Source: Hyphomicrobiales bacterium (GTDB taxonomy: Bacteria; Pseudomonadota; Alphaproteobacteria; Rhizobiales; MH13). From it: a stretch of DNA of 64,000 bases. Made by a program: the position numbers and the translations under genes. The stretch spans positions 744,001 through 808,000 of the forward strand of contig JAEPOK010000001.1 in assembly GCA_017642935.1 (NCBI GenBank), written 5' to 3'. Positions 1 to 64,000 of this stretch are shown here, piece by piece; the first letter of the stretch is position 1, and every line of letters starts with the position of its first letter. The notes beneath the pieces are model-generated. The model had not been told where the DNA came from. It made no database searches and saw nothing but the letters and a program-made list of their open reading frames with translations.

Positions 1-1005
1 CTAGCCGATGGCGCGGCAAGATTCGCGGATCTGGAGCAGCGGTTTGATCCGGATGACCTCGCCCCTGGGTTCGTTGCCTGCAAATTGAGAGAGCAACAGT
101 TTTGCCGTCTGCTGGCTGTGTGCGGCAATATCAGGTGACAGCGCCGTTATCGATGGCGTCCATCCTTCGGCCGGGTGATGCCCGTCAAAACAGATGACTG
201 AAACATCATCGGGCACCCGAAGCCCCATATTCTTCAATCCCTCCATGGTGCCTTTCAGCTGGGCAATGGTCAGACAGATAATCGCGGTCGGCGGGGCCGG
301 CAGAGACATAAGCTGCTGGACCGCCGAGTAGGCTTGTTTGCGTTTAAAAATCGATTGCTGCATCAGCTCTTCACGAGGCTCCACGCCATCACTGGATAGC
401 ACCGACCGGAACGCATCGTAACGTTCGTAGGATGCCGAAATCGTCGGGCGTCCGGCGAGAAAGGCAATCTGTTTATGGCCAAGTCGCAACAAATAGCGTG
501 TGACGAGTTGAGCGCCGTAAACATTATCATCGGTCACCGTATCGAAGCCCGTGCCCGGTAGAACTCGGTCCACAAGGACCACCGGACCGCGCACGGTCTT
601 CACAAAACGATCCGCATAACCCTCGCCAAGGCTGGTGGGCGCGATGATAAGGCCAGCCACCTTGTGCGCCATCATCAGGGCAATCTCCCGAAATTCCCGT
701 TCGGGATCATCACCGCTGCTTGCAAACAGCATATGGTAGCCGCGGTCTGACAAAGCCTGCTGCATGGCGCGCGCCAGATGCGCCGCCCATGGCACGGCAA
801 TATCGGGCACGACCAGGCCGACGGTTGTTGAGGTTCCCTTGCGCAGATTTCGTGCGATGAGATCGGGCTGGTAGCCGGCCTCGGAAATTGCGTCCCAAAC
901 CCGTTTCTGCAGCGTTTCGCTCACCGGCGCTGCGCCAGAAAGGGTTGCTGACACGGTTGTCACCGATACATCGGCCAACCGCGCTACGTCCTTCATTGTT
1001 GCCAA
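1..1005 (-). CDS. LacI-family transcriptional regulator
   Basis: LacI/GalR-type DNA-binding regulator of 334 residues, normal family length. The N-terminal helix-turn-helix is clear (MKDVARLADVSVTTVS, about residues 4-19), followed by a hinge near residues 53-60 and a periplasmic-binding-protein-like effector domain (about 62-334). I prefer the TTG start at 1005 because an AGGAG lies 8 bases upstream of it; an ATG three codons further in (996) would also give an intact HTH. The stop is the first codon of the window, so the gene is complete. It is divergent from the ABC importer that begins at 1242, with a palindromic candidate operator between them, so it probably represses that operon in the absence of a sugar-like ligand. 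The ligand is not readable from sequence. Confidence 0.93.
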   Translation of the reverse strand: MATMKDVARLADVSVTTVSATLSGAAPVSETLQKRVWDAISEAGYQPDLIARNLRKGTSTTVGLVVPDIAVPWAAHLARAMQQALSDRGYHMLFASSGDDPEREFREIALMMAHKVAGLIIAPTSLGEGYADRFVKTVRGPVVLVDRVLPGTGFDTVTDDNVYGAQLVTRYLLRLGHKQIAFLAGRPTISASYERYDAFRSVLSSDGVEPREELMQQSIFKRKQAYSAVQQLMSLPAPPTAIICLTIAQLKGTMEGLKNMGLRVPDDVSVICFDGHHPAEGWTPSITALSPDIAAHSQQTAKLLLSQFAGNEPRGEVIRIKPLLQIRESCRAIG

Positions 1006-1136
1006 TCGATCAGCTCCTGCCAGGCGGCATGCTCATCCCATGCACGCGCCCCAGTTGCAATTCACGCAATAGGGTTACGGTGTTGCTTTTAGTGCCACTG
1101 CGCTCTTGCATCAACCGCAACCTCTGCTAGAAACGT

Positions 1137-1153
1137 ATCGTTACGCGTAAACA
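1137..1153. promoter_or_regulatory. Candidate LacI-type operator
   Basis: The perfect 10-base palindrome TTACGCGTAA (1141-1150) sits inside the longer near-symmetric CGTTACGCGTAAAC (1139-1152), between the divergent LacI gene and the ABC-importer operon. CG-centred palindromes of this kind are typical LacI-family operators. The half CGTAACG recurs at 1201-1207, just upstream of the importer ribosome binding site, and may be a second weaker site. Confidence 0.5.
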
Positions 1154-1241
1154 ATATGCCAACAAAAATAGGCGTTCTTGAAGTTAGCGAACCAGAACAA
1201 CGTAACGATTTGCGTTGTGTCATAACCGGGAGACAATGACC

Positions 1242-2825
1242 ATGCGATCACTCAGATACATTATCGTGCCAGGGTTGGCGGCCACGCTGCTGGCCGCAAG
1301 CACGATGGCCGCGGCTGCACAGGAAACCCTGCGCCTGCGAATGAACGGCGACATCAATGTGATGGATCCGATCGCAACCACGAACTTCACGATTCGTAAC
1401 GCCTCCTATTTGATCTATGACACCCTGTTTGCGCTGGATGCTGACTACGCGGTTCAGCCGCAGATGGCCGGGGGTTACGAGCTGTCCGACGATGGGATGA
1501 CCTACACCATCACGCTGCGTGACGGTTTGATGTTCCACGACGGATCACCTGTGACGGCAGCAGATGCTGTTGCATCGCTGGAACGCTGGGCGGAAGTCGA
1601 TGGTCTTGGCCGCATTCTCTTTTCAAAGATGGACACCATCACCGCCAGTGATGATGACACGTTCGTCATTCAGATGGCTGAACCTTGGGGCCTAGTGCTC
1701 GATGCGCTCGCGAAGATATCCTCCAACGTACCTGTGATCATGCCGGCCCGATTGGCAGCGACGCCAGCCAGCGAAGCGGTGAGCGAGCCGATCGGCTCCG
1801 GCCCATATCGCATTGTGATGGATGAGTGGGTCCCTGGTAGCATCGCGGTGTTCGAGCGGTTTGATGATTATGTGCCGCGCTCAGAGCCTGCCAGCATGGC
1901 TGCTGGTGGCAAGATTGCCCATTTTGATCGGGTTGAGCTGATCCACATTCCCGATACTGCCACGGCCATCGACGCGCTCATTGCTGGCGAGATCGACTGG
2001 GTAGAAGAGGTGCCAGCCGACATGCTTGCTTTCTTTGATGGTCAGAATGATGCCATGCCCATTGCCGCCCGCCAGTCCGGCAACTCCATGCAGCTGGTGG
2101 TCAACCATCTCAATCCACCATTCGACAATCCTGATATTCGTCATGCGCTGCAATTGGCCCTTGAACAGACCCCGTTCCTGCAGGCCGCCTTTGGTAACAA
2201 CACCGAGCGCTTTCTTGAGTGTGCGGCCGTGTTTTTTTGCAATGGACCTTACGCGTCGGATGCCAACACCGAGCGCGTGCTGGAGCGCAATCTGGAAGAA
2301 GCCGCTGCTCTACTGGAGCGCGGCGGCTATGACGGTACGCCGGTTCTCTTGATGCATGTGACCGACATTGCCACGCACGATGTTTACTACTCGGTGCTTA
2401 AGCCCATGTTGGAAGAGGCAGGCTTTGTCGTCGAAGAGCAGATCAGTGATTGGGCCACGGTTGCTACGCGTCGTGCCAGCAAGGCGCCGGTTGATGAAGG
2501 CGGTTGGAACCTCTTCTTCACCGGATGGGGCTACATTGATCAGATCAACCCGATGACCAATGTCTATGTGTCGGGCGCTTGCGATGATGCCTGGTTCGGC
2601 TGGGCCTGTTCTCCAGAATTGCAAAGACTGCGGGAGGACTTTGCGGTCGCCCAGAGCGATGCGGAGAAAGCCGCTCTGGCTGAGGAGATGCAGGTGCTGA
2701 CCCATGATCTGGTGAGCTATGTGCCACTTGGTCAGGTTTTCCCGTCTCAGGGCATCGCCACCAACCTTGAAGGTTTCCTGGAAAGCCCGGTCCCTTTCTT
2801 CTGGAACGTTCGCCGGGCAAACTAA
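1242..2825 (+). CDS. ABC transporter substrate-binding protein, peptide/opine (SBP_bac_5) family
   Basis: Periplasmic solute receptor of 527 residues, the family length. Residues 1-27 form a Sec signal peptide with an Ala-rich cleavage region ending in AAAAQ. The mature part has family features such as the LRDGLMFHDGSPVTAADAV segment and a SGPYRI segment. ATG 1242 is chosen because GGGAG (1228-1232) lies 9 bases upstream; an in-frame ATG at 1236 is only 3 bases from it. It is first in an operon with two permeases, two ATPases and a hydrolase. This family binds di/oligopeptides but also opines, nickel and oligosaccharides; the LacI neighbour favours a carbohydrate-containing ligand. That substrate assignment is inference only. 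Confidence 0.93.
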   Translation: MRSLRYIIVPGLAATLLAASTMAAAAQETLRLRMNGDINVMDPIATTNFTIRNASYLIYDTLFALDADYAVQPQMAGGYELSDDGMTYTITLRDGLMFHDGSPVTAADAVASLERWAEVDGLGRILFSKMDTITASDDDTFVIQMAEPWGLVLDALAKISSNVPVIMPARLAATPASEAVSEPIGSGPYRIVMDEWVPGSIAVFERFDDYVPRSEPASMAAGGKIAHFDRVELIHIPDTATAIDALIAGEIDWVEEVPADMLAFFDGQNDAMPIAARQSGNSMQLVVNHLNPPFDNPDIRHALQLALEQTPFLQAAFGNNTERFLECAAVFFCNGPYASDANTERVLERNLEEAAALLERGGYDGTPVLLMHVTDIATHDVYYSVLKPMLEEAGFVVEEQISDWATVATRRASKAPVDEGGWNLFFTGWGYIDQINPMTNVYVSGACDDAWFGWACSPELQRLREDFAVAQSDAEKAALAEEMQVLTHDLVSYVPLGQVFPSQGIATNLEGFLESPVPFFWNVRRAN

Positions 2826-2847
2826 ACCATACCCGCTCAATGATTTT

Positions 2848-2878
2848 TGTCCCGGCCAGCCCCTTACTGGCCGGGACA
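2848..2878 (+). repeat. Strong hairpin between binding-protein and permease genes
   Basis: A perfect 12-bp stem (TGTCCCGGCCAG, 2848-2859, pairing with 2867-2878) with a 7-base loop. No T-run follows, so it is probably an mRNA-stabilising or attenuating structure rather than a full terminator. It would keep the receptor transcript more abundant than the membrane-component message. Confidence 0.6.
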
Positions 2879-2938
2879 GCCACTACGCCATCCCGCGGCA
2901 AGCTTTTTGCCTGTCGTGCCATGCGGTGAGAACCTTCC

Positions 2939-3880
2939 ATGTTGCTTTACATCGCTGGACGCCTGCTTGCCGCCATTCCGATCACGGCGCTGGTTGCCGT
3001 TTTCATCTTTTCCTTGGTTCACCTGGCCCCTGGCGACCCGGCCGTGCTCCTGGCCGGCGACAATGCAACGCCGCAGCAGGTGGAGCAGATTCGGGAACGT
3101 CTGGAGCTTGATCGCCCACTACACGAGCAGTTCGGTATCTGGGCCGTCAACGCTGTGCAGCTTGATCTTGGCGAGTCCATCTATTCGCGCCAACCGGTCA
3201 CACGCCTGATCGCTCAGCGTATTGAACCGACATTTGTCCTGAGCATTGTGACGCTCATTCTCACCGTTGCCATTGCGGTGCCGCTGGGTGTGATTGCTGC
3301 TTGGAAAGCCAACACCTTGCTTGACCGTGCAATCATGGGCTTTGCGGTGATCGGCTTCTCAGTTCCGGTCTTCGTTATCGGCTATATGCTCGTCTACTTC
3401 TTTGCGGTGGAACGACGATGGTTCCCCGTCCAGGGGTACAAGTCCTTATCAGATGGTATTCTGGCAAGCCTGCACTCCGTTACGCTGCCATCGATCGCGC
3501 TTGCGTTGGTATTTGCTGCGCTCATTGCACGCGTTACCCGCGCAGCGATGCTCGAGGCTCTCAACGAAAACTATATCCGCACGGCGCGTGCCAAAGGTAT
3601 GGGCACCGCGCGTATTCTTATCACGCACGCGCTGAAGAACGCAGGCGTGCCGGTGGTCACGGTGATCGGCATTGGTTTCGCCACGCTGATCGGCGGCGTG
3701 GTGGTCACCGAGTCGGTCTTCAATATTCCCGGTATTGGACGGCTAACAGTGGATGCGATTACACGGCGTGACTATCCCGTCGTGCAAGGGGTCATTCTGT
3801 TCTTCTCGCTGATGCTGATCGGCGTCAATCTGCTGGTCGATATGAGCTACGGGCTTTTCGACCCTCGGGTGAGGGGATAG
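2939..3880 (+). CDS. ABC transporter permease, DppB/OppB-type
   Basis: Inner-membrane permease of 313 residues. It has the family N-terminus (MLLYIAGRLLAAIPI), the periplasmic HLAPGDPA motif after the first membrane segment, and the cytoplasmic EAA loop (YIRTARAKGMG) that contacts the ATPase. About six membrane segments are visible. The C-terminal LFDPRVRG is typical of DppB proteins. It heterodimerises with the next gene product, which starts 3 bases after its stop. Confidence 0.93.
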   Translation: MLLYIAGRLLAAIPITALVAVFIFSLVHLAPGDPAVLLAGDNATPQQVEQIRERLELDRPLHEQFGIWAVNAVQLDLGESIYSRQPVTRLIAQRIEPTFVLSIVTLILTVAIAVPLGVIAAWKANTLLDRAIMGFAVIGFSVPVFVIGYMLVYFFAVERRWFPVQGYKSLSDGILASLHSVTLPSIALALVFAALIARVTRAAMLEALNENYIRTARAKGMGTARILITHALKNAGVPVVTVIGIGFATLIGGVVVTESVFNIPGIGRLTVDAITRRDYPVVQGVILFFSLMLIGVNLLVDMSYGLFDPRVRG

Positions 3881-3882
3881 CA

Positions 3883-4776
3883 ATGAGCCTGGCCGAACCG
3901 TCCTCAGTTGCCGTCAACGACCGACCGGCGCATCTCAGTTGGCAGCAACAGACGCTGACCTTTTTCAAGGATCCAGCCGCGCTCATTTGCAGCTTGATCC
4001 TGCTGGCACTGTTGTTGACCGCCGTCTTCGCGCCGCTGATCGCTGATGATCCGCTGCAAATCTTTCCTGCCGGTCGGCTCGCTGGGCCGGACGAGACGGC
4101 GCTGCTCGGCCGCGATCATCTGGGGCGCGACGTGTTCGCCCGCGCCGTCTATGGCACGCAAGCCTCGCTGACCGTTGGTTTTGCGGTTGCCGCACTTACT
4201 AGCATCATCGGCGTCGCGATTGGCATCTATGCCGGTCTATCGACGATTGGCGGCGCGATTATCATGCGGCTCAACGATGCCATGATGGCAATCCCGGCCA
4301 TTCTGCTGGCGATCGCTTTGGCGGCACTTTTCGACGCTGGTCTCACGACCGTGATCTTTGCGATCACTGTGCCAGAGATACCGCGCATGGTGCGGCTGGT
4401 GCGCTCGGTTGTGCTGAGCGTGCGCGAACAACCCTATGTGATGGCGGCGCGATCCATCGGGACATCGGGCCTAGCTATGGTCTGGCGCCACATACTGCCC
4501 AACACGATGGGGCCGGTTATGGTTCAGGCGACCTATGTGTGTGCCTCCGCCATCATCACCTCTGCTGTCTTGAGTTTTCTGGGCGTCGGCACCTCGCCGG
4601 AAGTGCCCAGCTGGGGCGGCATGATGGCCGATGCGCGCCGCCATTTCCGCATTCACCCGGAGCTTATGCTCTATCCGGGGCTATTGCTTTCGTTGTTGGT
4701 CTTGGCTGTCAACCTGCTCGGCGACCGGTTGAGCGATGCACTTGACCCGCGCAAGATGAAGCGTGGTGCGCTGTGA
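3883..4776 (+). CDS. ABC transporter permease, DppC/OppC-type
   Basis: Second inner-membrane permease, 297 residues. Diagnostic features are the LLGRDHLGRDVFARAVYG segment after the first membrane span, the EAA loop around YVMAARSIGTSG, and the C-terminal GDRLSDALDPR. It pairs with the upstream DppB-type protein to form the translocation channel. Its stop overlaps the start of the first ATPase in a TGATG junction, implying translational coupling. Confidence 0.93.
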   Translation: MSLAEPSSVAVNDRPAHLSWQQQTLTFFKDPAALICSLILLALLLTAVFAPLIADDPLQIFPAGRLAGPDETALLGRDHLGRDVFARAVYGTQASLTVGFAVAALTSIIGVAIGIYAGLSTIGGAIIMRLNDAMMAIPAILLAIALAALFDAGLTTVIFAITVPEIPRMVRLVRSVVLSVREQPYVMAARSIGTSGLAMVWRHILPNTMGPVMVQATYVCASAIITSAVLSFLGVGTSPEVPSWGGMMADARRHFRIHPELMLYPGLLLSLLVLAVNLLGDRLSDALDPRKMKRGAL

Positions 4777-5813
4777 TGGATGCAGTCGCACAGACGGCAA
4801 CGCCTGTCTTGAGCGTGCGCGAACTCAGCTTGCGGTTTCATGCCCATGGGTCCGTCTTGCAGGCACTCGACCGTATCTCGTTTGACGTGCATCCCGGCGA
4901 AATTCTGAGCCTTGTTGGCGAGTCGGGTTGCGGCAAAAGTGTCACCGTCATGGCGATCCTTGGTCTGCTGCCACCCGAGGGGGCAGAGCTTAGTGGTCGA
5001 TCGATTAGCCTAGGCGGTGAGGAGCTTTTGGGTTGCGGCGAACGAGCTATGCGCCGGGTGCGTGGCGCTCGCATCGGTATGATTTTTCAAGACCCCATGA
5101 CCTCCCTCAACCCGGTTCACACCATCGGTATGCAGATCGCTGAGCCCCTTCGACGCCATCTTGGTCTGAGCCAACGGAACGCGCGGGTCCGGGCTCTTGA
5201 GCTGCTTGATTTGGTGAAGATACCCGATGCCAAGAACCGGCTGGATGCCTACCCCCATGAGCTTTCTGGCGGCATGCGGCAGCGGGTTATGATTGCGATC
5301 GCGCTTTCCTGCAACCCGGAGCTTTTGATCGCTGATGAGCCGACCACGTCGCTCGACGTAACCGTCCAGGCGCAAATCCTAGACCTCATCAACGAGCTGA
5401 AAGATGAGCTAGGCATGAGCATCATTCTCATCACCCATGATTTGGGTGTGGTGGCCGGTTGCGCCGACCGAATGATGGTGATGTATGCAGGCCGGATTGT
5501 CGAAGAAGGGCCAACGGGCTCGGTGTTTCGCCGGCCGTCGCATGGCTACACGGCTGGGTTGCTGCAGTCTCTGCCAGGTGGACACACAGGTCACCGAACT
5601 ATGCTGGCTGAAGTCCCCGGCAGCGTACCGCGTCTGGACAAGCCGAGCATTGGATGCAGCTATTTTGATCGCTGTGGCTTTGCCGGCCCTGAGTGCAAAG
5701 AACCGCTCCCACCTCCGCACGCCATCAGTGCCGATCACCGTACCGCATGCGTGCGCCATGCAGAGGTATTCTCCGGTGTTCGCGGCCACCCCATTGTGGT
5801 GCGGTGGTCATGA
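4776..5813 (+). CDS. ABC transporter ATP-binding protein, DppD/OppD-type
   Basis: Cytoplasmic ATPase of 345 residues. It has Walker A (GESGCGKS), the ABC signature (LSGGMRQR) and Walker B ([12 protein letters not shown]), then the oligopeptide-transporter C-terminal extension with the Cys-containing [14 protein letters not shown] segment. That segment resembles the iron-sulfur site described for DppD-type proteins. ATG 4776 is used; a GTG at 4773 is also possible. It partners with the ATPase encoded next, with ATGA overlap. Confidence 0.92.
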
Positions 5814-6847
5814 GTTCACCGTTCCTCTGCCTGTCTGACGTTTCAAAAAACTATCCGGTTGGGCAGCGACGGCTTGGCCGCCCGCAGAAGGTTGTGCAGG
5901 CCGTCGACCAAGTGTCGGTCACCATGGCCAAAGGCGAAACGCTGGGCCTGGTCGGTGAAAGCGGCTGCGGAAAATCATCGCTTGCCCGTTTGATCATGCG
6001 GCTTGAGGAACCAAGCAGCGGTACCATCACACTTGATGGTGTCGACATGGCAACGCTAAGCAAGACCGAGTTGAAGGCGCAGCGCCGCCGCTTTCAGATG
6101 GTCTTTCAGGATCCCTATGCCTCCCTCAACCCGCGCATGCGGGTGCGCGCAAGCCTTGCCGAAGCGCTGGTCAATTACCGCTATGGATCCAAGGCGGACA
6201 TCAACGCTCGTGTCGAGGAACTGGCCGGGCAGGTGGGTTTGAGTAGCTACCATCTTGACCGCTTCCCCCACGAGCTTTCTGGCGGTCAGTGCCAACGGGT
6301 GGGTCTGGCCCGTGCGATCGCGCTGGAGCCTGATCTTATCGTCGCCGATGAGCCCGTTTCTGCGCTGGATGTTTCCATTCAGGCGCAAATTCTCAATCTT
6401 ATCATGCGCTTGCAGAAAAGTATGGGGCTGACGCTGGTCTTCGTTTCCCATGATCTGTCTGTCGTTGCCCACGTGGCCGACAGGGTGGCAGTCATGTATC
6501 TGGGCAGGATTGTGGAGACCGGACCGGTTCATGAGGTCTTCAAGTCTCCCAAACACCCGTACACACAGACGTTGCTGGCGGCGATCCCGACACCAACGCC
6601 AGACCGGCGCGGCGAAAAAGCCGATGTCACAGGCGAACTGCCAAGCCCTCTTTCTCCGCCATCAGGGTGTCATTTCCGCACCCGCTGTCACTATGCCCAA
6701 CCCAGATGCGGGCAAGATGTTCCAGCTTTGCGTCTCTTCGGTGAGGCACAACAGGTTGCCTGTCATTTCGCTGAAGATTTCGCATCGCCCGGTCTCATCG
6801 GGGTCCGCGACGATGACATAGAACACGTTGGCAGCAACGCGCTGTGA
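5810..6847 (+). CDS. ABC transporter ATP-binding protein, DppF/OppF-type
   Basis: Second cytoplasmic ATPase, 345 residues from ATG 5810, which overlaps the previous stop (ATGA). Walker A (GESGCGKS), signature (LSGGQCQR), Walker B (LIVADEPVSALD) and the Cys-rich CHFRTRCHYAQPRC tail are present. The frame is open further upstream to 5693, but that stretch overlaps the preceding gene in another frame and is unlikely to be translated. It completes the five-component importer. Confidence 0.92.
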   Translation: MSSPFLCLSDVSKNYPVGQRRLGRPQKVVQAVDQVSVTMAKGETLGLVGESGCGKSSLARLIMRLEEPSSGTITLDGVDMATLSKTELKAQRRRFQMVFQDPYASLNPRMRVRASLAEALVNYRYGSKADINARVEELAGQVGLSSYHLDRFPHELSGGQCQRVGLARAIALEPDLIVADEPVSALDVSIQAQILNLIMRLQKSMGLTLVFVSHDLSVVAHVADRVAVMYLGRIVETGPVHEVFKSPKHPYTQTLLAAIPTPTPDRRGEKADVTGELPSPLSPPSGCHFRTRCHYAQPRCGQDVPALRLFGEAQQVACHFAEDFASPGLIGVRDDDIEHVGSNAL

Positions 6848-7548
6848 TTGACCCGATTGTCTTCCTTCCGGGCCTGCAGTCGGATCACCGTTCCTGGGTG
6901 TATCAAATTGCACACTTCCAAAATCGCCATCCCGTCATCGTCGCAGAAGGCTTTCATAACCAGGACAGTCTGGCTGGGATGGCCCGTATCATTCTGCCGC
7001 AACTGCCGGAGCGGTTTCATCTGGTGGCTTGGTCGATGGGCGGATACGTGGCCTTTCAATTGCTGCCGGAGATTGCTGACCGGCTACTCAGCCTGGCTTT
7101 GATCGCCACATCGGCGCGTGCGGATTCCGCACAGAGCACTCGCAATCGCCACCGGCAGATCGAGGTGGCACGCCGCAAAGGAATCGGGTTTCTCAATCGC
7201 GCCAATCAGGCGTTGAACTGTGTTGACGCTTCGCTGCTAGACACTCCGCCATTTCGTGCAATGACCGATGCTGCGGTGGAAATTGGTCTTGAAGCCTATG
7301 AGAAACAGCAAAAGGCCATCATCGCCCGTGAAGACGCGACCGACCGGCTGGCATTGATAACCTGTCCCACCGTGGTCATCGTCGGCGACGCCGACACGAC
7401 AACGCCGCCTGAAGAAGCCCGTATCATTCACAACACCATAGCTGGATCAACGTTTCACGAGATACCGGCAAGTGGCCACAGCGTACCGCTTGAGAAGCCA
7501 ACGCAGGTGAACCAGCTAATCGACGCTGTGATAGCGCAGGGCAAATGA
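6844..7548 (+). CDS. Alpha/beta-fold hydrolase
   Basis: Cytoplasmic hydrolase of 234 residues with the alpha/beta hydrolase triad: nucleophile Ser in AWSMGGY, Asp in VGDADTTTP and His in ASGHSVP. It begins with GTG overlapping the stop of the last ATPase (GTGA), so it is part of the importer operon and probably cleaves an ester, amide or lactone in the imported compound. No signal peptide is seen. The exact substrate cannot be read from sequence. Confidence 0.87.
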   Translation: MIDPIVFLPGLQSDHRSWVYQIAHFQNRHPVIVAEGFHNQDSLAGMARIILPQLPERFHLVAWSMGGYVAFQLLPEIADRLLSLALIATSARADSAQSTRNRHRQIEVARRKGIGFLNRANQALNCVDASLLDTPPFRAMTDAAVEIGLEAYEKQQKAIIAREDATDRLALITCPTVVIVGDADTTTPPEEARIIHNTIAGSTFHEIPASGHSVPLEKPTQVNQLIDAVIAQGK

Positions 7549-7604
7549 GCGTTTGCGAAAAGCCATGTCGGATCAACAGTGGACAGGCAAAACCTTTGAT
7601 TAAC

Positions 7605-7629
7605 GCCTAACCGGCGAGGTCCGTTAGGC
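7605..7629. terminator. Hairpin between convergent genes, possible terminator
   Basis: GCCTAAC (7605-7611) and GTTAGGC (7623-7629) form a 7-bp stem with an 11-base loop between the convergent hydrolase and dehydrogenase genes. There is no clear T-tract on either strand, so terminator activity is only suggested by position. Confidence 0.35.
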
Positions 7630-7684
7630 TGCCGCTCCGTTTTGACGAGGCTAACGTGCATAGCTAAGCCAACGCAGTCCGGCT

Positions 7685-8542
7685 TTACCGAACCGTGAGC
7701 CAGTGGAAGTAGGCTGCGTGGTCCAATTCGGCACCATCATGATGGTCGACCAAATCGCGAAACGCATCACGCGTGGCCTGAGTCAGGGGCAAATCAAGGT
7801 CGGTTGCTTCGGCTTGGGCTGCGGCATTGTCGAGGTCTTTCAGTTGCGTGGCCGACCGACCGCCAGGGGCGTAATCGGACGCCACCATGCGCGCGCCATG
7901 CAGCTCCAGAATACGGCTATCGGCAAAGCCGCCCATCAGCGCCTCGCGTAGGGCGGCCAAGTCGCAGCCACCGGCCTGTGCCAAACGAAAGCCTTCAGCG
8001 ACGGCGCCAATGGTGGTGGCAACGATCACCTGATTGGCCAGCTTGGCGATCTGCCCAGCGCCTGACGGGCCAAGATGTTTTGGCCGTCCGAGAACCTCTA
8101 AGACGGGCGCGGCGCGGCGCACTGCCGCTTCCGTTCCACCGACGAATATCGACAAGGTTCCGGCCTCTGCGCCAACAACGCCGCCCGAAACCGGCGCATC
8201 GAGATAATCGAGGCCGCGAACCTTGGCCGCATCGGCCAATGCGCGATCGGTCGCTGGATCGACCGATCCCATGTCGATCACCAGACCACCCGATGGCATG
8301 GCGTCAAGCACGCCTTGGTCGAGCAACACCGATCGCACGGCTGGTCCATCCAGAAGCATGGCGATCACCAACTCGGCGTCCGTTGCGGCTTCGGACGGAG
8401 AAGCGCAAACTTTGGCAATATCTCCTAGGGGGGCGGCACGATCGGGCGAGCGGTTCCAGATGGTTAGCTCATGTCCGGCTGCTATCAAGCGCCGAGCCAT
8501 TGGCAGTCCCATCAAGCCTGTCCCCAAAAATGCGATCCTCAT
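7685..8542 (-). CDS. NAD(P)-dependent 3-hydroxyacid dehydrogenase, HIBADH/GarR family
   Basis: Soluble beta-hydroxyacid dehydrogenase of 285 residues, typical length. An N-terminal Rossmann fold (IAFLGTGLMGLPMARRL), the substrate-binding DAPVSGG motif and the catalytic-Lys segment (GQIAKLANQ) place it with 3-hydroxyisobutyrate, tartronate-semialdehyde and L-threonate dehydrogenases. It lies downstream of denD on the same strand but 230 bases away, so it may have its own promoter. A role in acid-sugar metabolism is likely from context; the exact substrate is not determined. Confidence 0.85.
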   Translation of the reverse strand: MRIAFLGTGLMGLPMARRLIAAGHELTIWNRSPDRAAPLGDIAKVCASPSEAATDAELVIAMLLDGPAVRSVLLDQGVLDAMPSGGLVIDMGSVDPATDRALADAAKVRGLDYLDAPVSGGVVGAEAGTLSIFVGGTEAAVRRAAPVLEVLGRPKHLGPSGAGQIAKLANQVIVATTIGAVAEGFRLAQAGGCDLAALREALMGGFADSRILELHGARMVASDYAPGGRSATQLKDLDNAAAQAEATDLDLPLTQATRDAFRDLVDHHDGAELDHAAYFHWLTVR

Positions 8543-8774
8543 TGTGTACTCCTGCCGCGTTCAAAGACTCTTCTAGGCTGACAGATGTGCGTCTGGTTGC
8601 AAGGCCGCTCAGCCTGTGAGGTGACGCATTGAACGGATGCTCATTTTATTGTTCGCGCTGAAAGAAAAGGTGTGCCAGCGGGCCTGAGATCGGCGTCGAC
8701 CGGATACGCGCCTTTATCGACGTCAAGGAAGCAAACGCGCGGGAGTGGATAAGTGCGCCAGCTCGCTTTGCAGA

Positions 8775-9755
8775 CTAGTGCACGCGGCTATCGGCCATCT
8801 CATCTTCCAGATAGACCTCGATAATCTCGCGAAAGGATGTTTCTGCGCGAAAGCCCAATTGGTTCGCGCGGGCGGTGTCAAAATCACGCGGCCAGCTTTC
8901 AACGATGCTGGCGATTGCTGGGTCGTGTTCGCGGCGGATGAGCGCGACAGCTTTGTCCCCGGCGACCACCCGCAGAGCTTCGATCTGATCAGCAACGGTG
9001 GCTGATACGCCAGGCATCGTCATGCTTCTACGTGGACCAAGCTGGGCAGTATCCAATGCGGCGCCATGCTCAATGAAGCCAACCGCAGCGCGAGGGCTCG
9101 CGAACCAGTGGCGCACATCCTCGCTGACGGGCAAGATCGCTGTCTGTCCGTTCAGCGGTTCGCGCAAAATGCTGGAATAGAAACTGGACGCGGCTTTGTT
9201 GGGCTTGCCTGGCCGGATGCAAATGGTGGGGAATCTGATGCCCACGCCGTCCAGAAAGCCACGCCGTGAATAGTCGTCGAGCAGAAGTTCGCCCATCGCC
9301 TTTTGCGTGCCGTAGCTCGACTGAGGCGTGAGCTGAAAATCATCGGGGATGCGGACGGGGAAGGGGGCGCCAAAAACGGCAAGTGAGGAGGCGTAGATGA
9401 GCCGTGGCGTGTAGCCTTCGGCGTGGCGCAGCGCTTCGAACAGTGCGCGGGTGCCATCCAGATTGACCCGGTAACCCTTCTCGAGGTCGGCCTCAGCTTC
9501 GCTGGAAACGATCGCCGCCAGATGCACAATGACGTCAGGTTTTTGGGCGACTAGCCCCGCTACAGTTTTTGGGTTGGAGAGGTCTGCGGCCAAGGCCGTT
9601 CGAGTGCCCGCAAAATGCTTCGCTACGTCGGGCGCGTGAACATCGATCAGCGTCAAGGCGTCGACTAATGTAGCACCAATCTTGCCTGTGTCGGCGATCC
9701 GTTCAGCCAGTTTGCGGCCAATCATGCCCGCAGCGCCTATGATTGCAACGTGCAT
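8775..9755 (-). CDS. denD: D-erythronate dehydrogenase DenD
   Basis: NAD-dependent short-chain-type epimerase/dehydrogenase of 326 residues. The N-terminus (MHVAIIGAAGMIGRKLAERI) followed by a DALTLIDVHAP segment matches the DenD subgroup. The catalytic Ser and YxxxK are visible (YASSLAVFG and SSYGTQKAMGE). In the described pathway DenD oxidises D-erythronate to 2-oxo-tetronate, which OtnI, OtnK and OtnC convert to dihydroxyacetone phosphate and CO2. Those partners are encoded 36 kb away at 45.4-48.0 kb. The start lies 3 bases after the stop of the lactonase-like gene, so it is the last gene of that importer operon. Confidence 0.82.
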   Translation of the reverse strand: MHVAIIGAAGMIGRKLAERIADTGKIGATLVDALTLIDVHAPDVAKHFAGTRTALAADLSNPKTVAGLVAQKPDVIVHLAAIVSSEAEADLEKGYRVNLDGTRALFEALRHAEGYTPRLIYASSLAVFGAPFPVRIPDDFQLTPQSSYGTQKAMGELLLDDYSRRGFLDGVGIRFPTICIRPGKPNKAASSFYSSILREPLNGQTAILPVSEDVRHWFASPRAAVGFIEHGAALDTAQLGPRRSMTMPGVSATVADQIEALRVVAGDKAVALIRREHDPAIASIVESWPRDFDTARANQLGFRAETSFREIIEVYLEDEMADSRVH

Positions 9756-9758
9756 GGA

Positions 9759-11699
9759 TCAGCCTTTCAGGAGGATGCGAGCGATGGCAAAGCCGTCCAG
9801 AGCAAGGGCGCCCTGATGGTCGGCAAGCGCGTCAAAATGGTTGGGATTCTCGGCTGCCGCTGCGAAATTGCTTGCGTCCAACACGGCGATCTGTGCGGCT
9901 GCTGGCAGTGTGATCTCCGCTTTCTCAGGCCTCGTGTTGGCGACCCAGATCTCGATACCGTCTTCGGTCTGAGTCGCAATGGCCGCAACAGGTCCGGAGG
10001 CTGGAAGATCGAGCGCAAGCCTCTGCATACCGTTCAGGCGTGTGAGGCCCCGAAGGACATGGAACACCGGATAGAGACCGCCATTGCCCTCAAACCATGG
10101 ATCGGGATCATCACCAGGCGCAGAGAGAACGCCGAAGGGACCGGTGGCGCCGCCCATGGCGATGGCCGATGCGCCACCTTCTGCGAAGTCTGCAATGTAG
10201 CCAAGGGTCCAAGCAGCCCCCATCAGGCCGCGCTGCCGCGGATCGTTGCGATTCATCGCCTGCCGGATGTTGTCCGGATTGTCTTTGGCGGACGCGCCGT
10301 AGGGATTGTCGCGGATGCCGATGGCTGAGGGTCCGACCGCCCAAGGCGTGCCGTCTGCAATGCCCGTCACGGATGCTGCGATTGCACCATGGGCCTCGCG
10401 GCTTTCCATCACCGAGCGATCATCGCCTGCATGGACCATGGGCGAGGTTGTGAATGAAACGAGGTCCAAAACATCGGATGGTGGCCGCTTGCGGTTGAGC
10501 TCAGTGAAGTAGCTGAACATACCACCGCCAATACGCGCGTGCGGGAAGGCACTGCGGGTTGCATCATAGAGCGCGCGCGCATCCGGTGCGTCTGGCCAGA
10601 CCGAGCCCGGCAGTGTGCATTTCAGATCAGGTGCTGGGGAGACAAGAACCGTGGCAAACGGGTTGCCCAAGTTTGCTGCGATCTGGCCCAGTGCCACGAT
10701 TTCGTCGTGGGCACCTTCGTCGCTGGTGTTTTCAATCACGGCTTCAAGCCACGGCTCGGCTCCGATGGCATGGGCCACATCCACCATGGCTTGCAGCGAT
10801 GCTTGGTCGTGACCGGCGCGCGGATCGTGATGCAGCACCATGTAATGGGACCCAAGAGCCTTTAGCGCATCGGTCGCGGCCGCCGCTGTAGCGGTGTTTT
10901 CTGGTCGCAGGCCAATACCGAGAGGTGGCATAGCGCCGACGGTTGCCCCTGGAACCAGGTTCACGGCTCCGGTCTCAGCCTCTTCACCACTCTCTCCATT
11001 GATGGAGACGGTGATTGTTTGATCCACGACCTCGCCAGGCGCGATCTGGTACGGCCATGGGCGTGCAAGTGGGCGCACATAGGTTTTGTAGGAGGCATCG
11101 GTCCAGTTTCGCTGGTCCTCCATCTCATAGGTGTCGCCCTCCATTAGAACCTTCACCGCCAATCCACCTGGTGTGTGGTGGGAGAGGGCGCGCAGATCCA
11201 TCATGGGTTGGACCGGATCGATGATTTTTGGAAAATGGTCTTCCACGACGCGGCCATCGGTGTGCTCGATGGTGACGGGAGCACCGGCAACACCGTCGAT
11301 GGGGTGTAGGATCACAAAACCCGTGCGGTTGGTTTCAAAGCCGGTTGGGGTGGTGCCACGGCCATGGAAGATCAGCGTGCCGTCCGTGCGGCCCTTGATC
11401 TCTGCGTCATAGGCGAAGCTCTCGCCTTGGCCCTGGGCAACGGCGTTCAGAGAGACTTTGAAACTCTCAGCGCTTTCCTCAACGGTGAGGTTGGAAATCT
11501 CAGGCGCATAGGTGCCCCAATCGCGGTCGCGGACGATGAACGAGACGGCGCGCAGCACCTCTTCGCCATCCCAGCGAATGTAGCGCAGATTGCCTGCTTC
11601 CAGCTCGGCGGAAAGCTTGCCAGCGCGTAGGATGCGGGGTGCAGGTACATCTTCCTCGGTGCCGTAGAGCGCAATGGCGCGAGATGGGTTTTGCATCAT
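9759..11699 (-). CDS. apnL: D-apionate-lactonase-like protein (ApnL family)
   Basis: Large soluble protein of 646 residues without a signal peptide. I recognise the N-terminal pattern (ALYGTEEDVPAPRILRAG, then YIRWDGEEVLRAVSF and DRDWGTYAPEI) as that of the ApnL lactonases of bacterial D-apiose catabolism. A beta-rich N-terminal domain is followed by a TIM-barrel-like middle region (about residues 260-520) and a short beta-rich C-terminus. The family opens D-apionolactone to D-apionate. No apionate oxidoisomerase or 3-oxo-isoapionate enzymes are seen here; the next gene is denD instead. The lactone may therefore be of erythronate or a relative. Family assignment is from memory of the sequence pattern. 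ATG 11699 or 11696 may be the start; a GAGGG precedes both. Confidence 0.62.
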   Translation of the reverse strand: MMQNPSRAIALYGTEEDVPAPRILRAGKLSAELEAGNLRYIRWDGEEVLRAVSFIVRDRDWGTYAPEISNLTVEESAESFKVSLNAVAQGQGESFAYDAEIKGRTDGTLIFHGRGTTPTGFETNRTGFVILHPIDGVAGAPVTIEHTDGRVVEDHFPKIIDPVQPMMDLRALSHHTPGGLAVKVLMEGDTYEMEDQRNWTDASYKTYVRPLARPWPYQIAPGEVVDQTITVSINGESGEEAETGAVNLVPGATVGAMPPLGIGLRPENTATAAAATDALKALGSHYMVLHHDPRAGHDQASLQAMVDVAHAIGAEPWLEAVIENTSDEGAHDEIVALGQIAANLGNPFATVLVSPAPDLKCTLPGSVWPDAPDARALYDATRSAFPHARIGGGMFSYFTELNRKRPPSDVLDLVSFTTSPMVHAGDDRSVMESREAHGAIAASVTGIADGTPWAVGPSAIGIRDNPYGASAKDNPDNIRQAMNRNDPRQRGLMGAAWTLGYIADFAEGGASAIAMGGATGPFGVLSAPGDDPDPWFEGNGGLYPVFHVLRGLTRLNGMQRLALDLPASGPVAAIATQTEDGIEIWVANTRPEKAEITLPAAAQIAVLDASNFAAAAENPNHFDALADHQGALALDGFAIARILLKG

Positions 11700-11707
11700 G
11701 TTTCCCT

Positions 11708-12685
11708 CTAGGCGCGCGCAGAGCGCCAGTTGATGAGGCGTTCTGCCAAAAGCGCGATAATAATGATGGAGCCGATGGCCGTGCCCTGCCAGAAGGGCGA
11801 TACGCCCATCAGATTCAGGCCGTTGCGGATCATGACCATGATGAGCACGCCCAAAAGCGTGCCGATGATCGATCCGCGCCCGCCATAAAGGCTCGCGCCA
11901 CCGATCACGACGGCTGCGATGGCATCCAGCTCCAGCTGGTTGCCGGCAAGCGGGTCCGCGGACATGATTTGTGCCAGGCTGAACGTGACAGCGACGGCAG
12001 CCAAGGCGCCTGAAATCACATAGGGCAGGATCGAATAGAACATGGTGGAAAGCCCGGCAGCGCGCGCTGCTTCATGGTTCGATCCGATGGCGTAGATCGT
12101 GCGCCCACCCTTTGTGTAGGTGAGATACCCCCAGGCCAGAAGGTAGAGCCCGATGAGGAAGAGGACGTTGGCGGGGATGCCCAAGAAGGTTGAATAGACG
12201 ATGGAGTCCAGTTCTGGCGGCAGGCCGGAAATGCTGCGTTGCCCAGAGAAGATGAAGGACAGGCTTCGTCCGATGGCCATCACGCCAAGCGTCACCACAA
12301 ACGGTGCCAGGCCAAACACGGCAATCAAAATGCCGGAAAACAGGCCAATGCCTGCCCCAGAGAGAATGGCCAGCGGTATGGCCATGGGGATTGGCATGAT
12401 TTGCAGCGCTTGAGCGAGAATGATGCCCGTCAGAGCAAACACCGCCCCAACCGACAGATCAATGCCGCCAGTGAGGATCACAAATGTCATACCCACGGCT
12501 ACGATGCCGATGACAACCGACTGATCAAGGATGTTGAATATGTTGCGTTCGGTCAGGAAGAAGGGCGACGCAAACGACAAAACCACCGCCAGAAGTAGCG
12601 CGAGGCAGAGCATCCTGAATTCCAGGCTGCGAAAAACCTTTGCTGCGAGCGCTGAGCCATTCGCTGCGCTTGTGCGTTCCGCCAT
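11708..12685 (-). CDS. Sugar ABC transporter permease, RbsC-type
   Basis: Inner-membrane permease of 325 residues (BPD_transp_2 family) with about 8-10 membrane segments. It contains the family segments GGIDLSVGAVFALTG and LAGNQLELDAIAAVVIGGAS. ATG 12685 gives MAERTSAANGS and lies 1 base after the ATPase stop; the frame is open upstream but that part overlaps the ATPase gene. It is the sole permease of this importer and would act as a homodimer. Confidence 0.92.
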   Translation of the reverse strand: MAERTSAANGSALAAKVFRSLEFRMLCLALLLAVVLSFASPFFLTERNIFNILDQSVVIGIVAVGMTFVILTGGIDLSVGAVFALTGIILAQALQIMPIPMAIPLAILSGAGIGLFSGILIAVFGLAPFVVTLGVMAIGRSLSFIFSGQRSISGLPPELDSIVYSTFLGIPANVLFLIGLYLLAWGYLTYTKGGRTIYAIGSNHEAARAAGLSTMFYSILPYVISGALAAVAVTFSLAQIMSADPLAGNQLELDAIAAVVIGGASLYGGRGSIIGTLLGVLIMVMIRNGLNLMGVSPFWQGTAIGSIIIIALLAERLINWRSARA

Positions 12686-12686
12686 T

Positions 12687-14582
12687 TCAGGTCTCCAGAT
12701 GGGTAAGGTTATGGACGCGAGCCCGCACGTCACCAGGTTCTGGCAAGGTGGCGTCGGCGGGCAGCGTCAGACCGATCCAACCAAGATCATGGCCTCGTCG
12801 GTCGGTCATTTGGGTAAGCAAGGTGCGATGGCCAGCGTCTTCGGCAACGAAGTCGGATCCTAGCGTGCCAATGGCGTTTGGAATCTGGGTCTGGTGCGCG
12901 AGGGCAGCTTGACCGGGCACCAAACCCGAGAGCTGTTCACCAGATTGCGCAAGGCAAATTGTCTCTTCCTGGTCGAGCAGGATCCAAAACGCATCGCCAC
13001 CGTGCGCCGCTGAGATATCGCTCAGCACGGCCTGGTTGCGCTCTGTCGATGTGCGTGGCGCCGCAAGCAGCGTCAGCTTCTCTTCGGTGAGCAGCTCTGC
13101 CGGTAGGTCAGCGATGGTCACGCCGTCGGACACCACTACGATGCGTTCGGCAAGACCAAGCAGCTCTTCGAAGTCTGAGGAAATCACGATGACCGCCAGC
13201 CCTTTGTCGGCGGCGTCTTGCAAGAGGCGATAGATCGATGAACGTGTGCCGATGTCCACGCCTTTGGTCGGTTCATCCAGGATCAAAATCTCTGGTGCCG
13301 TGAGCAGCCAACGGGCAATGATGATCTTTTGCTGCATACCGCCGGAATAGTTCAAAAGGCTCGTGTCGAGCCGATCTGCGGGCAGGCCAAGGTCAGCGAG
13401 CAGCGCTGCGGTTTCCTCTGTTTTGCGGCCATAGCCTCGCAAGAAACCGCGATGTTGCCCCATTTGGGCGATCAGCAAATTCTCGCGCACTGAAAGGTCC
13501 GGCACGATGTTTTGCGCGCGGCGGTCTTCGGGCACAAAGCCAATGCCCCCACGCACGGCGTCAGCGGGTTTGCGTAGATTTACCGGCTTACCGTGCACCA
13601 AAATCTCGCCGGCCTGCCGATTGCGCAGGCCCCAGATTGCTTCCATGGCTTCGGAGCGCCCCGCGCCAACAAGGCCACCTAGGCCCATGATTTCGCCGGC
13701 GCGCACGGAAAAGCTCATGTCGCGCACCCAAGGGGTTGCTCTCAGGCCACGCACTTCAAAAACGGTGTCGCCAGCGGCGTCTGGTGCGACATCTCGTTTT
13801 GTGTAGATGGCACCGAGATCGCGGCCCACCATGTGCTGGATGATGTCGCCCTGGGTCAGGCTCGAAGTTGCTACATCCTCACAGACCGCTTGGCCTTCGC
13901 GCAAAATGGTCACGCGGTCGGTGATGGCAAAAACTTCTTCCAGACGGTGTGAGACAAAGGCAAGCGCACGGCCACCGGCGCGCAAGCGATCGACAATATC
14001 AAACAATCTGTCGACTTCGGTTGCCGACAGCGAAGCGGTGGGTTCATCGAAGATGACCAGTCGTGCCTCCAAGGCGAGGGCCTTGGCGATTTCCACCAGC
14101 TGGCGTTGCGCTGCCGACAGGGTGCGTACCTCCGCATCCAGGGGCAGGGCATGTTCGTGGCCGAGGTCGGCCAGCAGATCGGTGGCACGGGCGCGCATGG
14201 CGCGAAAAGAAAGCCGACCAGGGTTCGCCAGATCGGGTAGAAACACGTTTTCCAGGACAGAGAGGTCAGGCGCCAGCGAGGTTTCTTGAGCAACCAGGGC
14301 AATGCCCTGTCGCAAAGCATCGCGCGTTGAAGACAGCGCCAGTGGAGCGCCGTCAAAGCTCAAGTCGCCACCTGTTGGCTGAATATGGCCGGAGACAATC
14401 CGCGAAAGGGTGGATTTGCCAGCGCCATTGGCGCCCAGCAGCCCCGTGACCTCGCCAGGACGAAGCGTCAGGGCCGCATCGACTAGGGCATGGGTTTGGC
14501 CAAAATGTTTGGAAACGCCACGGGCGGTGAGCAACGGCTCAGCACGCGCCGCGATGTCATGTGACGACTGGATTTTTACCAT
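12687..14582 (-). CDS. Sugar ABC transporter ATP-binding protein, RbsA-type, with C-terminal extension
   Basis: Cytoplasmic duplicated ATPase. The first domain has Walker A (GANGAGKS), a signature-region LSAAQRQ and Walker B (LVIFDEPTASLS). The second has the usual degenerate Walker A of RbsA (GLVGAGRS), signature (YSGGMQQK) and Walker B (ILILDEPTKGVD). From ATG 14582 the protein is 631 residues, whereas RbsA/MglA proteins are about 500. The extra 114 residues (about 518-631, encoded by 12690-13031) contain FWILLDQEET and GWIGLTLPAD segments that I do not recognise. They may be a regulatory or ligand-sensing domain. Confidence 0.9.
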   Translation of the reverse strand: MVKIQSSHDIAARAEPLLTARGVSKHFGQTHALVDAALTLRPGEVTGLLGANGAGKSTLSRIVSGHIQPTGGDLSFDGAPLALSSTRDALRQGIALVAQETSLAPDLSVLENVFLPDLANPGRLSFRAMRARATDLLADLGHEHALPLDAEVRTLSAAQRQLVEIAKALALEARLVIFDEPTASLSATEVDRLFDIVDRLRAGGRALAFVSHRLEEVFAITDRVTILREGQAVCEDVATSSLTQGDIIQHMVGRDLGAIYTKRDVAPDAAGDTVFEVRGLRATPWVRDMSFSVRAGEIMGLGGLVGAGRSEAMEAIWGLRNRQAGEILVHGKPVNLRKPADAVRGGIGFVPEDRRAQNIVPDLSVRENLLIAQMGQHRGFLRGYGRKTEETAALLADLGLPADRLDTSLLNYSGGMQQKIIIARWLLTAPEILILDEPTKGVDIGTRSSIYRLLQDAADKGLAVIVISSDFEELLGLAERIVVVSDGVTIADLPAELLTEEKLTLLAAPRTSTERNQAVLSDISAAHGGDAFWILLDQEETICLAQSGEQLSGLVPGQAALAHQTQIPNAIGTLGSDFVAEDAGHRTLLTQMTDRRGHDLGWIGLTLPADATLPEPGDVRARVHNLTHLET

Positions 14583-14603
14583 GGCAGAAGGACCGATCCT
14601 GCC

Positions 14604-14626
14604 GGGGGGAGGACGCGCCTCTCCCC
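14604..14626. repeat. GC-rich hairpin between receptor and ATPase genes
   Basis: GGGGGGAGG (14604-14612) can pair with CCTCTCCCC (14618-14626), with one mismatch or wobble and a 5-base loop. It lies between the stop of the binding-protein gene and the start of the ATPase gene on the minus strand. It could attenuate transcription or protect the receptor mRNA. There is no T-run. Confidence 0.4.
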
Positions 14627-14643
14627 AGCAGAACCGACCCAGT

Positions 14644-15627
14644 CTATTCGATTTCGTTCGCGAAAACCGTTTCGGTGATCGTTGGCAACATCTCATCGAT
14701 GTTGTCCGACGTCACGATCAAAATCGGAACAGTGATTTCCTTGTCTGGCGTACCACCGCCCAGATGCTCCAGCATCGCTTCAGCAGAACGCACACCCATC
14801 AGGTAAGGCTGCTGCATGCCGGAGACGACCAGGTCGCCTGACTGAAGCAACGGCACAAACTCAGGGATGCCATCAAACGCTGCAACCAGCACATCGCCGG
14901 TCATCCGCGCGGCCCTGATGGCACGCAGAGCGCCAAGCGTTGGACCATCGGTTTGTACGAACATACCGCCCAGATCCGGGTTGGCGGTGATCATATCCTG
15001 GGTGAACCGAAAGGTTTCATCGGCTGTGTAGGCCTGCATTTGCTGCAATCCCGCATCGCCGGTCACGCCGCCTTCGGCCATCGCATCCAAGAAGCCTTGG
15101 GTGCGTGCTTGGCCGTTCAAGCGGGCCTGGCTGATGCCGATGATACCAACGCTGGCATCAGCAGTGCCAGCGCTTTGCATGGCAGCTGCAAGGGCCTGAC
15201 CAACGCCGTTGGCGCCTTCGTAATTGTTTGATCCGATGACCGAAACGAATTCGCCTGAGTCCGTGCCGATGTCGGCAATCACCACCGGAATGTCCGCATC
15301 CTGGGCCAGTTGCAGCACGGCCGGTGCGGTGGAGCTATCTGTGGGCGACAGGATGATGCCCGCCACGCCACGCGCGATGGCGTCTTGTGCATTTTGAAGC
15401 TGTGTTTGCGGGTCGTTGGTGGAATCAAGCGCGGAGAATCCGTAGCCATTTTCCTCGGCAACCGAGCGCACGCCCTCGGAGACATAACGCCAAAACGCCA
15501 GATCAAGGCCTGGCGTCATATAGACCAGTTCGCCATTGTTCTGCGCCTGTGCTGGCGCAGCAAAGGCGAGCATGCTGGTCGCGACCGCTGCCGTTAGCGT
15601 TTTTCCGAAAGTTCTGCGGTTGATCAT
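14644..15627 (-). CDS. Sugar ABC transporter substrate-binding protein, RbsB-type
   Basis: Periplasmic sugar receptor (Peripla_BP_4 family) of 327 residues. It starts MINRRTFGKTLTAA, a twin-arginine-like N-terminus ahead of a hydrophobic stretch ending AQA, so export may be Tat-dependent. The ligand domain contains GVAGIILSPTDS and VVIADIGTDSG segments. ATG 15627 is preceded by GAGGAAA. It heads the operon receptor, ATPase, permease, apnL-like, denD. The context suggests a small sugar or sugar lactone (apiose, tetrose or their lactones) as cargo, which is inference. Confidence 0.92.
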   Translation of the reverse strand: MINRRTFGKTLTAAVATSMLAFAAPAQAQNNGELVYMTPGLDLAFWRYVSEGVRSVAEENGYGFSALDSTNDPQTQLQNAQDAIARGVAGIILSPTDSSTAPAVLQLAQDADIPVVIADIGTDSGEFVSVIGSNNYEGANGVGQALAAAMQSAGTADASVGIIGISQARLNGQARTQGFLDAMAEGGVTGDAGLQQMQAYTADETFRFTQDMITANPDLGGMFVQTDGPTLGALRAIRAARMTGDVLVAAFDGIPEFVPLLQSGDLVVSGMQQPYLMGVRSAEAMLEHLGGGTPDKEITVPILIVTSDNIDEMLPTITETVFANEIE

Positions 15628-15733
15628 GTTTGGTTTCCTCCCATGGAAATGCCGTTTCGGCTGTTCAGACCACCGCCGGTTGGCAAGGCGGCCCAATTTT
15701 GTAGAACGTTCTTTGACGTCTTATTTGGACTAC

Positions 15734-15770
15734 TGGTCTGGACACTGTACCATTGGGAATTCACTGTCAA
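15734..15770 (-). promoter_or_regulatory. Candidate promoter and GntR operator for the receptor operon
   Basis: On the minus strand TTGACA (plus-strand TGTCAA at 15765-15770) is followed after 15 bases by TACAGT, a plausible but imperfect -35/-10 pair. TGGT (15734-15737) and ACCA (15749-15752) form a spaced inverted repeat over the -10 region, resembling the TGGT/ACCA half sites of FadR-type GntR regulators. The GntR gene starts at 15900 in the opposite direction. Confidence 0.4.
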
Positions 15771-15899
15771 CAGAGGGCTGAGCTTTGGCCGTTGTCGCGC
15801 TTGCGGCTTCTTTAACAGTGCCTTCGATGCCGGCGCTGTATTCGAGAACACGGACCTGCTATCTGCCTTTTGCGTCTACAATTGAGGACAAACGACACC

Positions 15900-16667
15900 A
15901 TGGAACCAGCCAAACGGATGCCGCTTGAGCAAACCAAAGCCCTTATGGGCGATGTCTCGCGTCGTTCGGTTCGTGAGACAATTGCGGAGAAACTTGCCGC
16001 ATTGGTGTCCTCCGGTGTGCTTGCGGTGGGCGACGAACTTCCCGGCGAACGCGAGCTAGCGGCCTCATTGTCTGTCAGTCGCGAGACGGTGCGTGGCGCA
16101 ATTGGCATTCTTGCCTCGCACGGCATTTTGCGGGTTGCGCACGGCGCGCGAACAACAGTTGCGACCGCTGACACCCGCTCGTTTGTTCGAGGTCCAGCGG
16201 CAGCGGGTTTTGATGGCCCTTACGATCTGGAAAGCGTGCACGAGGCACGGCTTCTGGTGGAACGCCGCATCGCTGCGGATGCAGCCCGGCGCATCGGCAA
16301 GGAGGGGCTAGCAACGCTCCGGGCGTCGATTTCCGCACAGGAAGAATGCGGGGATGACCCTGTGCGTTTTCTTCTTTGTGATCGGGAGTTTCATGCCGCG
16401 CTCTATCGGGCCGCGGACAATGATGTGTTCTTTGATTTGGCGATGTCGCTCTACAACCATCTTCTCGATCACCGACGCCGCATTGTCGCCGAGCCTGGCT
16501 CAATTGCCGAAAGCCTGTCAGATCATCGCGCCATTCTGGCAGCCTTGGAGGCCGGTGACCCTGATCTTGCTGAAAGCAAAGTGGCGGAGCATGCCATGCG
16601 CATCTATGTCACCACACGCGCTTTTTTGGACGGCAAACCTTTGGCCAAAGAGGCGCACTCCATCTGA
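15900..16667 (+). CDS. GntR-family (FadR/FCD-type) transcriptional regulator
   Basis: Cytoplasmic regulator of 255 residues. The winged-helix domain (about residues 16-80) shows LPGERELAASLSVSRETVRGA. The C-terminal FCD all-helical effector domain (about 100-245) carries the Asp/His metal-site pattern (EARLLVERRI and DREFHAALYRA). ATG 15900 is chosen over the longer open frame because a GAGGA lies about 11 bases upstream. It is divergent from the ribose-type importer and apnL/denD operon and probably represses it, responding to a sugar acid. Confidence 0.9.
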   Translation: MEPAKRMPLEQTKALMGDVSRRSVRETIAEKLAALVSSGVLAVGDELPGERELAASLSVSRETVRGAIGILASHGILRVAHGARTTVATADTRSFVRGPAAAGFDGPYDLESVHEARLLVERRIAADAARRIGKEGLATLRASISAQEECGDDPVRFLLCDREFHAALYRAADNDVFFDLAMSLYNHLLDHRRRIVAEPGSIAESLSDHRAILAALEAGDPDLAESKVAEHAMRIYVTTRAFLDGKPLAKEAHSI

Positions 16668-17254
16668 AGAAGGGCGCCTGGAGGCGCCATCCCTGCGCCA
16701 GCCATGTCATCGATCAACCGTCGCTACAAAGTGCACAGCCTGAGCGCTGCGTATGGCGCGTTGCAGTTTGCTTATACTCTTTTTTATTCTTTCTATTTGG
16801 ATTTCTTCGAAAGAAAACTGATCGACGCATTTGCGTTTCTGCATAAGCGATAAGGCTGCAAAAATCTTGGTTGGTCACAACAGCGGCAGCCAACTCCTTT
16901 CATGGAGGCAAAACGAAAGCGTAGAAGTGCGAAATTGCGCATGATCCTTTCGCGCGGCAGCGGTTTGCGGTTCCGTTCCAACCAGTCGGTGGTGGGCTGC
17001 GATCAAGCTTGTGGCAGCAGGTGCACGAAAATTGTGCTTTCTTTTTTTTCGATATAAGGTGAAAGTATGGGGAGTGGTTTTGCGGACGGGTTTCCTGTCT
17101 CGCTGGATCATCGGCCCCGCGTCTTGGGGGCGTAGATTTCATAGGAGACAGTCCTTGATGTTCGGCGGTGTCATCGGATGTTCAAGGCAGTGGCGATGAG
17201 CCCGGTCGCAATCGCAGGTCGAGGGGCTTGCATGGCACACAGGGAGAATGATTC
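16668..17254. other. 587-base intergenic region, leader of the polyamine-type importer
   Basis: No convincing gene is seen here. Just after the GntR stop, GGCGCC (16673-16678) and GGCGCC (16683-16688) form a short hairpin that could end GntR transcription, though no T-run follows. A T-rich tract with TATACT lies at 16773-16790, and the perfect inverted repeat TTTCTT-CGA-AAGAAA at 16802-16816. CTTTC and GAAAG words flank another T-tract and TATAAG near 17037-17066. These are candidate regulator sites and promoters for the operon starting at 17255. Confidence 0.4.
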
Positions 17255-18295
17255 ATGAAATTGAGCAGACGAGCCTTCGGCAAAACGCTTCTTGGAGCCG
17301 GTGCCGCACTATCGATGCCGAACATTGTTCGCGCCCAATCGCAAGAGCTGATCGTCATCAGCTATGGCGGTGCTTTGCAGGAGCCGCACCGCTGGCTAGG
17401 TGATCGCTTGCAACAAGAATTTCCTGGACTGACCGTGCGCTTGGTTCCCAGTGAGTCCCAAGACATCGTCGCGCAGATCAAGGCGGCGCAGGGATTCAGC
17501 CCCTATGACGTGATGCCGAACGGCGAGCCGCCGCATCTGATTGCCCAGCGTGATGGCTACATTCAGCAGCTCGACCCGTCGACGATTGATAACTACGACA
17601 ATGTCGTTCCGGAATTCTGGGAGAAGACCAACGGCTTTGGTGTTCCGGCCACATTCTCCTTGATCGGTATTGCTTACAATGAAGAGATGGTCGAGACACC
17701 ACCAACCAGCTGGGCTGACCTTTGGAACGAGGAATATGCCGGCATGGTTGGTCTCTGCCGTACGTCCTCTAACCTTGGCCTTGGTACGCTGGCGGTCGTT
17801 TCGAAGATCTTTGGCGGCTCGGAAGAAAACCTCGAGCCGGGTTGGGAGAAGCTCAAAGAGCTGAACCCCATCGCCGGTCGCAGCCCGCGTATTCTCGCGC
17901 AGATGCTGGAGCGTGGAGAGATTGGCGTGACGCCACTTTGGAACAATGATGCCGCCGTTGCCGCCGAACGCGGCTTGCCAATCAAGTTCGTCAAGCCGGA
18001 CCCAGGTCCTGTCGCGATCCTGTCCATGATGTCGGAAATCACCGGCACCCGTGTTCCGGAAATGGCGCATCGCTTCATGGATGGCGTTATCAGCACGGAA
18101 TACCAGGAGATGGCCGCCGACTCGCCCTATTTCTTCGGTGTCACCGTGCAGGGCGTTTCGGTGCCAGAGGCCGCTCGGCCTTACACGCCGTCGACGCCGG
18201 AAGAGGTTGCAAACCTACAGACGGTCAACTGGGATGCCATCGTGGCCGTTCGTCCGCAGTTGGTGGAGCGTTTTGACCGTGAGTTCGCTGTCTGA
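17255..18295 (+). CDS. ABC transporter substrate-binding protein, polyamine-type (SBP_bac_8/PotD-like)
   Basis: Periplasmic receptor of 346 residues. The N-terminus SRRAFGK followed by a short hydrophobic segment and AQA is a good twin-arginine signal. The mature protein begins ELIVISYGGALQEPHR, typical of receptors feeding PotABC-like importers. ATG 17255 is preceded by GGGAG. The cargo of this subfamily is often a cationic or amino-group-bearing compound; the neighbours (SIS protein, PuuE-like hydrolase, racemase) suggest a nitrogenous sugar derivative. Only the transporter class is well supported. Confidence 0.9.
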   Translation: MKLSRRAFGKTLLGAGAALSMPNIVRAQSQELIVISYGGALQEPHRWLGDRLQQEFPGLTVRLVPSESQDIVAQIKAAQGFSPYDVMPNGEPPHLIAQRDGYIQQLDPSTIDNYDNVVPEFWEKTNGFGVPATFSLIGIAYNEEMVETPPTSWADLWNEEYAGMVGLCRTSSNLGLGTLAVVSKIFGGSEENLEPGWEKLKELNPIAGRSPRILAQMLERGEIGVTPLWNNDAAVAAERGLPIKFVKPDPGPVAILSMMSEITGTRVPEMAHRFMDGVISTEYQEMAADSPYFFGVTVQGVSVPEAARPYTPSTPEEVANLQTVNWDAIVAVRPQLVERFDREFAV

Positions 18296-18327
18296 GCGTT
18301 CCCGTTACCTGCACCACGGAGGCACGG

Positions 18328-19437
18328 GTGTCTGAACGACCCATGCTCGACGACATTTTGCGCCAGCCCTCGCTTCTTCGAGGGCTGGCGTCACGTTTGG
18401 GCGAGATCGAAGCTTTCTGGCGCGAGCATCTGAGCGATGCGTCGCGCCTGATCGCCTTTGGTAGCGGTGACGGTTGGTTTGCGGCGCGCAGCGTGACCAC
18501 TCGCGCTAGCGAGCCGGGCCTACTGGCAGCCAGTGGGCTGGAAATCGCGGGTGATCAGGGCCCGTTGATCACGCCTAATGATCGGCTGATTGCCATTTCC
18601 ATGTCCGGCAATGTCGATCGGACCGTCGAAGCGGCTGCGCTGGCCATCGAGCAAGGGGGCAAGGCGGTTAGTCTCACCAACAGCGCCGGCGGGCGTCTCG
18701 CCGAGCTCGGCTTGCCGAATTTTTCGCTTCAGATTGATGATGTCGCACCTTTCTTGTGCGGGACGTCCAGCTTCACCGCGACGCGCACCGTGTTGGCTGC
18801 CTTTTCTGCATTAGCTGACGGCCAGTCGGTGAGCAGCATTGAGCAGCAGATGATTGCCACCGCAGATGCGCTGGAAGCTCTTTTGGCAGAAACCGCATCG
18901 ATCGCCGAAGAGATTGCAGCTCAAAAGGCCGATGGCGCGCCTGGTCTGCGGTATCTCTCCTGTGGACGTCGCGGCGCGGCAATCGCGGACTATGGTGCGG
19001 CCAAAATCGTCGAACTCTCAGCAACGCCGGTCTGGTCCGATGACATCGAAGAGTTTGCCCATCGCCAGTACTGGACCATGGCCAGAGGAGAGGTGGCCGT
19101 CATGCTACCGACAAGCGCGTTCGTGGCCAACATCGCTAAGGAATCGGCTGATGCGCTGCGCGCCATGGAGGTCGATACGGCAGCAATCGGGCCGGCCAGC
19201 CTTGGTGTCGATACCGCGCGTTGGCAGTTGACTTGGCGCGATGATCCAAACGTGGATGACGCGACGCTGGCATCTGGCGCGTTGCAGCTCTTGGCCTATC
19301 ATTGGGCCGTTGCGGCTGGCTTCGACCCCAATCGCCGCATGCATTTGAAGAACGATACGACGCGGTTCAAGACCAGCCGTCTTTTGACCCGGCGGTCGCT
19401 TCATGCCGTGGCGGGTGATCCGGCCACGGCTGTTTGA
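18328..19437 (+). CDS. SIS-domain sugar-phosphate isomerase/deglycase-like protein (first of two)
   Basis: Cytoplasmic protein of 369 residues with two sugar-isomerase (SIS) folds, as in GlmS isomerase, AgaS and FrlB. Visible elements are LIAFGSGDGWFAARS, LIAISMSGNVDRTVEAA and the C-terminal SIS half with DDIEEFAHRQYW. It starts with GTG 18328 behind GGAGG. Embedded between the receptor and the ATPase of the importer, it probably acts on a phosphorylated form of the imported compound: ketose/aldose isomerisation, deamination or deglycation. Which of these cannot be said. Confidence 0.82.
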   Translation: MSERPMLDDILRQPSLLRGLASRLGEIEAFWREHLSDASRLIAFGSGDGWFAARSVTTRASEPGLLAASGLEIAGDQGPLITPNDRLIAISMSGNVDRTVEAAALAIEQGGKAVSLTNSAGGRLAELGLPNFSLQIDDVAPFLCGTSSFTATRTVLAAFSALADGQSVSSIEQQMIATADALEALLAETASIAEEIAAQKADGAPGLRYLSCGRRGAAIADYGAAKIVELSATPVWSDDIEEFAHRQYWTMARGEVAVMLPTSAFVANIAKESADALRAMEVDTAAIGPASLGVDTARWQLTWRDDPNVDDATLASGALQLLAYHWAVAAGFDPNRRMHLKNDTTRFKTSRLLTRRSLHAVAGDPATAV

Positions 19438-19450
19438 GGGGATTGAGTTG

Positions 19451-20470
19451 ATGATTGAGGTTTCAGCCCTCAACAAGCATTTCGGGGCCAACCATGTGCT
19501 GCGCGATTGTTCGCTGGCGATCGATGCTGGTGAGGTCGTGACGTTGCTTGGTGCCTCAGGCTGCGGAAAGACTACGCTGCTGCGTTGTATCGCCGGTTTT
19601 GAGACGCCGCAGCAGGGCCGCGTGACGCTGGCTGGCGAGGATGTAACCGCCCTGCCGCCCAATCGGCGCGACGTGGGCTTTGTCTTTCAAAACTACGCCT
19701 TGTTTCCGCACATGACGGTGGCGGAAAACGTTGGATACGGCCTTTCGGTGCGCCGCGCGGACCGCAAAACCATGGAAAGCAGCGTTGCTGAAGCTTTGGA
19801 CATGGTTTCGCTAACCGGGTTTGGTGACCGGTTTCCAAAGTCACTGTCGGGCGGACAGCAACAGCGCGTGGCCCTGGCGCGTGCGCTGGTTCTCCACCCT
19901 AAAGTGCTGTTGATGGACGAAGCCTTCAACGCGCTTGATGCCAAACTTCGTGGCGCCATGCAGATTGAGCTACGCAAGATCGTGAAGCGGGTCGGGCTGA
20001 CGGCCGTCTGTGTGACGCACGACCAGGATGAGGCGCTGACCATCAGCGACCGGATCGCGGTGATGTCCGAAGGGCGCATCGAGCAGTTTGCTAGCCCACA
20101 GACGATCTATGACAATCCGACCACTGCGTTTGTGGCTGACTTCATTGGCGCGGCCAATGTGTTGCCACGGCAAGCAGCTGATAAGTTTGTTGCCGACGAT
20201 CAAGGCTGGGCGAGGGACGCGCAAAGCATCGTGGTCCGACCGGAAAATTTCAGCCTGACGCCACAGGCGGTGCCGGGTTCAGTGTCTGGCCGCGTCGATT
20301 TTGTCCGGCTGACTGGCCCAGACATGGCCTATGAAATTGCGCTTGATGGTGGACCGTCCGTGCGCGCGCTCATCGACCGCCATGACCATATTCAGCTCGA
20401 CGTTGGCGACCCGGTCTATGTGTCGGTGCGCGACAAGGATGGCTGCAAACCCGTGCTTGGCACCCTGTGA
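19451..20470 (+). CDS. ABC transporter ATP-binding protein, PotA-type
   Basis: Cytoplasmic ATPase of 339 residues. It has Walker A (GASGCGKT), Q-loop (VFQNYALFPHMTV), signature (LSGGQQQR), Walker B (VLLMDEAFNALD) and H-loop (VTHDQDEAL). A C-terminal TOBE-like domain follows from about residue 235. ATG 19451 is preferred over the open upstream frame, which overlaps the SIS gene. Note DEAFNALD in place of the more usual DEPLSALD, a conservative family variant. Confidence 0.93.
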   Translation: MIEVSALNKHFGANHVLRDCSLAIDAGEVVTLLGASGCGKTTLLRCIAGFETPQQGRVTLAGEDVTALPPNRRDVGFVFQNYALFPHMTVAENVGYGLSVRRADRKTMESSVAEALDMVSLTGFGDRFPKSLSGGQQQRVALARALVLHPKVLLMDEAFNALDAKLRGAMQIELRKIVKRVGLTAVCVTHDQDEALTISDRIAVMSEGRIEQFASPQTIYDNPTTAFVADFIGAANVLPRQAADKFVADDQGWARDAQSIVVRPENFSLTPQAVPGSVSGRVDFVRLTGPDMAYEIALDGGPSVRALIDRHDHIQLDVGDPVYVSVRDKDGCKPVLGTL

Positions 20471-21357
20471 TGATCGCGACCGCACTTGAACGGTTCAAAG
20501 AGGGGAAAGGGGTTTGGCCAGCTGTGCCAGCCTTTGTTTTCCTGACGATTTTTTTCATCGCGCCGATGTTGGTGCTCTTCTCGTTCGGCTTCACCACCAT
20601 CGAACGTGGCCAGGTGATGGGCACCGGCTTCACGTTCCAATATCTCACCGAAACGCTGCAGGATGATCTGTTTTGGCGGGTTTGGTGGAAGTCCTTCTAT
20701 GTCGGGGTCATCTCCACCGTTGTCTGCCTATTGCTGGCTTACCCGGTTGCCTACGTCTACACGCTGGTTGGTCGCCGGATGCAGATGCTCATTCTCATCC
20801 TGACCATCGCGCCGCTTTTAACCAGCGCGATCGTGCGCACCTACGCTTGGTTGGTTATCCTCGGCGGGCGTCGCGGTGTCATCAATTCAGCGCTTATCGA
20901 GCTAGGGATCATCACCCGGCCCATTCGCATGCTGAACACCGATTTTGCAGTGATCGTCGGCATGACGCAGGTCCACCTGCCGTTCATGATCTTGCCGCTG
21001 ATCACTGTGCTCGCCATGCGTGACCGCAATTTGGAAGCGGCGTCGCTGGGCATGGGCGCGAGCCGCATTCAGACTTTTTTCCGCGTGGTGCTGCCGATGA
21101 GCGTCCCGGGCATCGTGGCAGGCCTGACAATCGTCTTTGCGCTCTCTTACACCAATTTCATCATTCCCCAGCTGCTTGGTGGTGGCGCCTACACGACGCT
21201 GGCGGTGCAGGTGTACGAGTCCATCGTGGTGATCCTGGATTGGAGCAAGGGCGCGATGCTGGCGTTGCTGCTGCTCGGCAGCTGTTTCGTCTTCATCATG
21301 CTGATTGGCGTGGTCGGCAACCGCCTCATGAAATGGATGGAGCCCGCCAAGTCATGA
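20470..21357 (+). CDS. ABC transporter permease, PotB-type
   Basis: Inner-membrane permease of 295 residues with six expected membrane segments and the EAA loop (LEAASLGMGASRIQTFFRV). ATG 20470 overlaps the ATPase stop in a TGATG junction; GTG 20467 is an alternative. It forms the channel with the next gene product. Confidence 0.92.
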   Translation: MIATALERFKEGKGVWPAVPAFVFLTIFFIAPMLVLFSFGFTTIERGQVMGTGFTFQYLTETLQDDLFWRVWWKSFYVGVISTVVCLLLAYPVAYVYTLVGRRMQMLILILTIAPLLTSAIVRTYAWLVILGGRRGVINSALIELGIITRPIRMLNTDFAVIVGMTQVHLPFMILPLITVLAMRDRNLEAASLGMGASRIQTFFRVVLPMSVPGIVAGLTIVFALSYTNFIIPQLLGGGAYTTLAVQVYESIVVILDWSKGAMLALLLLGSCFVFIMLIGVVGNRLMKWMEPAKS

Positions 21358-22226
21358 GCGTTGTCGAGTCAACATCCCCAACGGACACTGCACCGTCGGC
21401 ACGTTCGCTGCCCCAAGCGGGAGGCTCGCGCTGGCTTGATCATCTTGGAACAGCGGTGATGGTGACCTTGGCCGTCTTTGCCCTGCTTTTGCTGGTCTTG
21501 CCGAGCCTGATCGTGATCGCGATCTCCTTTACCGAGACGCGTTACATCACGTTCCCGCCTCAGGGGTTCACGCTTCACTGGTATGCCGATCTGTTTGGCC
21601 GCCAACAGATCATCGACTCGGCGATCACTAGCCTCCAGGTGGCTGGGGCGGCGACCGCGATAGCTTTGGGTTTTGCCATTCCGGCAGCCTATTCGCTTGT
21701 ACGAGGGCGCTATCCCGGCAAGGCCTTCGCCTCGGCTTTGATCGTGGCGCCGCAGATGATCCCTGGCATGGTGATTGGTGTCGCGCTGCTGTTCTTCGGC
21801 GCGTTTATCGCATTTCGGCAATCCAATCTGATGCTTGTTCTTGGCCTGACGGTGTTTTGCATGCCGTTTGCCGTGCGCATCGTGATGGCACGCCTGGCCC
21901 AGTTGGATCCGGCGCTTGAAGAAGCCTCCTTGTCCATGGGAGCCACCAAGTTTCGCACGTTCACCAGCATCACGGTGCGGCAGTTGACCGGCTCGATCGC
22001 TGCCGCTGCGGCTTTTGTGTTCATCGAGTCCTTCGATAATCTCACCGTGGCGCTTTTCACATCGTCCCCGCGTTCGCGTCCCCTCGCAGTGGAGCTTTAC
22101 AATCTCGTCCAGTTCGACAGCAGTCCGATGGTGGCGGCGCTGTCGAGCCTGGAAATCTTGTTGGCGTTCCTCATCATGATCGTCTTGTCGCGCACCATGG
22201 GGCTTGAGCGCTTGGCCAAGCAGTGA
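21354..22226 (+). CDS. ABC transporter permease, PotC-type
   Basis: Inner-membrane permease of 290 residues. ATG 21354 overlaps the PotB-type stop (ATGA). A hydrophilic N-terminal tail of about 30 residues precedes the first membrane span. The EAA loop is LEEASLSMGATKFRTF. The C-terminus MGLERLAKQ is typical of PotC-like proteins. The gene is coupled to the PuuE-like gene by a TGATG overlap, tying transport to the hydrolase. Confidence 0.92.
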   Translation: MSVVESTSPTDTAPSARSLPQAGGSRWLDHLGTAVMVTLAVFALLLLVLPSLIVIAISFTETRYITFPPQGFTLHWYADLFGRQQIIDSAITSLQVAGAATAIALGFAIPAAYSLVRGRYPGKAFASALIVAPQMIPGMVIGVALLFFGAFIAFRQSNLMLVLGLTVFCMPFAVRIVMARLAQLDPALEEASLSMGATKFRTFTSITVRQLTGSIAAAAAFVFIESFDNLTVALFTSSPRSRPLAVELYNLVQFDSSPMVAALSSLEILLAFLIMIVLSRTMGLERLAKQ

Positions 22227-23122
22227 TGGACGCCTCCCGCGACCTCATCGGCTATGGCCGGGTGACGCCCGATATCCTCTGGCCAAACGGGTCTCGTTTG
22301 GCTGTCTCCGTCGTCGTGAACTTCGAGGAGGGTGCCGAGTGGCAGGTTGGCGACGGCGACCCTGTTTCGGAGCCCATGGGTGAGGTGATGAGCGTGGTCG
22401 CGCCGGGCACGCGCGACATGGGCCAGGAGCAAATCTTTGCCTATGGCATGCGTGCTGGCTTCTGGCGGTTCATGGATGCCTTGTCGCACTATGAGTTTCC
22501 AGCGACCTTCTTCTGTTGCGGGCAGGCGGTGGAGCGCGCGCCGGAGTTGGCTAGACAGATAACGGACCAAGGTCATGAGGCAGCATGCCATGGTTGGCGA
22601 TGGCGACCGCAGACCGACTACGAAACATCGGAAGACGAAGGTGCAGATCTTGACCGTGCTATTGCGGCAATCCAGGCCGCAACGGGACGCAAGCCGACCG
22701 GCTTCTTTTGCCGTGGCAGCGAAAGCGTTTGGACGCGCGGCCTCCTTGCCGAACGTGGCTTTCTCTACACATCCAACGCTTTTGACGATGATCTGCCGTA
22801 CACAGACCCTGATCACCCAGACTTGCTGATTGTTCCCTACGCCTTGGACAGCAACGATATGAAGTTCTTCCACCCCAACGGGTTCGTGCGCTCGCGGGAC
22901 ATGGAGGATTATGTCGAGGACGCACTGGCTACGCTCTTGCGAGAAGCCGACGCGGGCAAGAGTCGTTTGCTCAATATCGGCTTTCATTTGCGGATTTGTG
23001 GGAGGCCGGCCCGGTTTCAGGCGGTCTGGAACATTTTGAAACTGCTCAAGCGCAACGAAGACCGCATTTGGATCGCGACGCGTGAGGATATCGCGCGCGC
23101 GTTTCTGGCGGCCCGTTCCTAA
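22226..23122 (+). CDS. PuuE-like (allantoinase-type) polysaccharide-deacetylase-fold hydrolase, first copy
   Basis: Cytoplasmic NodB-fold protein of 298 residues. It carries the PuuE subgroup hallmarks: VNFEEGAEW where chitin deacetylases have a TFDD motif, ACHGWRW in place of the HxxxH metal motif, and NDMKF plus FHLRICGRPAR near the end. PuuE proteins open cyclic ureides such as allantoin without the usual metal site. It is translationally coupled to the importer. With the racemase-like gene downstream, a cyclic amide or ureide substrate is likely, but not proven to be allantoin. Confidence 0.82.
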   Translation: MDASRDLIGYGRVTPDILWPNGSRLAVSVVVNFEEGAEWQVGDGDPVSEPMGEVMSVVAPGTRDMGQEQIFAYGMRAGFWRFMDALSHYEFPATFFCCGQAVERAPELARQITDQGHEAACHGWRWRPQTDYETSEDEGADLDRAIAAIQAATGRKPTGFFCRGSESVWTRGLLAERGFLYTSNAFDDDLPYTDPDHPDLLIVPYALDSNDMKFFHPNGFVRSRDMEDYVEDALATLLREADAGKSRLLNIGFHLRICGRPARFQAVWNILKLLKRNEDRIWIATREDIARAFLAARS

Positions 23123-23129
23123 GTTGGCG

Positions 23130-23777
23130 ATGCCACGCTCAATCCTGCTCATCAATCCGAACAGCAGTGCGCAGACCACTAGCGCAATGGTGGAGATTGC
23201 AGGCGAGGCAGCCAAGACCAGCACGATTCACGGCGTGACCATGACCGGTGTGCCGCCGATCATCACAACGCCTGAAGCCTTGGATCAGGCCGCCGAAGCA
23301 GTGTCTCAAACGCCAATCGATGGCGTGTACAGCGCCGTCATCGTTGCAGCCTTTGGTGATCCGGGCATCGATAGCCTACGCGCCCGATTGTCTGTGCCGG
23401 TGGTTGGCATCGCCGAAGCCAGCTTGCTTGAAGCCAGCCAAAATGGGCGATCGTTTAGCGTGGCGACAACGACACCAGCGCTTGGTCCGCGCATCAAGGA
23501 GCGTGCCGCCCAATTGAGGTTGGAGACGGAATGCCTCTCGGTGCGGTTCACTGACGGTGACCCATTCGTGGTTATGGCCGACACAGACCGTCTGGTTGCG
23601 GCCCTCGCCAAGACGATTGATCAGTGCATTGGCGATGGCGCACAGGCAGTGGTGATAGGCGGCGGGCCATTGGCGAAGGCCGCGCGCGTTTTGAAACCGC
23701 ACTTCGATGTGCCGATCATCGAGCCGATTGTCAGCGCGGTTTGCCTAGCCGAAGCGCGGATCGAAAGCGCGGGTTAG
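23130..23777 (+). CDS. Asp/Glu/hydantoin racemase family protein
   Basis: Cytoplasmic protein of 215 residues. ILLINPNSSAQTT is the family N-terminal motif of hydantoin and allantoin racemases. A canonical pair of catalytic Cys is not obvious: the expected first Cys region reads SAVIVAAFGDPG, where family members have a Cys before the FGDPG segment. The second region reads DGAQAVVIGGGPLA, where a Cys before the GG segment is usual. Both appear replaced, so activity may differ from racemisation. ATG 23130 lies 7 bases after the previous stop. The stop overlaps the convergent PuuE-like gene by 4 bases. Confidence 0.78.
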   Translation: MPRSILLINPNSSAQTTSAMVEIAGEAAKTSTIHGVTMTGVPPIITTPEALDQAAEAVSQTPIDGVYSAVIVAAFGDPGIDSLRARLSVPVVGIAEASLLEASQNGRSFSVATTTPALGPRIKERAAQLRLETECLSVRFTDGDPFVVMADTDRLVAALAKTIDQCIGDGAQAVVIGGGPLAKAARVLKPHFDVPIIEPIVSAVCLAEARIESAG

Positions 23778-24652
23778 CCTGTAGTTTCCAACCAATGCTC
23801 TGCGATTTGCCGACGCGTGGCTATCCAAGCGTCGCCGCGTGCTTTGATGCCATCAAGTATCTGGTCGAGTGCCACAATGCGCGCGGGGCGCCCGAGAATG
23901 CGCAGATGCAGTCCGATCGAAAGCACAGAGGGTGTTTCTTCGGCCAGCAGTCGGTCGTAAGCGGCCAGGCAGTAGCGGGAAAAATCTTCGGCATGGATGA
24001 ACCCACCGCCGGGTTGGAAACGCATATCGTTGGTGTCGAAGGCGTAGGGCAGGATGACGTGCCGTCCCTTTTGGTCGTCCAGGATCACCGGAAGATCATC
24101 GTCATAGGCGTCGGAATCGTACAGAAATCCACCATGTTCGCGCAGAAGGTCGCGGGTGTTCGGCGTTGAGGCCGAGCGCGTGTGCCAGCCGACGGGCGCG
24201 ATGCCTGCGATACGTTCCAGCGTTGCATGGGTCCGTCCTATAACCTCGCGCTCGGACTCATGATCCATGTGCGCATGGGTTTCCCAACGCCAGCCATGAC
24301 AGGCCACCTCATGGCCGCGTTGAGCCGCATCCTTGATCAGCCAGGGGCAGGCTTCGGCGGCGCGCCCGCAGGTTGAAAACGTTGCCGAAACGCCTTGCTT
24401 TTCCAGTGCTCGCGCGATGCGCCAATACCCCTTGCGGGGCCCATAGGCGTAGTGGCTGTCCATGCATGGATCCGGCGCGCCAACCACTTCCTCACGCGCC
24501 TCATAGACACTTTCATTGCGCTCATCGCCGGCGCTTCGCGAAAGCTGTGCCCCTTCTTCCACGTTGACCACGAATGACACGGCGACCCGAGCGCCATTGG
24601 GCCAAGTGATGTCGGGTGGGTTCGGACCGTAGCCGTAAAAATCTTGGGTCAT
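23774..24652 (-). CDS. PuuE-like (allantoinase-type) polysaccharide-deacetylase-fold hydrolase, second copy
   Basis: Cytoplasmic NodB-fold protein of 292 residues, related to the copy at 22226 but clearly diverged. It shows VNVEEGAQL, HEVACHGWRWETH, DSDAYDDDLP, TNDMRF and GLHLRILGRPARI. Like the first copy it lacks the classical Asp/His/His metal motif. It is encoded on the opposite strand, convergent with the racemase-like gene, and last in the operon that includes the amidohydrolase, kinase, SIS and BtpA genes. Two such hydrolases in one island suggest two successive ring or amide hydrolyses, or two related substrates. Confidence 0.82.
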   Translation of the reverse strand: MTQDFYGYGPNPPDITWPNGARVAVSFVVNVEEGAQLSRSAGDERNESVYEAREEVVGAPDPCMDSHYAYGPRKGYWRIARALEKQGVSATFSTCGRAAEACPWLIKDAAQRGHEVACHGWRWETHAHMDHESEREVIGRTHATLERIAGIAPVGWHTRSASTPNTRDLLREHGGFLYDSDAYDDDLPVILDDQKGRHVILPYAFDTNDMRFQPGGGFIHAEDFSRYCLAAYDRLLAEETPSVLSIGLHLRILGRPARIVALDQILDGIKARGDAWIATRRQIAEHWLETTG

Positions 24653-24667
24653 GAAAGCATGGCGTCG

Positions 24668-26179
24668 TCAGAACTGTGCGGGGTCGTGGGTGTAGTGCTC
24701 TTCATAGAAGGCCCGCACATGGGGAAGCATGTCGCGGGCGAGCTTTTTCATCGCCACTTCGTCATCGGTAAGCGGTTCGGCAAGACGCTCTGCAATCTCT
24801 GAGAGGACTGCGTCTTTATCGATATGGGTGAAGGCACCATTTGCATACACGATATCACCGGCAATCATCACGCGCTTCACCGCGTTCGTCTTGGCGCGGT
24901 GGAGCAAGATGTCGACTGGCCCTGGATCAAGGTCTTGATGGGGCCAGGTGACAGTTTTCCAATCGAACATGACCAAATCGGCCTGCGCTCCGACGCCCAA
25001 ATGACCGATGGACGTTCCAAAGGGCGTCGTGCTGGCTCCGTGGGTGGTCGCCATTTTCAGCACATCGGCCGCGCTTGGGGCAGGGGAAGCAAGGCCTGGA
25101 TCGCGGTGCGCGCGCATGACAAGGCGCATTTCGGACAGCATGTCGCGGTCGTCGTTGATGCCTGCTTCATCGATACCGATGGCGACGGGAATACCGTGCG
25201 CGAGAAGTGCATTGACCGGCGCCTTGCCGCTCTTCAGCCGCATGTTCGAGCTGCAGTTGTGGCAGACATGACAGCCGCGATCGGCGCAAAGTTCAATGTC
25301 CTCTTCACTCATCCAAACACCGTGACCGATGGTCATCTTTGGACTCAGAAGCCCCATCTCATCAAACGTAGCGAGGGCTGAACCGCCGGTGCGCTTGGCG
25401 GCGTATTGCTTTTGATAGGGCGTCTCCAAGATGTGCGCGTGCAAATGGGCACCGCTTTTTTCCGCGAGGTCGGCGGTCGCTTGAAGCGCGTTGTCGCTGA
25501 GCCAGTGGAGGTTTGACGGTGCCAATTGGGCTTGCTGTTTCGGTTTGCCGTCTGTCATGGATGTCAGATCGTCGTACAGCGCCAACTGGTCGGTGAACGG
25601 CACCTTATAGGCTTCAAAATAGGCCGCCAGCCGCGGTCGCAAGCGCTCAGGCAAGCGATTCAAAAACGCATCATCATCCAAATACACCAGGCGGTTCTGG
25701 TCGCGCAGCGCCATGGAGAATGACACCCGCATGCCGATGTCGTCATAGGCTGAGAGGATCTCTTGCGACGTTTTATGGAGGCCTTCGAGACCACCGGGTG
25801 CGCGGCTGTGCAGATGCTGAACCGTTGTTACGCCCGATGTGATCATTTCAAACGCGGAATACAGCGTGTCGAGATAGGGCGCGACAGCCCGCAATCCCAA
25901 GCGACTGGCAAACCAAAGCTCCAAGGGATGGTCGACTGAGCCCAGTTGAAAAGGTGTCAGGCCAACATGGTGGTGGGCGTTGATGAGCCCTGGAATGACC
26001 AAATCCTGGCCGCTCCCGATCGGTTCGGCATCAGGCTGTTCGGCGGCCAAGTCATCGGCATCACCGATCTTGGCAACCACACCATCGACGACGAGCACGG
26101 CGCTCTGTTCGTGAATGATCGGCGTTTCCCCATCAAACCCCTCCAGAAGCCAGCGTGCTCGAACGATGGATTTTGTCAC
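24668..26179 (-). CDS. Amidohydrolase-superfamily protein (cytosine/guanine deaminase-like)
   Basis: Cytoplasmic metal-dependent hydrolase of about 503 residues. The HxH metal motif is in GLINAHHHVGLTPF, further ligands are the His in HAHILETPYQ and in TIGHGVWMSEED, and the catalytic Asp is in AIGIDEAGINDD. This is the pattern of the ATZ/TRZ and guanine/cytosine deaminase group. GTG 26179 is chosen because GGGG lies about 7 bases upstream; TTG 26185, overlapping the kinase stop, is an alternative. The start is coupled to the PfkB gene. It probably deaminates or hydrolyses a heterocyclic or amide moiety. Confidence 0.85.
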   Translation of the reverse strand: MTKSIVRARWLLEGFDGETPIIHEQSAVLVVDGVVAKIGDADDLAAEQPDAEPIGSGQDLVIPGLINAHHHVGLTPFQLGSVDHPLELWFASRLGLRAVAPYLDTLYSAFEMITSGVTTVQHLHSRAPGGLEGLHKTSQEILSAYDDIGMRVSFSMALRDQNRLVYLDDDAFLNRLPERLRPRLAAYFEAYKVPFTDQLALYDDLTSMTDGKPKQQAQLAPSNLHWLSDNALQATADLAEKSGAHLHAHILETPYQKQYAAKRTGGSALATFDEMGLLSPKMTIGHGVWMSEEDIELCADRGCHVCHNCSSNMRLKSGKAPVNALLAHGIPVAIGIDEAGINDDRDMLSEMRLVMRAHRDPGLASPAPSAADVLKMATTHGASTTPFGTSIGHLGVGAQADLVMFDWKTVTWPHQDLDPGPVDILLHRAKTNAVKRVMIAGDIVYANGAFTHIDKDAVLSEIAERLAEPLTDDEVAMKKLARDMLPHVRAFYEEHYTHDPAQF

Positions 26180-26181
26180 AT

Positions 26182-27147
26182 TCAAGCCCCGTCGTTTGGT
26201 CGCAAGCGGTGAACGCCGTCGGATTCCAGCCGGAAATCATGCTGTGACCGCCATTCATCGTAGCGCTGTGCGATAATGTTGGAAGGTGTCGTGAGCAGAG
26301 GATCGACGCCATAGCCGCTGACGGTCACTGATGCAGCGACAGCGCCGGCAAGAGCCGCGTATTCAGGTGCCTCGCGACCCATCATGGCCATGAAGGCCCC
26401 GCAAAAACTGTCCCCTGCACCGGTCGTATCGACGACCTTGCCGCCATCAAAAACGGGTATCTCGAAGCTCGCGTCACGCTCCTTGTCATACAGGTAGGCG
26501 CCGTTGGCACCGAGCTTGATGATCACAAGCTTTGGACCAAGCTGTGCGAACTGCCGGGCGGCCTGCGACCAGTCACGAAGTCCCGTTAGGCGCACCACTT
26601 CTTCTTCGCTGGGCATGAAGATATCGGTCTGGGCAACGATCGCTTCAAGGCGGTTTTCGTTGCCAAAAATGTAGTCTTCCTGCGGGTCGAGCGCCACTAG
26701 AGCGTCCGTCCTGCCGCTCAGGTCCTCGATCAGACTTTCTTGTGCCGGCAAGGCCATGGCCAATACAAGAAAGCGATCAGCGCCCAGGAAAGAGGGGGGG
26801 ATGTCGCGGGCGAAGGGGGAAAGCACGTCGAAATGGTCTGGGTCGCTGTAGAGCGTCCATTCGCGGCTACCATCGGCCTTGTAGTCGACCCGGTTGTGCA
26901 AGTTGGGCACGTCGCGCTTCGGCATTCCGACGAGGGATAGGCCGAGCTCTTCAAGCCGTGCGAGGATGTCAGGCGGCATATCATTGCCGATGGGTGCCAC
27001 CAGCTCACTGGCTGGCTCGAAAGCGCGCGCTGCCAGCGTCGCGTAAAGCGCGTCACCACCCGTGCAGCCGTCGTGCTTCTGGCCGTCGGCCAAGACAACA
27101 TCGTCAATGGTGAAATTACCGAAGCAGACCAGCGAAGGATCAGTCAT
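26182..27147 (-). CDS. PfkB/ribokinase-family carbohydrate kinase
   Basis: Cytoplasmic sugar kinase of 321 residues, family length. The signature DTTGAGDSFCGAFMA (anion hole and catalytic Asp) and an N-terminal GGDALYATLAARAFEP are visible. It overlaps the SIS gene by 8 bases. A PfkB kinase followed by a SIS protein resembles the fructoselysine FrlD/FrlB arrangement, where the kinase phosphorylates an Amadori sugar and the SIS enzyme cleaves it. That parallel is inference. Confidence 0.88.
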   Translation of the reverse strand: MTDPSLVCFGNFTIDDVVLADGQKHDGCTGGDALYATLAARAFEPASELVAPIGNDMPPDILARLEELGLSLVGMPKRDVPNLHNRVDYKADGSREWTLYSDPDHFDVLSPFARDIPPSFLGADRFLVLAMALPAQESLIEDLSGRTDALVALDPQEDYIFGNENRLEAIVAQTDIFMPSEEEVVRLTGLRDWSQAARQFAQLGPKLVIIKLGANGAYLYDKERDASFEIPVFDGGKVVDTTGAGDSFCGAFMAMMGREAPEYAALAGAVAASVTVSGYGVDPLLTTPSNIIAQRYDEWRSQHDFRLESDGVHRLRPNDGA

Positions 27148-28327
27148 TGGCGCTCGCTGTTTCGAACTCCCTCAAGGCCATGTGCACGGCCAGAACCTGC
27201 ACGGGGAGGCTGTAGATAAGGCTGGACAGCTCTTCGCTTACCGGCGGCATGACGAAGCTCTTTTCGCATTCACCGGCAACAAGCGTGTTGCTTGCATCCA
27301 CTATGCCGAAGGGACGTCCGTGCCAAACCTTGGCTCGCCGCGCCGTGTCGAGCGCGCGCGACTGCAGCGGTCCCGGTGGCGCCACGATGAACAGAGGTTC
27401 GCCTGGCTTGATCGACGTGTAGTGGTGAAACTCTTCCAACGGGATCGAAAGTGCGTGTCCGGAAGTGCATTCCTTGATCTTTGCGGCGCCAAAGCGTGCT
27501 GCCGCGTTGGACGGACCCGCGCCGGTGAAAAGCACCATGGGTGCGCCGGACAGTTCCTGGGCCAACGCCTCAACGTCGGGGCCGATCGCTTCCAGCACCT
27601 TGGAGACCGTGGCGGGCATGGCATCCAACTCCTGCTGCCAGCGTGTGATACGGTCGCCGGTCAGTCCGTTGGCCTCGCCGATGTCGAGCGCCAGCTGAGC
27701 GAGAAGCGCGATCGCGGCCGTGCTGGACTGGGTTGGCCAGCCCTTGCGCTGCGCCTCGATCATGAGCGTGTAATCAGAGATGTCGGTGATTGCTGATCCA
27801 GCGGTGTTGGTCAGCGCCAACAGGCTTGCGCCTTGCTGCTTGGCCAGCAGCATGCCTTCAAGTGTCCGGGGCGTCCATCCGCTGGAGCTCAGGCCAATCA
27901 CCAGGGTTTGTGCGTCGATGAATCGGTTTTGATAATAGGCCAGTTCCAAGGCCTGCACCGGTTCGCATGGTACGCCGGTCATCATTTCCATGAGGCTGCG
28001 AACCGCCTCATGAACGGCCAAGGAGTCGCCACAACCGGTCATGACGATGCGCGTGAAATCGGCTTTGGCAATGGACTGGGCTGTGGTGCGGATGGTCTCG
28101 CGGTGACCTTTCACCGTGTTTTCGATGCAGGCCGGCTGATCAAGGATTTCCGGCAGGGTAAAACCAACGCGGCGTTGACGTCTGGGGTCGTTCGGATCGT
28201 CAGATGGCAGACCAGCAATGTGGGCAGATTCTTCCTCGTTGAGACGAGCGATCAAGGCTTGGTCCGAGGCATTCAAGGGGGAACTCTCGCCGACCAATGG
28301 CGAAACGGGGGCAGTAGAAACGGTCAT
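27140..28327 (-). CDS. SIS-domain sugar-phosphate isomerase/deglycase-like protein (second of two)
   Basis: Cytoplasmic protein of 395 residues with two SIS folds: the first around RIVMTGCGDSLAVHEA and LVIGLSSSGWTPRTLEG, the second around VLFTGAGPSNAAARFGAAK with IPLEEFHHY. It is distinct in sequence from the SIS protein at 18328. It sits between a sugar kinase and a BtpA-family gene with 4- and 8-base overlaps, so the three products probably act in sequence on one phosphorylated sugar. Confidence 0.83.
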   Translation of the reverse strand: MTVSTAPVSPLVGESSPLNASDQALIARLNEEESAHIAGLPSDDPNDPRRQRRVGFTLPEILDQPACIENTVKGHRETIRTTAQSIAKADFTRIVMTGCGDSLAVHEAVRSLMEMMTGVPCEPVQALELAYYQNRFIDAQTLVIGLSSSGWTPRTLEGMLLAKQQGASLLALTNTAGSAITDISDYTLMIEAQRKGWPTQSSTAAIALLAQLALDIGEANGLTGDRITRWQQELDAMPATVSKVLEAIGPDVEALAQELSGAPMVLFTGAGPSNAAARFGAAKIKECTSGHALSIPLEEFHHYTSIKPGEPLFIVAPPGPLQSRALDTARRAKVWHGRPFGIVDASNTLVAGECEKSFVMPPVSEELSSLIYSLPVQVLAVHMALREFETASAND

Positions 28328-29088
28328 GCGTTTGCTTCCTCCATGAATTGGCGAATGCTGGCTGGATCCCAGCGATCGAAAGCGTCTCGTGCAGCGCCGG
28401 ACCGGACGAGCGATGAGCTGACGACCACGCTGTCACACACGCTGAGTGCCTCTTGGACATTGTCTTTGGTGATACTGCCGCCGATCAGGATCGGTGCCCT
28501 CACGCCATAGGCGCGCGCTTTGGCAATGCGGTCCTTGGTGTCGGCGAAGTTGCTTCCTGTGATCACGAGAGCGTCGGCGCCCAAGCGTTCGGTCCAATGG
28601 GCCGCCATCTGGCTTGGTACATTCTCCAGCGGCACGGACGTGCGATCCTGAACGTCGGCATAGATCTGTATATCCGGCCGACCAATGGCCTCGCGGTACG
28701 CAATGGCGTCTGGGCCAAGCGCCTGACGCACACCTTCGGCGTTCACGGCTGCTGCCGCAAAAATCTTCTGTCGGACGAAGGTTGCGCCGCATGCATCGGC
28801 GATTGCCAGCGCGGCCTTGGGATCGTGAGCTTGAACGATGACACCCAGACACAGGTCAGCGAATTCTCGTTGCACCGCCTGCCCAAGGCTGGCCATGCGC
28901 GCAATTGTGCGTTCACTCGCATGACCGGACTCGACCGTCTCGTCTTGTATCTTGATGGCTTTGATGCCGTTTTCGACAAAGCTTTTTGCGTTGGAAAGCA
29001 AAAAATCTTCATACCATGCCATGCTGCGCGCGGAACCGGCGGCGAAAGCTGGGATTTGAAGCGCAGCAATAACGGGGGGGATAGACAA
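28324..29088 (-). CDS. BtpA/SgcQ-family protein
   Basis: Cytoplasmic TIM-barrel-like protein of 254 residues. It matches the BtpA family by ENGIKAIKIQDETVES, FVRQKIFAAAAVNAEG and the phosphate-binding-like C-terminal segment PILIGGSITKDNVQEAL. BtpA was named from a photosystem I biogenesis factor and SgcQ lies in an enterobacterial sugar cluster; the enzymatic role is uncertain. The start is TTG 29088 with GAGGA just upstream. It is first in the operon BtpA, SIS, PfkB, amidohydrolase, PuuE-like, divergent from a DeoR gene. A barrel enzyme acting on a sugar phosphate would fit. Confidence 0.82.
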   Translation of the reverse strand: MSIPPVIAALQIPAFAAGSARSMAWYEDFLLSNAKSFVENGIKAIKIQDETVESGHASERTIARMASLGQAVQREFADLCLGVIVQAHDPKAALAIADACGATFVRQKIFAAAAVNAEGVRQALGPDAIAYREAIGRPDIQIYADVQDRTSVPLENVPSQMAAHWTERLGADALVITGSNFADTKDRIAKARAYGVRAPILIGGSITKDNVQEALSVCDSVVVSSSLVRSGAARDAFDRWDPASIRQFMEEANA

Positions 29089-29213
29089 TTGTCCTCACTT
29101 TTCAGATAGTTGGCCGAGGCTTGATGCTGATCCAAGAATGCAAAGTCTCGAACTTCACCTGAATCGGATCGGCCGTTTGAGCACCTGGCCCTGCATGAGA
29201 GTTGCTTTACTAT

Positions 29214-29987
29214 ATGCCATCTTTGAAAGCTACCGAAAGACAAAAATTGATCGTTGATGACCTCAAGGATCACGGTCGCGTGCAGATCGATGATCTTGTG
29301 GCGTCGATGGGCGTTTCCGCCGTAACCATTCGCAACGACCTAGCGCAGCTTGAGCAAGCACATCTTCTACGTCGGATACGAGGCGGAGCGATTGCGGCTT
29401 TTACCAGCCGTCATGATGGCGATGACGGCCTTTCGGTGCCAACACGTTTGAAAGAAAAAGAACGCATTGTGAGCGCTGCCGTCGAGATGATTCGTGACGG
29501 TGAGACGATGTTCATGTCGAGCGGTTCAACAGCCGAACTTCTGGCCGCGCATATACCGGCTGCCATCAAGGACCTGGTCGTGGTGACCAACTCCATCAAT
29601 GTTGCGCGTATCTTGACCGGTCATGAGGGCGTTACCGTCATTGTGACGGGTGGAACACTGAGGCCGAAGAGCAACTCGCTGGTTTCGCCGTTGGGCGATG
29701 TGCTGCTTCGTGAGATCAATGCCGACTTAGCCCTGCTCAGCGCCTCTGGCGTGCATGAGACGCGGGGGTTCACAAACAGCAGTTGGGCCGAGGCGGAGGT
29801 TACCAAAGCCATGGTGCGCGCGGCCAAGCGGGTGGTCTTCATGGCCGACTACACCAAGATCAACCACATCGCTTCAGCACGTATCGTGGAGCTAGGGCGC
29901 GCCGATACGCTGATTACCAATAAGGCTGCACCAACCGACTTTATGAAGGCTGCGCGTCAGAAGGGCTTGGAGATCATCGCGACCTAG
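29214..29987 (+). CDS. DeoR-family transcriptional regulator
   Basis: Regulator of 257 residues from ATG 29214 (TTG 29202 also possible). The N-terminal helix-turn-helix (about residues 5-55) includes RVQIDDLVASMGVSAVTIRN, and the C-terminal sugar-phosphate sensor domain has ADLALLSASGVH and TSSNA-like phosphate-contact segments. It is divergent from the BtpA operon across 125 bases and probably represses it, induced by a phosphorylated sugar made by the kinase. GAAAG words 10 bases apart overlap its own start region (29225-29239). Confidence 0.9.
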   Translation: MPSLKATERQKLIVDDLKDHGRVQIDDLVASMGVSAVTIRNDLAQLEQAHLLRRIRGGAIAAFTSRHDGDDGLSVPTRLKEKERIVSAAVEMIRDGETMFMSSGSTAELLAAHIPAAIKDLVVVTNSINVARILTGHEGVTVIVTGGTLRPKSNSLVSPLGDVLLREINADLALLSASGVHETRGFTNSSWAEAEVTKAMVRAAKRVVFMADYTKINHIASARIVELGRADTLITNKAAPTDFMKAARQKGLEIIAT

Positions 29988-30108
29988 AGTCCAGCCGGAC
30001 CAATTCGTTGCCGCCGTGACGGTGATGAGATGACAAGCCGGCAGATTGGACACGTCCCTCTGGCATTTTTAACGACAACCGGCGAGCTCTCGTTGGAAAT
30101 CTCGGTTT

Positions 30109-30636
30109 TTACCGGATGAACTGATCGACATAATCGGCGCCGAGTCCGACCTCGGCATAGTGTTTGCGGCAATTGTCGATCTTGGTGAAGACGTCCTCGT
30201 AGCCAAGGACTTCGCCATAAGGATCGACGTAGCACATCACGCCATTGACCTGAAAATAGGTGATCATCTCCTCGACGCCCTCAGGCACAACCAGGGTGTG
30301 GGTTTCGCCCGGCGGTTCAAAAACATAGCTGCCGGGCGTCGCTTCCCAATCATGTTCCAGATAGTGCCAGCGTCCTTTGAGAACCCATCCGTGTACGGCT
30401 TGCGGGTGGCGATGGCGTGACAAGACTCCGGATTTTCGAACTTTTAGAAGGTTCATCCAGTAACCCTGCGATCGGTTGAGGCACAGCGGCCGGAACCAAA
30501 CGTTGTCGGCCTGGGGCACCCAGATCCGTTCATCCTTGGGAACGGCATCGGGGATAACGATCTCGTCCTGCGCATCGGCCGGGAAGGGCAGTTGATAGGG
30601 CGTCAGCGGATTTTCGTCGGTCTTTTGCAGGGGCAT
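30109..30636 (-). CDS. Cupin, 2,4'-dihydroxyacetophenone-dioxygenase-like family
   Basis: Single-domain cupin of 175 residues. The metal-site His cluster is in SRHRHPQAVHGWVLKGRW and the second cupin motif in PPGETHTLVV. Family members are often labelled after 2,4'-dihydroxyacetophenone dioxygenase, but many occur in sugar-acid operons with unknown roles. ATG 30636 is preferred, with GAGGA close upstream. It is the last gene of the TRAP operon, 7 bases after the SDR gene. It may be a metal-dependent isomerase, epimerase or dioxygenase. Confidence 0.8.
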   Translation of the reverse strand: MPLQKTDENPLTPYQLPFPADAQDEIVIPDAVPKDERIWVPQADNVWFRPLCLNRSQGYWMNLLKVRKSGVLSRHRHPQAVHGWVLKGRWHYLEHDWEATPGSYVFEPPGETHTLVVPEGVEEMITYFQVNGVMCYVDPYGEVLGYEDVFTKIDNCRKHYAEVGLGADYVDQFIR

Positions 30637-30643
30637 CGGGTCC

Positions 30644-31345
30644 TCACATTGCGCTGTAGCCGCCATCGACGGGATAGACTGACCCGGTGATGAAGGATGC
30701 TTGGTCGGAAAGCAGCCAGGCGACAAGCGCGCCGACTTCGTTTGTCTGGCCCCAACGGTTCATCGGGGTTCGGTTCATGAGCGGCCCGTTGCGGCTTGGA
30801 TCGGCTTGGAGGGCTTGGGTCATCTCGGTGTCGATCCAGCCGGGTGCGACGGCGTTTACGCGCACACCATCGCCAGCCCATTTGCCGGCGAGCGCCTTGG
30901 TCAACTGACCCACGCCGCCCTTTGAGGCGGAATAGGCCGGCACCAAAGGCCCGCCGAAATAGGTTAGCATGGAGGCGATATTGACGATGGATCCGCCCGT
31001 CTCGGCGAGCTTGTCTTTGGCGGCGACGCACATGCGCATGGTGCCGACCAGATTGACGTCGATCACCTTTTGAAAGTTGTCGAGGTCATACTCTTCACCG
31101 CGCATCAAAATGCCAGCGCAGTTTACCAGCCCATCGAGCCGATCGATGCCGGCCAACAAAGCATCGACGGTCGCTTGGTCCGTGACATCGACGCGGGCCG
31201 TTGTCGTACCTGCCGGCGCCTCGAACTCCTCGATCTCTGCCTCGGACTGGGTTGCGGCGATAACCTGCCATCCTTGGCTGGCAAGAACGTGCACGACACC
31301 GGCTCCAATGCCGCGTGTGCCACCGGTTACCAACGCTTTTTTCAT
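30644..31345 (-). CDS. Short-chain dehydrogenase/reductase (SDR)
   Basis: Classical SDR of 233 residues: cofactor motif TGGTRGIGAG, NNAG-equivalent VNCAGIL, catalytic Ser (NIASMLTYFGG) and YxxxK (YSASKGG), and the GWIDTEM segment. Such enzymes interconvert a sugar-acid hydroxyl and ketone. The tight spacing to the KdgK-like kinase and the cupin implies the same pathway. Cofactor preference cannot be fixed with confidence. Confidence 0.9.
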   Translation of the reverse strand: MKKALVTGGTRGIGAGVVHVLASQGWQVIAATQSEAEIEEFEAPAGTTTARVDVTDQATVDALLAGIDRLDGLVNCAGILMRGEEYDLDNFQKVIDVNLVGTMRMCVAAKDKLAETGGSIVNIASMLTYFGGPLVPAYSASKGGVGQLTKALAGKWAGDGVRVNAVAPGWIDTEMTQALQADPSRNGPLMNRTPMNRWGQTNEVGALVAWLLSDQASFITGSVYPVDGGYSAM

Positions 31346-31351
31346 GCAGTC

Positions 31352-32263
31352 TCACTCCGCCAAGAAAGCGCGCACAGCATCGGCACGCGGCATTGGCGCA
31401 ACCGCACCATACCCTTGAACCGCCAACGCCGCGGCAGCGTTGGCATACCTTGCCGCATCAAACGGCGAGTCGCCAGCGCAGAGGCGTGCCAAAAACGCAC
31501 CGTCGAAGGTGTCGCCTGCCGCTGTGGCATCAACCGCCTCCACTTTTTTGACGGGGAGGGTGTCACGACGATCTGGCGTTGCCACCAGCGTGCCCTTGGG
31601 CCCGAGGGTGAGGGCGACGATGCTCGCCCCCAATTGGAGGTAGAAGTCCACGATGGCGTCAGGATTGTTCAATCCCGTCAGTTGCTCAGCATCCTCCAAG
31701 CCTGGAAGCGCGATATCGCACTTTGCCATGGCGGCATGGGTGACGGCCCGCGCCCGGTCAAGCGGCCAAAGTTTTGGCCGCAGATTGGTGTCATAAGAGA
31801 CCTGTCCGCCAGCTTGTTTGACGGTCTCGATGGCCGCAAAAACCGTGTCCGCCGCCGTGTCGGATATCGCCTGGCTGATGCCGGACACATGAAGGATCTT
31901 GCAGGCGTCCAGCGCCTCGTCGGGCAGATCGTCAGGCGTCATCTCGCTTGCCGCCGACCCGGCACGAAAATAGCTAAACTCATGGCCTTTGGGGCCATGG
32001 GTGACGAAATAGATGCCGGTGTGGGCGTCCGTCACCTGCCTGACGGTTGACGTGTCGACGCCCTCGGACTGCCACAACTCCATGAAGCTGTTGCCGAAGG
32101 CATCTGCTCCAACTTGCGTGACATAGCCGACTGACGCTCCCTGCCTGGCGGCTGCGATCGCGACATTGGACGTGTCGCCGCCATGGCCGGAAAGATAGCG
32201 ACCATCCGGTTGCTCGTTGAACTCGAGCAAGGGTTCGCCGAGACAGAGAATGTCAGGTGTCAT
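31352..32263 (-). CDS. PfkB-family sugar kinase, 2-keto-3-deoxygluconate kinase-like
   Basis: Cytoplasmic kinase of 303 residues. It starts with ILCLGEPLLEFNEQPDGR, followed by a GGDTSNVAIAAARQG segment, and carries the catalytic DATAAGDTFDGAFLA signature. This pattern is closest to KdgK-type kinases that phosphorylate 2-keto-3-deoxy sugar acids, consistent with a TRAP importer for sugar acids in the same operon. Substrate is inferred from family and context. Confidence 0.85.
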   Translation of the reverse strand: MTPDILCLGEPLLEFNEQPDGRYLSGHGGDTSNVAIAAARQGASVGYVTQVGADAFGNSFMELWQSEGVDTSTVRQVTDAHTGIYFVTHGPKGHEFSYFRAGSAASEMTPDDLPDEALDACKILHVSGISQAISDTAADTVFAAIETVKQAGGQVSYDTNLRPKLWPLDRARAVTHAAMAKCDIALPGLEDAEQLTGLNNPDAIVDFYLQLGASIVALTLGPKGTLVATPDRRDTLPVKKVEAVDATAAGDTFDGAFLARLCAGDSPFDAARYANAAAALAVQGYGAVAPMPRADAVRAFLAE

Positions 32264-32283
32264 GCGCGTTTCTTTCCTGCCCG

Positions 32284-32934
32284 TCAGATGCGGCCGTATT
32301 TCGCTAAACCTTCGCGAAGCGAGCCGGATGCAATGATCAACCGCGCCTGCTCGGCTTCACGGGCGTCAATCTCTTGCGCGCGGGTTAACACCGCTTCGGC
32401 ATGCTCACGCGGGACAACCACGACGCCATCGACATCGCCAACCAGAATGTCGCCGGGACGCACGATGACTTCGCCAATGGCGACTTCGACATTCGATGCG
32501 ATGGTCTTGATCCGGCCCAGAGTCGTGCCTGGCGAGACGCAGCGGGCATAGACCGGAAAGTCATAATCGCGCTTGATCTCAACCAGATCGCGCACACCGC
32601 CATCGAGAACAGCCGCTTCATGTTTGTTGGCGACGGCGCCTGCCGTCATCAATCCGCCCCAGACGGCGACGTCTGTCGTGCCATTGGTGGAGATCACGAT
32701 CACCGAGCCCGCCTCGGCCTCGTCAATCGCATCCAAAGCGTGCTGCGGCGGGACCGTTTCTTCGGTTGGTCCTTCAAGAATGGTGACGGCAGGACCAACG
32801 ACCTTGTTTTCGTTGATGCGTGGCTTGATCGACTGCGGCAGGAAGCCTGTTCGACCTGCGATGCTGTCAACGGCATCGGCGACCGAAGCGGTGGCGACGT
32901 CTCGAAAACCGGCCACGAGGGCTTGAGTGTCCAT
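32284..32934 (-). CDS. RraA/HMG-aldolase-like protein
   Basis: Protein of 216 residues in the RraA/dimethylmenaquinone-methyltransferase-like family, which includes 4-hydroxy-4-methyl-2-oxoglutarate aldolases. The functional motif VWGGLMTAGAVANKHEA and the metal/substrate residues in LDGGVRD (Arg, Asp) are present, which favours an aldolase/decarboxylase over the RNase E inhibitor RraA. ATG 32934 is preceded by AAGGAG. It lies between the dehydrogenase and the sugar kinase and probably cleaves or decarboxylates a keto-acid intermediate. Confidence 0.83.
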   Translation of the reverse strand: MDTQALVAGFRDVATASVADAVDSIAGRTGFLPQSIKPRINENKVVGPAVTILEGPTEETVPPQHALDAIDEAEAGSVIVISTNGTTDVAVWGGLMTAGAVANKHEAAVLDGGVRDLVEIKRDYDFPVYARCVSPGTTLGRIKTIASNVEVAIGEVIVRPGDILVGDVDGVVVVPREHAEAVLTRAQEIDAREAEQARLIIASGSLREGLAKYGRI

Positions 32935-32963
32935 GGCAAAACTCCTTGGAGTGGGGGTGAGGA

Positions 32964-33953
32964 TTAGCTGGGCCAACGGTTGACCCAGTGGTCGGGGGGA
33001 TTGCCGTCCATGACCTTTGCGATCTGTTGGGCAGCGGTTTCTTGCAGAGCCCTGGCCGAGCGTTCGGAGTACCAAGCACTGTGGTCGGTCAGGATCGTAT
33101 TCGGTGTGAGGCGTAAGGGGTGATCGAGGGCTGGCGGCTCGGTTTCGAAAACGTCGAGGCCAGCGCCGGAAAGCGCGCCCGAAGAAAGCGCATCGGCAAG
33201 TGCAGTCTCATCGATGAGCCCGCCGCGGGAAACGTTGATGACCAGCGTCGTCGGCTTCATCAGCGCAATGCGCCGCTGGTCGATGATGTGATGGGTGATG
33301 GACGTCAGCGGCGCATGGAGGCTGATGACGTCGGCCTCAGAACAGATCGTGTCGACATCGGATACCTCAACCCCGTCTTCCCTGGCTGCCGATTGGGTTA
33401 GGCTGGGGTCTGAAACAAGGACGCGGGAAAAGCCGAAGACCGCGAACTTTTTGCGGGCCTGCGCGCCTATGCGCCCGTAGCCAATCAAGCCGAGCGTGGA
33501 GGCACCACGACCCATGATCGGCTGGGCTTGCCCGATGTCCCATTGGCCAGAACGCACTTCAGCGTCACGGGTCACGATCCGACGTTGCAGCGCCAGGTAA
33601 AGACCGAGCGCGTGGTCGCTAACCTCGTGCTCAGCACCATAGGTCGGCACGTTGGCGACAAAGATGCCTCGGCGTGTTGCCTCAGCGCAATCGATGTTGT
33701 CGACGCCAACGCCGTAGCGTTGGACGATTTTGAGGTTGGGACAGGCGGAAAGCTCCGCCTGTCCGACGAGTCGTTCGCGAACCAGGATGGCAACCGGATC
33801 GATCGCCTTTAGCGCTTCAACGGCATCGTCCTCTTCCGCCACGGGCACCAGTGTGGCGCCGTGACGGGCAAGGATGGATGCTTCGGTTTGGTAGCTGGCA
33901 TAGCCAGGCTCCAACACGCTGATCCGAGGTTGGTTCGCGGAATGGTCGTCCAT
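32964..33953 (-). CDS. D-isomer-specific 2-hydroxyacid dehydrogenase, CtBP/PGDH-like
   Basis: NAD-dependent dehydrogenase of 329 residues. Rossmann motif GLIGYGRIGAQ, catalytic Arg in VINVSRGGLID, Glu in LDVFETEPP and His in LTDHSAWYSE are all present. The HSAWYSE form is common in CtBP-like members. ATG 33953 lies 4 bases after the receptor gene stop; the longer open frame upstream overlaps that gene. It likely oxidises the imported 2-hydroxy acid. Confidence 0.9.
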   Translation of the reverse strand: MDDHSANQPRISVLEPGYASYQTEASILARHGATLVPVAEEDDAVEALKAIDPVAILVRERLVGQAELSACPNLKIVQRYGVGVDNIDCAEATRRGIFVANVPTYGAEHEVSDHALGLYLALQRRIVTRDAEVRSGQWDIGQAQPIMGRGASTLGLIGYGRIGAQARKKFAVFGFSRVLVSDPSLTQSAAREDGVEVSDVDTICSEADVISLHAPLTSITHHIIDQRRIALMKPTTLVINVSRGGLIDETALADALSSGALSGAGLDVFETEPPALDHPLRLTPNTILTDHSAWYSERSARALQETAAQQIAKVMDGNPPDHWVNRWPS

Positions 33954-33957
33954 TGCC

Positions 33958-34986
33958 TTACTCGAATGCCGCCCGGTAGTCGGCAATGGCTTGGTCGAGC
34001 GCTGCTGGCCATTCGCTGCCGATCTCACCAACGACGAACTCGCGAACAGCCGGCTGGGCGAGGTCGCGGAACTCGGCGCGTTGCTCGGGAGAAACCGGCA
34101 CAACCTCCATGCCGAGATCACCGAGGATCGTGGCTGCGTTCGCGTCCTGTGCCGCTGTCATGCCGCGATGAATGGCAATGGAAATGTCCATGCACTGGCT
34201 CACCGCGTCCTGCTCAGCATCAGAGAGCGAGTTGTAGAACATGTCCGACATCATGTAGGCGTGCCAGGAGAACACATGGGCATCGAGCGACACGTAGGTT
34301 TGATGCTGGTAGAGCGAGGCGTTGACGATGTTGGTGACGCCGTTTTCCTGACCATCAACGACGCCTTGCTGCAGCGCGCCGGGAAGCTCTGGCCATGGCA
34401 CGGGCGTCGCGGAGGCGCCGAGGCTTTCCACCAGTGTGACCCAGACAGGCGCCGTCATAACGCGCATCTGCAACCCTTCCATATCGGATGGATCGTCGAT
34501 TGGGCGTACGGAGTTGGTGAAGTTGCGCACGCCATTGTCAGCGACGCCGAACACGCGAATGCCGGTTTGGTCGCGCATGTCATCAAACAGTGCGTCACCA
34601 AATTCACCATCCATGACCGACCAAGCCATGGCTTGGTGGTCGAACAGGTAGGGAAGGGCCAATACGCTAAACGGCGCGTAGCTTGCCGAGATCGGGCCGT
34701 CATGGACGACGCCCATTTCGATGGTGCCGAGCTGCAGGCCTTCCATGACTTCCGCGCCGTTGCCAAGCTGGCTGGCGGGGAAGATTTGAACGTCGATGGA
34801 ACTGCTTGTCATCGCCTCGACGCAGGTCTCAAACGCCAACGCAGCAGCGTGCTTCGGTGAGCTGAGGTCTGCGGCCTGGAAGTGCGCATAGCGCAGAACA
34901 GTCGCGTCTTGGGCCAGGGCCGCTTGGGTTCCGATGGCCATAGCCACCAACGCCGTCGTGGCGGCGAGTTTGGACATGGTTTTCAT
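33958..34986 (-). CDS. TRAP transporter substrate-binding protein, DctP-type
   Basis: Periplasmic receptor of 342 residues with a Sec signal peptide ending AALAQ. DctP hallmarks are the RVMTAPVWVTLVESLGASATPVPW region, with the Arg that binds substrate carboxylates, and the Gln/Asn-rich GVVDGQENGVTNI segment. ATG 34986 is preceded by GGAGG. TRAP receptors bind carboxylate substrates, so a sugar acid or hydroxy acid is the likely ligand. Confidence 0.92.
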   Translation of the reverse strand: MKTMSKLAATTALVAMAIGTQAALAQDATVLRYAHFQAADLSSPKHAAALAFETCVEAMTSSSIDVQIFPASQLGNGAEVMEGLQLGTIEMGVVHDGPISASYAPFSVLALPYLFDHQAMAWSVMDGEFGDALFDDMRDQTGIRVFGVADNGVRNFTNSVRPIDDPSDMEGLQMRVMTAPVWVTLVESLGASATPVPWPELPGALQQGVVDGQENGVTNIVNASLYQHQTYVSLDAHVFSWHAYMMSDMFYNSLSDAEQDAVSQCMDISIAIHRGMTAAQDANAATILGDLGMEVVPVSPEQRAEFRDLAQPAVREFVVGEIGSEWPAALDQAIADYRAAFE

Positions 34987-35008
34987 GGTTGTTTCCTCCG
35001 TTTTCATG

Positions 35009-36289
35009 TCAGTAACCAAACAAATTTGGGATGAAGGTGCTCAGTTCCGGCACCAGAATGACGAGCAGCAGCACGCACAATTCAGCTGCGAGCAGTGGCA
35101 GGACCGCCTTGGACAGGCTCTCAACCCGCAGCTTGCCCACGGTCGCGATGACAAAGAGAACCGGACCGACCGGCGGCGTGATCATGCCGATGGTCAGATT
35201 GAGGACGAGCATCATGCCGAAATGCATGGGGTCGATGCCGGCGCTTGCCGCGATGGGTCCAAGAATGGGCGTGAGAATGATGAGCGCGGGCAGGGTGTCG
35301 ATGAAGAAGCCGCAGATCAGTGCGAACGCCGCGAGGATGAAAAGGATGACCAAGCGATTGTCGGAAATCTGCGCGATCATCTCCGCCAGGGTTTGCGGTA
35401 TGCGTACATAGGTCAGCAGCCAGGCAAAGACCGATGCCATGGCCACGATGAGCAGAACGGACGCTGTGGTGATGGCCGCCTGGGTGAACGCGTGGTTGAG
35501 CCCACTCCAAGAGAGCTTCCTGGTGACCACGCCGAGAAGAAGCGCGTAGGCGCTTGCCACGGCGCCGGCTTCGGTTGGCGTGAAAACCCCAAAGAGAATG
35601 CCGCCGAGAATGATCGCCGGCATGATGATCGCGGGCAGGGCGGCCAGCGTCGCCTGACCGAGCTCCGATGCGCTCGCCCGCGTTTCCTGGCCGCGATATC
35701 CGGCGCGCGTCGAGACGATCTGATTTGCCACCGCAAGTGCCAAACCGAGCATCAGGCCAGGGATGATGCCGGCCAAGAACAGCCCAGCCACCGTGACGCC
35801 GGTGGTGGAGATCGCGTAGATAACCATCAAGATGGATGGTGGAATGATCGGCCCAATGGTCGCCGTGGCGGCCGAAAGCGCCCCTGCGTAGTGCTTGTCG
35901 TATCCGGCGGCCCGCATCATGCGCATGACGATAGCGGATGGTCCGGCCGCGTCGGCGAGCGCCGATCCGCTGATGCCGGCAAACAGCATCGAGACCAGAA
36001 TGTTGACGTGCCCGAGGCCACCCTTCAGGTGCCCGACCAAAGCGTTGGCGAAGCGCAGTAACTTGTCGGTCAGGCGACAGGCGGTCATCAGTTCTGACGC
36101 CAGAATAAAGAACGGCACCGCCATCAACGGGAAGGAATCAATGCCGGCAAACATCCGCTGCGCGGCGACCAGAGGATTGAGGCCGCCATCCAGAAAAATG
36201 GCTGCAATGCCCGCCATGCCCATGGTGAACGCCACCGGGACGCCGAGAAGCAGCGTCGCGAAGAACAGCAAGATCAGCGTGTTGCCCAT
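35009..36289 (-). CDS. TRAP transporter large permease, DctM-type
   Basis: Inner-membrane protein of 426 residues with about 12 membrane segments. DctM features are the N-terminal PVAFTMGMAGIAAIF and the loop GISGSALADAAGPSAIVM. It couples sodium-driven substrate movement with DctQ and the receptor. The spacing to DctQ is 3 bases. Confidence 0.93.
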   Translation of the reverse strand: MGNTLILLFFATLLLGVPVAFTMGMAGIAAIFLDGGLNPLVAAQRMFAGIDSFPLMAVPFFILASELMTACRLTDKLLRFANALVGHLKGGLGHVNILVSMLFAGISGSALADAAGPSAIVMRMMRAAGYDKHYAGALSAATATIGPIIPPSILMVIYAISTTGVTVAGLFLAGIIPGLMLGLALAVANQIVSTRAGYRGQETRASASELGQATLAALPAIIMPAIILGGILFGVFTPTEAGAVASAYALLLGVVTRKLSWSGLNHAFTQAAITTASVLLIVAMASVFAWLLTYVRIPQTLAEMIAQISDNRLVILFILAAFALICGFFIDTLPALIILTPILGPIAASAGIDPMHFGMMLVLNLTIGMITPPVGPVLFVIATVGKLRVESLSKAVLPLLAAELCVLLLVILVPELSTFIPNLFGY

Positions 36290-36292
36290 CGC

Positions 36293-36799
36293 CTAGCCCT
36301 GTTCGCTTTCGTTGCCGGTGTCCTCAACCGAATGAAACGCGCCGCGCACGTAGCGGCGGGCAAAAAACGCCAGATGGATGAGGAACAGGCCGCAGCCGAT
36401 GGGGATGGAGAGATAGGGGATGCCGCGCGACATGCCGGTGGACATGGTCTGGTTGCGCCAACTGAAGGCTGCAAACTCCGCGCCGAGCCACAACACGACC
36501 GCCATGAAGATCGCCATGAGAGCGACACCCAGCCAGCGGATGGCCAAAGTGGCAGGCTTGGGCAACAGATCGGGGATGAGATCGATCGACACCAACCGGC
36601 CGTCGCGAAGCGCCAAGCCAGCGCCACAGAAGGCGCCAAACACCATCAGGTGACGCGCAGCTTCCTCGCCCCAGGCGAGGGACTCCCCGAAGAAGTAGCG
36701 GCCGATCACGTTGATGAAGACGATCACGAAGATTGCGCCCAGAACCAGCGCGACCAAAGCGCGGTTGAGGGCCACAAGGTGGCGTTCCAGGGCGTTCAC
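36293..36799 (-). CDS. TRAP transporter small permease, DctQ-type
   Basis: Inner-membrane protein of 168 residues with four membrane segments. The family pattern RYFFGESLAWGEEAARHLMV and a GRLVSIDLI segment are present. I choose GTG 36799 because GGGAGGAA lies just upstream; an ATG-like longer frame reaches 36856 but would cover the operator region. It is first in the eight-gene operon that runs to 30109. Confidence 0.88.
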   Translation of the reverse strand: MNALERHLVALNRALVALVLGAIFVIVFINVIGRYFFGESLAWGEEAARHLMVFGAFCGAGLALRDGRLVSIDLIPDLLPKPATLAIRWLGVALMAIFMAVVLWLGAEFAAFSWRNQTMSTGMSRGIPYLSIPIGCGLFLIHLAFFARRYVRGAFHSVEDTGNESEQG

Positions 36800-36830
36800 C
36801 GCTTCCTCCCGATTGAGCGATGACGCCAAA

Positions 36831-36877
36831 CTGGCATACAGTCGGCAGCGTGTCAATTCATGTGCATTGTATGCCAG
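36831..36877. promoter_or_regulatory. Candidate GntR operator: perfect inverted repeat
   Basis: CTGGCATACA (36831-36840) and TGTATGCCAG (36868-36877) are a perfect 10-base inverted repeat with a 27-base spacer, exactly between the divergent TRAP operon and the GntR gene. A minus-strand TTGACA (TGTCAA at 36851-36856) lies between the arms, so binding would cover the TRAP promoter. Confidence 0.6.
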
Positions 36878-36916
36878 TGGCGCTCGGGCTAGAACTTGCC
36901 AAGGACAGGAGTGCGC

Positions 36917-37576
36917 ATGTCAAAATTTGAAAAGCCAAAATCACTCACTGGGCTGGTGACCGATGAAATCCGCCAACAGATCGTTTCCGGTGAACTGGAC
37001 CTAGGCGCGATGTTGTCTGAGGTGCGTCTGGCGAAGAGCCTGGAGATCAGCCGCACGCCGATCCGTGAAGCGTTTAACCGCCTGGAAATGGAGGGCTTGG
37101 TCCGCACGGTACCTCAGCGCGGAACCTTTGTTTTTTCGCTGGAACCTGAGGAGCTTGGTAAAATCAGCGATGTTCGCGTCAGCCTGGAAACGGCCGCACT
37201 TCGGCATGCCTTCCGGGTGCAGCCCGAGGCGCTGGCGAAAGACCTTGGTGCCTGTGTCAATGACATGGGCCGAGCGCGAGAGGCTGGCAATGATTCACGT
37301 TATTTGGCCGCTGACACGCGGTTCCATCAGATCCTGTTCGACCGTGCCGACAACCGGTTCCTCAACGATGCCTATCAGACGATCGCATCGAAGATGGCTG
37401 CGTTACGGAACCGGCTAGGCAATCACCCCGAGCATATGAGCAAATCCTTTGATGAGCACCAAAGAATGGTCGACTGCTTGAAGGCGGGTGATGTTGATGC
37501 GGCCGAGGACATTCTCATCAAGCATATCGGACGCAAAGAAGGATCCTATTGGCGCCTGGCTTCAACGGAAGACTAA
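36917..37576 (+). CDS. GntR-family (FCD-type) transcriptional regulator
   Basis: Regulator of 219 residues. Winged-helix domain (about 10-75) with SEVRLAKSLEISRTPIREA and an FCD effector domain (about 80-210) with metal-site residues in RVSLETAALRHA and ADTRFHQILFD. ATG 36917 lies behind AGGAG. It is divergent from the TRAP operon and probably represses it in the absence of the imported acid. Confidence 0.9.
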   Translation: MSKFEKPKSLTGLVTDEIRQQIVSGELDLGAMLSEVRLAKSLEISRTPIREAFNRLEMEGLVRTVPQRGTFVFSLEPEELGKISDVRVSLETAALRHAFRVQPEALAKDLGACVNDMGRAREAGNDSRYLAADTRFHQILFDRADNRFLNDAYQTIASKMAALRNRLGNHPEHMSKSFDEHQRMVDCLKAGDVDAAEDILIKHIGRKEGSYWRLASTED

Positions 37577-37599
37577 ACTGCTGCCGCTTCAGATAAAAG

Positions 37600-38631
37600 T
37601 CAGCTTGTCCGCCCGGGAACGATGGTCGTGCCGAGGTCAACCAGGCGGGCGCCGGTGTGTTCGGTGCCACTGACATATTGGCCGGCCTGGAAGCCGATCT
37701 CGTAGCGCGGTGTGCGCGTGGTGGTGATGTCGATGGGCATTGATTCCAGAAAGCTCAAACCGTTGAACCCAGCCAAAGCCAGTTTGTCGGGAACGGCAAT
37801 GTTTTCAGCGATGCAATGCATGAGACCGCCGGATGCCAGGTCATCATTGGCGTAATAGATGACGTCGGGCGGTGTTGGATCGTTTGCGATTTCGGCCGTT
37901 AGCCTGCGACCCACGACCATGGACGAGGGTTCGTCGGATTGCCGCTCGGCAACCATGTGCCCGCCGTTGGCCTGAATTGTGTCGATAAACGCTCGGCGCC
38001 GTTTGGCGGCCCGCACATCAAGATCGACTTGGCATCCGATATAGCCAAATCGGCGATAACCTTTTTGCAGCAGATGCTCCGCCATTTCGGTGCCCGCGCG
38101 CACCTGCGAAAAGCCGAAGCAGGCGGCGTACTCGCCCAGCAGCGGCGCGCCATCGATATCCATGATCTGGGCGGTGCGAATGCCGGATGTTTCCACCATT
38201 TTGCGGATCGGCTCGGCCTGTTCCAACCCAGGCAAAATGAGGCCCATGGGTCGCCAGGAGAGAAGATCTTCGACCAGCGCGGCTTCAGTCTGCGGCGAAT
38301 ATTCCGAGACGCCAAAGACGGGCTGGACCCCGGAGGAGGCAAGGGCCTGTGTGATGCCCGTGAGCACTTCGGTGAAGACGCGGTTGCCGAGCGTTGGCAA
38401 CACCACGCCAACAAGCGCATTTTTTTCGCCAGCCAGCCCGCCGGCAATGCGGTTGTGCACATAGCCTAGCTGCGCGGATGCCGCTTGCACTCTGTCGATA
38501 ATGTCCTGGCTTACATAGCCGGTTTTTCGCATGACCCGCGAAACGGTCATCTGGCTGACGTCGGCAAGCCGAGCGACATCGCTCATTGTCGGCTGACGCG
38601 CGGTTGTCGCAGCCTGCTTTTTGCTCGCCAT
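37600..38631 (-). CDS. LacI-family transcriptional regulator (GntR-repressor-like)
   Basis: LacI-type regulator of 343 residues: helix-turn-helix about 16-36 (SDVARLADVSQMTVSRVM), hinge near 65-70, then a sugar-binding-protein-like domain. Sequence style resembles the gluconate-type LacI subgroup. It is convergent with the GntR gene and divergent from the sugar ABC importer at 38836, with two TGTTTGCGC-containing sites between. It probably controls the importer, SMP-30, ltnD and otnKCI operon. Confidence 0.92.
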   Translation of the reverse strand: MASKKQAATTARQPTMSDVARLADVSQMTVSRVMRKTGYVSQDIIDRVQAASAQLGYVHNRIAGGLAGEKNALVGVVLPTLGNRVFTEVLTGITQALASSGVQPVFGVSEYSPQTEAALVEDLLSWRPMGLILPGLEQAEPIRKMVETSGIRTAQIMDIDGAPLLGEYAACFGFSQVRAGTEMAEHLLQKGYRRFGYIGCQVDLDVRAAKRRRAFIDTIQANGGHMVAERQSDEPSSMVVGRRLTAEIANDPTPPDVIYYANDDLASGGLMHCIAENIAVPDKLALAGFNGLSFLESMPIDITTTRTPRYEIGFQAGQYVSGTEHTGARLVDLGTTIVPGRTS

Positions 38632-38689
38632 TATGTCCTGCTCCCCTTTGTTCGCAGTCAGACCATTGTTTGAGGTTCAAAGTCTACTC

Positions 38690-38717
38690 TTGACATGTGT
38701 TTGCGCAATCATAATAT
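38690..38717 (+). promoter_or_regulatory. Promoter of the second sugar-importer operon
   Basis: TTGACA (38690-38695) is followed after 16 bases by TAATAT (38712-38717), a close match to a sigma70-type promoter. It would start transcription near 38724, ahead of the binding-protein gene. A candidate operator overlaps the spacer and a second lies just downstream. Confidence 0.65.
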
Positions 38718-38746
38718 GGCGCTGCAAAATATGTTTGCGCTAACAT
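38698..38746. promoter_or_regulatory. Pair of candidate LacI-family operators
   Basis: TGTTTGCGCAATCA (38698-38711) and ATGTTTGCGCTAACAT (38731-38746) share TGTTTGCGC. The second is symmetric at 14 of 16 positions around GCGC and resembles the TGTTAnCGnTAACA form common for LacI-family operators. Their centres are 34 bases apart, flanking the -10 element. Confidence 0.6.
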
Positions 38747-38835
38747 AACAGAAATGGCTTATGCGCTGTCAAATGTGCAGGTCGCCATCGTGGCGTAACA
38801 CCAACAAGAATAACCAATGGTCCTGGGAGGACATC

Positions 38836-39942
38836 ATGAAACCAATCGCTTTTGCTTTCGCCGCGTTGATGGCCGGCACAATTGCTGGGTCCGCGTCTTT
38901 CAGCGCCCCGGCAGCCGCCGACAACCATGCGACCCACCGCGCTGAATGTTTTGCGCCGGCGCCAGATTCGGCAGTCATCGAGTATGATGAGCGCGAAGGC
39001 CCGTATCAGATTGCCTTCGTGAACGGCTTTGCTGGCAATGACTGGCGCATTCAGGCCATTCAATCGGCGCAGGCTTGGGCGGCGCGTCCAGAAAATGCAG
39101 CCAACCTTGAAACCTTTGACGTTGTATCGGTTGGCGACGACAGCGCGGCGCAAATCGCGGCGATCGATAACTTCATCGCCGCCGGCTACGACGCCATTAC
39201 CTTCATCGCTGTGAACCCAACTGCGTTTGAGGGTGTTATCCGCCGCGCCGAACGCGCTGGCACCATTCTTGTGCCATTCGACAATGTGCTCGACACCGAC
39301 CAGGTGGTGCAGGTGAATGAAAGCCAGTTCGCGCTTGGTCGCTTGAAGGCTGAGACCGTGATAAACGAGCTGGGCGGTGAGGCCGACAAGATTTTGATGG
39401 TCAACGGTTTGCCCGGTAACGCCACGGACCGCGATCGTCGTTTGGGCATGATGAGCATCCTGGAAGACGTCGAAGGTCTTGAGATTGTCGAAGTTGTGGG
39501 CAACTGGGACACCGGCACCAGCCAACGTGTGGTTGCCGACGCGCTGGCGACCCATGGTCAATTTGACGGCGTGGTGTCGCAGCACGGATCTGCCGGAACC
39601 ATCAACGCGATGCTCGCCGCCGACCACCCCATCGTTCCCATGGGTGTGGATGGGGAGAATGGCGTGCGTATCCTGATGGACGAGCATGATATTCCAGGCA
39701 TTTCCGCCAGCCAGGCCCCGGCCATGTCGGCGATCGCGCTGGAAGCTGCCGTTGCACTGCTTCAGGGCAACGCGTTGCCGCAAACGATCTTCCTGCCGAT
39801 TCCGCAAGTGCCGGCGGACGATCTGGAAGCTGGGGTGAACTATTTCCCTGATCTGCCGAACTCGTTCAACACCGGCACAGGGTTCGCTGAGTGTTTTGAA
39901 CCCTTCTCCCCCGAAGAGCTGCTCGGCCAAAGCGTCGAGTAG
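38836..39942 (+). CDS. Sugar ABC transporter substrate-binding protein, RbsB-type
   Basis: Periplasmic sugar receptor of 368 residues. Signal peptide about 1-31 (hydrophobic run ending in AAADN). Two-lobe ligand domain with GYDAITFIAVNPTAFEG and VVSQHGSAGTINAML. ATG 38836 is 5 bases from GGGAGG. The open frame upstream to 38761 overlaps the promoter region and is not used. It feeds an importer upstream of an acid-sugar pathway, so a tetrose, tetritol or sugar lactone is plausible. Confidence 0.92.
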   Translation: MKPIAFAFAALMAGTIAGSASFSAPAAADNHATHRAECFAPAPDSAVIEYDEREGPYQIAFVNGFAGNDWRIQAIQSAQAWAARPENAANLETFDVVSVGDDSAAQIAAIDNFIAAGYDAITFIAVNPTAFEGVIRRAERAGTILVPFDNVLDTDQVVQVNESQFALGRLKAETVINELGGEADKILMVNGLPGNATDRDRRLGMMSILEDVEGLEIVEVVGNWDTGTSQRVVADALATHGQFDGVVSQHGSAGTINAMLAADHPIVPMGVDGENGVRILMDEHDIPGISASQAPAMSAIALEAAVALLQGNALPQTIFLPIPQVPADDLEAGVNYFPDLPNSFNTGTGFAECFEPFSPEELLGQSVE

Positions 39943-39952
39943 GCCCACAGCG

Positions 39953-39985
39953 AAGCGGCGCCTGTTTTTCCGGGCGCCGCTTTTT
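39953..39985 (+). terminator. Intrinsic terminator/attenuator after the receptor gene
   Basis: GCGGCGCC (39955-39962) pairs with GGCGCCGC (39973-39980), with A-T extensions, followed by TTTTT (39981-39985). This is a canonical rho-independent structure located inside the operon, probably causing partial termination so the receptor is made in excess over the membrane parts. Confidence 0.8.
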
Positions 39986-40061
39986 CGCGCGGTGCATTGA
40001 CCAAGGCGACAAAGCTCCACGACTGTGGCGATGCGTCTTGTCTTTGTAGCAGGGGATCATA

Positions 40062-41582
40062 ATGGCCAAAGCAACGACACCCTTGGTGCGCCTTTCCGGC
40101 ACGTCGAAATTCTACGGTCCGACGGCGGCGCTGACCGATGTGGATTTTGACTGCTATGCTGGCGAAATTCACGCCATCTTGGGCGAAAACGGTGCTGGCA
40201 AATCCACGCTCATGAAGCTGATTGCCGGCGTGATCGAGCCGAGCGAAGGGTCGATCTTTGTCGATGGCAAGGAGCAGAACCTGTCGTCACCGCGCGTTGC
40301 GATGGACCTCGGCCTCATCTGCATGTTTCAGGAACTCTCGCTGGTGCCGGACTTAACCGTTCGCGACAATCTATTGCTCGGCGCGCCTGGCAGCGGGCTT
40401 GGCCGATTGAAGTCTGACGGTTTGCAGCGCGCTCGCACCATTCTTGATGAGATTGACGGTGCTTCCATCGCTTTCAACGCCCTTGTTGCCGATCTGACAT
40501 TGGCCGAACGCCAGCAGGTTGAGTTCGCCAAGGCGCTCAGCCGTTCACCGCGCTTGTTGATCCTCGATGAGGCGACGTCGGCCCTCAACGCATCGGTCGT
40601 TGATAAGGTCTTTGCGCTCGTTCGCAAGGAACGTGACAACGGGACAGGGGTTCTCTTCATTTCGCATCGTTTCCACGAGATTGAAGCGCTTGCTGACACC
40701 ATATCTGTGTTTCGCAATGGCAAGCACATCGATACGTTTGCCAATGGCGCCTACGACTATCCAGCGATCATCGACAAGATGGTTGGACAGTCGTTCGATG
40801 AACTGTTCCCACCCAAACCCGAGCCTGACCCGCACGCGCAAGAAGTGCTTCGGTTGGAGAATTTCGGGTGGGGCGATGTGCTGCGCGATGTCTCCTTTTG
40901 CCTGCGTGCGGGCCAGATCACCGGATTGGGTGGGCTGGACGGTCAGGGCCAGATGCTGGTGCTTCAGGGTCTGTTTGGTCTGCTGAAGCAAACTGATGGC
41001 GCCTTGACCATGGACGGCAAACCTCTTGCCCTTGGTTCGCCCAAAGACGCGAAACAACCAGATACGGGCATCGCCTTGGTACCCGAAGACCGAAAGACCG
41101 AGGGCCTGATCCTCGCCCAGTCGATCCGCCAGAACATGGAGTTGGCTGCGACCGACCGAACGGGCCATGACGCCCCCAGCCCAGAGATCTTTCAAGAATT
41201 CATCGAAGCGCTTGAACTGAAATGCCGCAGCCTGGATCAACCGGTTGAAGATCTTTCCGGTGGCAACCAGCAGAAGGTGGCGCTGATCAAATGGCTGGTG
41301 CTTTCGCCCAAATGCTTGCTGTTGGCCGACCCAACGCGCGGCATTGATGTGAAAACCAAGACACAGATTTACGCGCTGCTGCGCAAGTTGGCCGAGGATG
41401 GCGTGGCGGTTCTGCTGCTCAGCACCGATTATGAAGAGCTGATCCACCTCTGCGACGAGGTGCATATTTTCTATGCTGGTCAGGTAGTGAAGCGTCTATC
41501 CGGTGACGATTTGACCGCTGAAAACATCATTGCGGCCTCGCTCAATCTTGGGCTGACGGAGACCATGGAGGATGCGGCCTAA
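40062..41582 (+). CDS. Sugar ABC transporter ATP-binding protein, RbsA/MglA-type
   Basis: Duplicated cytoplasmic ATPase of 506 residues, the standard length. First domain: Walker A GENGAGKS, LTLAERQ signature region, Walker B LLILDEATSALN. Second: degenerate GLDGQGQ in place of Walker A, signature LSGGNQQK, Walker B LLLADPTRGID, in which the usual catalytic DE pair reads DP. The receptor is encoded 119 bases upstream across the terminator; permeases follow with 1-base spacing. Confidence 0.93.
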   Translation: MAKATTPLVRLSGTSKFYGPTAALTDVDFDCYAGEIHAILGENGAGKSTLMKLIAGVIEPSEGSIFVDGKEQNLSSPRVAMDLGLICMFQELSLVPDLTVRDNLLLGAPGSGLGRLKSDGLQRARTILDEIDGASIAFNALVADLTLAERQQVEFAKALSRSPRLLILDEATSALNASVVDKVFALVRKERDNGTGVLFISHRFHEIEALADTISVFRNGKHIDTFANGAYDYPAIIDKMVGQSFDELFPPKPEPDPHAQEVLRLENFGWGDVLRDVSFCLRAGQITGLGGLDGQGQMLVLQGLFGLLKQTDGALTMDGKPLALGSPKDAKQPDTGIALVPEDRKTEGLILAQSIRQNMELAATDRTGHDAPSPEIFQEFIEALELKCRSLDQPVEDLSGGNQQKVALIKWLVLSPKCLLLADPTRGIDVKTKTQIYALLRKLAEDGVAVLLLSTDYEELIHLCDEVHIFYAGQVVKRLSGDDLTAENIIAASLNLGLTETMEDAA

Positions 41583-41583
41583 G

Positions 41584-42549
41584 ATGCGTCAGTTCCTTCT
41601 CTCCAATCGGCGCGAATTGATCGCATTCTCGATCTTGATGATCGCGTTGATCGCCTATCTCGCCACGCACCCGCGCGGACCATCAACCTATGTGATGACC
41701 ATCTGGGCCAACCAGTGCTTGATTTTGGCCTTGGCGGCGATTGCTCAGTTTTTCGTTGTTCTGGTTCGCGGCATCGATTTGTCCGTGGGCGCGATGATGG
41801 CGCTGACCAACACGGTTGCCTCCTATGTGTTGGCCGGTACAGGGCTCAGCCTGTTCGGTGGCATGTTGCTTGTGCTGGCTGTCGGCACTGCATGCGGCGT
41901 GATCAACGGGTTGATCGTCGTTTATGGGCGCATTCAGCCAATCATCGTCACGCTGGCCACGGCATCGATCTATGTCGGCATCGCGCTGCTGCTCCGTCCG
42001 ACGCCAGGTGGAAGTGTCAACTTCGACCTGGCAGATGCGATGACGCTGGACGTTCTCGGCGTCCCCACCGCGCTTGTGATTTTGGCAGTGATCATCGGCG
42101 CCTTCTGGCTGCCGCTGCGCCGCAGTGGTCTCGGTCTGTCGATCTATGCCTTGGGGTCGTCGGAGACGGCGGCCTACCAGTCGGGTATCCCGATCAACAC
42201 GGTGCGCATTGCAGCTTTTGCGTTGGGCGGTCTTTTTGCCGGTTTGGCTGGCACATATTTCAGCTATGTCACCACCACCGGTGATGCTGGCATCTCTGCC
42301 AACTTCACGCTCAATTCCATCGCTGCCGTTGTGCTCGGTGGTGTGGCGCTGAGCGGCGGTGTCGGCAGCTTGGTCGGGGCGGTGATCGGCGCATTCATCT
42401 TAGAAACTATCGCGTTTCTGATGTTCTTCTCTGGCCTGCCGCCTTTGGCTCAACCCTTTGTGGAGGGGCTGGTGCTCGCCACAGCCATTGCCGTTGGCAG
42501 CCTCACGATCTTGCGCCAACGCAACCGTTTGGAGGTTTTTCGGCGATGA
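41584..42549 (+). CDS. Sugar ABC transporter permease, RbsC-type (first)
   Basis: Inner-membrane permease of 321 residues, BPD_transp_2 family, about 8-10 membrane spans. Contains VRGIDLSVGAMMALTN and FTLNSIAAVVLGGVALSGG. ATG 41584 is preferred over 41572 since GGAGG touches the earlier ATG but is 12 bases from this one; either is possible. It pairs with the next permease. Confidence 0.91.
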   Translation: MRQFLLSNRRELIAFSILMIALIAYLATHPRGPSTYVMTIWANQCLILALAAIAQFFVVLVRGIDLSVGAMMALTNTVASYVLAGTGLSLFGGMLLVLAVGTACGVINGLIVVYGRIQPIIVTLATASIYVGIALLLRPTPGGSVNFDLADAMTLDVLGVPTALVILAVIIGAFWLPLRRSGLGLSIYALGSSETAAYQSGIPINTVRIAAFALGGLFAGLAGTYFSYVTTTGDAGISANFTLNSIAAVVLGGVALSGGVGSLVGAVIGAFILETIAFLMFFSGLPPLAQPFVEGLVLATAIAVGSLTILRQRNRLEVFRR

Positions 42550-43511
42550 CAACGCTTTCCCTCAAACGACCAAACTTCGATCTTGATGCCGCCATCCCGT
42601 TTCTGGCTACGGCAGCGATCATCATCATTGGCGCGTTCTTTGTGCCGCGCTTTTTAAGCCTGGACTATTTGTTGCAGCAGCTGCAGGTGGCCTCGTTTCT
42701 CGGCGTCCTGGCGCTGGGCGCAACCGTGGTCATCTTGCTCGGCCATATCGACCTGTCGGTGCCGTGGGTTCTCGGTGGCGCAGCAATCATCTCGACGGCT
42801 CTGGTTGGCACGGACAGTGCCATGTTGGGTGCATTGGCTGTGCCTGCCGCGCTGCTGTTCGGCGTGCTGGTTGGCATCATCAATGGCGTGGGCGTTGCCG
42901 TCTTTCGCATACCTTCCATGGTTTGGACGCTGGCGGTGAACTCCATGCTGCTCGGTGTTGCCGTGCTCAACACCGGCGGGTTCAGCCCACGCGGCGTTGC
43001 GTCTCCGCTGATGATTGAAGCGGCGACGGGCACGGTTGCGGGCATACCGTTTGCCTTTCTCCTCTGGATGGCCATCGCGTTGATCATCGGGCTTTTCTTC
43101 TCGCGCACAGGCTTTGGCCGCTACCTCTCCTCCATCGGCTACAATGAAAAAGCGACGTTCCTGTCGGGTGTTTCGACACCCAGCGTGATCTTTGCCGCGT
43201 TCATGATCGCTGGTGCGTGCTCCGCTTTGGGCGGGGTGCTCTTGGCCGGCTATGCCAACCAAGCCTACCAATCGATGGGCGACCCGTTCCTACTTCCCAC
43301 TATCGCAGCAGTGGTGATCGGCGGCACGTCCATCCTGGGTGGTCGTGGATCATTGGTCGGCACCATTGGCGGTGTTCTCTTCATCACCATTCTTACCTCG
43401 ATCCTCTCCGTCTTTCAGATCTCTGAGGCGTGGCGGAACATCATTTTCGGAAGCATCATCATCATCATGCTGCTGTTCCAGACCCTTCGCAGAAAAGGAA
43501 CGCGCGCATGA
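42546..43511 (+). CDS. Sugar ABC transporter permease, RbsC-type (second)
   Basis: Second permease of the same family, 321 residues, with GHIDLSVPWVLGGAAI and LLPTIAAVVIGGTSILGG segments. The presence of two different permeases makes this a heterodimeric channel, unlike the single-permease importer at 11.7 kb. ATGA overlap with the previous gene and with the SMP-30 gene indicates coupling. Confidence 0.92.
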   Translation: MTTLSLKRPNFDLDAAIPFLATAAIIIIGAFFVPRFLSLDYLLQQLQVASFLGVLALGATVVILLGHIDLSVPWVLGGAAIISTALVGTDSAMLGALAVPAALLFGVLVGIINGVGVAVFRIPSMVWTLAVNSMLLGVAVLNTGGFSPRGVASPLMIEAATGTVAGIPFAFLLWMAIALIIGLFFSRTGFGRYLSSIGYNEKATFLSGVSTPSVIFAAFMIAGACSALGGVLLAGYANQAYQSMGDPFLLPTIAAVVIGGTSILGGRGSLVGTIGGVLFITILTSILSVFQISEAWRNIIFGSIIIIMLLFQTLRRKGTRA

Positions 43512-44455
43512 GTGTGGCCTATGAAACGGTGGATCCGCGTTTTGAGAGCTTTGTCGATATCACCGCTCGTCCTGAAGTGATTGCGGAGGGTTTTACGTGG
43601 ACCGAGGGCCCGGTTTGGCTGAACGATGGGCTCTATTTCAATGACATCCCCTACAAAAAGATGCTGCGCTGGACCGAGGCGGCTGGTGTTCGTGTGGCAC
43701 TTGAAAACAGCGAGTTTGCCAACGGCAACACGCTGGATTTGGATGGCAAGATGGTCTCCTGCGAGCATGGCGGTCGCCGCGTTGTTCGTCGCGAGGTGCC
43801 CGAGGAGCTTGCCAGTGTTGAGGTGGTTGCCAGCCACTTTGCCGAAAAACCTCTGAATTCGCCCAATGATGTTGTGGTGCGCTCGGACGGCTCTGTGTGG
43901 TTCACCGATCCGCCCTATGGCATCAACAGCGACGTCGAGGGCTATCCGGCTGAAAGCGAGCAGGACGGGTGCTTTGTCTATTGCGTGATGCCTGACGGGC
44001 AGATGCGCGCGGTCGCTACGGATTTTGACAAGCCCAATGGCCTGGCTTTCTCGCCGGACGAAAAACGCCTCTACATCGCCGATTCCGGGGCGATTAAAGG
44101 CGCGAGCTTTCCGGGCATCGATTACGATCTGCCGCACCATATTCGGGTGTTTGATGTCGCTGGCACAACGCTTTCTGGCGGCGACGTCTTTGCCGAAACC
44201 CACCCCGGCGTGCCTGATGGGCTTCGGGTTGACCATGAGGGCTATGTCTGGACATCGGCGATGGACGGCATCCGCTGCCTGGATCATGACGGTGCCGTGA
44301 TCGGCAAGATCGTGCTGCCCGCGGCAACCTCCAACCTCTGCTTTGGCGGGTCGAGCGGCACCGACATGTTCATCACATCATCGGACAAGGTGTACCGGGT
44401 CCGGACCACAAGGCGCGACGCCGTGACCGTGGCGCGAGGGGGGTCCGCCTCGTGA
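43508..44455 (+). CDS. SMP-30/gluconolactonase-family lactonase
   Basis: Six-bladed propeller lactonase of 315 residues. Metal-site residues are visible: Glu in FTWTEGPVW, Asn in NSPNDVVV, and Asp in FSPDEKRLYIADSG. Family members hydrolyse aldonolactones. ATG 43508 overlaps the permease stop; an upstream His-rich extension is only out-of-frame permease sequence. Its place before ltnD/otnKCI suggests it opens a threono- or erythronolactone. Confidence 0.9.
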   Translation: MSVAYETVDPRFESFVDITARPEVIAEGFTWTEGPVWLNDGLYFNDIPYKKMLRWTEAAGVRVALENSEFANGNTLDLDGKMVSCEHGGRRVVRREVPEELASVEVVASHFAEKPLNSPNDVVVRSDGSVWFTDPPYGINSDVEGYPAESEQDGCFVYCVMPDGQMRAVATDFDKPNGLAFSPDEKRLYIADSGAIKGASFPGIDYDLPHHIRVFDVAGTTLSGGDVFAETHPGVPDGLRVDHEGYVWTSAMDGIRCLDHDGAVIGKIVLPAATSNLCFGGSSGTDMFITSSDKVYRVRTTRRDAVTVARGGSAS

Positions 44456-45375
44456 CCGGTTCCAATGACAATGGCATCACCACCGCGGTAATTGGCCTTG
44501 GCTCGATGGGCTGGGGTGCGGCAATGTCGCTGGTGCGCGCCGGAATACCGACGCTTGGCGTTGATATCCGCGAAGACGTGCTTGCTCGGTTCACGCAGTT
44601 TGGCGGTCAATCCTCCTCCACTCCGGCACAGGCTGCAAGCAGCGTCGACATTGTGTTCGTCTTCGTGGTCAATGAAGCGCAGGCACGCCAAGTGCTTTTC
44701 GGCGAGAATGGCGCTGCCGGCGCCGCGCGGCCCGGCACCGTTTTCGTGTTGTGCGTGACGATGCCGCCCAGTTCGGCTGAAGCGATCGCCAAGGAACTCA
44801 TCGAGCACGAGATGTTGGTGATTGACGCGCCGGTCTCTGGTGGGTCGATCAAAGCCGAGGCCGGTGAAATGACCATGATGGCAGCCGGATCGGACGCTGC
44901 CTTTACCAAGGCTGCTTCCGCAATGGATGTCATTGCCGGCAAAGTTTTCCGCCTTGGCGATGCGCCGGGTGCCGGCAGTCGGGTGAAGATGATCAACCAG
45001 TTGCTCGCCGGTGTGCACATCGCGGCCGCAGCCGAAGCCATGAGCCTTGGCGCGAGTATCGGCGTGGACTTGGAAACGCTTTACGATGTGATCCGGCAAA
45101 GCGCAGGCAATTCATGGATGTTTGAAAATCGCGGTGCCCATATCGTGGCCGGTGACTACACCCCGCATTCGGCGGTTGATATTTTCGTCAAAGACCTCGG
45201 TATCGTCGCCGCCGAAGCCGGAACCCAGACCTTCCCAACTCCCATGACCCAAGCCGCCCTTGACCTGTTCAAGGAAGCCAGCCGTGCCGGGATGGGCGGC
45301 GAAGACGACGCCGCCCTTGCCAAACTTTTGGCGCGCAAAGGCAATGTCACGCTACCGGGCATGGAGGACGTATGA
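44452..45375 (+). CDS. ltnD: L-threonate dehydrogenase LtnD-like
   Basis: Beta-hydroxyacid dehydrogenase of 307 residues: Rossmann motif IGLGSMGWGAAMSL, substrate motif DAPVSGG, catalytic Lys in RVKMINQLLAG. In characterised loci this enzyme oxidises L-threonate at C2 to 2-oxo-tetronate. GTG start overlaps the lactonase stop. The identification rests on family and on the adjoining otnKCI genes, since other family members share these motifs. Confidence 0.85.
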   Translation: MTGSNDNGITTAVIGLGSMGWGAAMSLVRAGIPTLGVDIREDVLARFTQFGGQSSSTPAQAASSVDIVFVFVVNEAQARQVLFGENGAAGAARPGTVFVLCVTMPPSSAEAIAKELIEHEMLVIDAPVSGGSIKAEAGEMTMMAAGSDAAFTKAASAMDVIAGKVFRLGDAPGAGSRVKMINQLLAGVHIAAAAEAMSLGASIGVDLETLYDVIRQSAGNSWMFENRGAHIVAGDYTPHSAVDIFVKDLGIVAAEAGTQTFPTPMTQAALDLFKEASRAGMGGEDDAALAKLLARKGNVTLPGMEDV

Positions 45376-46640
45376 GCACGCTTCTTGGTTGCATCGCCGA
45401 TGATTTTACTGGGGCAACCGATCTTGCGGGGATGTTGGCGCGCAGTGGGGCACCGGTCAGCCTGCGCATTGGCGTTCCGGACGAGCCGCCGGCGCAAACG
45501 GCGAGCTTTGAGGTCATTGCCCTAAAAAGTCGCACCGCACCTGTCGAAGAGGCGGTCGATGAGTGCCGGCGGGCGCTGGCTTGGCTGAAGAAGGCGGGCG
45601 CTGAGCACTTCTTCTGGAAATACTGCTCGACCTTCGATTCCACGCCGGAGGGCAATATCGGTCCGGTTGCCGAAGCCTTGATGGCAGACCTTGGAACCGA
45701 CCAAACCATCTATTGTCCGGCCTTTCCGGAAAATGGTCGTTCGATCTTCATGGGCAATCTGTTTGTCGGTCAGCAGCCTTTGGCGGAAAGCCCGATGAAA
45801 GACCATCCGCTAACGCCCATGCGCGATAGCAATTTGATGCGGCTCCTGGAACCGCAGGTCAGTAAGTCTGTGGGTTTGGTGGACCGGCTGACAGTCGCCA
45901 AGGGCCCGGAAGCCATCCGTCGAGCGCTTGATGCTCTGAAGGGGGAGGGCGTTGCCCATGTGGTGATCGACGCCGTGGCGGATGAAGACCTGAGCCTCAT
46001 CGCGCAGGCTTGCCACACCATGCCGCTTTTGACCGGTGGCAGCGCTTTGGCGATGCCCTTACCTGCGCTGTATGCGGCGCAAGGCGCGGACGATGTGACT
46101 GGTGTTTCTGGTGAAAAACCGCACGTCGACCCGCGTGCCATCGTTCTTTCCGGCAGTTGTTCTGCCATGACACGCAAGCAAGTCGCCGACTATGCGGCGC
46201 AAGCACCTTCTTATCATCTCGATCCGCGGGTCCTTGCGAATGATGGACCGAACCAGGCACTGGCTTGGCTCGCTGCTCAGGGCAATGAAAAAGCACCGCT
46301 GATTTACGCGTCGGCTGCACCTGAAGATGTTCGCGCAGCGCAAGATGCCTTGGGTGTTGAGCGGGCTGGTGAGCTGGTCGAAGACGCTTTGGCGACTTTG
46401 GCGGTTGCAGCGCGTGAGTGGGGCGTTCGTCGATTTGTTGTCGCCGGCGGCGAGACATCCGGCGCCGTAACTAAAGCGCTGGGCGTGACACGGCTCGACA
46501 TCGGCGTGGAAATCGCGCCAGGCGTGCCTTGGACTTATAGCCAGAGCGCTGGCGTGCCCATCGCCTTGACCTTGAAATCGGGCAATTTCGGTTCTGAAAC
46601 CTTTTTCAGCCACGCCCTTGATCTGTTGGAGACAGCATGA
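45372..46640 (+). CDS. otnK: 3-oxo-tetronate 4-kinase OtnK (DUF1537 family)
   Basis: Four-carbon acid sugar kinase of 422 residues. The N-terminal substrate domain starts LLGCIADDFTGATDLAGML and the C-terminal ATP domain has VLSGSCSAMTRKQV and FVVAGGETSGAVTKALGV. OtnK phosphorylates 3-oxo-tetronate at O4. ATGA overlap with ltnD and with otnC. DUF1537 also includes kinases of other acid sugars, but the otnC/otnI neighbours make OtnK most likely. Confidence 0.9.
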   Translation: MSTLLGCIADDFTGATDLAGMLARSGAPVSLRIGVPDEPPAQTASFEVIALKSRTAPVEEAVDECRRALAWLKKAGAEHFFWKYCSTFDSTPEGNIGPVAEALMADLGTDQTIYCPAFPENGRSIFMGNLFVGQQPLAESPMKDHPLTPMRDSNLMRLLEPQVSKSVGLVDRLTVAKGPEAIRRALDALKGEGVAHVVIDAVADEDLSLIAQACHTMPLLTGGSALAMPLPALYAAQGADDVTGVSGEKPHVDPRAIVLSGSCSAMTRKQVADYAAQAPSYHLDPRVLANDGPNQALAWLAAQGNEKAPLIYASAAPEDVRAAQDALGVERAGELVEDALATLAVAAREWGVRRFVVAGGETSGAVTKALGVTRLDIGVEIAPGVPWTYSQSAGVPIALTLKSGNFGSETFFSHALDLLETA

Positions 46641-47284
46641 GCGACGCAAAACTGCGCGAGCACATGTGCCTGCTCGCCAAATCCATGTTTGATCGCGGGC
46701 TGACCGGGGGCAGCACCGGTAACATTTCCGCGCGTACCGGCGACGGCGGATTACTGGTTTCGCCCACAGGCACAAGCTTTGGCCGCCTTGATCCAGGCCG
46801 GCTCAGTCGGTTCGACGCGCAAGGTCAGTTCGTTGACGGTGACCCGCCAACCAAAGAAATGCCATTGCACACGGCGTTTTACGATACACGCAGCACCGCT
46901 GGTGCGGTCGTCCACCTGCATTCCTGCCATTCGGTGGCCTGGTCGCTGATGCCGGAGGCCGATGAGGACAATTTCCTGCCGCCGCTCACGCCCTACGCCA
47001 TCATGAAGCTGGGCAAAGTGAAGCTGCTGCCCTTTTTTCTGCCGGGCGACCCGGCGATGGGCGAGGCGGTTCGCGGCCTTGCTGGCAAACGGTCGGCCGT
47101 CATGCTGGCCAATCATGGACCGGTGGTTGCCGGCAAAGATGTCGAAGCAGCCTGCAACGCCATCGAAGAGCTTGAAGAAACGGCGCGGCTGGCCGTGCTG
47201 ATGCGAGGCTTTGAGGCGCGCACGCTAACGCCGGCCCAGATCGATGCCATTGTGACAAAGTTTGACGTGGAGTGGGGCGCGTGA
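46637..47284 (+). CDS. otnC: 3-oxo-tetronate 4-phosphate decarboxylase OtnC (class II aldolase fold)
   Basis: Class II aldolase/adducin-family protein of 215 residues. GGSTGNISAR near the N-terminus, the metal His pair in VHLHSCHSVAW and a third in ANHGPVVAG are present. OtnC decarboxylates 3-oxo-tetronate 4-phosphate to dihydroxyacetone phosphate and CO2, feeding lower glycolysis. It overlaps otnK and otnI. Confidence 0.9.
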   Translation: MSDAKLREHMCLLAKSMFDRGLTGGSTGNISARTGDGGLLVSPTGTSFGRLDPGRLSRFDAQGQFVDGDPPTKEMPLHTAFYDTRSTAGAVVHLHSCHSVAWSLMPEADEDNFLPPLTPYAIMKLGKVKLLPFFLPGDPAMGEAVRGLAGKRSAVMLANHGPVVAGKDVEAACNAIEELEETARLAVLMRGFEARTLTPAQIDAIVTKFDVEWGA

Positions 47285-48045
47285 GGTTCTCGGCTAACCT
47301 TGGATTTTTGTGGACTGAGCTTTCTCTTCCCGATGCCGTTCGCGCCGCCAAACGCGCAGGCTTTGATGCGGTCGAGTGTCATTGGCCGTATGACACGCCA
47401 GCGGACGAGGTAGCGTTAGCGCTTGAAGAAACCGGCATGGCGATGCTTGGACTCAACACCGCGCGCGGCGATGTGGCAGCGGGCGAGAATGGTCTTGCCG
47501 CCTTGCCGGGACGTGAAAGCGATGCGCGGGCGGCCATTGATCAAGCCATCGACTATGCGCACGCGGTTGGTGCGCAGAATGTTCATGTCATGGCGGGTTT
47601 TGCTTCAGGCGAGGCCGCGCACAAAAGCTTTATTGAGGCGCTGCGCTATGCCGGCGCGCGGGCCGCACCGCACGGTATCGGCATTCTGATTGAGCCGCTC
47701 AACCGTTACGATGCTCCGGGGTACTTTTTGCAAACCACCGGGCAGGCCGTCGCGATTTTGGATGAGGTTGCCTCGGATAGCGTGCGCCTGATGTTCGACT
47801 GCTACCATGTGCAATTGATGGAAGGTGACCTTTCGAACAGGCTGATGGCGCTGTTGCCGCGCATCGGCCATGTCCAATTTGCCTCGGTGCCTGATCGCTG
47901 CGCACCCGACCAGGGCGAGGTGGACTATGCCCATATCTTCGCCCTGCTTGACGATTTTGGTTACGCCAAACCCTTGGGCGCGGAATACAAGCCGCACGGT
48001 TCAACCGACGACACGCTTGGCTGGTTGGCAAAGCTAAGGACCTAG
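47281..48045 (+). CDS. otnI: 2-oxo-tetronate isomerase OtnI (hydroxypyruvate-isomerase family)
   Basis: TIM-barrel isomerase of 254 residues. Metal/catalytic residues are visible in IEPLNRYDAPGYFL, MFDCYHVQLMEGD and GAEYKPHG. OtnI converts 2-oxo- to 3-oxo-tetronate, the step between LtnD or DenD and OtnK. GTG 47281 overlaps the otnC stop (GTGA); GTG 47272 is a possible alternative. Last gene of the importer/pathway operon. Confidence 0.9.
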   Translation: MRFSANLGFLWTELSLPDAVRAAKRAGFDAVECHWPYDTPADEVALALEETGMAMLGLNTARGDVAAGENGLAALPGRESDARAAIDQAIDYAHAVGAQNVHVMAGFASGEAAHKSFIEALRYAGARAAPHGIGILIEPLNRYDAPGYFLQTTGQAVAILDEVASDSVRLMFDCYHVQLMEGDLSNRLMALLPRIGHVQFASVPDRCAPDQGEVDYAHIFALLDDFGYAKPLGAEYKPHGSTDDTLGWLAKLRT

Positions 48046-48173
48046 CCACACGGTCCAGTGATAGGCATGGCGGATCGACTGAGCAAAGTGCCGCTCTCAA
48101 AGCGGGCTTAGGAGTCCGCCAGTTTCCAGCGTCGCAAGCTCGTGCGAACGTGAACCGAGTGGAACGATGATCG

Positions 48174-50108
48174 TCATCCAAGGTCGGCAGCAATTGCGGC
48201 GTCGAGTGCCGAAGCACAGGCCGTGTTGGTCTCACCGGAAAGCGAGCGGATGCCCGCGTCGGCCAGGATGTCGCTCATGGCGGTGAGTTCGCGATTCACG
48301 CCGCGGTTGACGATAGCGACAACCCGGTCGCCAAGCGCCAAACAGGCATCGTTTTGGGTCGGCGCAGCCGCCGGTGCGGGGGCTGGTTGCGTCGCGCTCG
48401 CCGATCCCCAGCCTACGCCATCATCAGGAATCGCGTTGGCTGCGATCAATTGCGCCATCACTTGCGCGCATACCTGCTGCGAGGCACTGGCCACATTGGT
48501 TATGCCATTGGCCTGAAGTGTGCTGGTAACAGCGCGCCGCGCATCAGGTGCACCGCCACGCAAGATTGGCCGGATGGCACGCGCCAATGCCTCGCAAGCA
48601 AGGGGCCGGCCTTCCGGCACAGGGTTGGCGGTCGCGTTGGATTGGGCAATTCTCTGCGCCAATGCTCGAACCTGTTCCGGCGAGCCCATGCCTTCCATGG
48701 CAAGCAGCTCAAGCAGCGCCAGGCACTCCCCTTCGGTTGCGGAGAACACGTCGGACATCGGTACCGAGGCCATGCTGCTGCCGAAGATCGAAGAAACCGT
48801 GCGGTCGTTCACCGCTTCCACGGCCCTATCAATCGCCAAAACCTCGCGGCACGCATTACCCAATCCCGGCGATGGTGCAGGCGTCGGAGAGGGGGGCGTC
48901 CCGTTCTGTGTGCCGATTCCAGCCTGCAAGGCTACCGATGGCCCGTCGATGATCCCTTCCATCTCGAGCAGATCGAGGAGGCGACCACACTGCTCTTCAT
49001 TGGCCGCGAAAAGATCCATGATGCCGACCTCATCGATCAGTTGGCCAAACAGGCCGCTCAGACGGCGATCATTGGCCTGCTCAATGGCGACGGCAATCTC
49101 ATCGACAGCCGAACAATTCGCGCTGGCATTGCGAACAGCGCCCGCGTTTGGCGACTGACCACTGCCGCCAGATGCCAGCAGGCCTTGGAGGGGTGGCGAT
49201 GCGGCTATCAGATCGAGCGCCTGCTGGCATTTGTCCGGGGTCTGCGCGCCGCCAAAGGCCAAACCAGCCACCACATAGATGCCGCGTAATTCCTGGACGC
49301 TGTCGGTGCTGCCCATGGCATTTATGCGAGCGCTCATCGCTTCCAGTTGCGCGCAGCTGTCGGCAGATGCCGCTCCGGGCGGCGCAGGTGGAGGATTGTT
49401 TGGGGTGCCTTGAACACCACTTTGCTGAACGCCCGAGGACCCACCGACGGGGCGAAGCTGCAACTCCAAAAAGAACTCCGCCATCGGGCTGGTGCCATCA
49501 AGGACGAGCATTGGCGTTGGTGTGGTGAGGTCGCGCAGGGTGACGGCGACATTGGCCGGAATACCTGCCCACTCACCGAACGATCCGGTCCAAACGCCGC
49601 CTGGGCCGCGTTGCATCGTCGGTTGGCTAGGAAAGATCGCCGCTGGCATGGACAGACGAGCGGTGGAACCATCGATTGGGGTCAGGCTAACCGTACCGCC
49701 AGGATCAACCGGCGTGGGCTGGGTTTGCCCCATCATGGTGACCGTGCCGCTGCCACCGATCACCTCGAATGTCTGCACTGCACCGCCTGATTGCTGGCCG
49801 GTTGCTCCAGCCGGTGGTTGCACCGGACTGCCCGTGAGGTGCCGCATCTCTATCCAGCCATTGAGACCCTGGTAGACGATCACACACCAATTGCCCTCAC
49901 ACTGGTTGGTCACCGTGATGTCGCACTGGCCAACGCCAATGCCGCCAAGCACGGCGCTTTGTGGGTTGGGCTGGTCAAAGACGGGCAGTGATGATCCGTT
50001 GGGCGCGCTGCCAACACAGGTGTTGGGGTCGGCGTGCGACGGCGATGAGGTGAGCGCCACATGCGCCGCCAAAGCCACCGCACCCGCAACAACAGATTTC
50101 CAGCTCAT
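48174..50108 (-). CDS. Exported SH3-like protein with five Cys-x41-Cys repeats
   Basis: Protein of 644 residues from ATG 50108. A Sec signal peptide (about 1-26) is followed by a Cys-containing bacterial SH3-like domain (about 31-92, ending GWIEMRHL), a beta-rich middle (about 110-220) and a Pro/Gly linker. Then come five repeats whose paired Cys are each separated by exactly 41 residues: 252/294, 332/374, 420/462, 505/547 and 589/631. Repeats are predicted helical and share forms like VNDRTVSSIFG and CLALLELLAMEG. The regular Cys pairs suggest periplasmic disulfides. I do not recognise the repeat family. It follows the VWA gene by 43 bases. Confidence 0.83.
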   Translation of the reverse strand: MSWKSVVAGAVALAAHVALTSSPSHADPNTCVGSAPNGSSLPVFDQPNPQSAVLGGIGVGQCDITVTNQCEGNWCVIVYQGLNGWIEMRHLTGSPVQPPAGATGQQSGGAVQTFEVIGGSGTVTMMGQTQPTPVDPGGTVSLTPIDGSTARLSMPAAIFPSQPTMQRGPGGVWTGSFGEWAGIPANVAVTLRDLTTPTPMLVLDGTSPMAEFFLELQLRPVGGSSGVQQSGVQGTPNNPPPAPPGAASADSCAQLEAMSARINAMGSTDSVQELRGIYVVAGLAFGGAQTPDKCQQALDLIAASPPLQGLLASGGSGQSPNAGAVRNASANCSAVDEIAVAIEQANDRRLSGLFGQLIDEVGIMDLFAANEEQCGRLLDLLEMEGIIDGPSVALQAGIGTQNGTPPSPTPAPSPGLGNACREVLAIDRAVEAVNDRTVSSIFGSSMASVPMSDVFSATEGECLALLELLAMEGMGSPEQVRALAQRIAQSNATANPVPEGRPLACEALARAIRPILRGGAPDARRAVTSTLQANGITNVASASQQVCAQVMAQLIAANAIPDDGVGWGSASATQPAPAPAAAPTQNDACLALGDRVVAIVNRGVNRELTAMSDILADAGIRSLSGETNTACASALDAAIAADLG

Positions 50109-50151
50109 GGGCGTGTTCCGTTCTTTGTTTGAGGTCGCAGGCCTGCGATCA

Positions 50152-51651
50152 CTACGGTGCGTCTGGCATGGTCGCTTCGATGATCCGATCATCGCCAGCC
50201 GCCAGTTCAAACACCGTTTCGACCGAGCGGCGTGGACCATCGTCCCAAGCTTCAAGGCGCGCGGTATAGCTGCCAGGCAGAAGGAAATAGGTATCGTTGC
50301 CAATCTTGCCTGCAACGACCTCACTTTGATCCGTCGGTCCACGCAGCACTTGGTGGCGCAGCTCGAACCCCGTCAGTTCACTGCCATCTGTGTTGAAGAC
50401 CCGGAAACCGACGCGCGCGGTCGAAGCGATCACCTCCTGCTCAGTCACATCGCCGGCCGAGACGTCGAGCGTCACGGTTCCAGGCGACATGCTTTCAAGG
50501 CGCGTGATGACGAGCGCGGCTTCGTAGCGCCCAGCTGGAACGATTTCCCGCGCATTGCGGGCGTACACGGTGAACGAGCGATCCGTTTCAAGATTACGGA
50601 TGGTCCAACCGAAATCTGTGTTGGAGAGCCCAAACCCGTCGTTGAGCATGACCGCATAGAGATCGAGCGTCCCTGCACCAAAAACCAAATCAACGGCCGT
50701 TTGTTCGGTCGCAGTGAGCGTTATCTCCTCGCTTACCTGCAGGCCGCGATTCGTACTGGCCGTTAGGCGGTATCGGCCTGGCTCAATGAAACGCTCAAAA
50801 CTTGGCACGGCAGCGATGAAGGGAACCGAAGCCGGATCAATCTGAGGGTCCAGCGGTTCCAAATCCCACTCCACACGAATGGGGTCTTGAGTGGTCAATG
50901 GCTCGCTGGCCGCCTCCATTCGCACGGTGACGAACAGGTTTTGCTCAACCGGCTCCAACGCAGGTACTGGCGGCGCTGGTGGCTGGGGCGGCACAAAGGC
51001 CACGGTTTGCGTGAGCGCTTCGCCCAGCGCGTCAGCATCACTGGCTTGGAAATAGCTACCGCCGGTGTTCTCAGCCAGACACGCGACCTGTTGGCCTTCT
51101 TCTTCTGTCAACCCGAACCCGATGACATGGGTGGTGAAATCTATCCCAACGCTCTCCAGTTCATTGGCCAGGGCACACGGGTCGGCTTCGCAGGTTTCCA
51201 GGCCATCGGTGATCAGAATGATGGTGGCGCGTTCTTCGGTGTATCGCAGGTCCAATGCCGCGCGGCGTACCGCTTCGGACAGCGGTGTTTTCCCGCGTGG
51301 ATTCAGCGAGTTGACGGCAGCGGAGATTGAGCCTGCCGTTGTCGTCACAGGGCCAGTTGGCACAAGCATCTCAATGTCGTTGCAATCGCCACGGCGATTG
51401 TGGCCGTAGGCCATCAATCCCAGCTCCATCGTGGCCGGAAAGGTTGGCAGCACCCGCGCCAACGTCTCGCGCGCCGTGACAATCTTGTTGATCCCATCGA
51501 TCTGGCCCCACATCGATCCGGAGCCATCAAAAACCAGGATCGCACGCGGCAGATCGCTCTGCTGCGCGTTCACAGGGAGGGTGCAAAGGGCCAGAAAACC
51601 AAGGCTTACCGCACACAGGCGTTTGAAGAATCCAGTCAATGTTTGCCTCAT
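50152..51651 (-). CDS. Secreted von Willebrand factor A domain protein
   Basis: Exported protein of about 499 residues (ATG 51651; 51669 also possible). After a signal peptide ending in VNAQ it has a vWA domain with a complete MIDAS: DGSGSMWG, Thr in GKTPLSEA and Asp in ITDGLETC. Extra Cys (GDCND, TCEADPC) may form disulfides. A Pro-rich linker near residues 225-240 is followed by beta-rich, carboxypeptidase-regulatory-like segments. vWA MIDAS domains bind protein partners through a metal ion, so the repeat protein encoded next is a candidate partner. Confidence 0.88.
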   Translation of the reverse strand: MRQTLTGFFKRLCAVSLGFLALCTLPVNAQQSDLPRAILVFDGSGSMWGQIDGINKIVTARETLARVLPTFPATMELGLMAYGHNRRGDCNDIEMLVPTGPVTTTAGSISAAVNSLNPRGKTPLSEAVRRAALDLRYTEERATIILITDGLETCEADPCALANELESVGIDFTTHVIGFGLTEEEGQQVACLAENTGGSYFQASDADALGEALTQTVAFVPPQPPAPPVPALEPVEQNLFVTVRMEAASEPLTTQDPIRVEWDLEPLDPQIDPASVPFIAAVPSFERFIEPGRYRLTASTNRGLQVSEEITLTATEQTAVDLVFGAGTLDLYAVMLNDGFGLSNTDFGWTIRNLETDRSFTVYARNAREIVPAGRYEAALVITRLESMSPGTVTLDVSAGDVTEQEVIASTARVGFRVFNTDGSELTGFELRHQVLRGPTDQSEVVAGKIGNDTYFLLPGSYTARLEAWDDGPRRSVETVFELAAGDDRIIEATMPDAP

Positions 51652-51750
51652 GAGGATTGGTTTGCGCATGGTTTGAACCGCGCTGCTGTCGCTCAGATAG
51701 TGATCGAATAGATTGGCAGGCTGTGACGGCGCACACACAAGGTTGCTATC

Positions 51751-52257
51751 TCACCAGTCTTGCGCACACGGAGCGAAGACGCCGTCTACCGCGCCCTCCA
51801 CTTCGTCGCGGCTGGCGTTTTCAACGAAGCTGGGCAGGTTCATCGCCAGGTCGTTGCGCAAAAGATGGATGGGATTGCGCGGACACGACGCTTCCTGGCG
51901 GATCGCCGTTCCATCGGCGAATGTCACAACCAAAATGTCACGCCAGTCGTCGTCACAGCTGTCTGGAGTCATGCCATCCATAGCGGCAAGAGGCTGTTCT
52001 GCGGCAGCCCAGAACCTGGCGAAATAGCCCGCTTCGCTCCAGCGCGTGATGCGTGAGTTGGGATTATCAGAATAGGGGCTATCCACACGAACCGAGCTGT
52101 CGTCGGCGTGATGGATCATGGCCGTCATGCCATCGGCTTCACTTCCAGCGGCCAGGCAAATGCGGACTGGCTCACTGGCACTCGCGTTGCAGGCCATCAG
52201 CGCCAAGGCAATGCCCAGACCGAGAGTCGCTTTGGAAGGTGGTGTCATGCGCATCAT
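51751..52257 (-). CDS. Small exported Cys-containing protein of unknown function
   Basis: About 168 residues with an N-terminal hydrophobic segment ending LALMACNASAS, compatible with a Sec signal or a loose lipoprotein box. The mature part has further Cys (ICLAAG, SCDDDWRD, SCPRN, APCAQDW), suggesting periplasmic disulfides. I recognise no family. It lies between a LuxR-type regulator gene and the vWA gene on the same strand, so probably in one operon. The start is uncertain (52257, 52254 or 52248). Confidence 0.7.
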   Translation of the reverse strand: MMRMTPPSKATLGLGIALALMACNASASEPVRICLAAGSEADGMTAMIHHADDSSVRVDSPYSDNPNSRITRWSEAGYFARFWAAAEQPLAAMDGMTPDSCDDDWRDILVVTFADGTAIRQEASCPRNPIHLLRNDLAMNLPSFVENASRDEVEGAVDGVFAPCAQDW

Positions 52258-52321
52258 CCAGTTTTGTCCATCGCCCCACGAACGCTGGGCATTGAAGGCC
52301 AAAGGCACGGCGACTGGATAG

Positions 52322-53536
52322 CTACCGAAATCCATAGGGTTGAAACAGAAGCGGCCCGAGGCTGGCCCGGTTTGACAGTTCTGTCTTGCGCAGCAGCGCT
52401 TCGCAGTGACGCCGGGCCGTATGCGGACTGATGGAGAGGCGCCGGGCAATTTCCTTGTCGCGCAGGCCTTCGGCAACCAACACTGCCACGTCGCACTCTC
52501 TGGGCGTCAGACCATAGGCGCCGGCAAGGTCTTTGTTCAGCGTTCGACCCGATTGCGGTTCAATCCAAATATGCACTTCCGGGTCGCCGTTGAAGGCCGT
52601 GCCAATTCGCGCGCGCAGCGTGTAGTGTCGGTTTCCGATTTTGGCACGCTGCGCAGGTCGGGCTAGCCCGCCACCAGGATTGGTCACAAGCGCCTGCGTT
52701 GCATCCTGCGCCATCGAAAGGATCGCCGCCAGAAGATCTTTGCGATGATCATGGCCAGCCAGGTAGACCTGAAGCTGCTTGCTGAGAAACAGTAATGTTC
52801 CATCAATGCTGACGATCGCGAAAGGCTTGCCAGCACCCTCCATGGCATCTCTGGTTTCCAGATAGCTGCGCTTCAAGCGAGCGCGAAAGGCAATGGCCGC
52901 CTCAAAGGCCGGTGTGAGCAGTTGGAGGGCTTGGTGGCGTTCGTCGTCATGCTCTGGAAAATCCTTGTGCCCAAAGCCGGCGATAAGCATAGCTTCACCA
53001 CGCACAAGTGGCGCAGAGAGCGCCATTTGGCGCTCAAGCCCCACCGGCTTGAACACCTCTTGATGAAGCTCCATCGACTCGCGAGTGCGGCGATCAAAAA
53101 GCGGCGCATCGTGATAGGCGCCAACGCCGCTGGCGCGGATGATCCGATGCAGCGCCGACGCATAGTCTTCGCGGAACACGCTGAAACCATCATCGTCAAA
53201 ACCTTCAAAATGCGAGGCGATGCCATCTGCGAAAGTCTGTCCGATTGACCGGCTGTAAACGCCAAGTTTTTCCCGCGGCTCGTGGGGTGCGTCGGGCTCT
53301 TCTGGTTCGATGAAATAGACATGGTCGGTACCCAGCAGGCTACCCATCGAAGAGCAGATATCGTGGGCCCAGACTTCGGTTGGACTGTCATAACCGGAGA
53401 GGATGGCGGCCTGAATTCTGTTGATCGCTTCGAGCATTTGCTCTGATCTCCGTAGCAGGTCCCCATGGAAACGTAAGCGCTTTTTTTCCAATAGGGCAAC
53501 TGCCCTATAGAAATCCGAGTGTGTCAGCGCACACAT
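52322..53536 (-). CDS. LuxR-type HTH regulator with large N-terminal domain
   Basis: Regulator of 404 residues. The C-terminal LuxR-type helix-turn-helix (about 335-395) shows LTPRECDVAVLVAEGLRDKE and SISPHTARRHCEALLRKT. The N-terminal 330 residues are unrecognised; a segment near 230-260 (FAIVSIDGTLLFLS) looks PAS-like. No phosphoacceptor receiver or autoinducer domain is evident. It heads the strand leading into the exported module and is divergent from a second LuxR gene. Confidence 0.83.
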   Translation of the reverse strand: MCALTHSDFYRAVALLEKKRLRFHGDLLRRSEQMLEAINRIQAAILSGYDSPTEVWAHDICSSMGSLLGTDHVYFIEPEEPDAPHEPREKLGVYSRSIGQTFADGIASHFEGFDDDGFSVFREDYASALHRIIRASGVGAYHDAPLFDRRTRESMELHQEVFKPVGLERQMALSAPLVRGEAMLIAGFGHKDFPEHDDERHQALQLLTPAFEAAIAFRARLKRSYLETRDAMEGAGKPFAIVSIDGTLLFLSKQLQVYLAGHDHRKDLLAAILSMAQDATQALVTNPGGGLARPAQRAKIGNRHYTLRARIGTAFNGDPEVHIWIEPQSGRTLNKDLAGAYGLTPRECDVAVLVAEGLRDKEIARRLSISPHTARRHCEALLRKTELSNRASLGPLLFQPYGFR

Positions 53537-53570
53537 TGGCCACCCATCATGACAACCGAGCGGCAGGCCT

Positions 53571-54203
53571 GTGAACCATCAGACGCAAATTGCCATGGAG
53601 CACGGCACCTCAGGCAGGTTTGACCCACCGCCTCATGCGGCTTTGGAAAAAGCTTGGAACAGCGCTCTATCCGCTCTGGAGCAACTGGGTTTTTCCAACG
53701 TCAGTTGTGTTCTTCGCCACGATCGACTGCCCACAGGGCTGTGCGTGCTTCGCTCAGGCGCGGCAATCTCACATGTGGTCGATCGGGTGACGCGTGAGCT
53801 TCCAAGTCGCTTGCGTCCTGGTGGGTTCACCATTTCGCTTGGTGCTGCCCATGCAGTCCAAACAGCCGGTTGGGTACTCGTACCGACCAGACGCTGCGCG
53901 CAGATTCAGCCCGAACGCAAAATCGAAGCCAAACGCGTGGCGATCCAAAGCTATGACCAGTTTATGCGCATCCTTGATGAACGGCCCGACCATGACGTTG
54001 AACCCAAGCATCTTAGCGAACGCGAAAAGGAGTGCCTTTCGCTTCTGGCCCAAGGGCTACGCACCCAACGCATTGCCGAGCGGATCGCTATTTCGCCAGC
54101 CACTGTAGAGTTTCACTTCAAAAATGCGCGCAAGAAGCTTGGCGCACTAACGCGTGAGCAGGCGCTGGCCATCTCAGTGCAAAACGGATGGGTGCGGGTG
54201 TGA
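53571..54203 (+). CDS. LuxR-type HTH regulator, short
   Basis: Protein of 210 residues (GTG 53571; ATG 53595 also possible). A C-terminal LuxR-type helix-turn-helix (about 145-205) shows LSEREKECLSLLAQGL and ISPATVEFHFKNARKKLG, the form typical of autoinducer-binding-type LuxR proteins. The N-terminal part is shorter than a full autoinducer domain but ends in PTRRCA-like segments. It lies 112 bases upstream of hoxF on the same strand, and 34 bases from the divergent LuxR gene. It might control either neighbour. Confidence 0.8.
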   Translation: MNHQTQIAMEHGTSGRFDPPPHAALEKAWNSALSALEQLGFSNVSCVLRHDRLPTGLCVLRSGAAISHVVDRVTRELPSRLRPGGFTISLGAAHAVQTAGWVLVPTRRCAQIQPERKIEAKRVAIQSYDQFMRILDERPDHDVEPKHLSEREKECLSLLAQGLRTQRIAERIAISPATVEFHFKNARKKLGALTREQALAISVQNGWVRV

Positions 54204-54315
54204 GTATCGGGTCCTTGAGTGTCGGGAAAGCGTGGTCGGCGAAAGCCAACTGAAGATCGACGCCTAAGCGAAAGGCCGAGCTTGTGGGTTTGCCGCGATG
54301 GCTTAACAATGCCGC

Positions 54316-56205
54316 ATGGGCGATCTTGAGACCCCAACCGGCAATGGCTTGGCAAGCGCCAACGGCCTGACAAGCGCAAGCGGCAAAGCGAACGCTGAGA
54401 TCGTCGAGTTTTGCGCCAGATTTGCCAATGACAAGCATCGAACCTTGGACATTCTGCTGGCCGTCCAGGATCACTTCCGCTGGATCTCCCCGGAGGCGAT
54501 GGAAACGATCGCGGCCCAAACCGGTCAAAGCCGCATCCAGGTCGAGGGTGTGGCGAGTTTCTACCATTTCCTGTCTCTGGAGCCGAAAGGCGCGATTACC
54601 ATTCGGCTGTGCGACGACATTGTTGATCGCTATGCCGGATTGGCTGATGCTGTGACTGCCTTCGAGCAGGAACTTGGCATCGCCGTCGGCGAAACCTCGA
54701 CGGACGGACGCTTCTCGCTTGAGTACACCCCCTGCATTGGCATGTGCGATCAAGCGCCGGCTGCGATGATCAACGATGTGATTGTCACGCGCCTGACCGT
54801 TGAGAAGGCGCGCAGTATCGCCGCCGCGCTCAAAAACGGCTCCAAGCCCGAAGACTTGGTGAGCCCGCACTTCGAAGCCCTTAGCCCCTATGAGCGGGCC
54901 TCGCGGACCGTCGACAACAACATCCGTCACGCCGGAGAGGCCTTGCTGGGACCTGTGCCGACGGACAAGGGGCTGGAAAAAGCCGTCGTGTTGCGTCCTG
55001 AGCAGATCATTGCGTCACTGGAAACCAGCGGGCTTCGCGGTTGCGGTGGTGCGGGTTTCACGACGGGCACCAAATGGCGCGCCGCAGCGACGGAAACCGA
55101 GCCGCGAAAGTTCGTGTTTTGCAACGCCGATGAGGGCGAGCCCGGCACCTTCAAGGATCGAGTTCTTCTAACCGAGCGCCCTGATCTGGTGGTTGAGGGC
55201 ATGACCATTGCCGCCCGCGCGATCGGCGCCAAGGAAGGTCTGATCTACTTGCGCGGTGAGTACATCTATTTGCGCGACCATCTGGAGACGATCCTTGCCA
55301 AGCGCCGCGAGCGCGGTGTTTTGGGCACCAACGTTTTTGGCAAGGCCGGCTTCGATTTCGATATCCGCATCCAGATGGGGGCAGGGGCCTATGTTTGCGG
55401 CGAAGAGGGCGCGCTGATCAGCTCCTGCGAAGGCCTACCCGGCGAACCAAAAACCCGTCCGCCCTATCCGGTCAGTCGTGGCTATCTCGGCTATCCGACC
55501 GTGGTGAACAATGTCGAGACGCTGTGCCACGCAGCGCGCATCCTTGATCAGGGCCCGCAATGGTTTCAATCCATCGGCACTGAGGGCAGCAATGGCACAA
55601 AACTGTTCAGTGTCTGTGGTGATTGCCGCAACCCCGGCATTTACGAGTTGCCCTATGGGATCAGTGTTCGCGATCTGCTGACACTGGCCGGTGGAACCGA
55701 TGCCGCTGCCGTGTTGGTCGGCGGACCTTCTGGAACCATGGTCGCGCGTGACAGCTTTGACCGATTGCTCAGCTTTGATGATCTGGCCACGGCCGGCGCT
55801 GTCATCGTCTTCTCAGGCGAACGCAACGTTCTTGAGATCGTCGACTATTATCTCGGCTTCTTCATTCATGAGAGCTGCGGCTATTGCACGCCGTGCCGCG
55901 TCGGCAACGTCTTTTTGCAAAAGGCGATTCAGAAATTCCGCAAAGGCAATGCCGACAGCTCTGACGTTGCCTATCTGCGGGATCTTTCCTCGACGATTGT
56001 TGAGACCAGTCGCTGTGGTTTGGGCATGACATCGCCGAATCCGATCCTCTCGACTTTGCAAAACTTTCCCCTGGTCTATTCGGCTATCACCAAGGAAAAC
56101 GAGGAGGGGATGAAGGCGACATTCGACATACAAGATGCGATCAGTGAGGCGCGTTCCATCGCCAAACGACGGTCCTACATCTTCGACAAGGACTTCACCC
56201 AATGA
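54316..56205 (+). CDS. hoxF: NAD-reducing [NiFe] hydrogenase diaphorase subunit HoxF
   Basis: Diaphorase subunit of 629 residues that binds NAD and FMN. A NuoE-like domain (about 30-180) is fused to a NuoF-like domain (about 215-610), as in soluble group 3d hydrogenases. The NuoE-type cluster motif keeps C99, C140 and C144, but position 104 is Asp where NuoE has Cys. The FMN/NAD loop reads RGCGGAGF, with Cys 243 in place of the usual Arg. The 4Fe-4S site is intact (ESCGYCTPC and SRCGLG). It overlaps hoxU by 4 bases. Confidence 0.93.
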   Translation: MGDLETPTGNGLASANGLTSASGKANAEIVEFCARFANDKHRTLDILLAVQDHFRWISPEAMETIAAQTGQSRIQVEGVASFYHFLSLEPKGAITIRLCDDIVDRYAGLADAVTAFEQELGIAVGETSTDGRFSLEYTPCIGMCDQAPAAMINDVIVTRLTVEKARSIAAALKNGSKPEDLVSPHFEALSPYERASRTVDNNIRHAGEALLGPVPTDKGLEKAVVLRPEQIIASLETSGLRGCGGAGFTTGTKWRAAATETEPRKFVFCNADEGEPGTFKDRVLLTERPDLVVEGMTIAARAIGAKEGLIYLRGEYIYLRDHLETILAKRRERGVLGTNVFGKAGFDFDIRIQMGAGAYVCGEEGALISSCEGLPGEPKTRPPYPVSRGYLGYPTVVNNVETLCHAARILDQGPQWFQSIGTEGSNGTKLFSVCGDCRNPGIYELPYGISVRDLLTLAGGTDAAAVLVGGPSGTMVARDSFDRLLSFDDLATAGAVIVFSGERNVLEIVDYYLGFFIHESCGYCTPCRVGNVFLQKAIQKFRKGNADSSDVAYLRDLSSTIVETSRCGLGMTSPNPILSTLQNFPLVYSAITKENEEGMKATFDIQDAISEARSIAKRRSYIFDKDFTQ

Positions 56206-56951
56206 CGGAGGCTGCGTTCACCTTCTCGATCGACGGCGTTACGATTTCCGCCGAGCCCGATCAATCGATCATGGAAGCGGCTGACGCTGCGGGCATCTAC
56301 ATTCCACGTTTGTGCGATCATGAGGGCTTGCGCCACCAGGGCGGATGCCGAGTCTGTACGGTGAAGGCTGATGGCCACAGCGTTGCGGCCTGCACCCAGC
56401 CTGCCGCGCCTGACCTTGTGGTCGAAAATGAGAGCCAGCACATCAATGCGATGCGCCGTAATCTGGTGGAGATGCTGTTCCACGAGGGTAACCACCTTTG
56501 CCCGATCTGCGAGGCCAGCGGAAACTGCGAATTGCAGGCCATGGCGTATCGGCTGGGAATGACCACCGAGCCAACGAAGTTCCCTTATCTTGAGCCGTGC
56601 CGGGCGCTTGATGCCTCGCATCCCGATATCGCGCTCGACACCAATCGCTGCATCAGTTGCGGGCGCTGCATCCGGGCCTCGCAGGATGTCGATGGAAAGG
56701 GCATCTTCGGCTATGTCGGGCGCGGCATTCACCGGCGGGTGGCGGTCAATGGCCCGGACCTTGCCCATACCGACGCGGATGTCACTGATCACGCCATGTC
56801 GCCGGAGGTCTGCCCGGTCGGTTGCATCATTCGCAAGCGTGAAGGTTTTTCCACGCCGATTGGCGAGCGCGAATTCGATGATGGACTCATCGGCAGTGAG
56901 ATTGAGGCTCTTGCGCGCGAAGGCGAGAGTGCCGAGGACGCAGACCGATGA
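56202..56951 (+). CDS. hoxU: NAD-reducing hydrogenase electron-transfer subunit HoxU
   Basis: Iron-sulfur subunit of 249 residues, homologous to the N-terminus of NuoG. A ferredoxin-like 2Fe-2S domain (CDHEG, GGCRVC and AACTQ), a His-ligated 4Fe-4S motif (HLCPICEASGNCEL) and a further CISCGRC...CPVGC site are all visible. It carries electrons from HoxY to HoxF. Overlaps hoxF and hoxY. Confidence 0.93.
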   Translation: MTEAAFTFSIDGVTISAEPDQSIMEAADAAGIYIPRLCDHEGLRHQGGCRVCTVKADGHSVAACTQPAAPDLVVENESQHINAMRRNLVEMLFHEGNHLCPICEASGNCELQAMAYRLGMTTEPTKFPYLEPCRALDASHPDIALDTNRCISCGRCIRASQDVDGKGIFGYVGRGIHRRVAVNGPDLAHTDADVTDHAMSPEVCPVGCIIRKREGFSTPIGEREFDDGLIGSEIEALAREGESAEDADR

Positions 56952-57517
56952 GCGAACCAAGGAAAGCCCGTATCGCCACCGTCTCTTTGGCCGGTTGTTT
57001 CGGCTGCCATATGGCGATCCTGGATATCGATGAGCGTCTGATCGATCTGATGGAACAGGTCGAATTTGATCGCTCGCCACTGACCGATAAAAAACGTTTC
57101 ACGCAGCGTTGCGACATTGGCATTATCGAAGGCGGTTGTTGCAATGAGGAGAACGTCGAGGTCCTTCAGGATTTCCGGCGCAATTGCGACGTTTTGGTCG
57201 CGATAGGGCAGTGCGCGATCATGGGTGGTCTGCCGGCTATGCGCAACGCCATCATGCATTCCGACGATCCGCTGCGTGAATGTTTGGAAGAAGCCTATAT
57301 TTCAGGCCGGTATCTGCGGAACGCCACCCACAACGTTCCCAATGATCCGGCGCTGCCGCTTATCTTGGACAATGTCTACAGCTGCGCTGAAGTGGTTGAG
57401 ATCGATCATCAAATCCCCGGCTGCGCGCCCGAGGGCGACTTCATTTATAACACGCTGACCAAGCTGTTGGCCGGCAAGTTCCGTGGCTTTGAACGCGAAA
57501 CCATCCGGTTCGATTGA
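56948..57517 (+). CDS. hoxY: [NiFe] hydrogenase small subunit HoxY
   Basis: Small subunit of 189 residues. Ligands of the proximal 4Fe-4S cluster are in AGCFGCHM, IGQCAIMGG and IPGCAPEG. No Tat signal is present, as expected for a cytoplasmic enzyme. Together with HoxH it forms the hydrogenase module. ATGA overlap with hoxU; hoxH starts 19 bases later. Confidence 0.93.
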   Translation: MSEPRKARIATVSLAGCFGCHMAILDIDERLIDLMEQVEFDRSPLTDKKRFTQRCDIGIIEGGCCNEENVEVLQDFRRNCDVLVAIGQCAIMGGLPAMRNAIMHSDDPLRECLEEAYISGRYLRNATHNVPNDPALPLILDNVYSCAEVVEIDHQIPGCAPEGDFIYNTLTKLLAGKFRGFERETIRFD

Positions 57518-57536
57518 GACAAACAGGGTCCGTGCC

Positions 57537-58979
57537 ATGGCAGAGCCAAGACTGATCGAAATCTCACCGGTGACCCGCGTCGAAGGGCACGGCAAGGTGA
57601 CGATCCATATGGATCGCGACAATAAGGTCGATGAGGCGCGGCTGCACATCGTCGAATTTCGTGGTTTCGAGCGTTTCATTCGTGGTCGGCTCCTCTGGGA
57701 GGTGCCGGTCATCGTGCAGCGTTTGTGCGGCATATGCCCGGTCAGCCATCACCTGGCGGCCGCCAAGGCGATGGACCGGATCGTCGGTGTTGATGAACTA
57801 CCGCCGACAGCCGAGAAGATGCGCCGGCTCATGCACTATGGGCAGGTGATGCAAAGCCATGTGCTGCATTTCTTTCACCTGTCAGCACCTGATTTGCTTT
57901 TCGGATTCAGCGCGCCGGCGCAGAAACGCAACATCTTCGAGGTGATCAAAGAAAAACCGGATCTTGCACGGCGTGCCGTCCTCATGCGCAAGTTTGGCCA
58001 GGAAATCATTGAGGCGACGGCGGGCAAAAAAATCCACGGGACGGGCGCTATCCCTGGCGGGATCAACCGGAACCTGCCTTTGGAGAAGCGCGATCACTTC
58101 CTGGCGCAGATCGACGAAATGGAAGGTTGGACGCAAGAGGCGTTGGCGCTCGCCCGCGACTATACGCTCGATCATGCCGACTTAGTTGGTACCTTCGGCG
58201 CTTTTCCATCGAGCCACATGTCGCTGGTGCGAGCTGAGGATGGCGCGTTGGACCTTTATCACGGTGTCCTTCGGGCCATTGATGCCAAGGGCGAGCCACT
58301 GATCGATGGGTTGGACTACCGTCAGTACCACACCATCCTCACGGAGGATGTGCGAAGCTGGTCCTACATGAAGTTTCCTTTTCTCAACGTGCTCGGCCCA
58401 CGAGAGGGATGGTACCGCGTCGGCCCGCTGTCGCGCATGAACACGGCGAGCTTCATCGACACGCCGCTGGCCAATGAAGCCCATCGCGAACTGCGTGCGG
58501 TTTCGGATGGATTGCCGAACAACACCACGCTGACAACCCATTGGGCGCGGATGATCGAGGTCCTGCATTGTGTCGAGAAAATCCGCGAACTTCTCAACGA
58601 TCCCGATCTGCAGGGCACGGATTTGGTGGCCAAAGGCGACCGGCGTCAGGAGGGCGTTGGGGTCATTGAAGCGCCGCGCGGCAACCTCATCCACCACTAT
58701 CAAGTCGATGAGAATGACCAGGTGACTTATTGCAATCTCATCGTCTCAACGACGCACAACAATGAGGGCATGAACCGGGCGGTGAAGGATGTCGCCGTCA
58801 GCCACCTGTCGGGGCACGACACGATCACCGAAGGCATGCTGAACCATATCGAGGTTGCCATCCGCGCCTATGATCCGTGCCTGTCCTGCGCCACACACGC
58901 GTTGGGGCAAATGCCACTGCAAGTCGAGCTTGTGGATGCCGATGGTGCGGTCATCGACAAGGCGATGACGCCTGCATGA
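57537..58979 (+). CDS. hoxH: [NiFe] hydrogenase large catalytic subunit HoxH
   Basis: Catalytic subunit of 480 residues. The NiFe site is formed by RLCGICPVSHH (C64, C67) and the C-terminal DPCLSCATH (C448, C451). A 26-residue tail follows His 454 and should be cut off by HoxW after nickel insertion. The motif forms match group 3d (bidirectional/NAD-linked) enzymes. ATG 57537 is used; the frame is open slightly further upstream. It overlaps hoxW. Confidence 0.94.
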   Translation: MAEPRLIEISPVTRVEGHGKVTIHMDRDNKVDEARLHIVEFRGFERFIRGRLLWEVPVIVQRLCGICPVSHHLAAAKAMDRIVGVDELPPTAEKMRRLMHYGQVMQSHVLHFFHLSAPDLLFGFSAPAQKRNIFEVIKEKPDLARRAVLMRKFGQEIIEATAGKKIHGTGAIPGGINRNLPLEKRDHFLAQIDEMEGWTQEALALARDYTLDHADLVGTFGAFPSSHMSLVRAEDGALDLYHGVLRAIDAKGEPLIDGLDYRQYHTILTEDVRSWSYMKFPFLNVLGPREGWYRVGPLSRMNTASFIDTPLANEAHRELRAVSDGLPNNTTLTTHWARMIEVLHCVEKIRELLNDPDLQGTDLVAKGDRRQEGVGVIEAPRGNLIHHYQVDENDQVTYCNLIVSTTHNNEGMNRAVKDVAVSHLSGHDTITEGMLNHIEVAIRAYDPCLSCATHALGQMPLQVELVDADGAVIDKAMTPA

Positions 58980-59485
58980 CGCAACGCTCCACGCTTCTCA
59001 TCGGGTACGGGAACCCAGCGCATGGCGATGATGGCCTTGGTCAGGCTTTTGCCGAACGCATGGCGGAACGTAACCTAGAAGGGTTGACCGTCCGGGCCGA
59101 CTACCAGATCTCCGCAGACCATGCCTTGGACATGGCGCAACATGATTGCGTCGTCTTTGCCGATGCGCTGCTCAACGGCGATGCACCGTTTGTGTTTGAA
59201 GAGATTATCGATCCAAAGCCTGAGGCGCTCGGTAGCCACTCGGTGTCGCCGCCGGCTGCGCTCGCCCTGTGCGCGCTTCTGTTCAACGCGGAACCGCGCA
59301 CGTTCGTGTTGGGCATCCGTGGTGATCAGTTTGGGGACATCGCCGAGGGCCTCAGTACCGCGGCCATCAGCAATCTGAACCATGCGGAGGCGTTCTTTGC
59401 GCGTTGGTACACGTCTATAGGCGAGGGGATGTACTTTGCATCACGCACCGGTTCTTCCGACGTTGGCGTGCCAGATCGTTTGTAG
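58976..59485 (+). CDS. hoxW: Hydrogenase maturation protease HoxW
   Basis: Endopeptidase of 169 residues. The nickel-binding N-terminal motif (GYGNPAHGDDGLG) and a conserved Asp in VVFADALL are present. It trims the HoxH tail after metal insertion. ATG 58976 overlaps the hoxH stop. No hypABCDEF genes follow, so NiFe-site assembly must use hyp genes elsewhere. Confidence 0.9.
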   Translation: MTQRSTLLIGYGNPAHGDDGLGQAFAERMAERNLEGLTVRADYQISADHALDMAQHDCVVFADALLNGDAPFVFEEIIDPKPEALGSHSVSPPAALALCALLFNAEPRTFVLGIRGDQFGDIAEGLSTAAISNLNHAEAFFARWYTSIGEGMYFASRTGSSDVGVPDRL

Positions 59486-59497
59486 TCTGTTGGCGCG

Positions 59498-61720
59498 TTG
59501 ACACAAAGATTTGCCTTCACTTTCGGAGCTTTGCAGTTTGCCCGGCATCGATGGGTGGCTGCAGCTTTGATTGGGCTCACTGTTGTTCTGGCTGCGGTGA
59601 GCCTTCCATCGCTGACCTTTGAGGCCGATCTTCAGCGTGGCTTTTCAGCCGGGACAGCAGATGAGCAGGCCTATGGCGCGTTGCTCCGCGAACGCTCAAC
59701 CCGCTCGCGCCCGGTCATGCTGCTGGTTGAGGCCGACGCGCCGTTCTCGGTGCAGGACCTGGAGCAACTCAATGCGCTGATGCTTGACCTTTCGCTCACG
59801 CCCGGGATTGCGCAGGTCATTTCGCCCTTCTCCCTACGCTATCCACCAAGCGATGCTTCCACTCCTGGCGGATTGGTCCTGCGGGCCGCAGATGGACAAT
59901 CTGGCCTGCGCGCCTTGCTGGATTACACGTCAGGCATCACCGGCTTAAGCCCGATGGTCGCCGGTGATCTGGCGACAATGATCGCGACGATCGTGCCTTC
60001 GGCGGGCCTCAGCCTAGGTGACATGCGCGAGGTTCTGGCTGATGTCGAAGCGCTCATCGCGCCATTGGAAGGCGATCGACTGCAAATATCGATCACTGGC
60101 GAGGATGCCATCGCCTTTGCTCTGACCGATGCGTTGAGCCAGGATTTGGTGGTTCTCAACGCGGTAGGAAGCCTTGCTGCCTTCCTCATCGCGCTCGTGG
60201 CTTTGCGAAGTGTCCGCTGGGCGATCGTTGCTTTTTTGCCTGCGGTGATGGCCGCCTTTACAGCGTTGGCGCTGTTCTCACTTCTTGGATTGCCGATCAC
60301 GGTGCTCAGCGTGGTTGTGCCCATCCTGGTGCTGGTTTTGGCCCTTGCTGACGGCATGCACTTGGCCACTGCGACCCGCGCCAATTTGAAAACCCAAAAC
60401 TTGGACGATGCGTTGCGTTCGGCGATCGCACAGGTCGCGCCTGCCAATGCACTAACATCAATTACGACGGCGATCGGCTTTGCCGCCATTGGCGTGTCGT
60501 CCTTTGCCAAGCTTGACGAGTTGGCGCTGTCGGGCAGCGTTTCGGTGCTCGCAGCCTATTGGGTCGTGACCGCCGGCGTCGTCACACTTCTCCCGATCGT
60601 CCAACTTCGTTTGCTCGGATCATTGAAGCAGCAGCTTCCCAACGAAAAGTCTCGACGACCTCCACACCCGACATTGCCGAGAGCATTGCCGCACCTCGTC
60701 TTGCGCAGACCGGTGGTGGTTTTGGTGCTCGGCGCAATCGTTTTTGGGATCAGTGCTGTCGCGTCTTCTCGCGTGGAGGCGTGGTTCCCGCTTTACGCAA
60801 ACCTGCCCGATGATAGCGATGTGGGCCGAGCCCATCGGCTCATTGAAGAAAGGTTTGGCGGTTATTTGCCCCTTTGGTTTGAGTTTCAAGCAGATAGCCC
60901 CGATGAGGCCTGGCCGACGACAGGTGCGATATCGGCAGCCATTGCCGAGGCAGCTCCCCGGCTAACCGTCCTTTCGGAGGTGACGCTGGCGGACTGGCTT
61001 GGCGATGCCACTGAACGGCCAGACAATGAGTTTGTTGCGCAACTGCCCAGTGCGCTGGTTGTCGATCTTTACAGCGCGGAGCGTGGCATCCACCGGATCG
61101 TCGTTCTGGCGCCCGAGCCCATGCACGACCGCGCCTCTCGGATTGAACATGACGCCATGGTGGAAGCCGCGCGTGCGGCGGGTGCCGAGCACGTTTTTGG
61201 ATTTCCAGCAGGCCTGCGCACCCAGGGCCTCAGCATTGTCCATCAGCTGGGGCAGAGCCTGTTCGTTGCCTGCATTGTGGCGACTTTGATGGTGGCATTG
61301 GCCTATCGAAGCCCGCTGTTGGCGCCCTTGCTGATGCTGCCCAACCTCTTGCCGCTGCTCGTCGCGACAGCGCTCTTGCATGTCTTTCATCAGGGATTTG
61401 CCAACCCCACAGCTGTGTTGGCGCTGACGGTCGCCTTTGGCATCGCCATTGATGATTCCATTCACATTCTCAATCGCTATCTGGTGGAGCGATCGACGGG
61501 CCTGGATACCGAAAAGGCCCTGACCAACACGATCCAGAGGACCGGAGGTGTCTTGTTGGTGACAACGCTGGTGATATGCGTTGGCACGGCGTCGACATTC
61601 TTCAGCAGCTTCCCCAATGTGCGCCTGTTTGGCGTTATGTTGATTACAATCTTTACCTCGGCATTGGTCGCCGATTTGCTGCTGCTGCCGGCACTGATCA
61701 AGAAAGGATGGTGGCGATGA
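59498..61720 (+). CDS. RND-superfamily (MMPL/SSD-type) membrane exporter
   Basis: Inner-membrane protein of 740 residues in two similar halves, each a membrane span, a large periplasmic loop and about five more spans. The two spots around ADGMHLATATRA and AFGIAIDDSIHILNRYL carry the acidic residues expected for proton-coupled RND proteins. The start is TTG 59498, with no strong ribosome binding site. It is unlikely to belong to the hox operon functionally. Substrates of such proteins are usually lipids or hopanoids; this one is unknown. Confidence 0.87.
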   Translation: MTQRFAFTFGALQFARHRWVAAALIGLTVVLAAVSLPSLTFEADLQRGFSAGTADEQAYGALLRERSTRSRPVMLLVEADAPFSVQDLEQLNALMLDLSLTPGIAQVISPFSLRYPPSDASTPGGLVLRAADGQSGLRALLDYTSGITGLSPMVAGDLATMIATIVPSAGLSLGDMREVLADVEALIAPLEGDRLQISITGEDAIAFALTDALSQDLVVLNAVGSLAAFLIALVALRSVRWAIVAFLPAVMAAFTALALFSLLGLPITVLSVVVPILVLVLALADGMHLATATRANLKTQNLDDALRSAIAQVAPANALTSITTAIGFAAIGVSSFAKLDELALSGSVSVLAAYWVVTAGVVTLLPIVQLRLLGSLKQQLPNEKSRRPPHPTLPRALPHLVLRRPVVVLVLGAIVFGISAVASSRVEAWFPLYANLPDDSDVGRAHRLIEERFGGYLPLWFEFQADSPDEAWPTTGAISAAIAEAAPRLTVLSEVTLADWLGDATERPDNEFVAQLPSALVVDLYSAERGIHRIVVLAPEPMHDRASRIEHDAMVEAARAAGAEHVFGFPAGLRTQGLSIVHQLGQSLFVACIVATLMVALAYRSPLLAPLLMLPNLLPLLVATALLHVFHQGFANPTAVLALTVAFGIAIDDSIHILNRYLVERSTGLDTEKALTNTIQRTGGVLLVTTLVICVGTASTFFSSFPNVRLFGVMLITIFTSALVADLLLLPALIKKGWWR

Positions 61721-62229
61721 GAGCGGCCCAAAAACTTAGCGCCAGGATAGCCCTTGCTTCTGTCGTACTACTGGCGCTGCCAACCACCGGTTGGTCGGAT
61801 TCCCTGCTTGCGTCGGCGAACGGAGACTGGACTGGCAATGGATCGCTACGCATCAGCCTGGATGGGGCGCTTGAGCCAGCCCGTTGTCGCGTCTCCAACA
61901 CCTATGATGCTTCGACATCGCAACTCTCTCTGTCCGGCCGGTGTGCAGTACCGGGGCAAACCTGGACAATTGAGGGCATGCTGGTTCCGGATGGAGGCGG
62001 CTATAGCGGCCAGTGGCGCGATCCACGCAATGACACGATGGTGCCGCTGACTGGCCAACGTGCGGGGTCGCAGCTCTCTTTTACCTTTGCCGGCGATGAT
62101 CCGGATACCGGCGAGCGTCTGACGGGTGTTCTCGTTTGGACCTTCCGCCAGAACCAGTTCAGCCTCGAATCTTACGTGCAGACACCGGAACGCCGGGTGG
62201 CCGTGGGTGAGCTGGTCTTCGACCGCTAG
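61717..62229 (+). CDS. Small exported protein of unknown function
   Basis: Protein of 170 residues. Signal peptide about 1-27 (hydrophobic segment, then TTGWSDS). The mature part is beta-rich with two Cys (RCRVS and GRCAV) and repeated GSLRISLDG-like strands, suggesting a single periplasmic barrel or sandwich domain. Its start overlaps the exporter stop (ATGA), which implies that it works with the exporter, for example as a periplasmic substrate or lipid carrier. No family recognised. Confidence 0.72.
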   Translation: MRAAQKLSARIALASVVLLALPTTGWSDSLLASANGDWTGNGSLRISLDGALEPARCRVSNTYDASTSQLSLSGRCAVPGQTWTIEGMLVPDGGGYSGQWRDPRNDTMVPLTGQRAGSQLSFTFAGDDPDTGERLTGVLVWTFRQNQFSLESYVQTPERRVAVGELVFDR

Positions 62230-62289
62230 CAAGCGTGCCTCGTCCGCCTGGGCAACCCGCGCCAAACCACAATGGTGCAAATCCCATTC

Positions 62290-62345
62290 TTGCAAAAACA
62301 CTTGCAATGAAAATCTAGGTATGCAAGAAAAATTGCATAAACCTA
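62290..62345. promoter_or_regulatory. Candidate RpiR operator sites
   Basis: TTGCAA (62290-62295) and TTGCAA (62302-62307) are 6 bases apart. TATGCAA (62320-62326) and TTGCATA (62333-62339) are a perfect inverted repeat, also with a 6-base spacer. The latter is framed by CTAGGT (62315-62320) and ACCTAG (62340-62345). All lie upstream of the RpiR-type gene and may be its autoregulatory sites. Confidence 0.5.
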
Positions 62346-62369
62346 GAAGGTGGGGTCAATCGGCCAGTT

Positions 62370-63206
62370 ATGTCGATTATCAGCAGTATCACGCAGAGCC
62401 AGGAAAGCCTGACGCCGAACGAACGTCGGTTGGTGAAGGCTGTCATGGACAGCCCGACCAGCGCGGCGCTCGGCACTGCAAGTGATCTTGCAAAGGCAAC
62501 CGGTGTGCACGAGGCGACGGCCTCGCGGCTGGCGCGCAAGCTCGGCTATGCCAGTTATGCGGCGTTTCGTGAGGCGTTGCGCGATGAGTTCATCGCCACA
62601 CGCGAAACCGCCACGCGGTTTGAAAAGACCATCGAAGAGAACAATTCCGATACGATCCTGGGCAGCTTGGTCCAAGAGGAAATGCAAGCGCTGGGTCGGA
62701 TGGAAACTTTCATCTCGGCCGACCAGATCAACACGGTTGCCGAGCAGTTGATGGGCGCGCGCCGGATCTTTGTTTACGGGTCTGGCAACGCAGAAATCTT
62801 GGCGCTGTTGATGCTCAAGCGCTTCCGCCGTTTCGGCAAGGACGTGCACAAGCTTGATGCGGATTCACGCAGTCTTGCCGAGCAGGCTGTTGGCATGACC
62901 GACGGCGATGTGGTTCTGACATTTGTCTTTCGCCGCGCGCCTAAGGGCTACGCCCCGTTGCTGGAGACCGCGCGCGAAGCCGGCGCCACCAACATCGTGA
63001 TCTCCGGCATCACCGGAACCACGCTCTCCCCCCGACCGGACTACAGTTTGGCAGCCCCCCGGTCCGGCCATCCCGACGCCTTTCAAACGCTCACCGTTCC
63101 GATGGCCATTTGTAATGCTGTTGTCATCGCGGCGGGGCTAACTGCGAAAGAGGAATCCCTGCAGAAACTCGAGAAGCTGGGTCAGCTGATCGAGCGGTTT
63201 GACTAA
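62370..63206 (+). CDS. RpiR/MurR-family transcriptional regulator
   Basis: Regulator of 278 residues. The N-terminal helix-turn-helix (about 1-77) contains SDLAKATGVHEATASRLARK, and a SIS sugar-phosphate-sensing domain (about 120-250) has IFVYGSGNAEILALLML and DGDVVLTFVF. It probably responds to a phosphorylated sugar. The next gene, a binding protein, starts 28 bases later and is likely co-transcribed. Confidence 0.9.
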   Translation: MSIISSITQSQESLTPNERRLVKAVMDSPTSAALGTASDLAKATGVHEATASRLARKLGYASYAAFREALRDEFIATRETATRFEKTIEENNSDTILGSLVQEEMQALGRMETFISADQINTVAEQLMGARRIFVYGSGNAEILALLMLKRFRRFGKDVHKLDADSRSLAEQAVGMTDGDVVLTFVFRRAPKGYAPLLETAREAGATNIVISGITGTTLSPRPDYSLAAPRSGHPDAFQTLTVPMAICNAVVIAAGLTAKEESLQKLEKLGQLIERFD

Positions 63207-63234
63207 CCAAACAAAAAACCTATCGGAGGAAAAC

Positions 63235-64000
63235 ATGCGAGTTTTGCAAGCAACGTGCTTCGGCGCGATCGGTATCCTATTGTCTTCTGCCGCGATGGCG
63301 GATGGGCATCTCGACACGCTGTCTGCTGAAGACCTGCTGCCCATGGCGCAGGAAGAGGGCACAGTGACGGTCTACTCTTTCACCAGCCGCATTGGCCGCG
63401 TGGAAGCCGCCTTTGAAGAAGCCTATCCCGGCATTGACCTGCAGGGTTTTGATATCTCCTCGACCGAGCAGATCGCCCGTCTTCGCGCAGAAGCACAGGC
63501 AGGCGTGACCAATGCCGATGTCATTTACATCTCCGATACGCCGGTGGTGCTCACCGAGCTTTTGGAAACCGGCATCATTGGGCCTTATGTGCCGCCGCGC
63601 GTGGCTGACCGCGTGCCCGCTGAATTCCAGTCGCCGCTGTTGGCGCAGCGCCTTTCCACCAAGGTGCTGATGTACAATGAAGAAGCCAATCCGGACGGTG
63701 CGCCGGTTTCCAACCTCTGGGAGTTGACGACGGATGAGTGGACCGGTCGCGTGGTCATGGTCGATCCGCTGCAACGTGGTGACTATCTTGATCTGATGAC
63801 GGAGATCGTTCTGCAATCCGATGCCATGGCAGCGACCTATGAGGACCTTTTCGGCGAGGCTATCGACCTGGATGGCATGGCGAATGCCGGCGAGAAGTTC
63901 ATCGCTGATTTGTTTGCCAACGATTTGATCCTGGTGTCGTCCACCGATGATGTGAACGCCGCGGTCGGTCGGCTTGGCCAGGACAATCCGCCGGTGGGTT
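63235..64000 (+). CDS. ABC transporter substrate-binding protein, Fe3+/FbpA-like, cut by window end
   Basis: Frame open from ATG 63235 to the window end (255 codons, no stop seen). GGAGGA lies just upstream. Signal peptide about 1-22 (hydrophobic run ending AAMADG), then GTVTVYSFTSRIGRVEAA and ADVIYISDT, the pattern of the bacterial extracellular solute-binding family that includes iron and 2-aminoethylphosphonate receptors. The C-terminus and the rest of the importer lie outside the window. The RpiR neighbour makes a sugar-linked ligand possible. Confidence 0.85.
   Translation, partial: MRVLQATCFGAIGILLSSAAMADGHLDTLSAEDLLPMAQEEGTVTVYSFTSRIGRVEAAFEEAYPGIDLQGFDISSTEQIARLRAEAQAGVTNADVIYISDTPVVLTELLETGIIGPYVPPRVADRVPAEFQSPLLAQRLSTKVLMYNEEANPDGAPVSNLWELTTDEWTGRVVMVDPLQRGDYLDLMTEIVLQSDAMAATYEDLFGEAIDLDGMANAGEKFIADLFANDLILVSSTDDVNAAVGRLGQDNPPVG

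Follow-up and report, generated by a model that had tools for sequence, protein, structure and literature searches.

A probably exported alphaproteobacterial protein with five predicted three-helix units, each bearing a regularly spaced cysteine pair

The window, the whole stretch of 64,000 nucleotides of a Hyphomicrobiales genome that we analysed, carries a gene for a 644-residue repeat protein on its minus strand (48174..50108, stop codon at 48174-48176), which is assigned from its open frame and from coding-type substitutions relative to a homologue in a second genome of the order, G027. A preliminary description of this gene had given the Cys positions correctly and had left out the strand. 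An SH3-like region and a predicted barrel follow the signal-like stretch with which the protein starts, and five units occupy the part from residue 250 onward. By eye, residues 1-26 (50031..50108, minus strand) form a probable signal peptide, in which a hydrophobic stretch is followed by S-H-A before D27. The SH3-like region comprises residues 29-93 (49830..50024, minus) and contains four Cys (31, 62, 70, and 75), and the predicted β-barrel domain covers residues 107-223 (49440..49790, minus), with AlphaFold2 strands within residues 112-220. Judged from its sequence, the 644-residue protein is probably an exported, multi-domain protein, probably located in the periplasm or at the surface.

The upstream neighbour, 43 bases away, encodes a VWA-domain protein (50152..51669, minus; Pfam VWA_2 and VWA over cut-off) and is possibly co-transcribed with the repeat gene. 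A small frame that looks exported by eye lies 81 bases before the VWA gene (51751-52254, minus) and has no Pfam match at E 0.1. Neither the VWA gene nor the frame before it was seen next to the relatives of the repeat gene in the stretches read from G027 and from a third genome, G261; we dropped the VWA operon as a clue to function because the arrangement is found in the window only. A promoter and terminator scan returned 0 and 4 sites, no excess over shuffled sequences. Elsewhere in the window, four consecutive plus-strand frames (54316-58979) have openings that we take to be reminiscent of an NAD-reducing [NiFe] hydrogenase set. Two presumably permease-like frames precede a run that we assume to be reminiscent of sugar-acid breakdown genes (41572-48045, plus), with resemblance by eye to a lactonase, a dehydrogenase, a kinase, an aldolase and an isomerase.

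The SH3 label of residues 29-93 rests partly on alignment to other proteins; the score of the window protein itself lies below cut-off. Against Pfam SH3_4 it reaches E 0.0012 (19 bits versus a cut-off of 24.1, residues 68-93 only), the gathering cut-off for SH3 is not attained, and the three relatives are without any Pfam match at E 0.1. Residues 29-93, approximately, align with stretches of many proteins of the order; the bacterial SH3 families SH3_3 and SH3_4 concern the N terminus of the window protein only and not the units. The aligned stretches L004 and L024 (opposite residues 13-92 and 45-137) exceed the SH3_3 cut-off and the aligned stretches L006, L007, and L009 match no family, such that SH3_3 is reached in 2 of the 5 stretches scanned (L013 was excluded, as it contains a stop codon). 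All four SH3-like Cys are kept in the three relatives, and the region has a pLDDT of about 30 in the full-length model. TagV, an SH3b lipoprotein of Serratia that serves a type VI secretion system, contains an SH3b domain proposed by its authors to bind peptidoglycan (PMC7614798). In common with TagV, the window protein comes from a Gram-negative bacterium, has an SH3-like part where TagV has SH3b, and would be an envelope protein; the excerpted account of TagV makes no mention of helical units such as those described here (PMC7614798).

The predicted domain at residues 107-223 looks like β-barrels in general. Comparison with PDB folds gave Z-scores up to 10.4 (designed barrels) and 10.0 (a Bacteroides protein), and Foldseek listed numerous lipocalin-2 chains with values of up to 0.99 in its probability column; their E values were 0.06 or higher, and no match reached 0.001. 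Any resemblance to lipocalin-like barrels would be one of fold, as no match by sequence was obtained. The barrel matches listed include TbpB, NHBA, and fHbp (Z 7.1 to 8.1), as might be expected if the protein were a cargo of Slam (type XI) secretion, with the barrel as export signal and the units as the exposed part. We regard this as highly improbable, since Z-scores of this size are mostly typical of common arrangements and are surpassed by those of designed barrels. A search for Pfam SlipAM found the family in 0 of 3 genomes, with the control detected in 0 of 14.

The remainder of the protein is organized around paired cysteines. All five units lie on the minus strand and were delimited by Cys spacing and AlphaFold2: unit 1 spans residues 250-303 (49200..49361, Cys252/Cys294), unit 2 residues 330-383 (48960..49121, Cys332/Cys374), unit 3 residues 418-474 (48687..48857, Cys420/Cys462), unit 4 residues 504-556 (48441..48599, Cys505/Cys547), and unit 5, which was also modelled alone, residues 585-640 (48189..48356, Cys589/Cys631). 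Ten Cys follow residue 240, and every one is a unit Cys. Our recount agrees with the preliminary description in finding exactly 41 residues between the two Cys of all five pairs, in linkers of unequal length (Cys-to-Cys 37, 45, 42, and 41 residues between successive units), and in strong sequence divergence between the repeats. Units 2 and 3 share 36% identity and the other nine pairs 13-23% (67-residue stretches); the sequences alone establish a clear likeness only between units 2 and 3, whose z is 6.9 as against 1.5 to 3.4 for the remaining nine pairs. The claim that the spacing is invariant holds for all five units of the window protein but not for its relatives, in which 6 of 9 units have 41 intervening residues, two have 42 and one has 40. 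Taken over the 14 units of four proteins from three genomes, the spacing is 41 in 11, 42 in two and 40 in one. All 14 units have two Cys 40-42 residues apart, the family itself having been defined from those units, and no column other than those of the two Cys is invariant in the 14-unit alignment. A chance origin of the spacing was rejected, since none of 200,000 random placements of ten Cys over residues 241-644 produced five pairs with the same gap; the null is a weak one, given that units arising as copies would have one spacing in any case. The equal gaps say little beyond the relatedness of the units.

An AlphaFold2 model of unit 5 alone, calculated from an alignment of 14 units from three genomes only, shows three helices (unit residues 4-19, 22-34, and 45-57; pLDDT 92.9, pTM 0.78). 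Its two Cys, at unit positions 6 and 48, each fall within the opening turn of a helix, helix 1 and helix 3, respectively. The full-length model, for which 4 sequences could be aligned, is of lower quality (mean pLDDT 59.6, pTM 0.28) and again contains three main helices in each of the five units, with an extra helix after units 1, 2, and 3 (residues 305-312, 389-395, and 477-494). Ten-residue blocks inside the units mostly have pLDDT values of 59-89, the lowest being those of unit 3 (59-75); the linkers at 314-328, 399-416, 487-501, and 568-586 fall below 50, as do residues 285-287 within unit 1. The conserved helical fold suggested in the preliminary description is thus borne out by the three helices per unit in the full-length model and by the confident model of unit 5 alone, and the C-terminal 400 residues are very probably a string of five three-helix units of about 55-60 residues each. 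The units are presumably independent of one another; the absence of packing between them in the full-length model is weak evidence, because only 4 sequences were available and the scores are poor.

For an exported protein, a bond between the two Cys of one unit is the simplest reading of sequence and models. All 28 Cys in the C-terminal parts of the four proteins are unit Cys (10, 8, 8, and 2), and the one-unit protein of G261, whose further Cys are the four of its SH3-like part and one in its signal-like stretch, offers no other C-terminal partner, which makes the within-unit bond the simplest. In an up-down-up bundle, helix 1 and helix 3 begin at the same end. The unit is most likely closed by a disulfide joining the starts of these two helices. 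A helical-face test placed the helix 3 Cys 10 degrees from the hydrophobic face and the helix 1 Cys 69 degrees off; the hydrophobic moment of helix 3 was no better than that of shuffled sequences (reached by 1392 of 5000). Alternatively, the second Cys of each unit could be bonded to the first Cys of the next, which would chain the units into a stiff rod. From one unit to the next, neighbouring Cys are separated by 37-45 residues, similar to the distance within a unit, but the between-unit distance varies, from 29 to 75 in the relatives, whereas the within-unit spacing is constant at 40-42. Chained bonds would moreover leave the first and last Cys unpaired, the model has low confidence in the linkers, and the one-unit G261 protein has a pair with 41 intervening residues yet no neighbouring unit. 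We therefore consider chaining very unlikely and retain the within-unit disulfide.

The units could not be matched to a named family in the preliminary description, and our searches gave the same outcome, with no significant match in Pfam, NCBIfam, PHROGs, or the PDB (by sequence or by fold). The query was the window protein in Pfam and NCBIfam, and the window protein together with its three relatives in PHROGs; Pfam was also queried with each unit. At E 1, the window protein matched SH3_4 alone in Pfam and nothing on the units, leaving repeat families of the TPR, Sel1, and HEAT class unmatched. When the 14 units were compared singly with Pfam at E 10, XdhC_CoxI (E 0.085) and Herpes_UL74 (E 0.17) were each hit by one unit, in a search in which the HMMER filters discard most matches above about E 0.1. 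Sub-threshold matches were to FliX in NCBIfam (residues 571-640, E 0.32, 11 bits versus 238) and to phrog_34894, which has no known function, in PHROGs (residues 562-585, mainly linker, E 0.027). A unit profile had no match among PDB sequences at E 10, and the window protein gave two N-terminal cadherin matches there (E 0.36 and 0.69).

Structural comparison likewise gave no significant match. Foldseek of the unit against the PDB gave a best E of 3.2, and a VIA fold comparison, which covered 9 chains only, a best Z of 4.9. The three-helix arrangement resembles 8qe9 chain 1F, DdrC (8u0g), and a CUE domain (9a14), with Z-scores of 4.9, 4.7, and 2.1, all within the common-arrangement range. At E 10, viral structures returned 58 matches, of which the best had E 0.63 and none reached 0.001. 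Among the best 50 of the 58, three-helix parts of uncharacterized phage proteins attain a TM-score of 0.78 by query length; a common arrangement is the likelier cause of this resemblance. We found no such unit described in the literature, as judged by titles and the starts of abstracts, and one may still be in print.

Three homologous proteins are present in two other genomes of the order, one with 4 units in G027 and two with 4 and 1 units in G261. When the protein was searched against a sample of 397 genomes from the order, 82 contained some match; most of the matches listed are confined to SH3-like residues, and those in G027 and G261 (two proteins) extend through the barrel into the units. 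Weak matches outside the SH3-like part in G056, G060, G094, and G254 (E 0.002-0.005) did not recur in either of two profile searches, made with the 14 units and with the barrel. The 14-unit profile detected 13 of the 397 genomes at E 0.01, three strongly and ten weakly. Each of the 14 units in the three strong genomes, from whose units the profile had been built, was recovered at E 1.4e-16 or better. We regard the ten weak matches (E 5e-4 to 0.008) as chance, the five that were read (L039, L040, L041, L042, and L044) being without the 41-residue spacing in the matched frame. The barrel profile at E 0.01 found 3 of the 397 genomes, exactly the three with units.

In a class sample, the 14-unit profile at E 0.001 matched 2 of 385 genomes, the window's own and one weakly (L061, in which the 41-residue spacing was not found in the matched frame), and in a phylum sample of 398 genomes it matched only the window's own; the order, class, and phylum samples overlap, and none is the whole group. 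The window's own family is represented by five genomes, of which the window's genome alone has a match (the other four are 95, 97, 78, and 58% complete). A wider scan of genome contigs yielded no relatives with a single protein and one match with two aligned proteins (L060, probably G027's own genome), and plasmids, phages, and viral contigs yielded none, in scans that detect a few short peptide patterns only. On sequence and model together, we take this to be a real, rare, and uncatalogued three-helix unit.

Copy number varies between the four proteins (5, 4, 4, and 1 units). Since no fork of the unit tree was starred, pairwise identities were used instead. By these, the units of the window protein (W) and of the G027 protein pair by position, W1 with unit 1 (55%), W2 with unit 2 (48%), W3 also with unit 2 (44%), W4 with unit 3 (34%), and W5 with unit 4 (46%). 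Identity between the same two proteins amounts to 71% in the SH3-like part and 38% in the barrel. In 6 of 7 unit pairs, third codon positions show the most change, the exception being W4 and G027 unit 3, where first positions exceed third positions (33, 23, and 29), and dN is lower than dS in all four pairs for which dS could be computed, the remaining three of the seven being saturated. These computations show selection on the sequence of the repeat protein. Across the 7 close unit pairs, identity in loop columns 35-44 ranges from 3/9 to 8/9.

Cell-wall-held binding modules on a string are our guess at the function, one that we put forward tentatively. In this picture, the protein would be anchored at the cell wall through its SH3-like part, with the barrel serving as a scaffold or as a pocket for a ligand. 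Each unit would be a binding head of its own, and the heads would vary with unit type, perhaps by way of the loop that joins helices 2 and 3. Alternatively, the units may be mere spacers setting the distance from the SH3-like and barrel parts to whatever lies beyond, which would fit their variable number, 1 to 5, and the 84 more distant unit pairs, which have on average 0.33 of core columns and 0.15 of other columns in common. The five same-position pairs of the window and G027 proteins, however, retain between 13 and 21 of 42 non-core residues, a weak argument against mere spacing because descent could suffice; position-wise conservation between these two proteins may indeed stem from common descent, without separate binding roles. 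We consider the spacer role unlikely.

A multi-headed inhibitor at the cell wall, directed for example against proteases or lysozymes and protected from cleavage by its disulfides, would be another use of such units. Inhibitors of this kind commonly carry small domains that are closed by disulfides and joined by flexible linkers, and the window's genome holds another SH3 protein with two Inhibitor_I36 stretches. No unit matches any inhibitor family, however, and besides the two Cys there is no column common to all 14 units, so that an inhibitory role also appears improbable. With binding modules as the leading guess, we consider it fairly probable, taking the statement as a whole, that this is an exported multi-domain protein of disulfide-tied three-helix units with a binding job.

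The fuller reading would be a new domain family, a disulfide-closed three-helix module copied one to five times on an SH3-like-plus-barrel envelope protein, with the copies having grown apart into position-specific binding heads. We hold it to be doubtful in this form; if true, it would represent a natural bacterial scaffold that binds several partners simultaneously. With this unit, the known modules of exported bacterial proteins would gain a small helical domain closed by cysteines. Natural examples with one, four, and five copies are available for comparison, and the unit is small enough for a quick solution by NMR or crystallography. Its rarity, with strong matches in 3 of the 397 sampled genomes of the order, limits its wider weight.

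SH3 parts recur in other genes of these genomes. The repeat gene is followed on the same strand by a gene that includes an SH3 part in G027 (L002:560-1150, minus) and at one of G261's two loci (L032:805-1617, minus). The G261 frame scores 29.7 bits against SH3_3, above cut-off, and the G027 frame 26.3 bits versus 27, just below; the two frames look similar to each other by eye. The true start of the G027 frame lies later, since as it stands this frame overlaps the repeat gene's end. Compared with the window's genome, the G027 gene has as its best match the SH3/I36 protein (24 residues, E 0.003). This SH3 protein, which has two Inhibitor_I36/crystallin stretches, is encoded on contig C2 of the window's genome (L062:856-1839, minus) and represents a second SH3-plus-repeat design there. 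In G027, a PG_binding_1 protein near the relative (L033:13321-14469, minus) contains an HExxH-type motif by eye.
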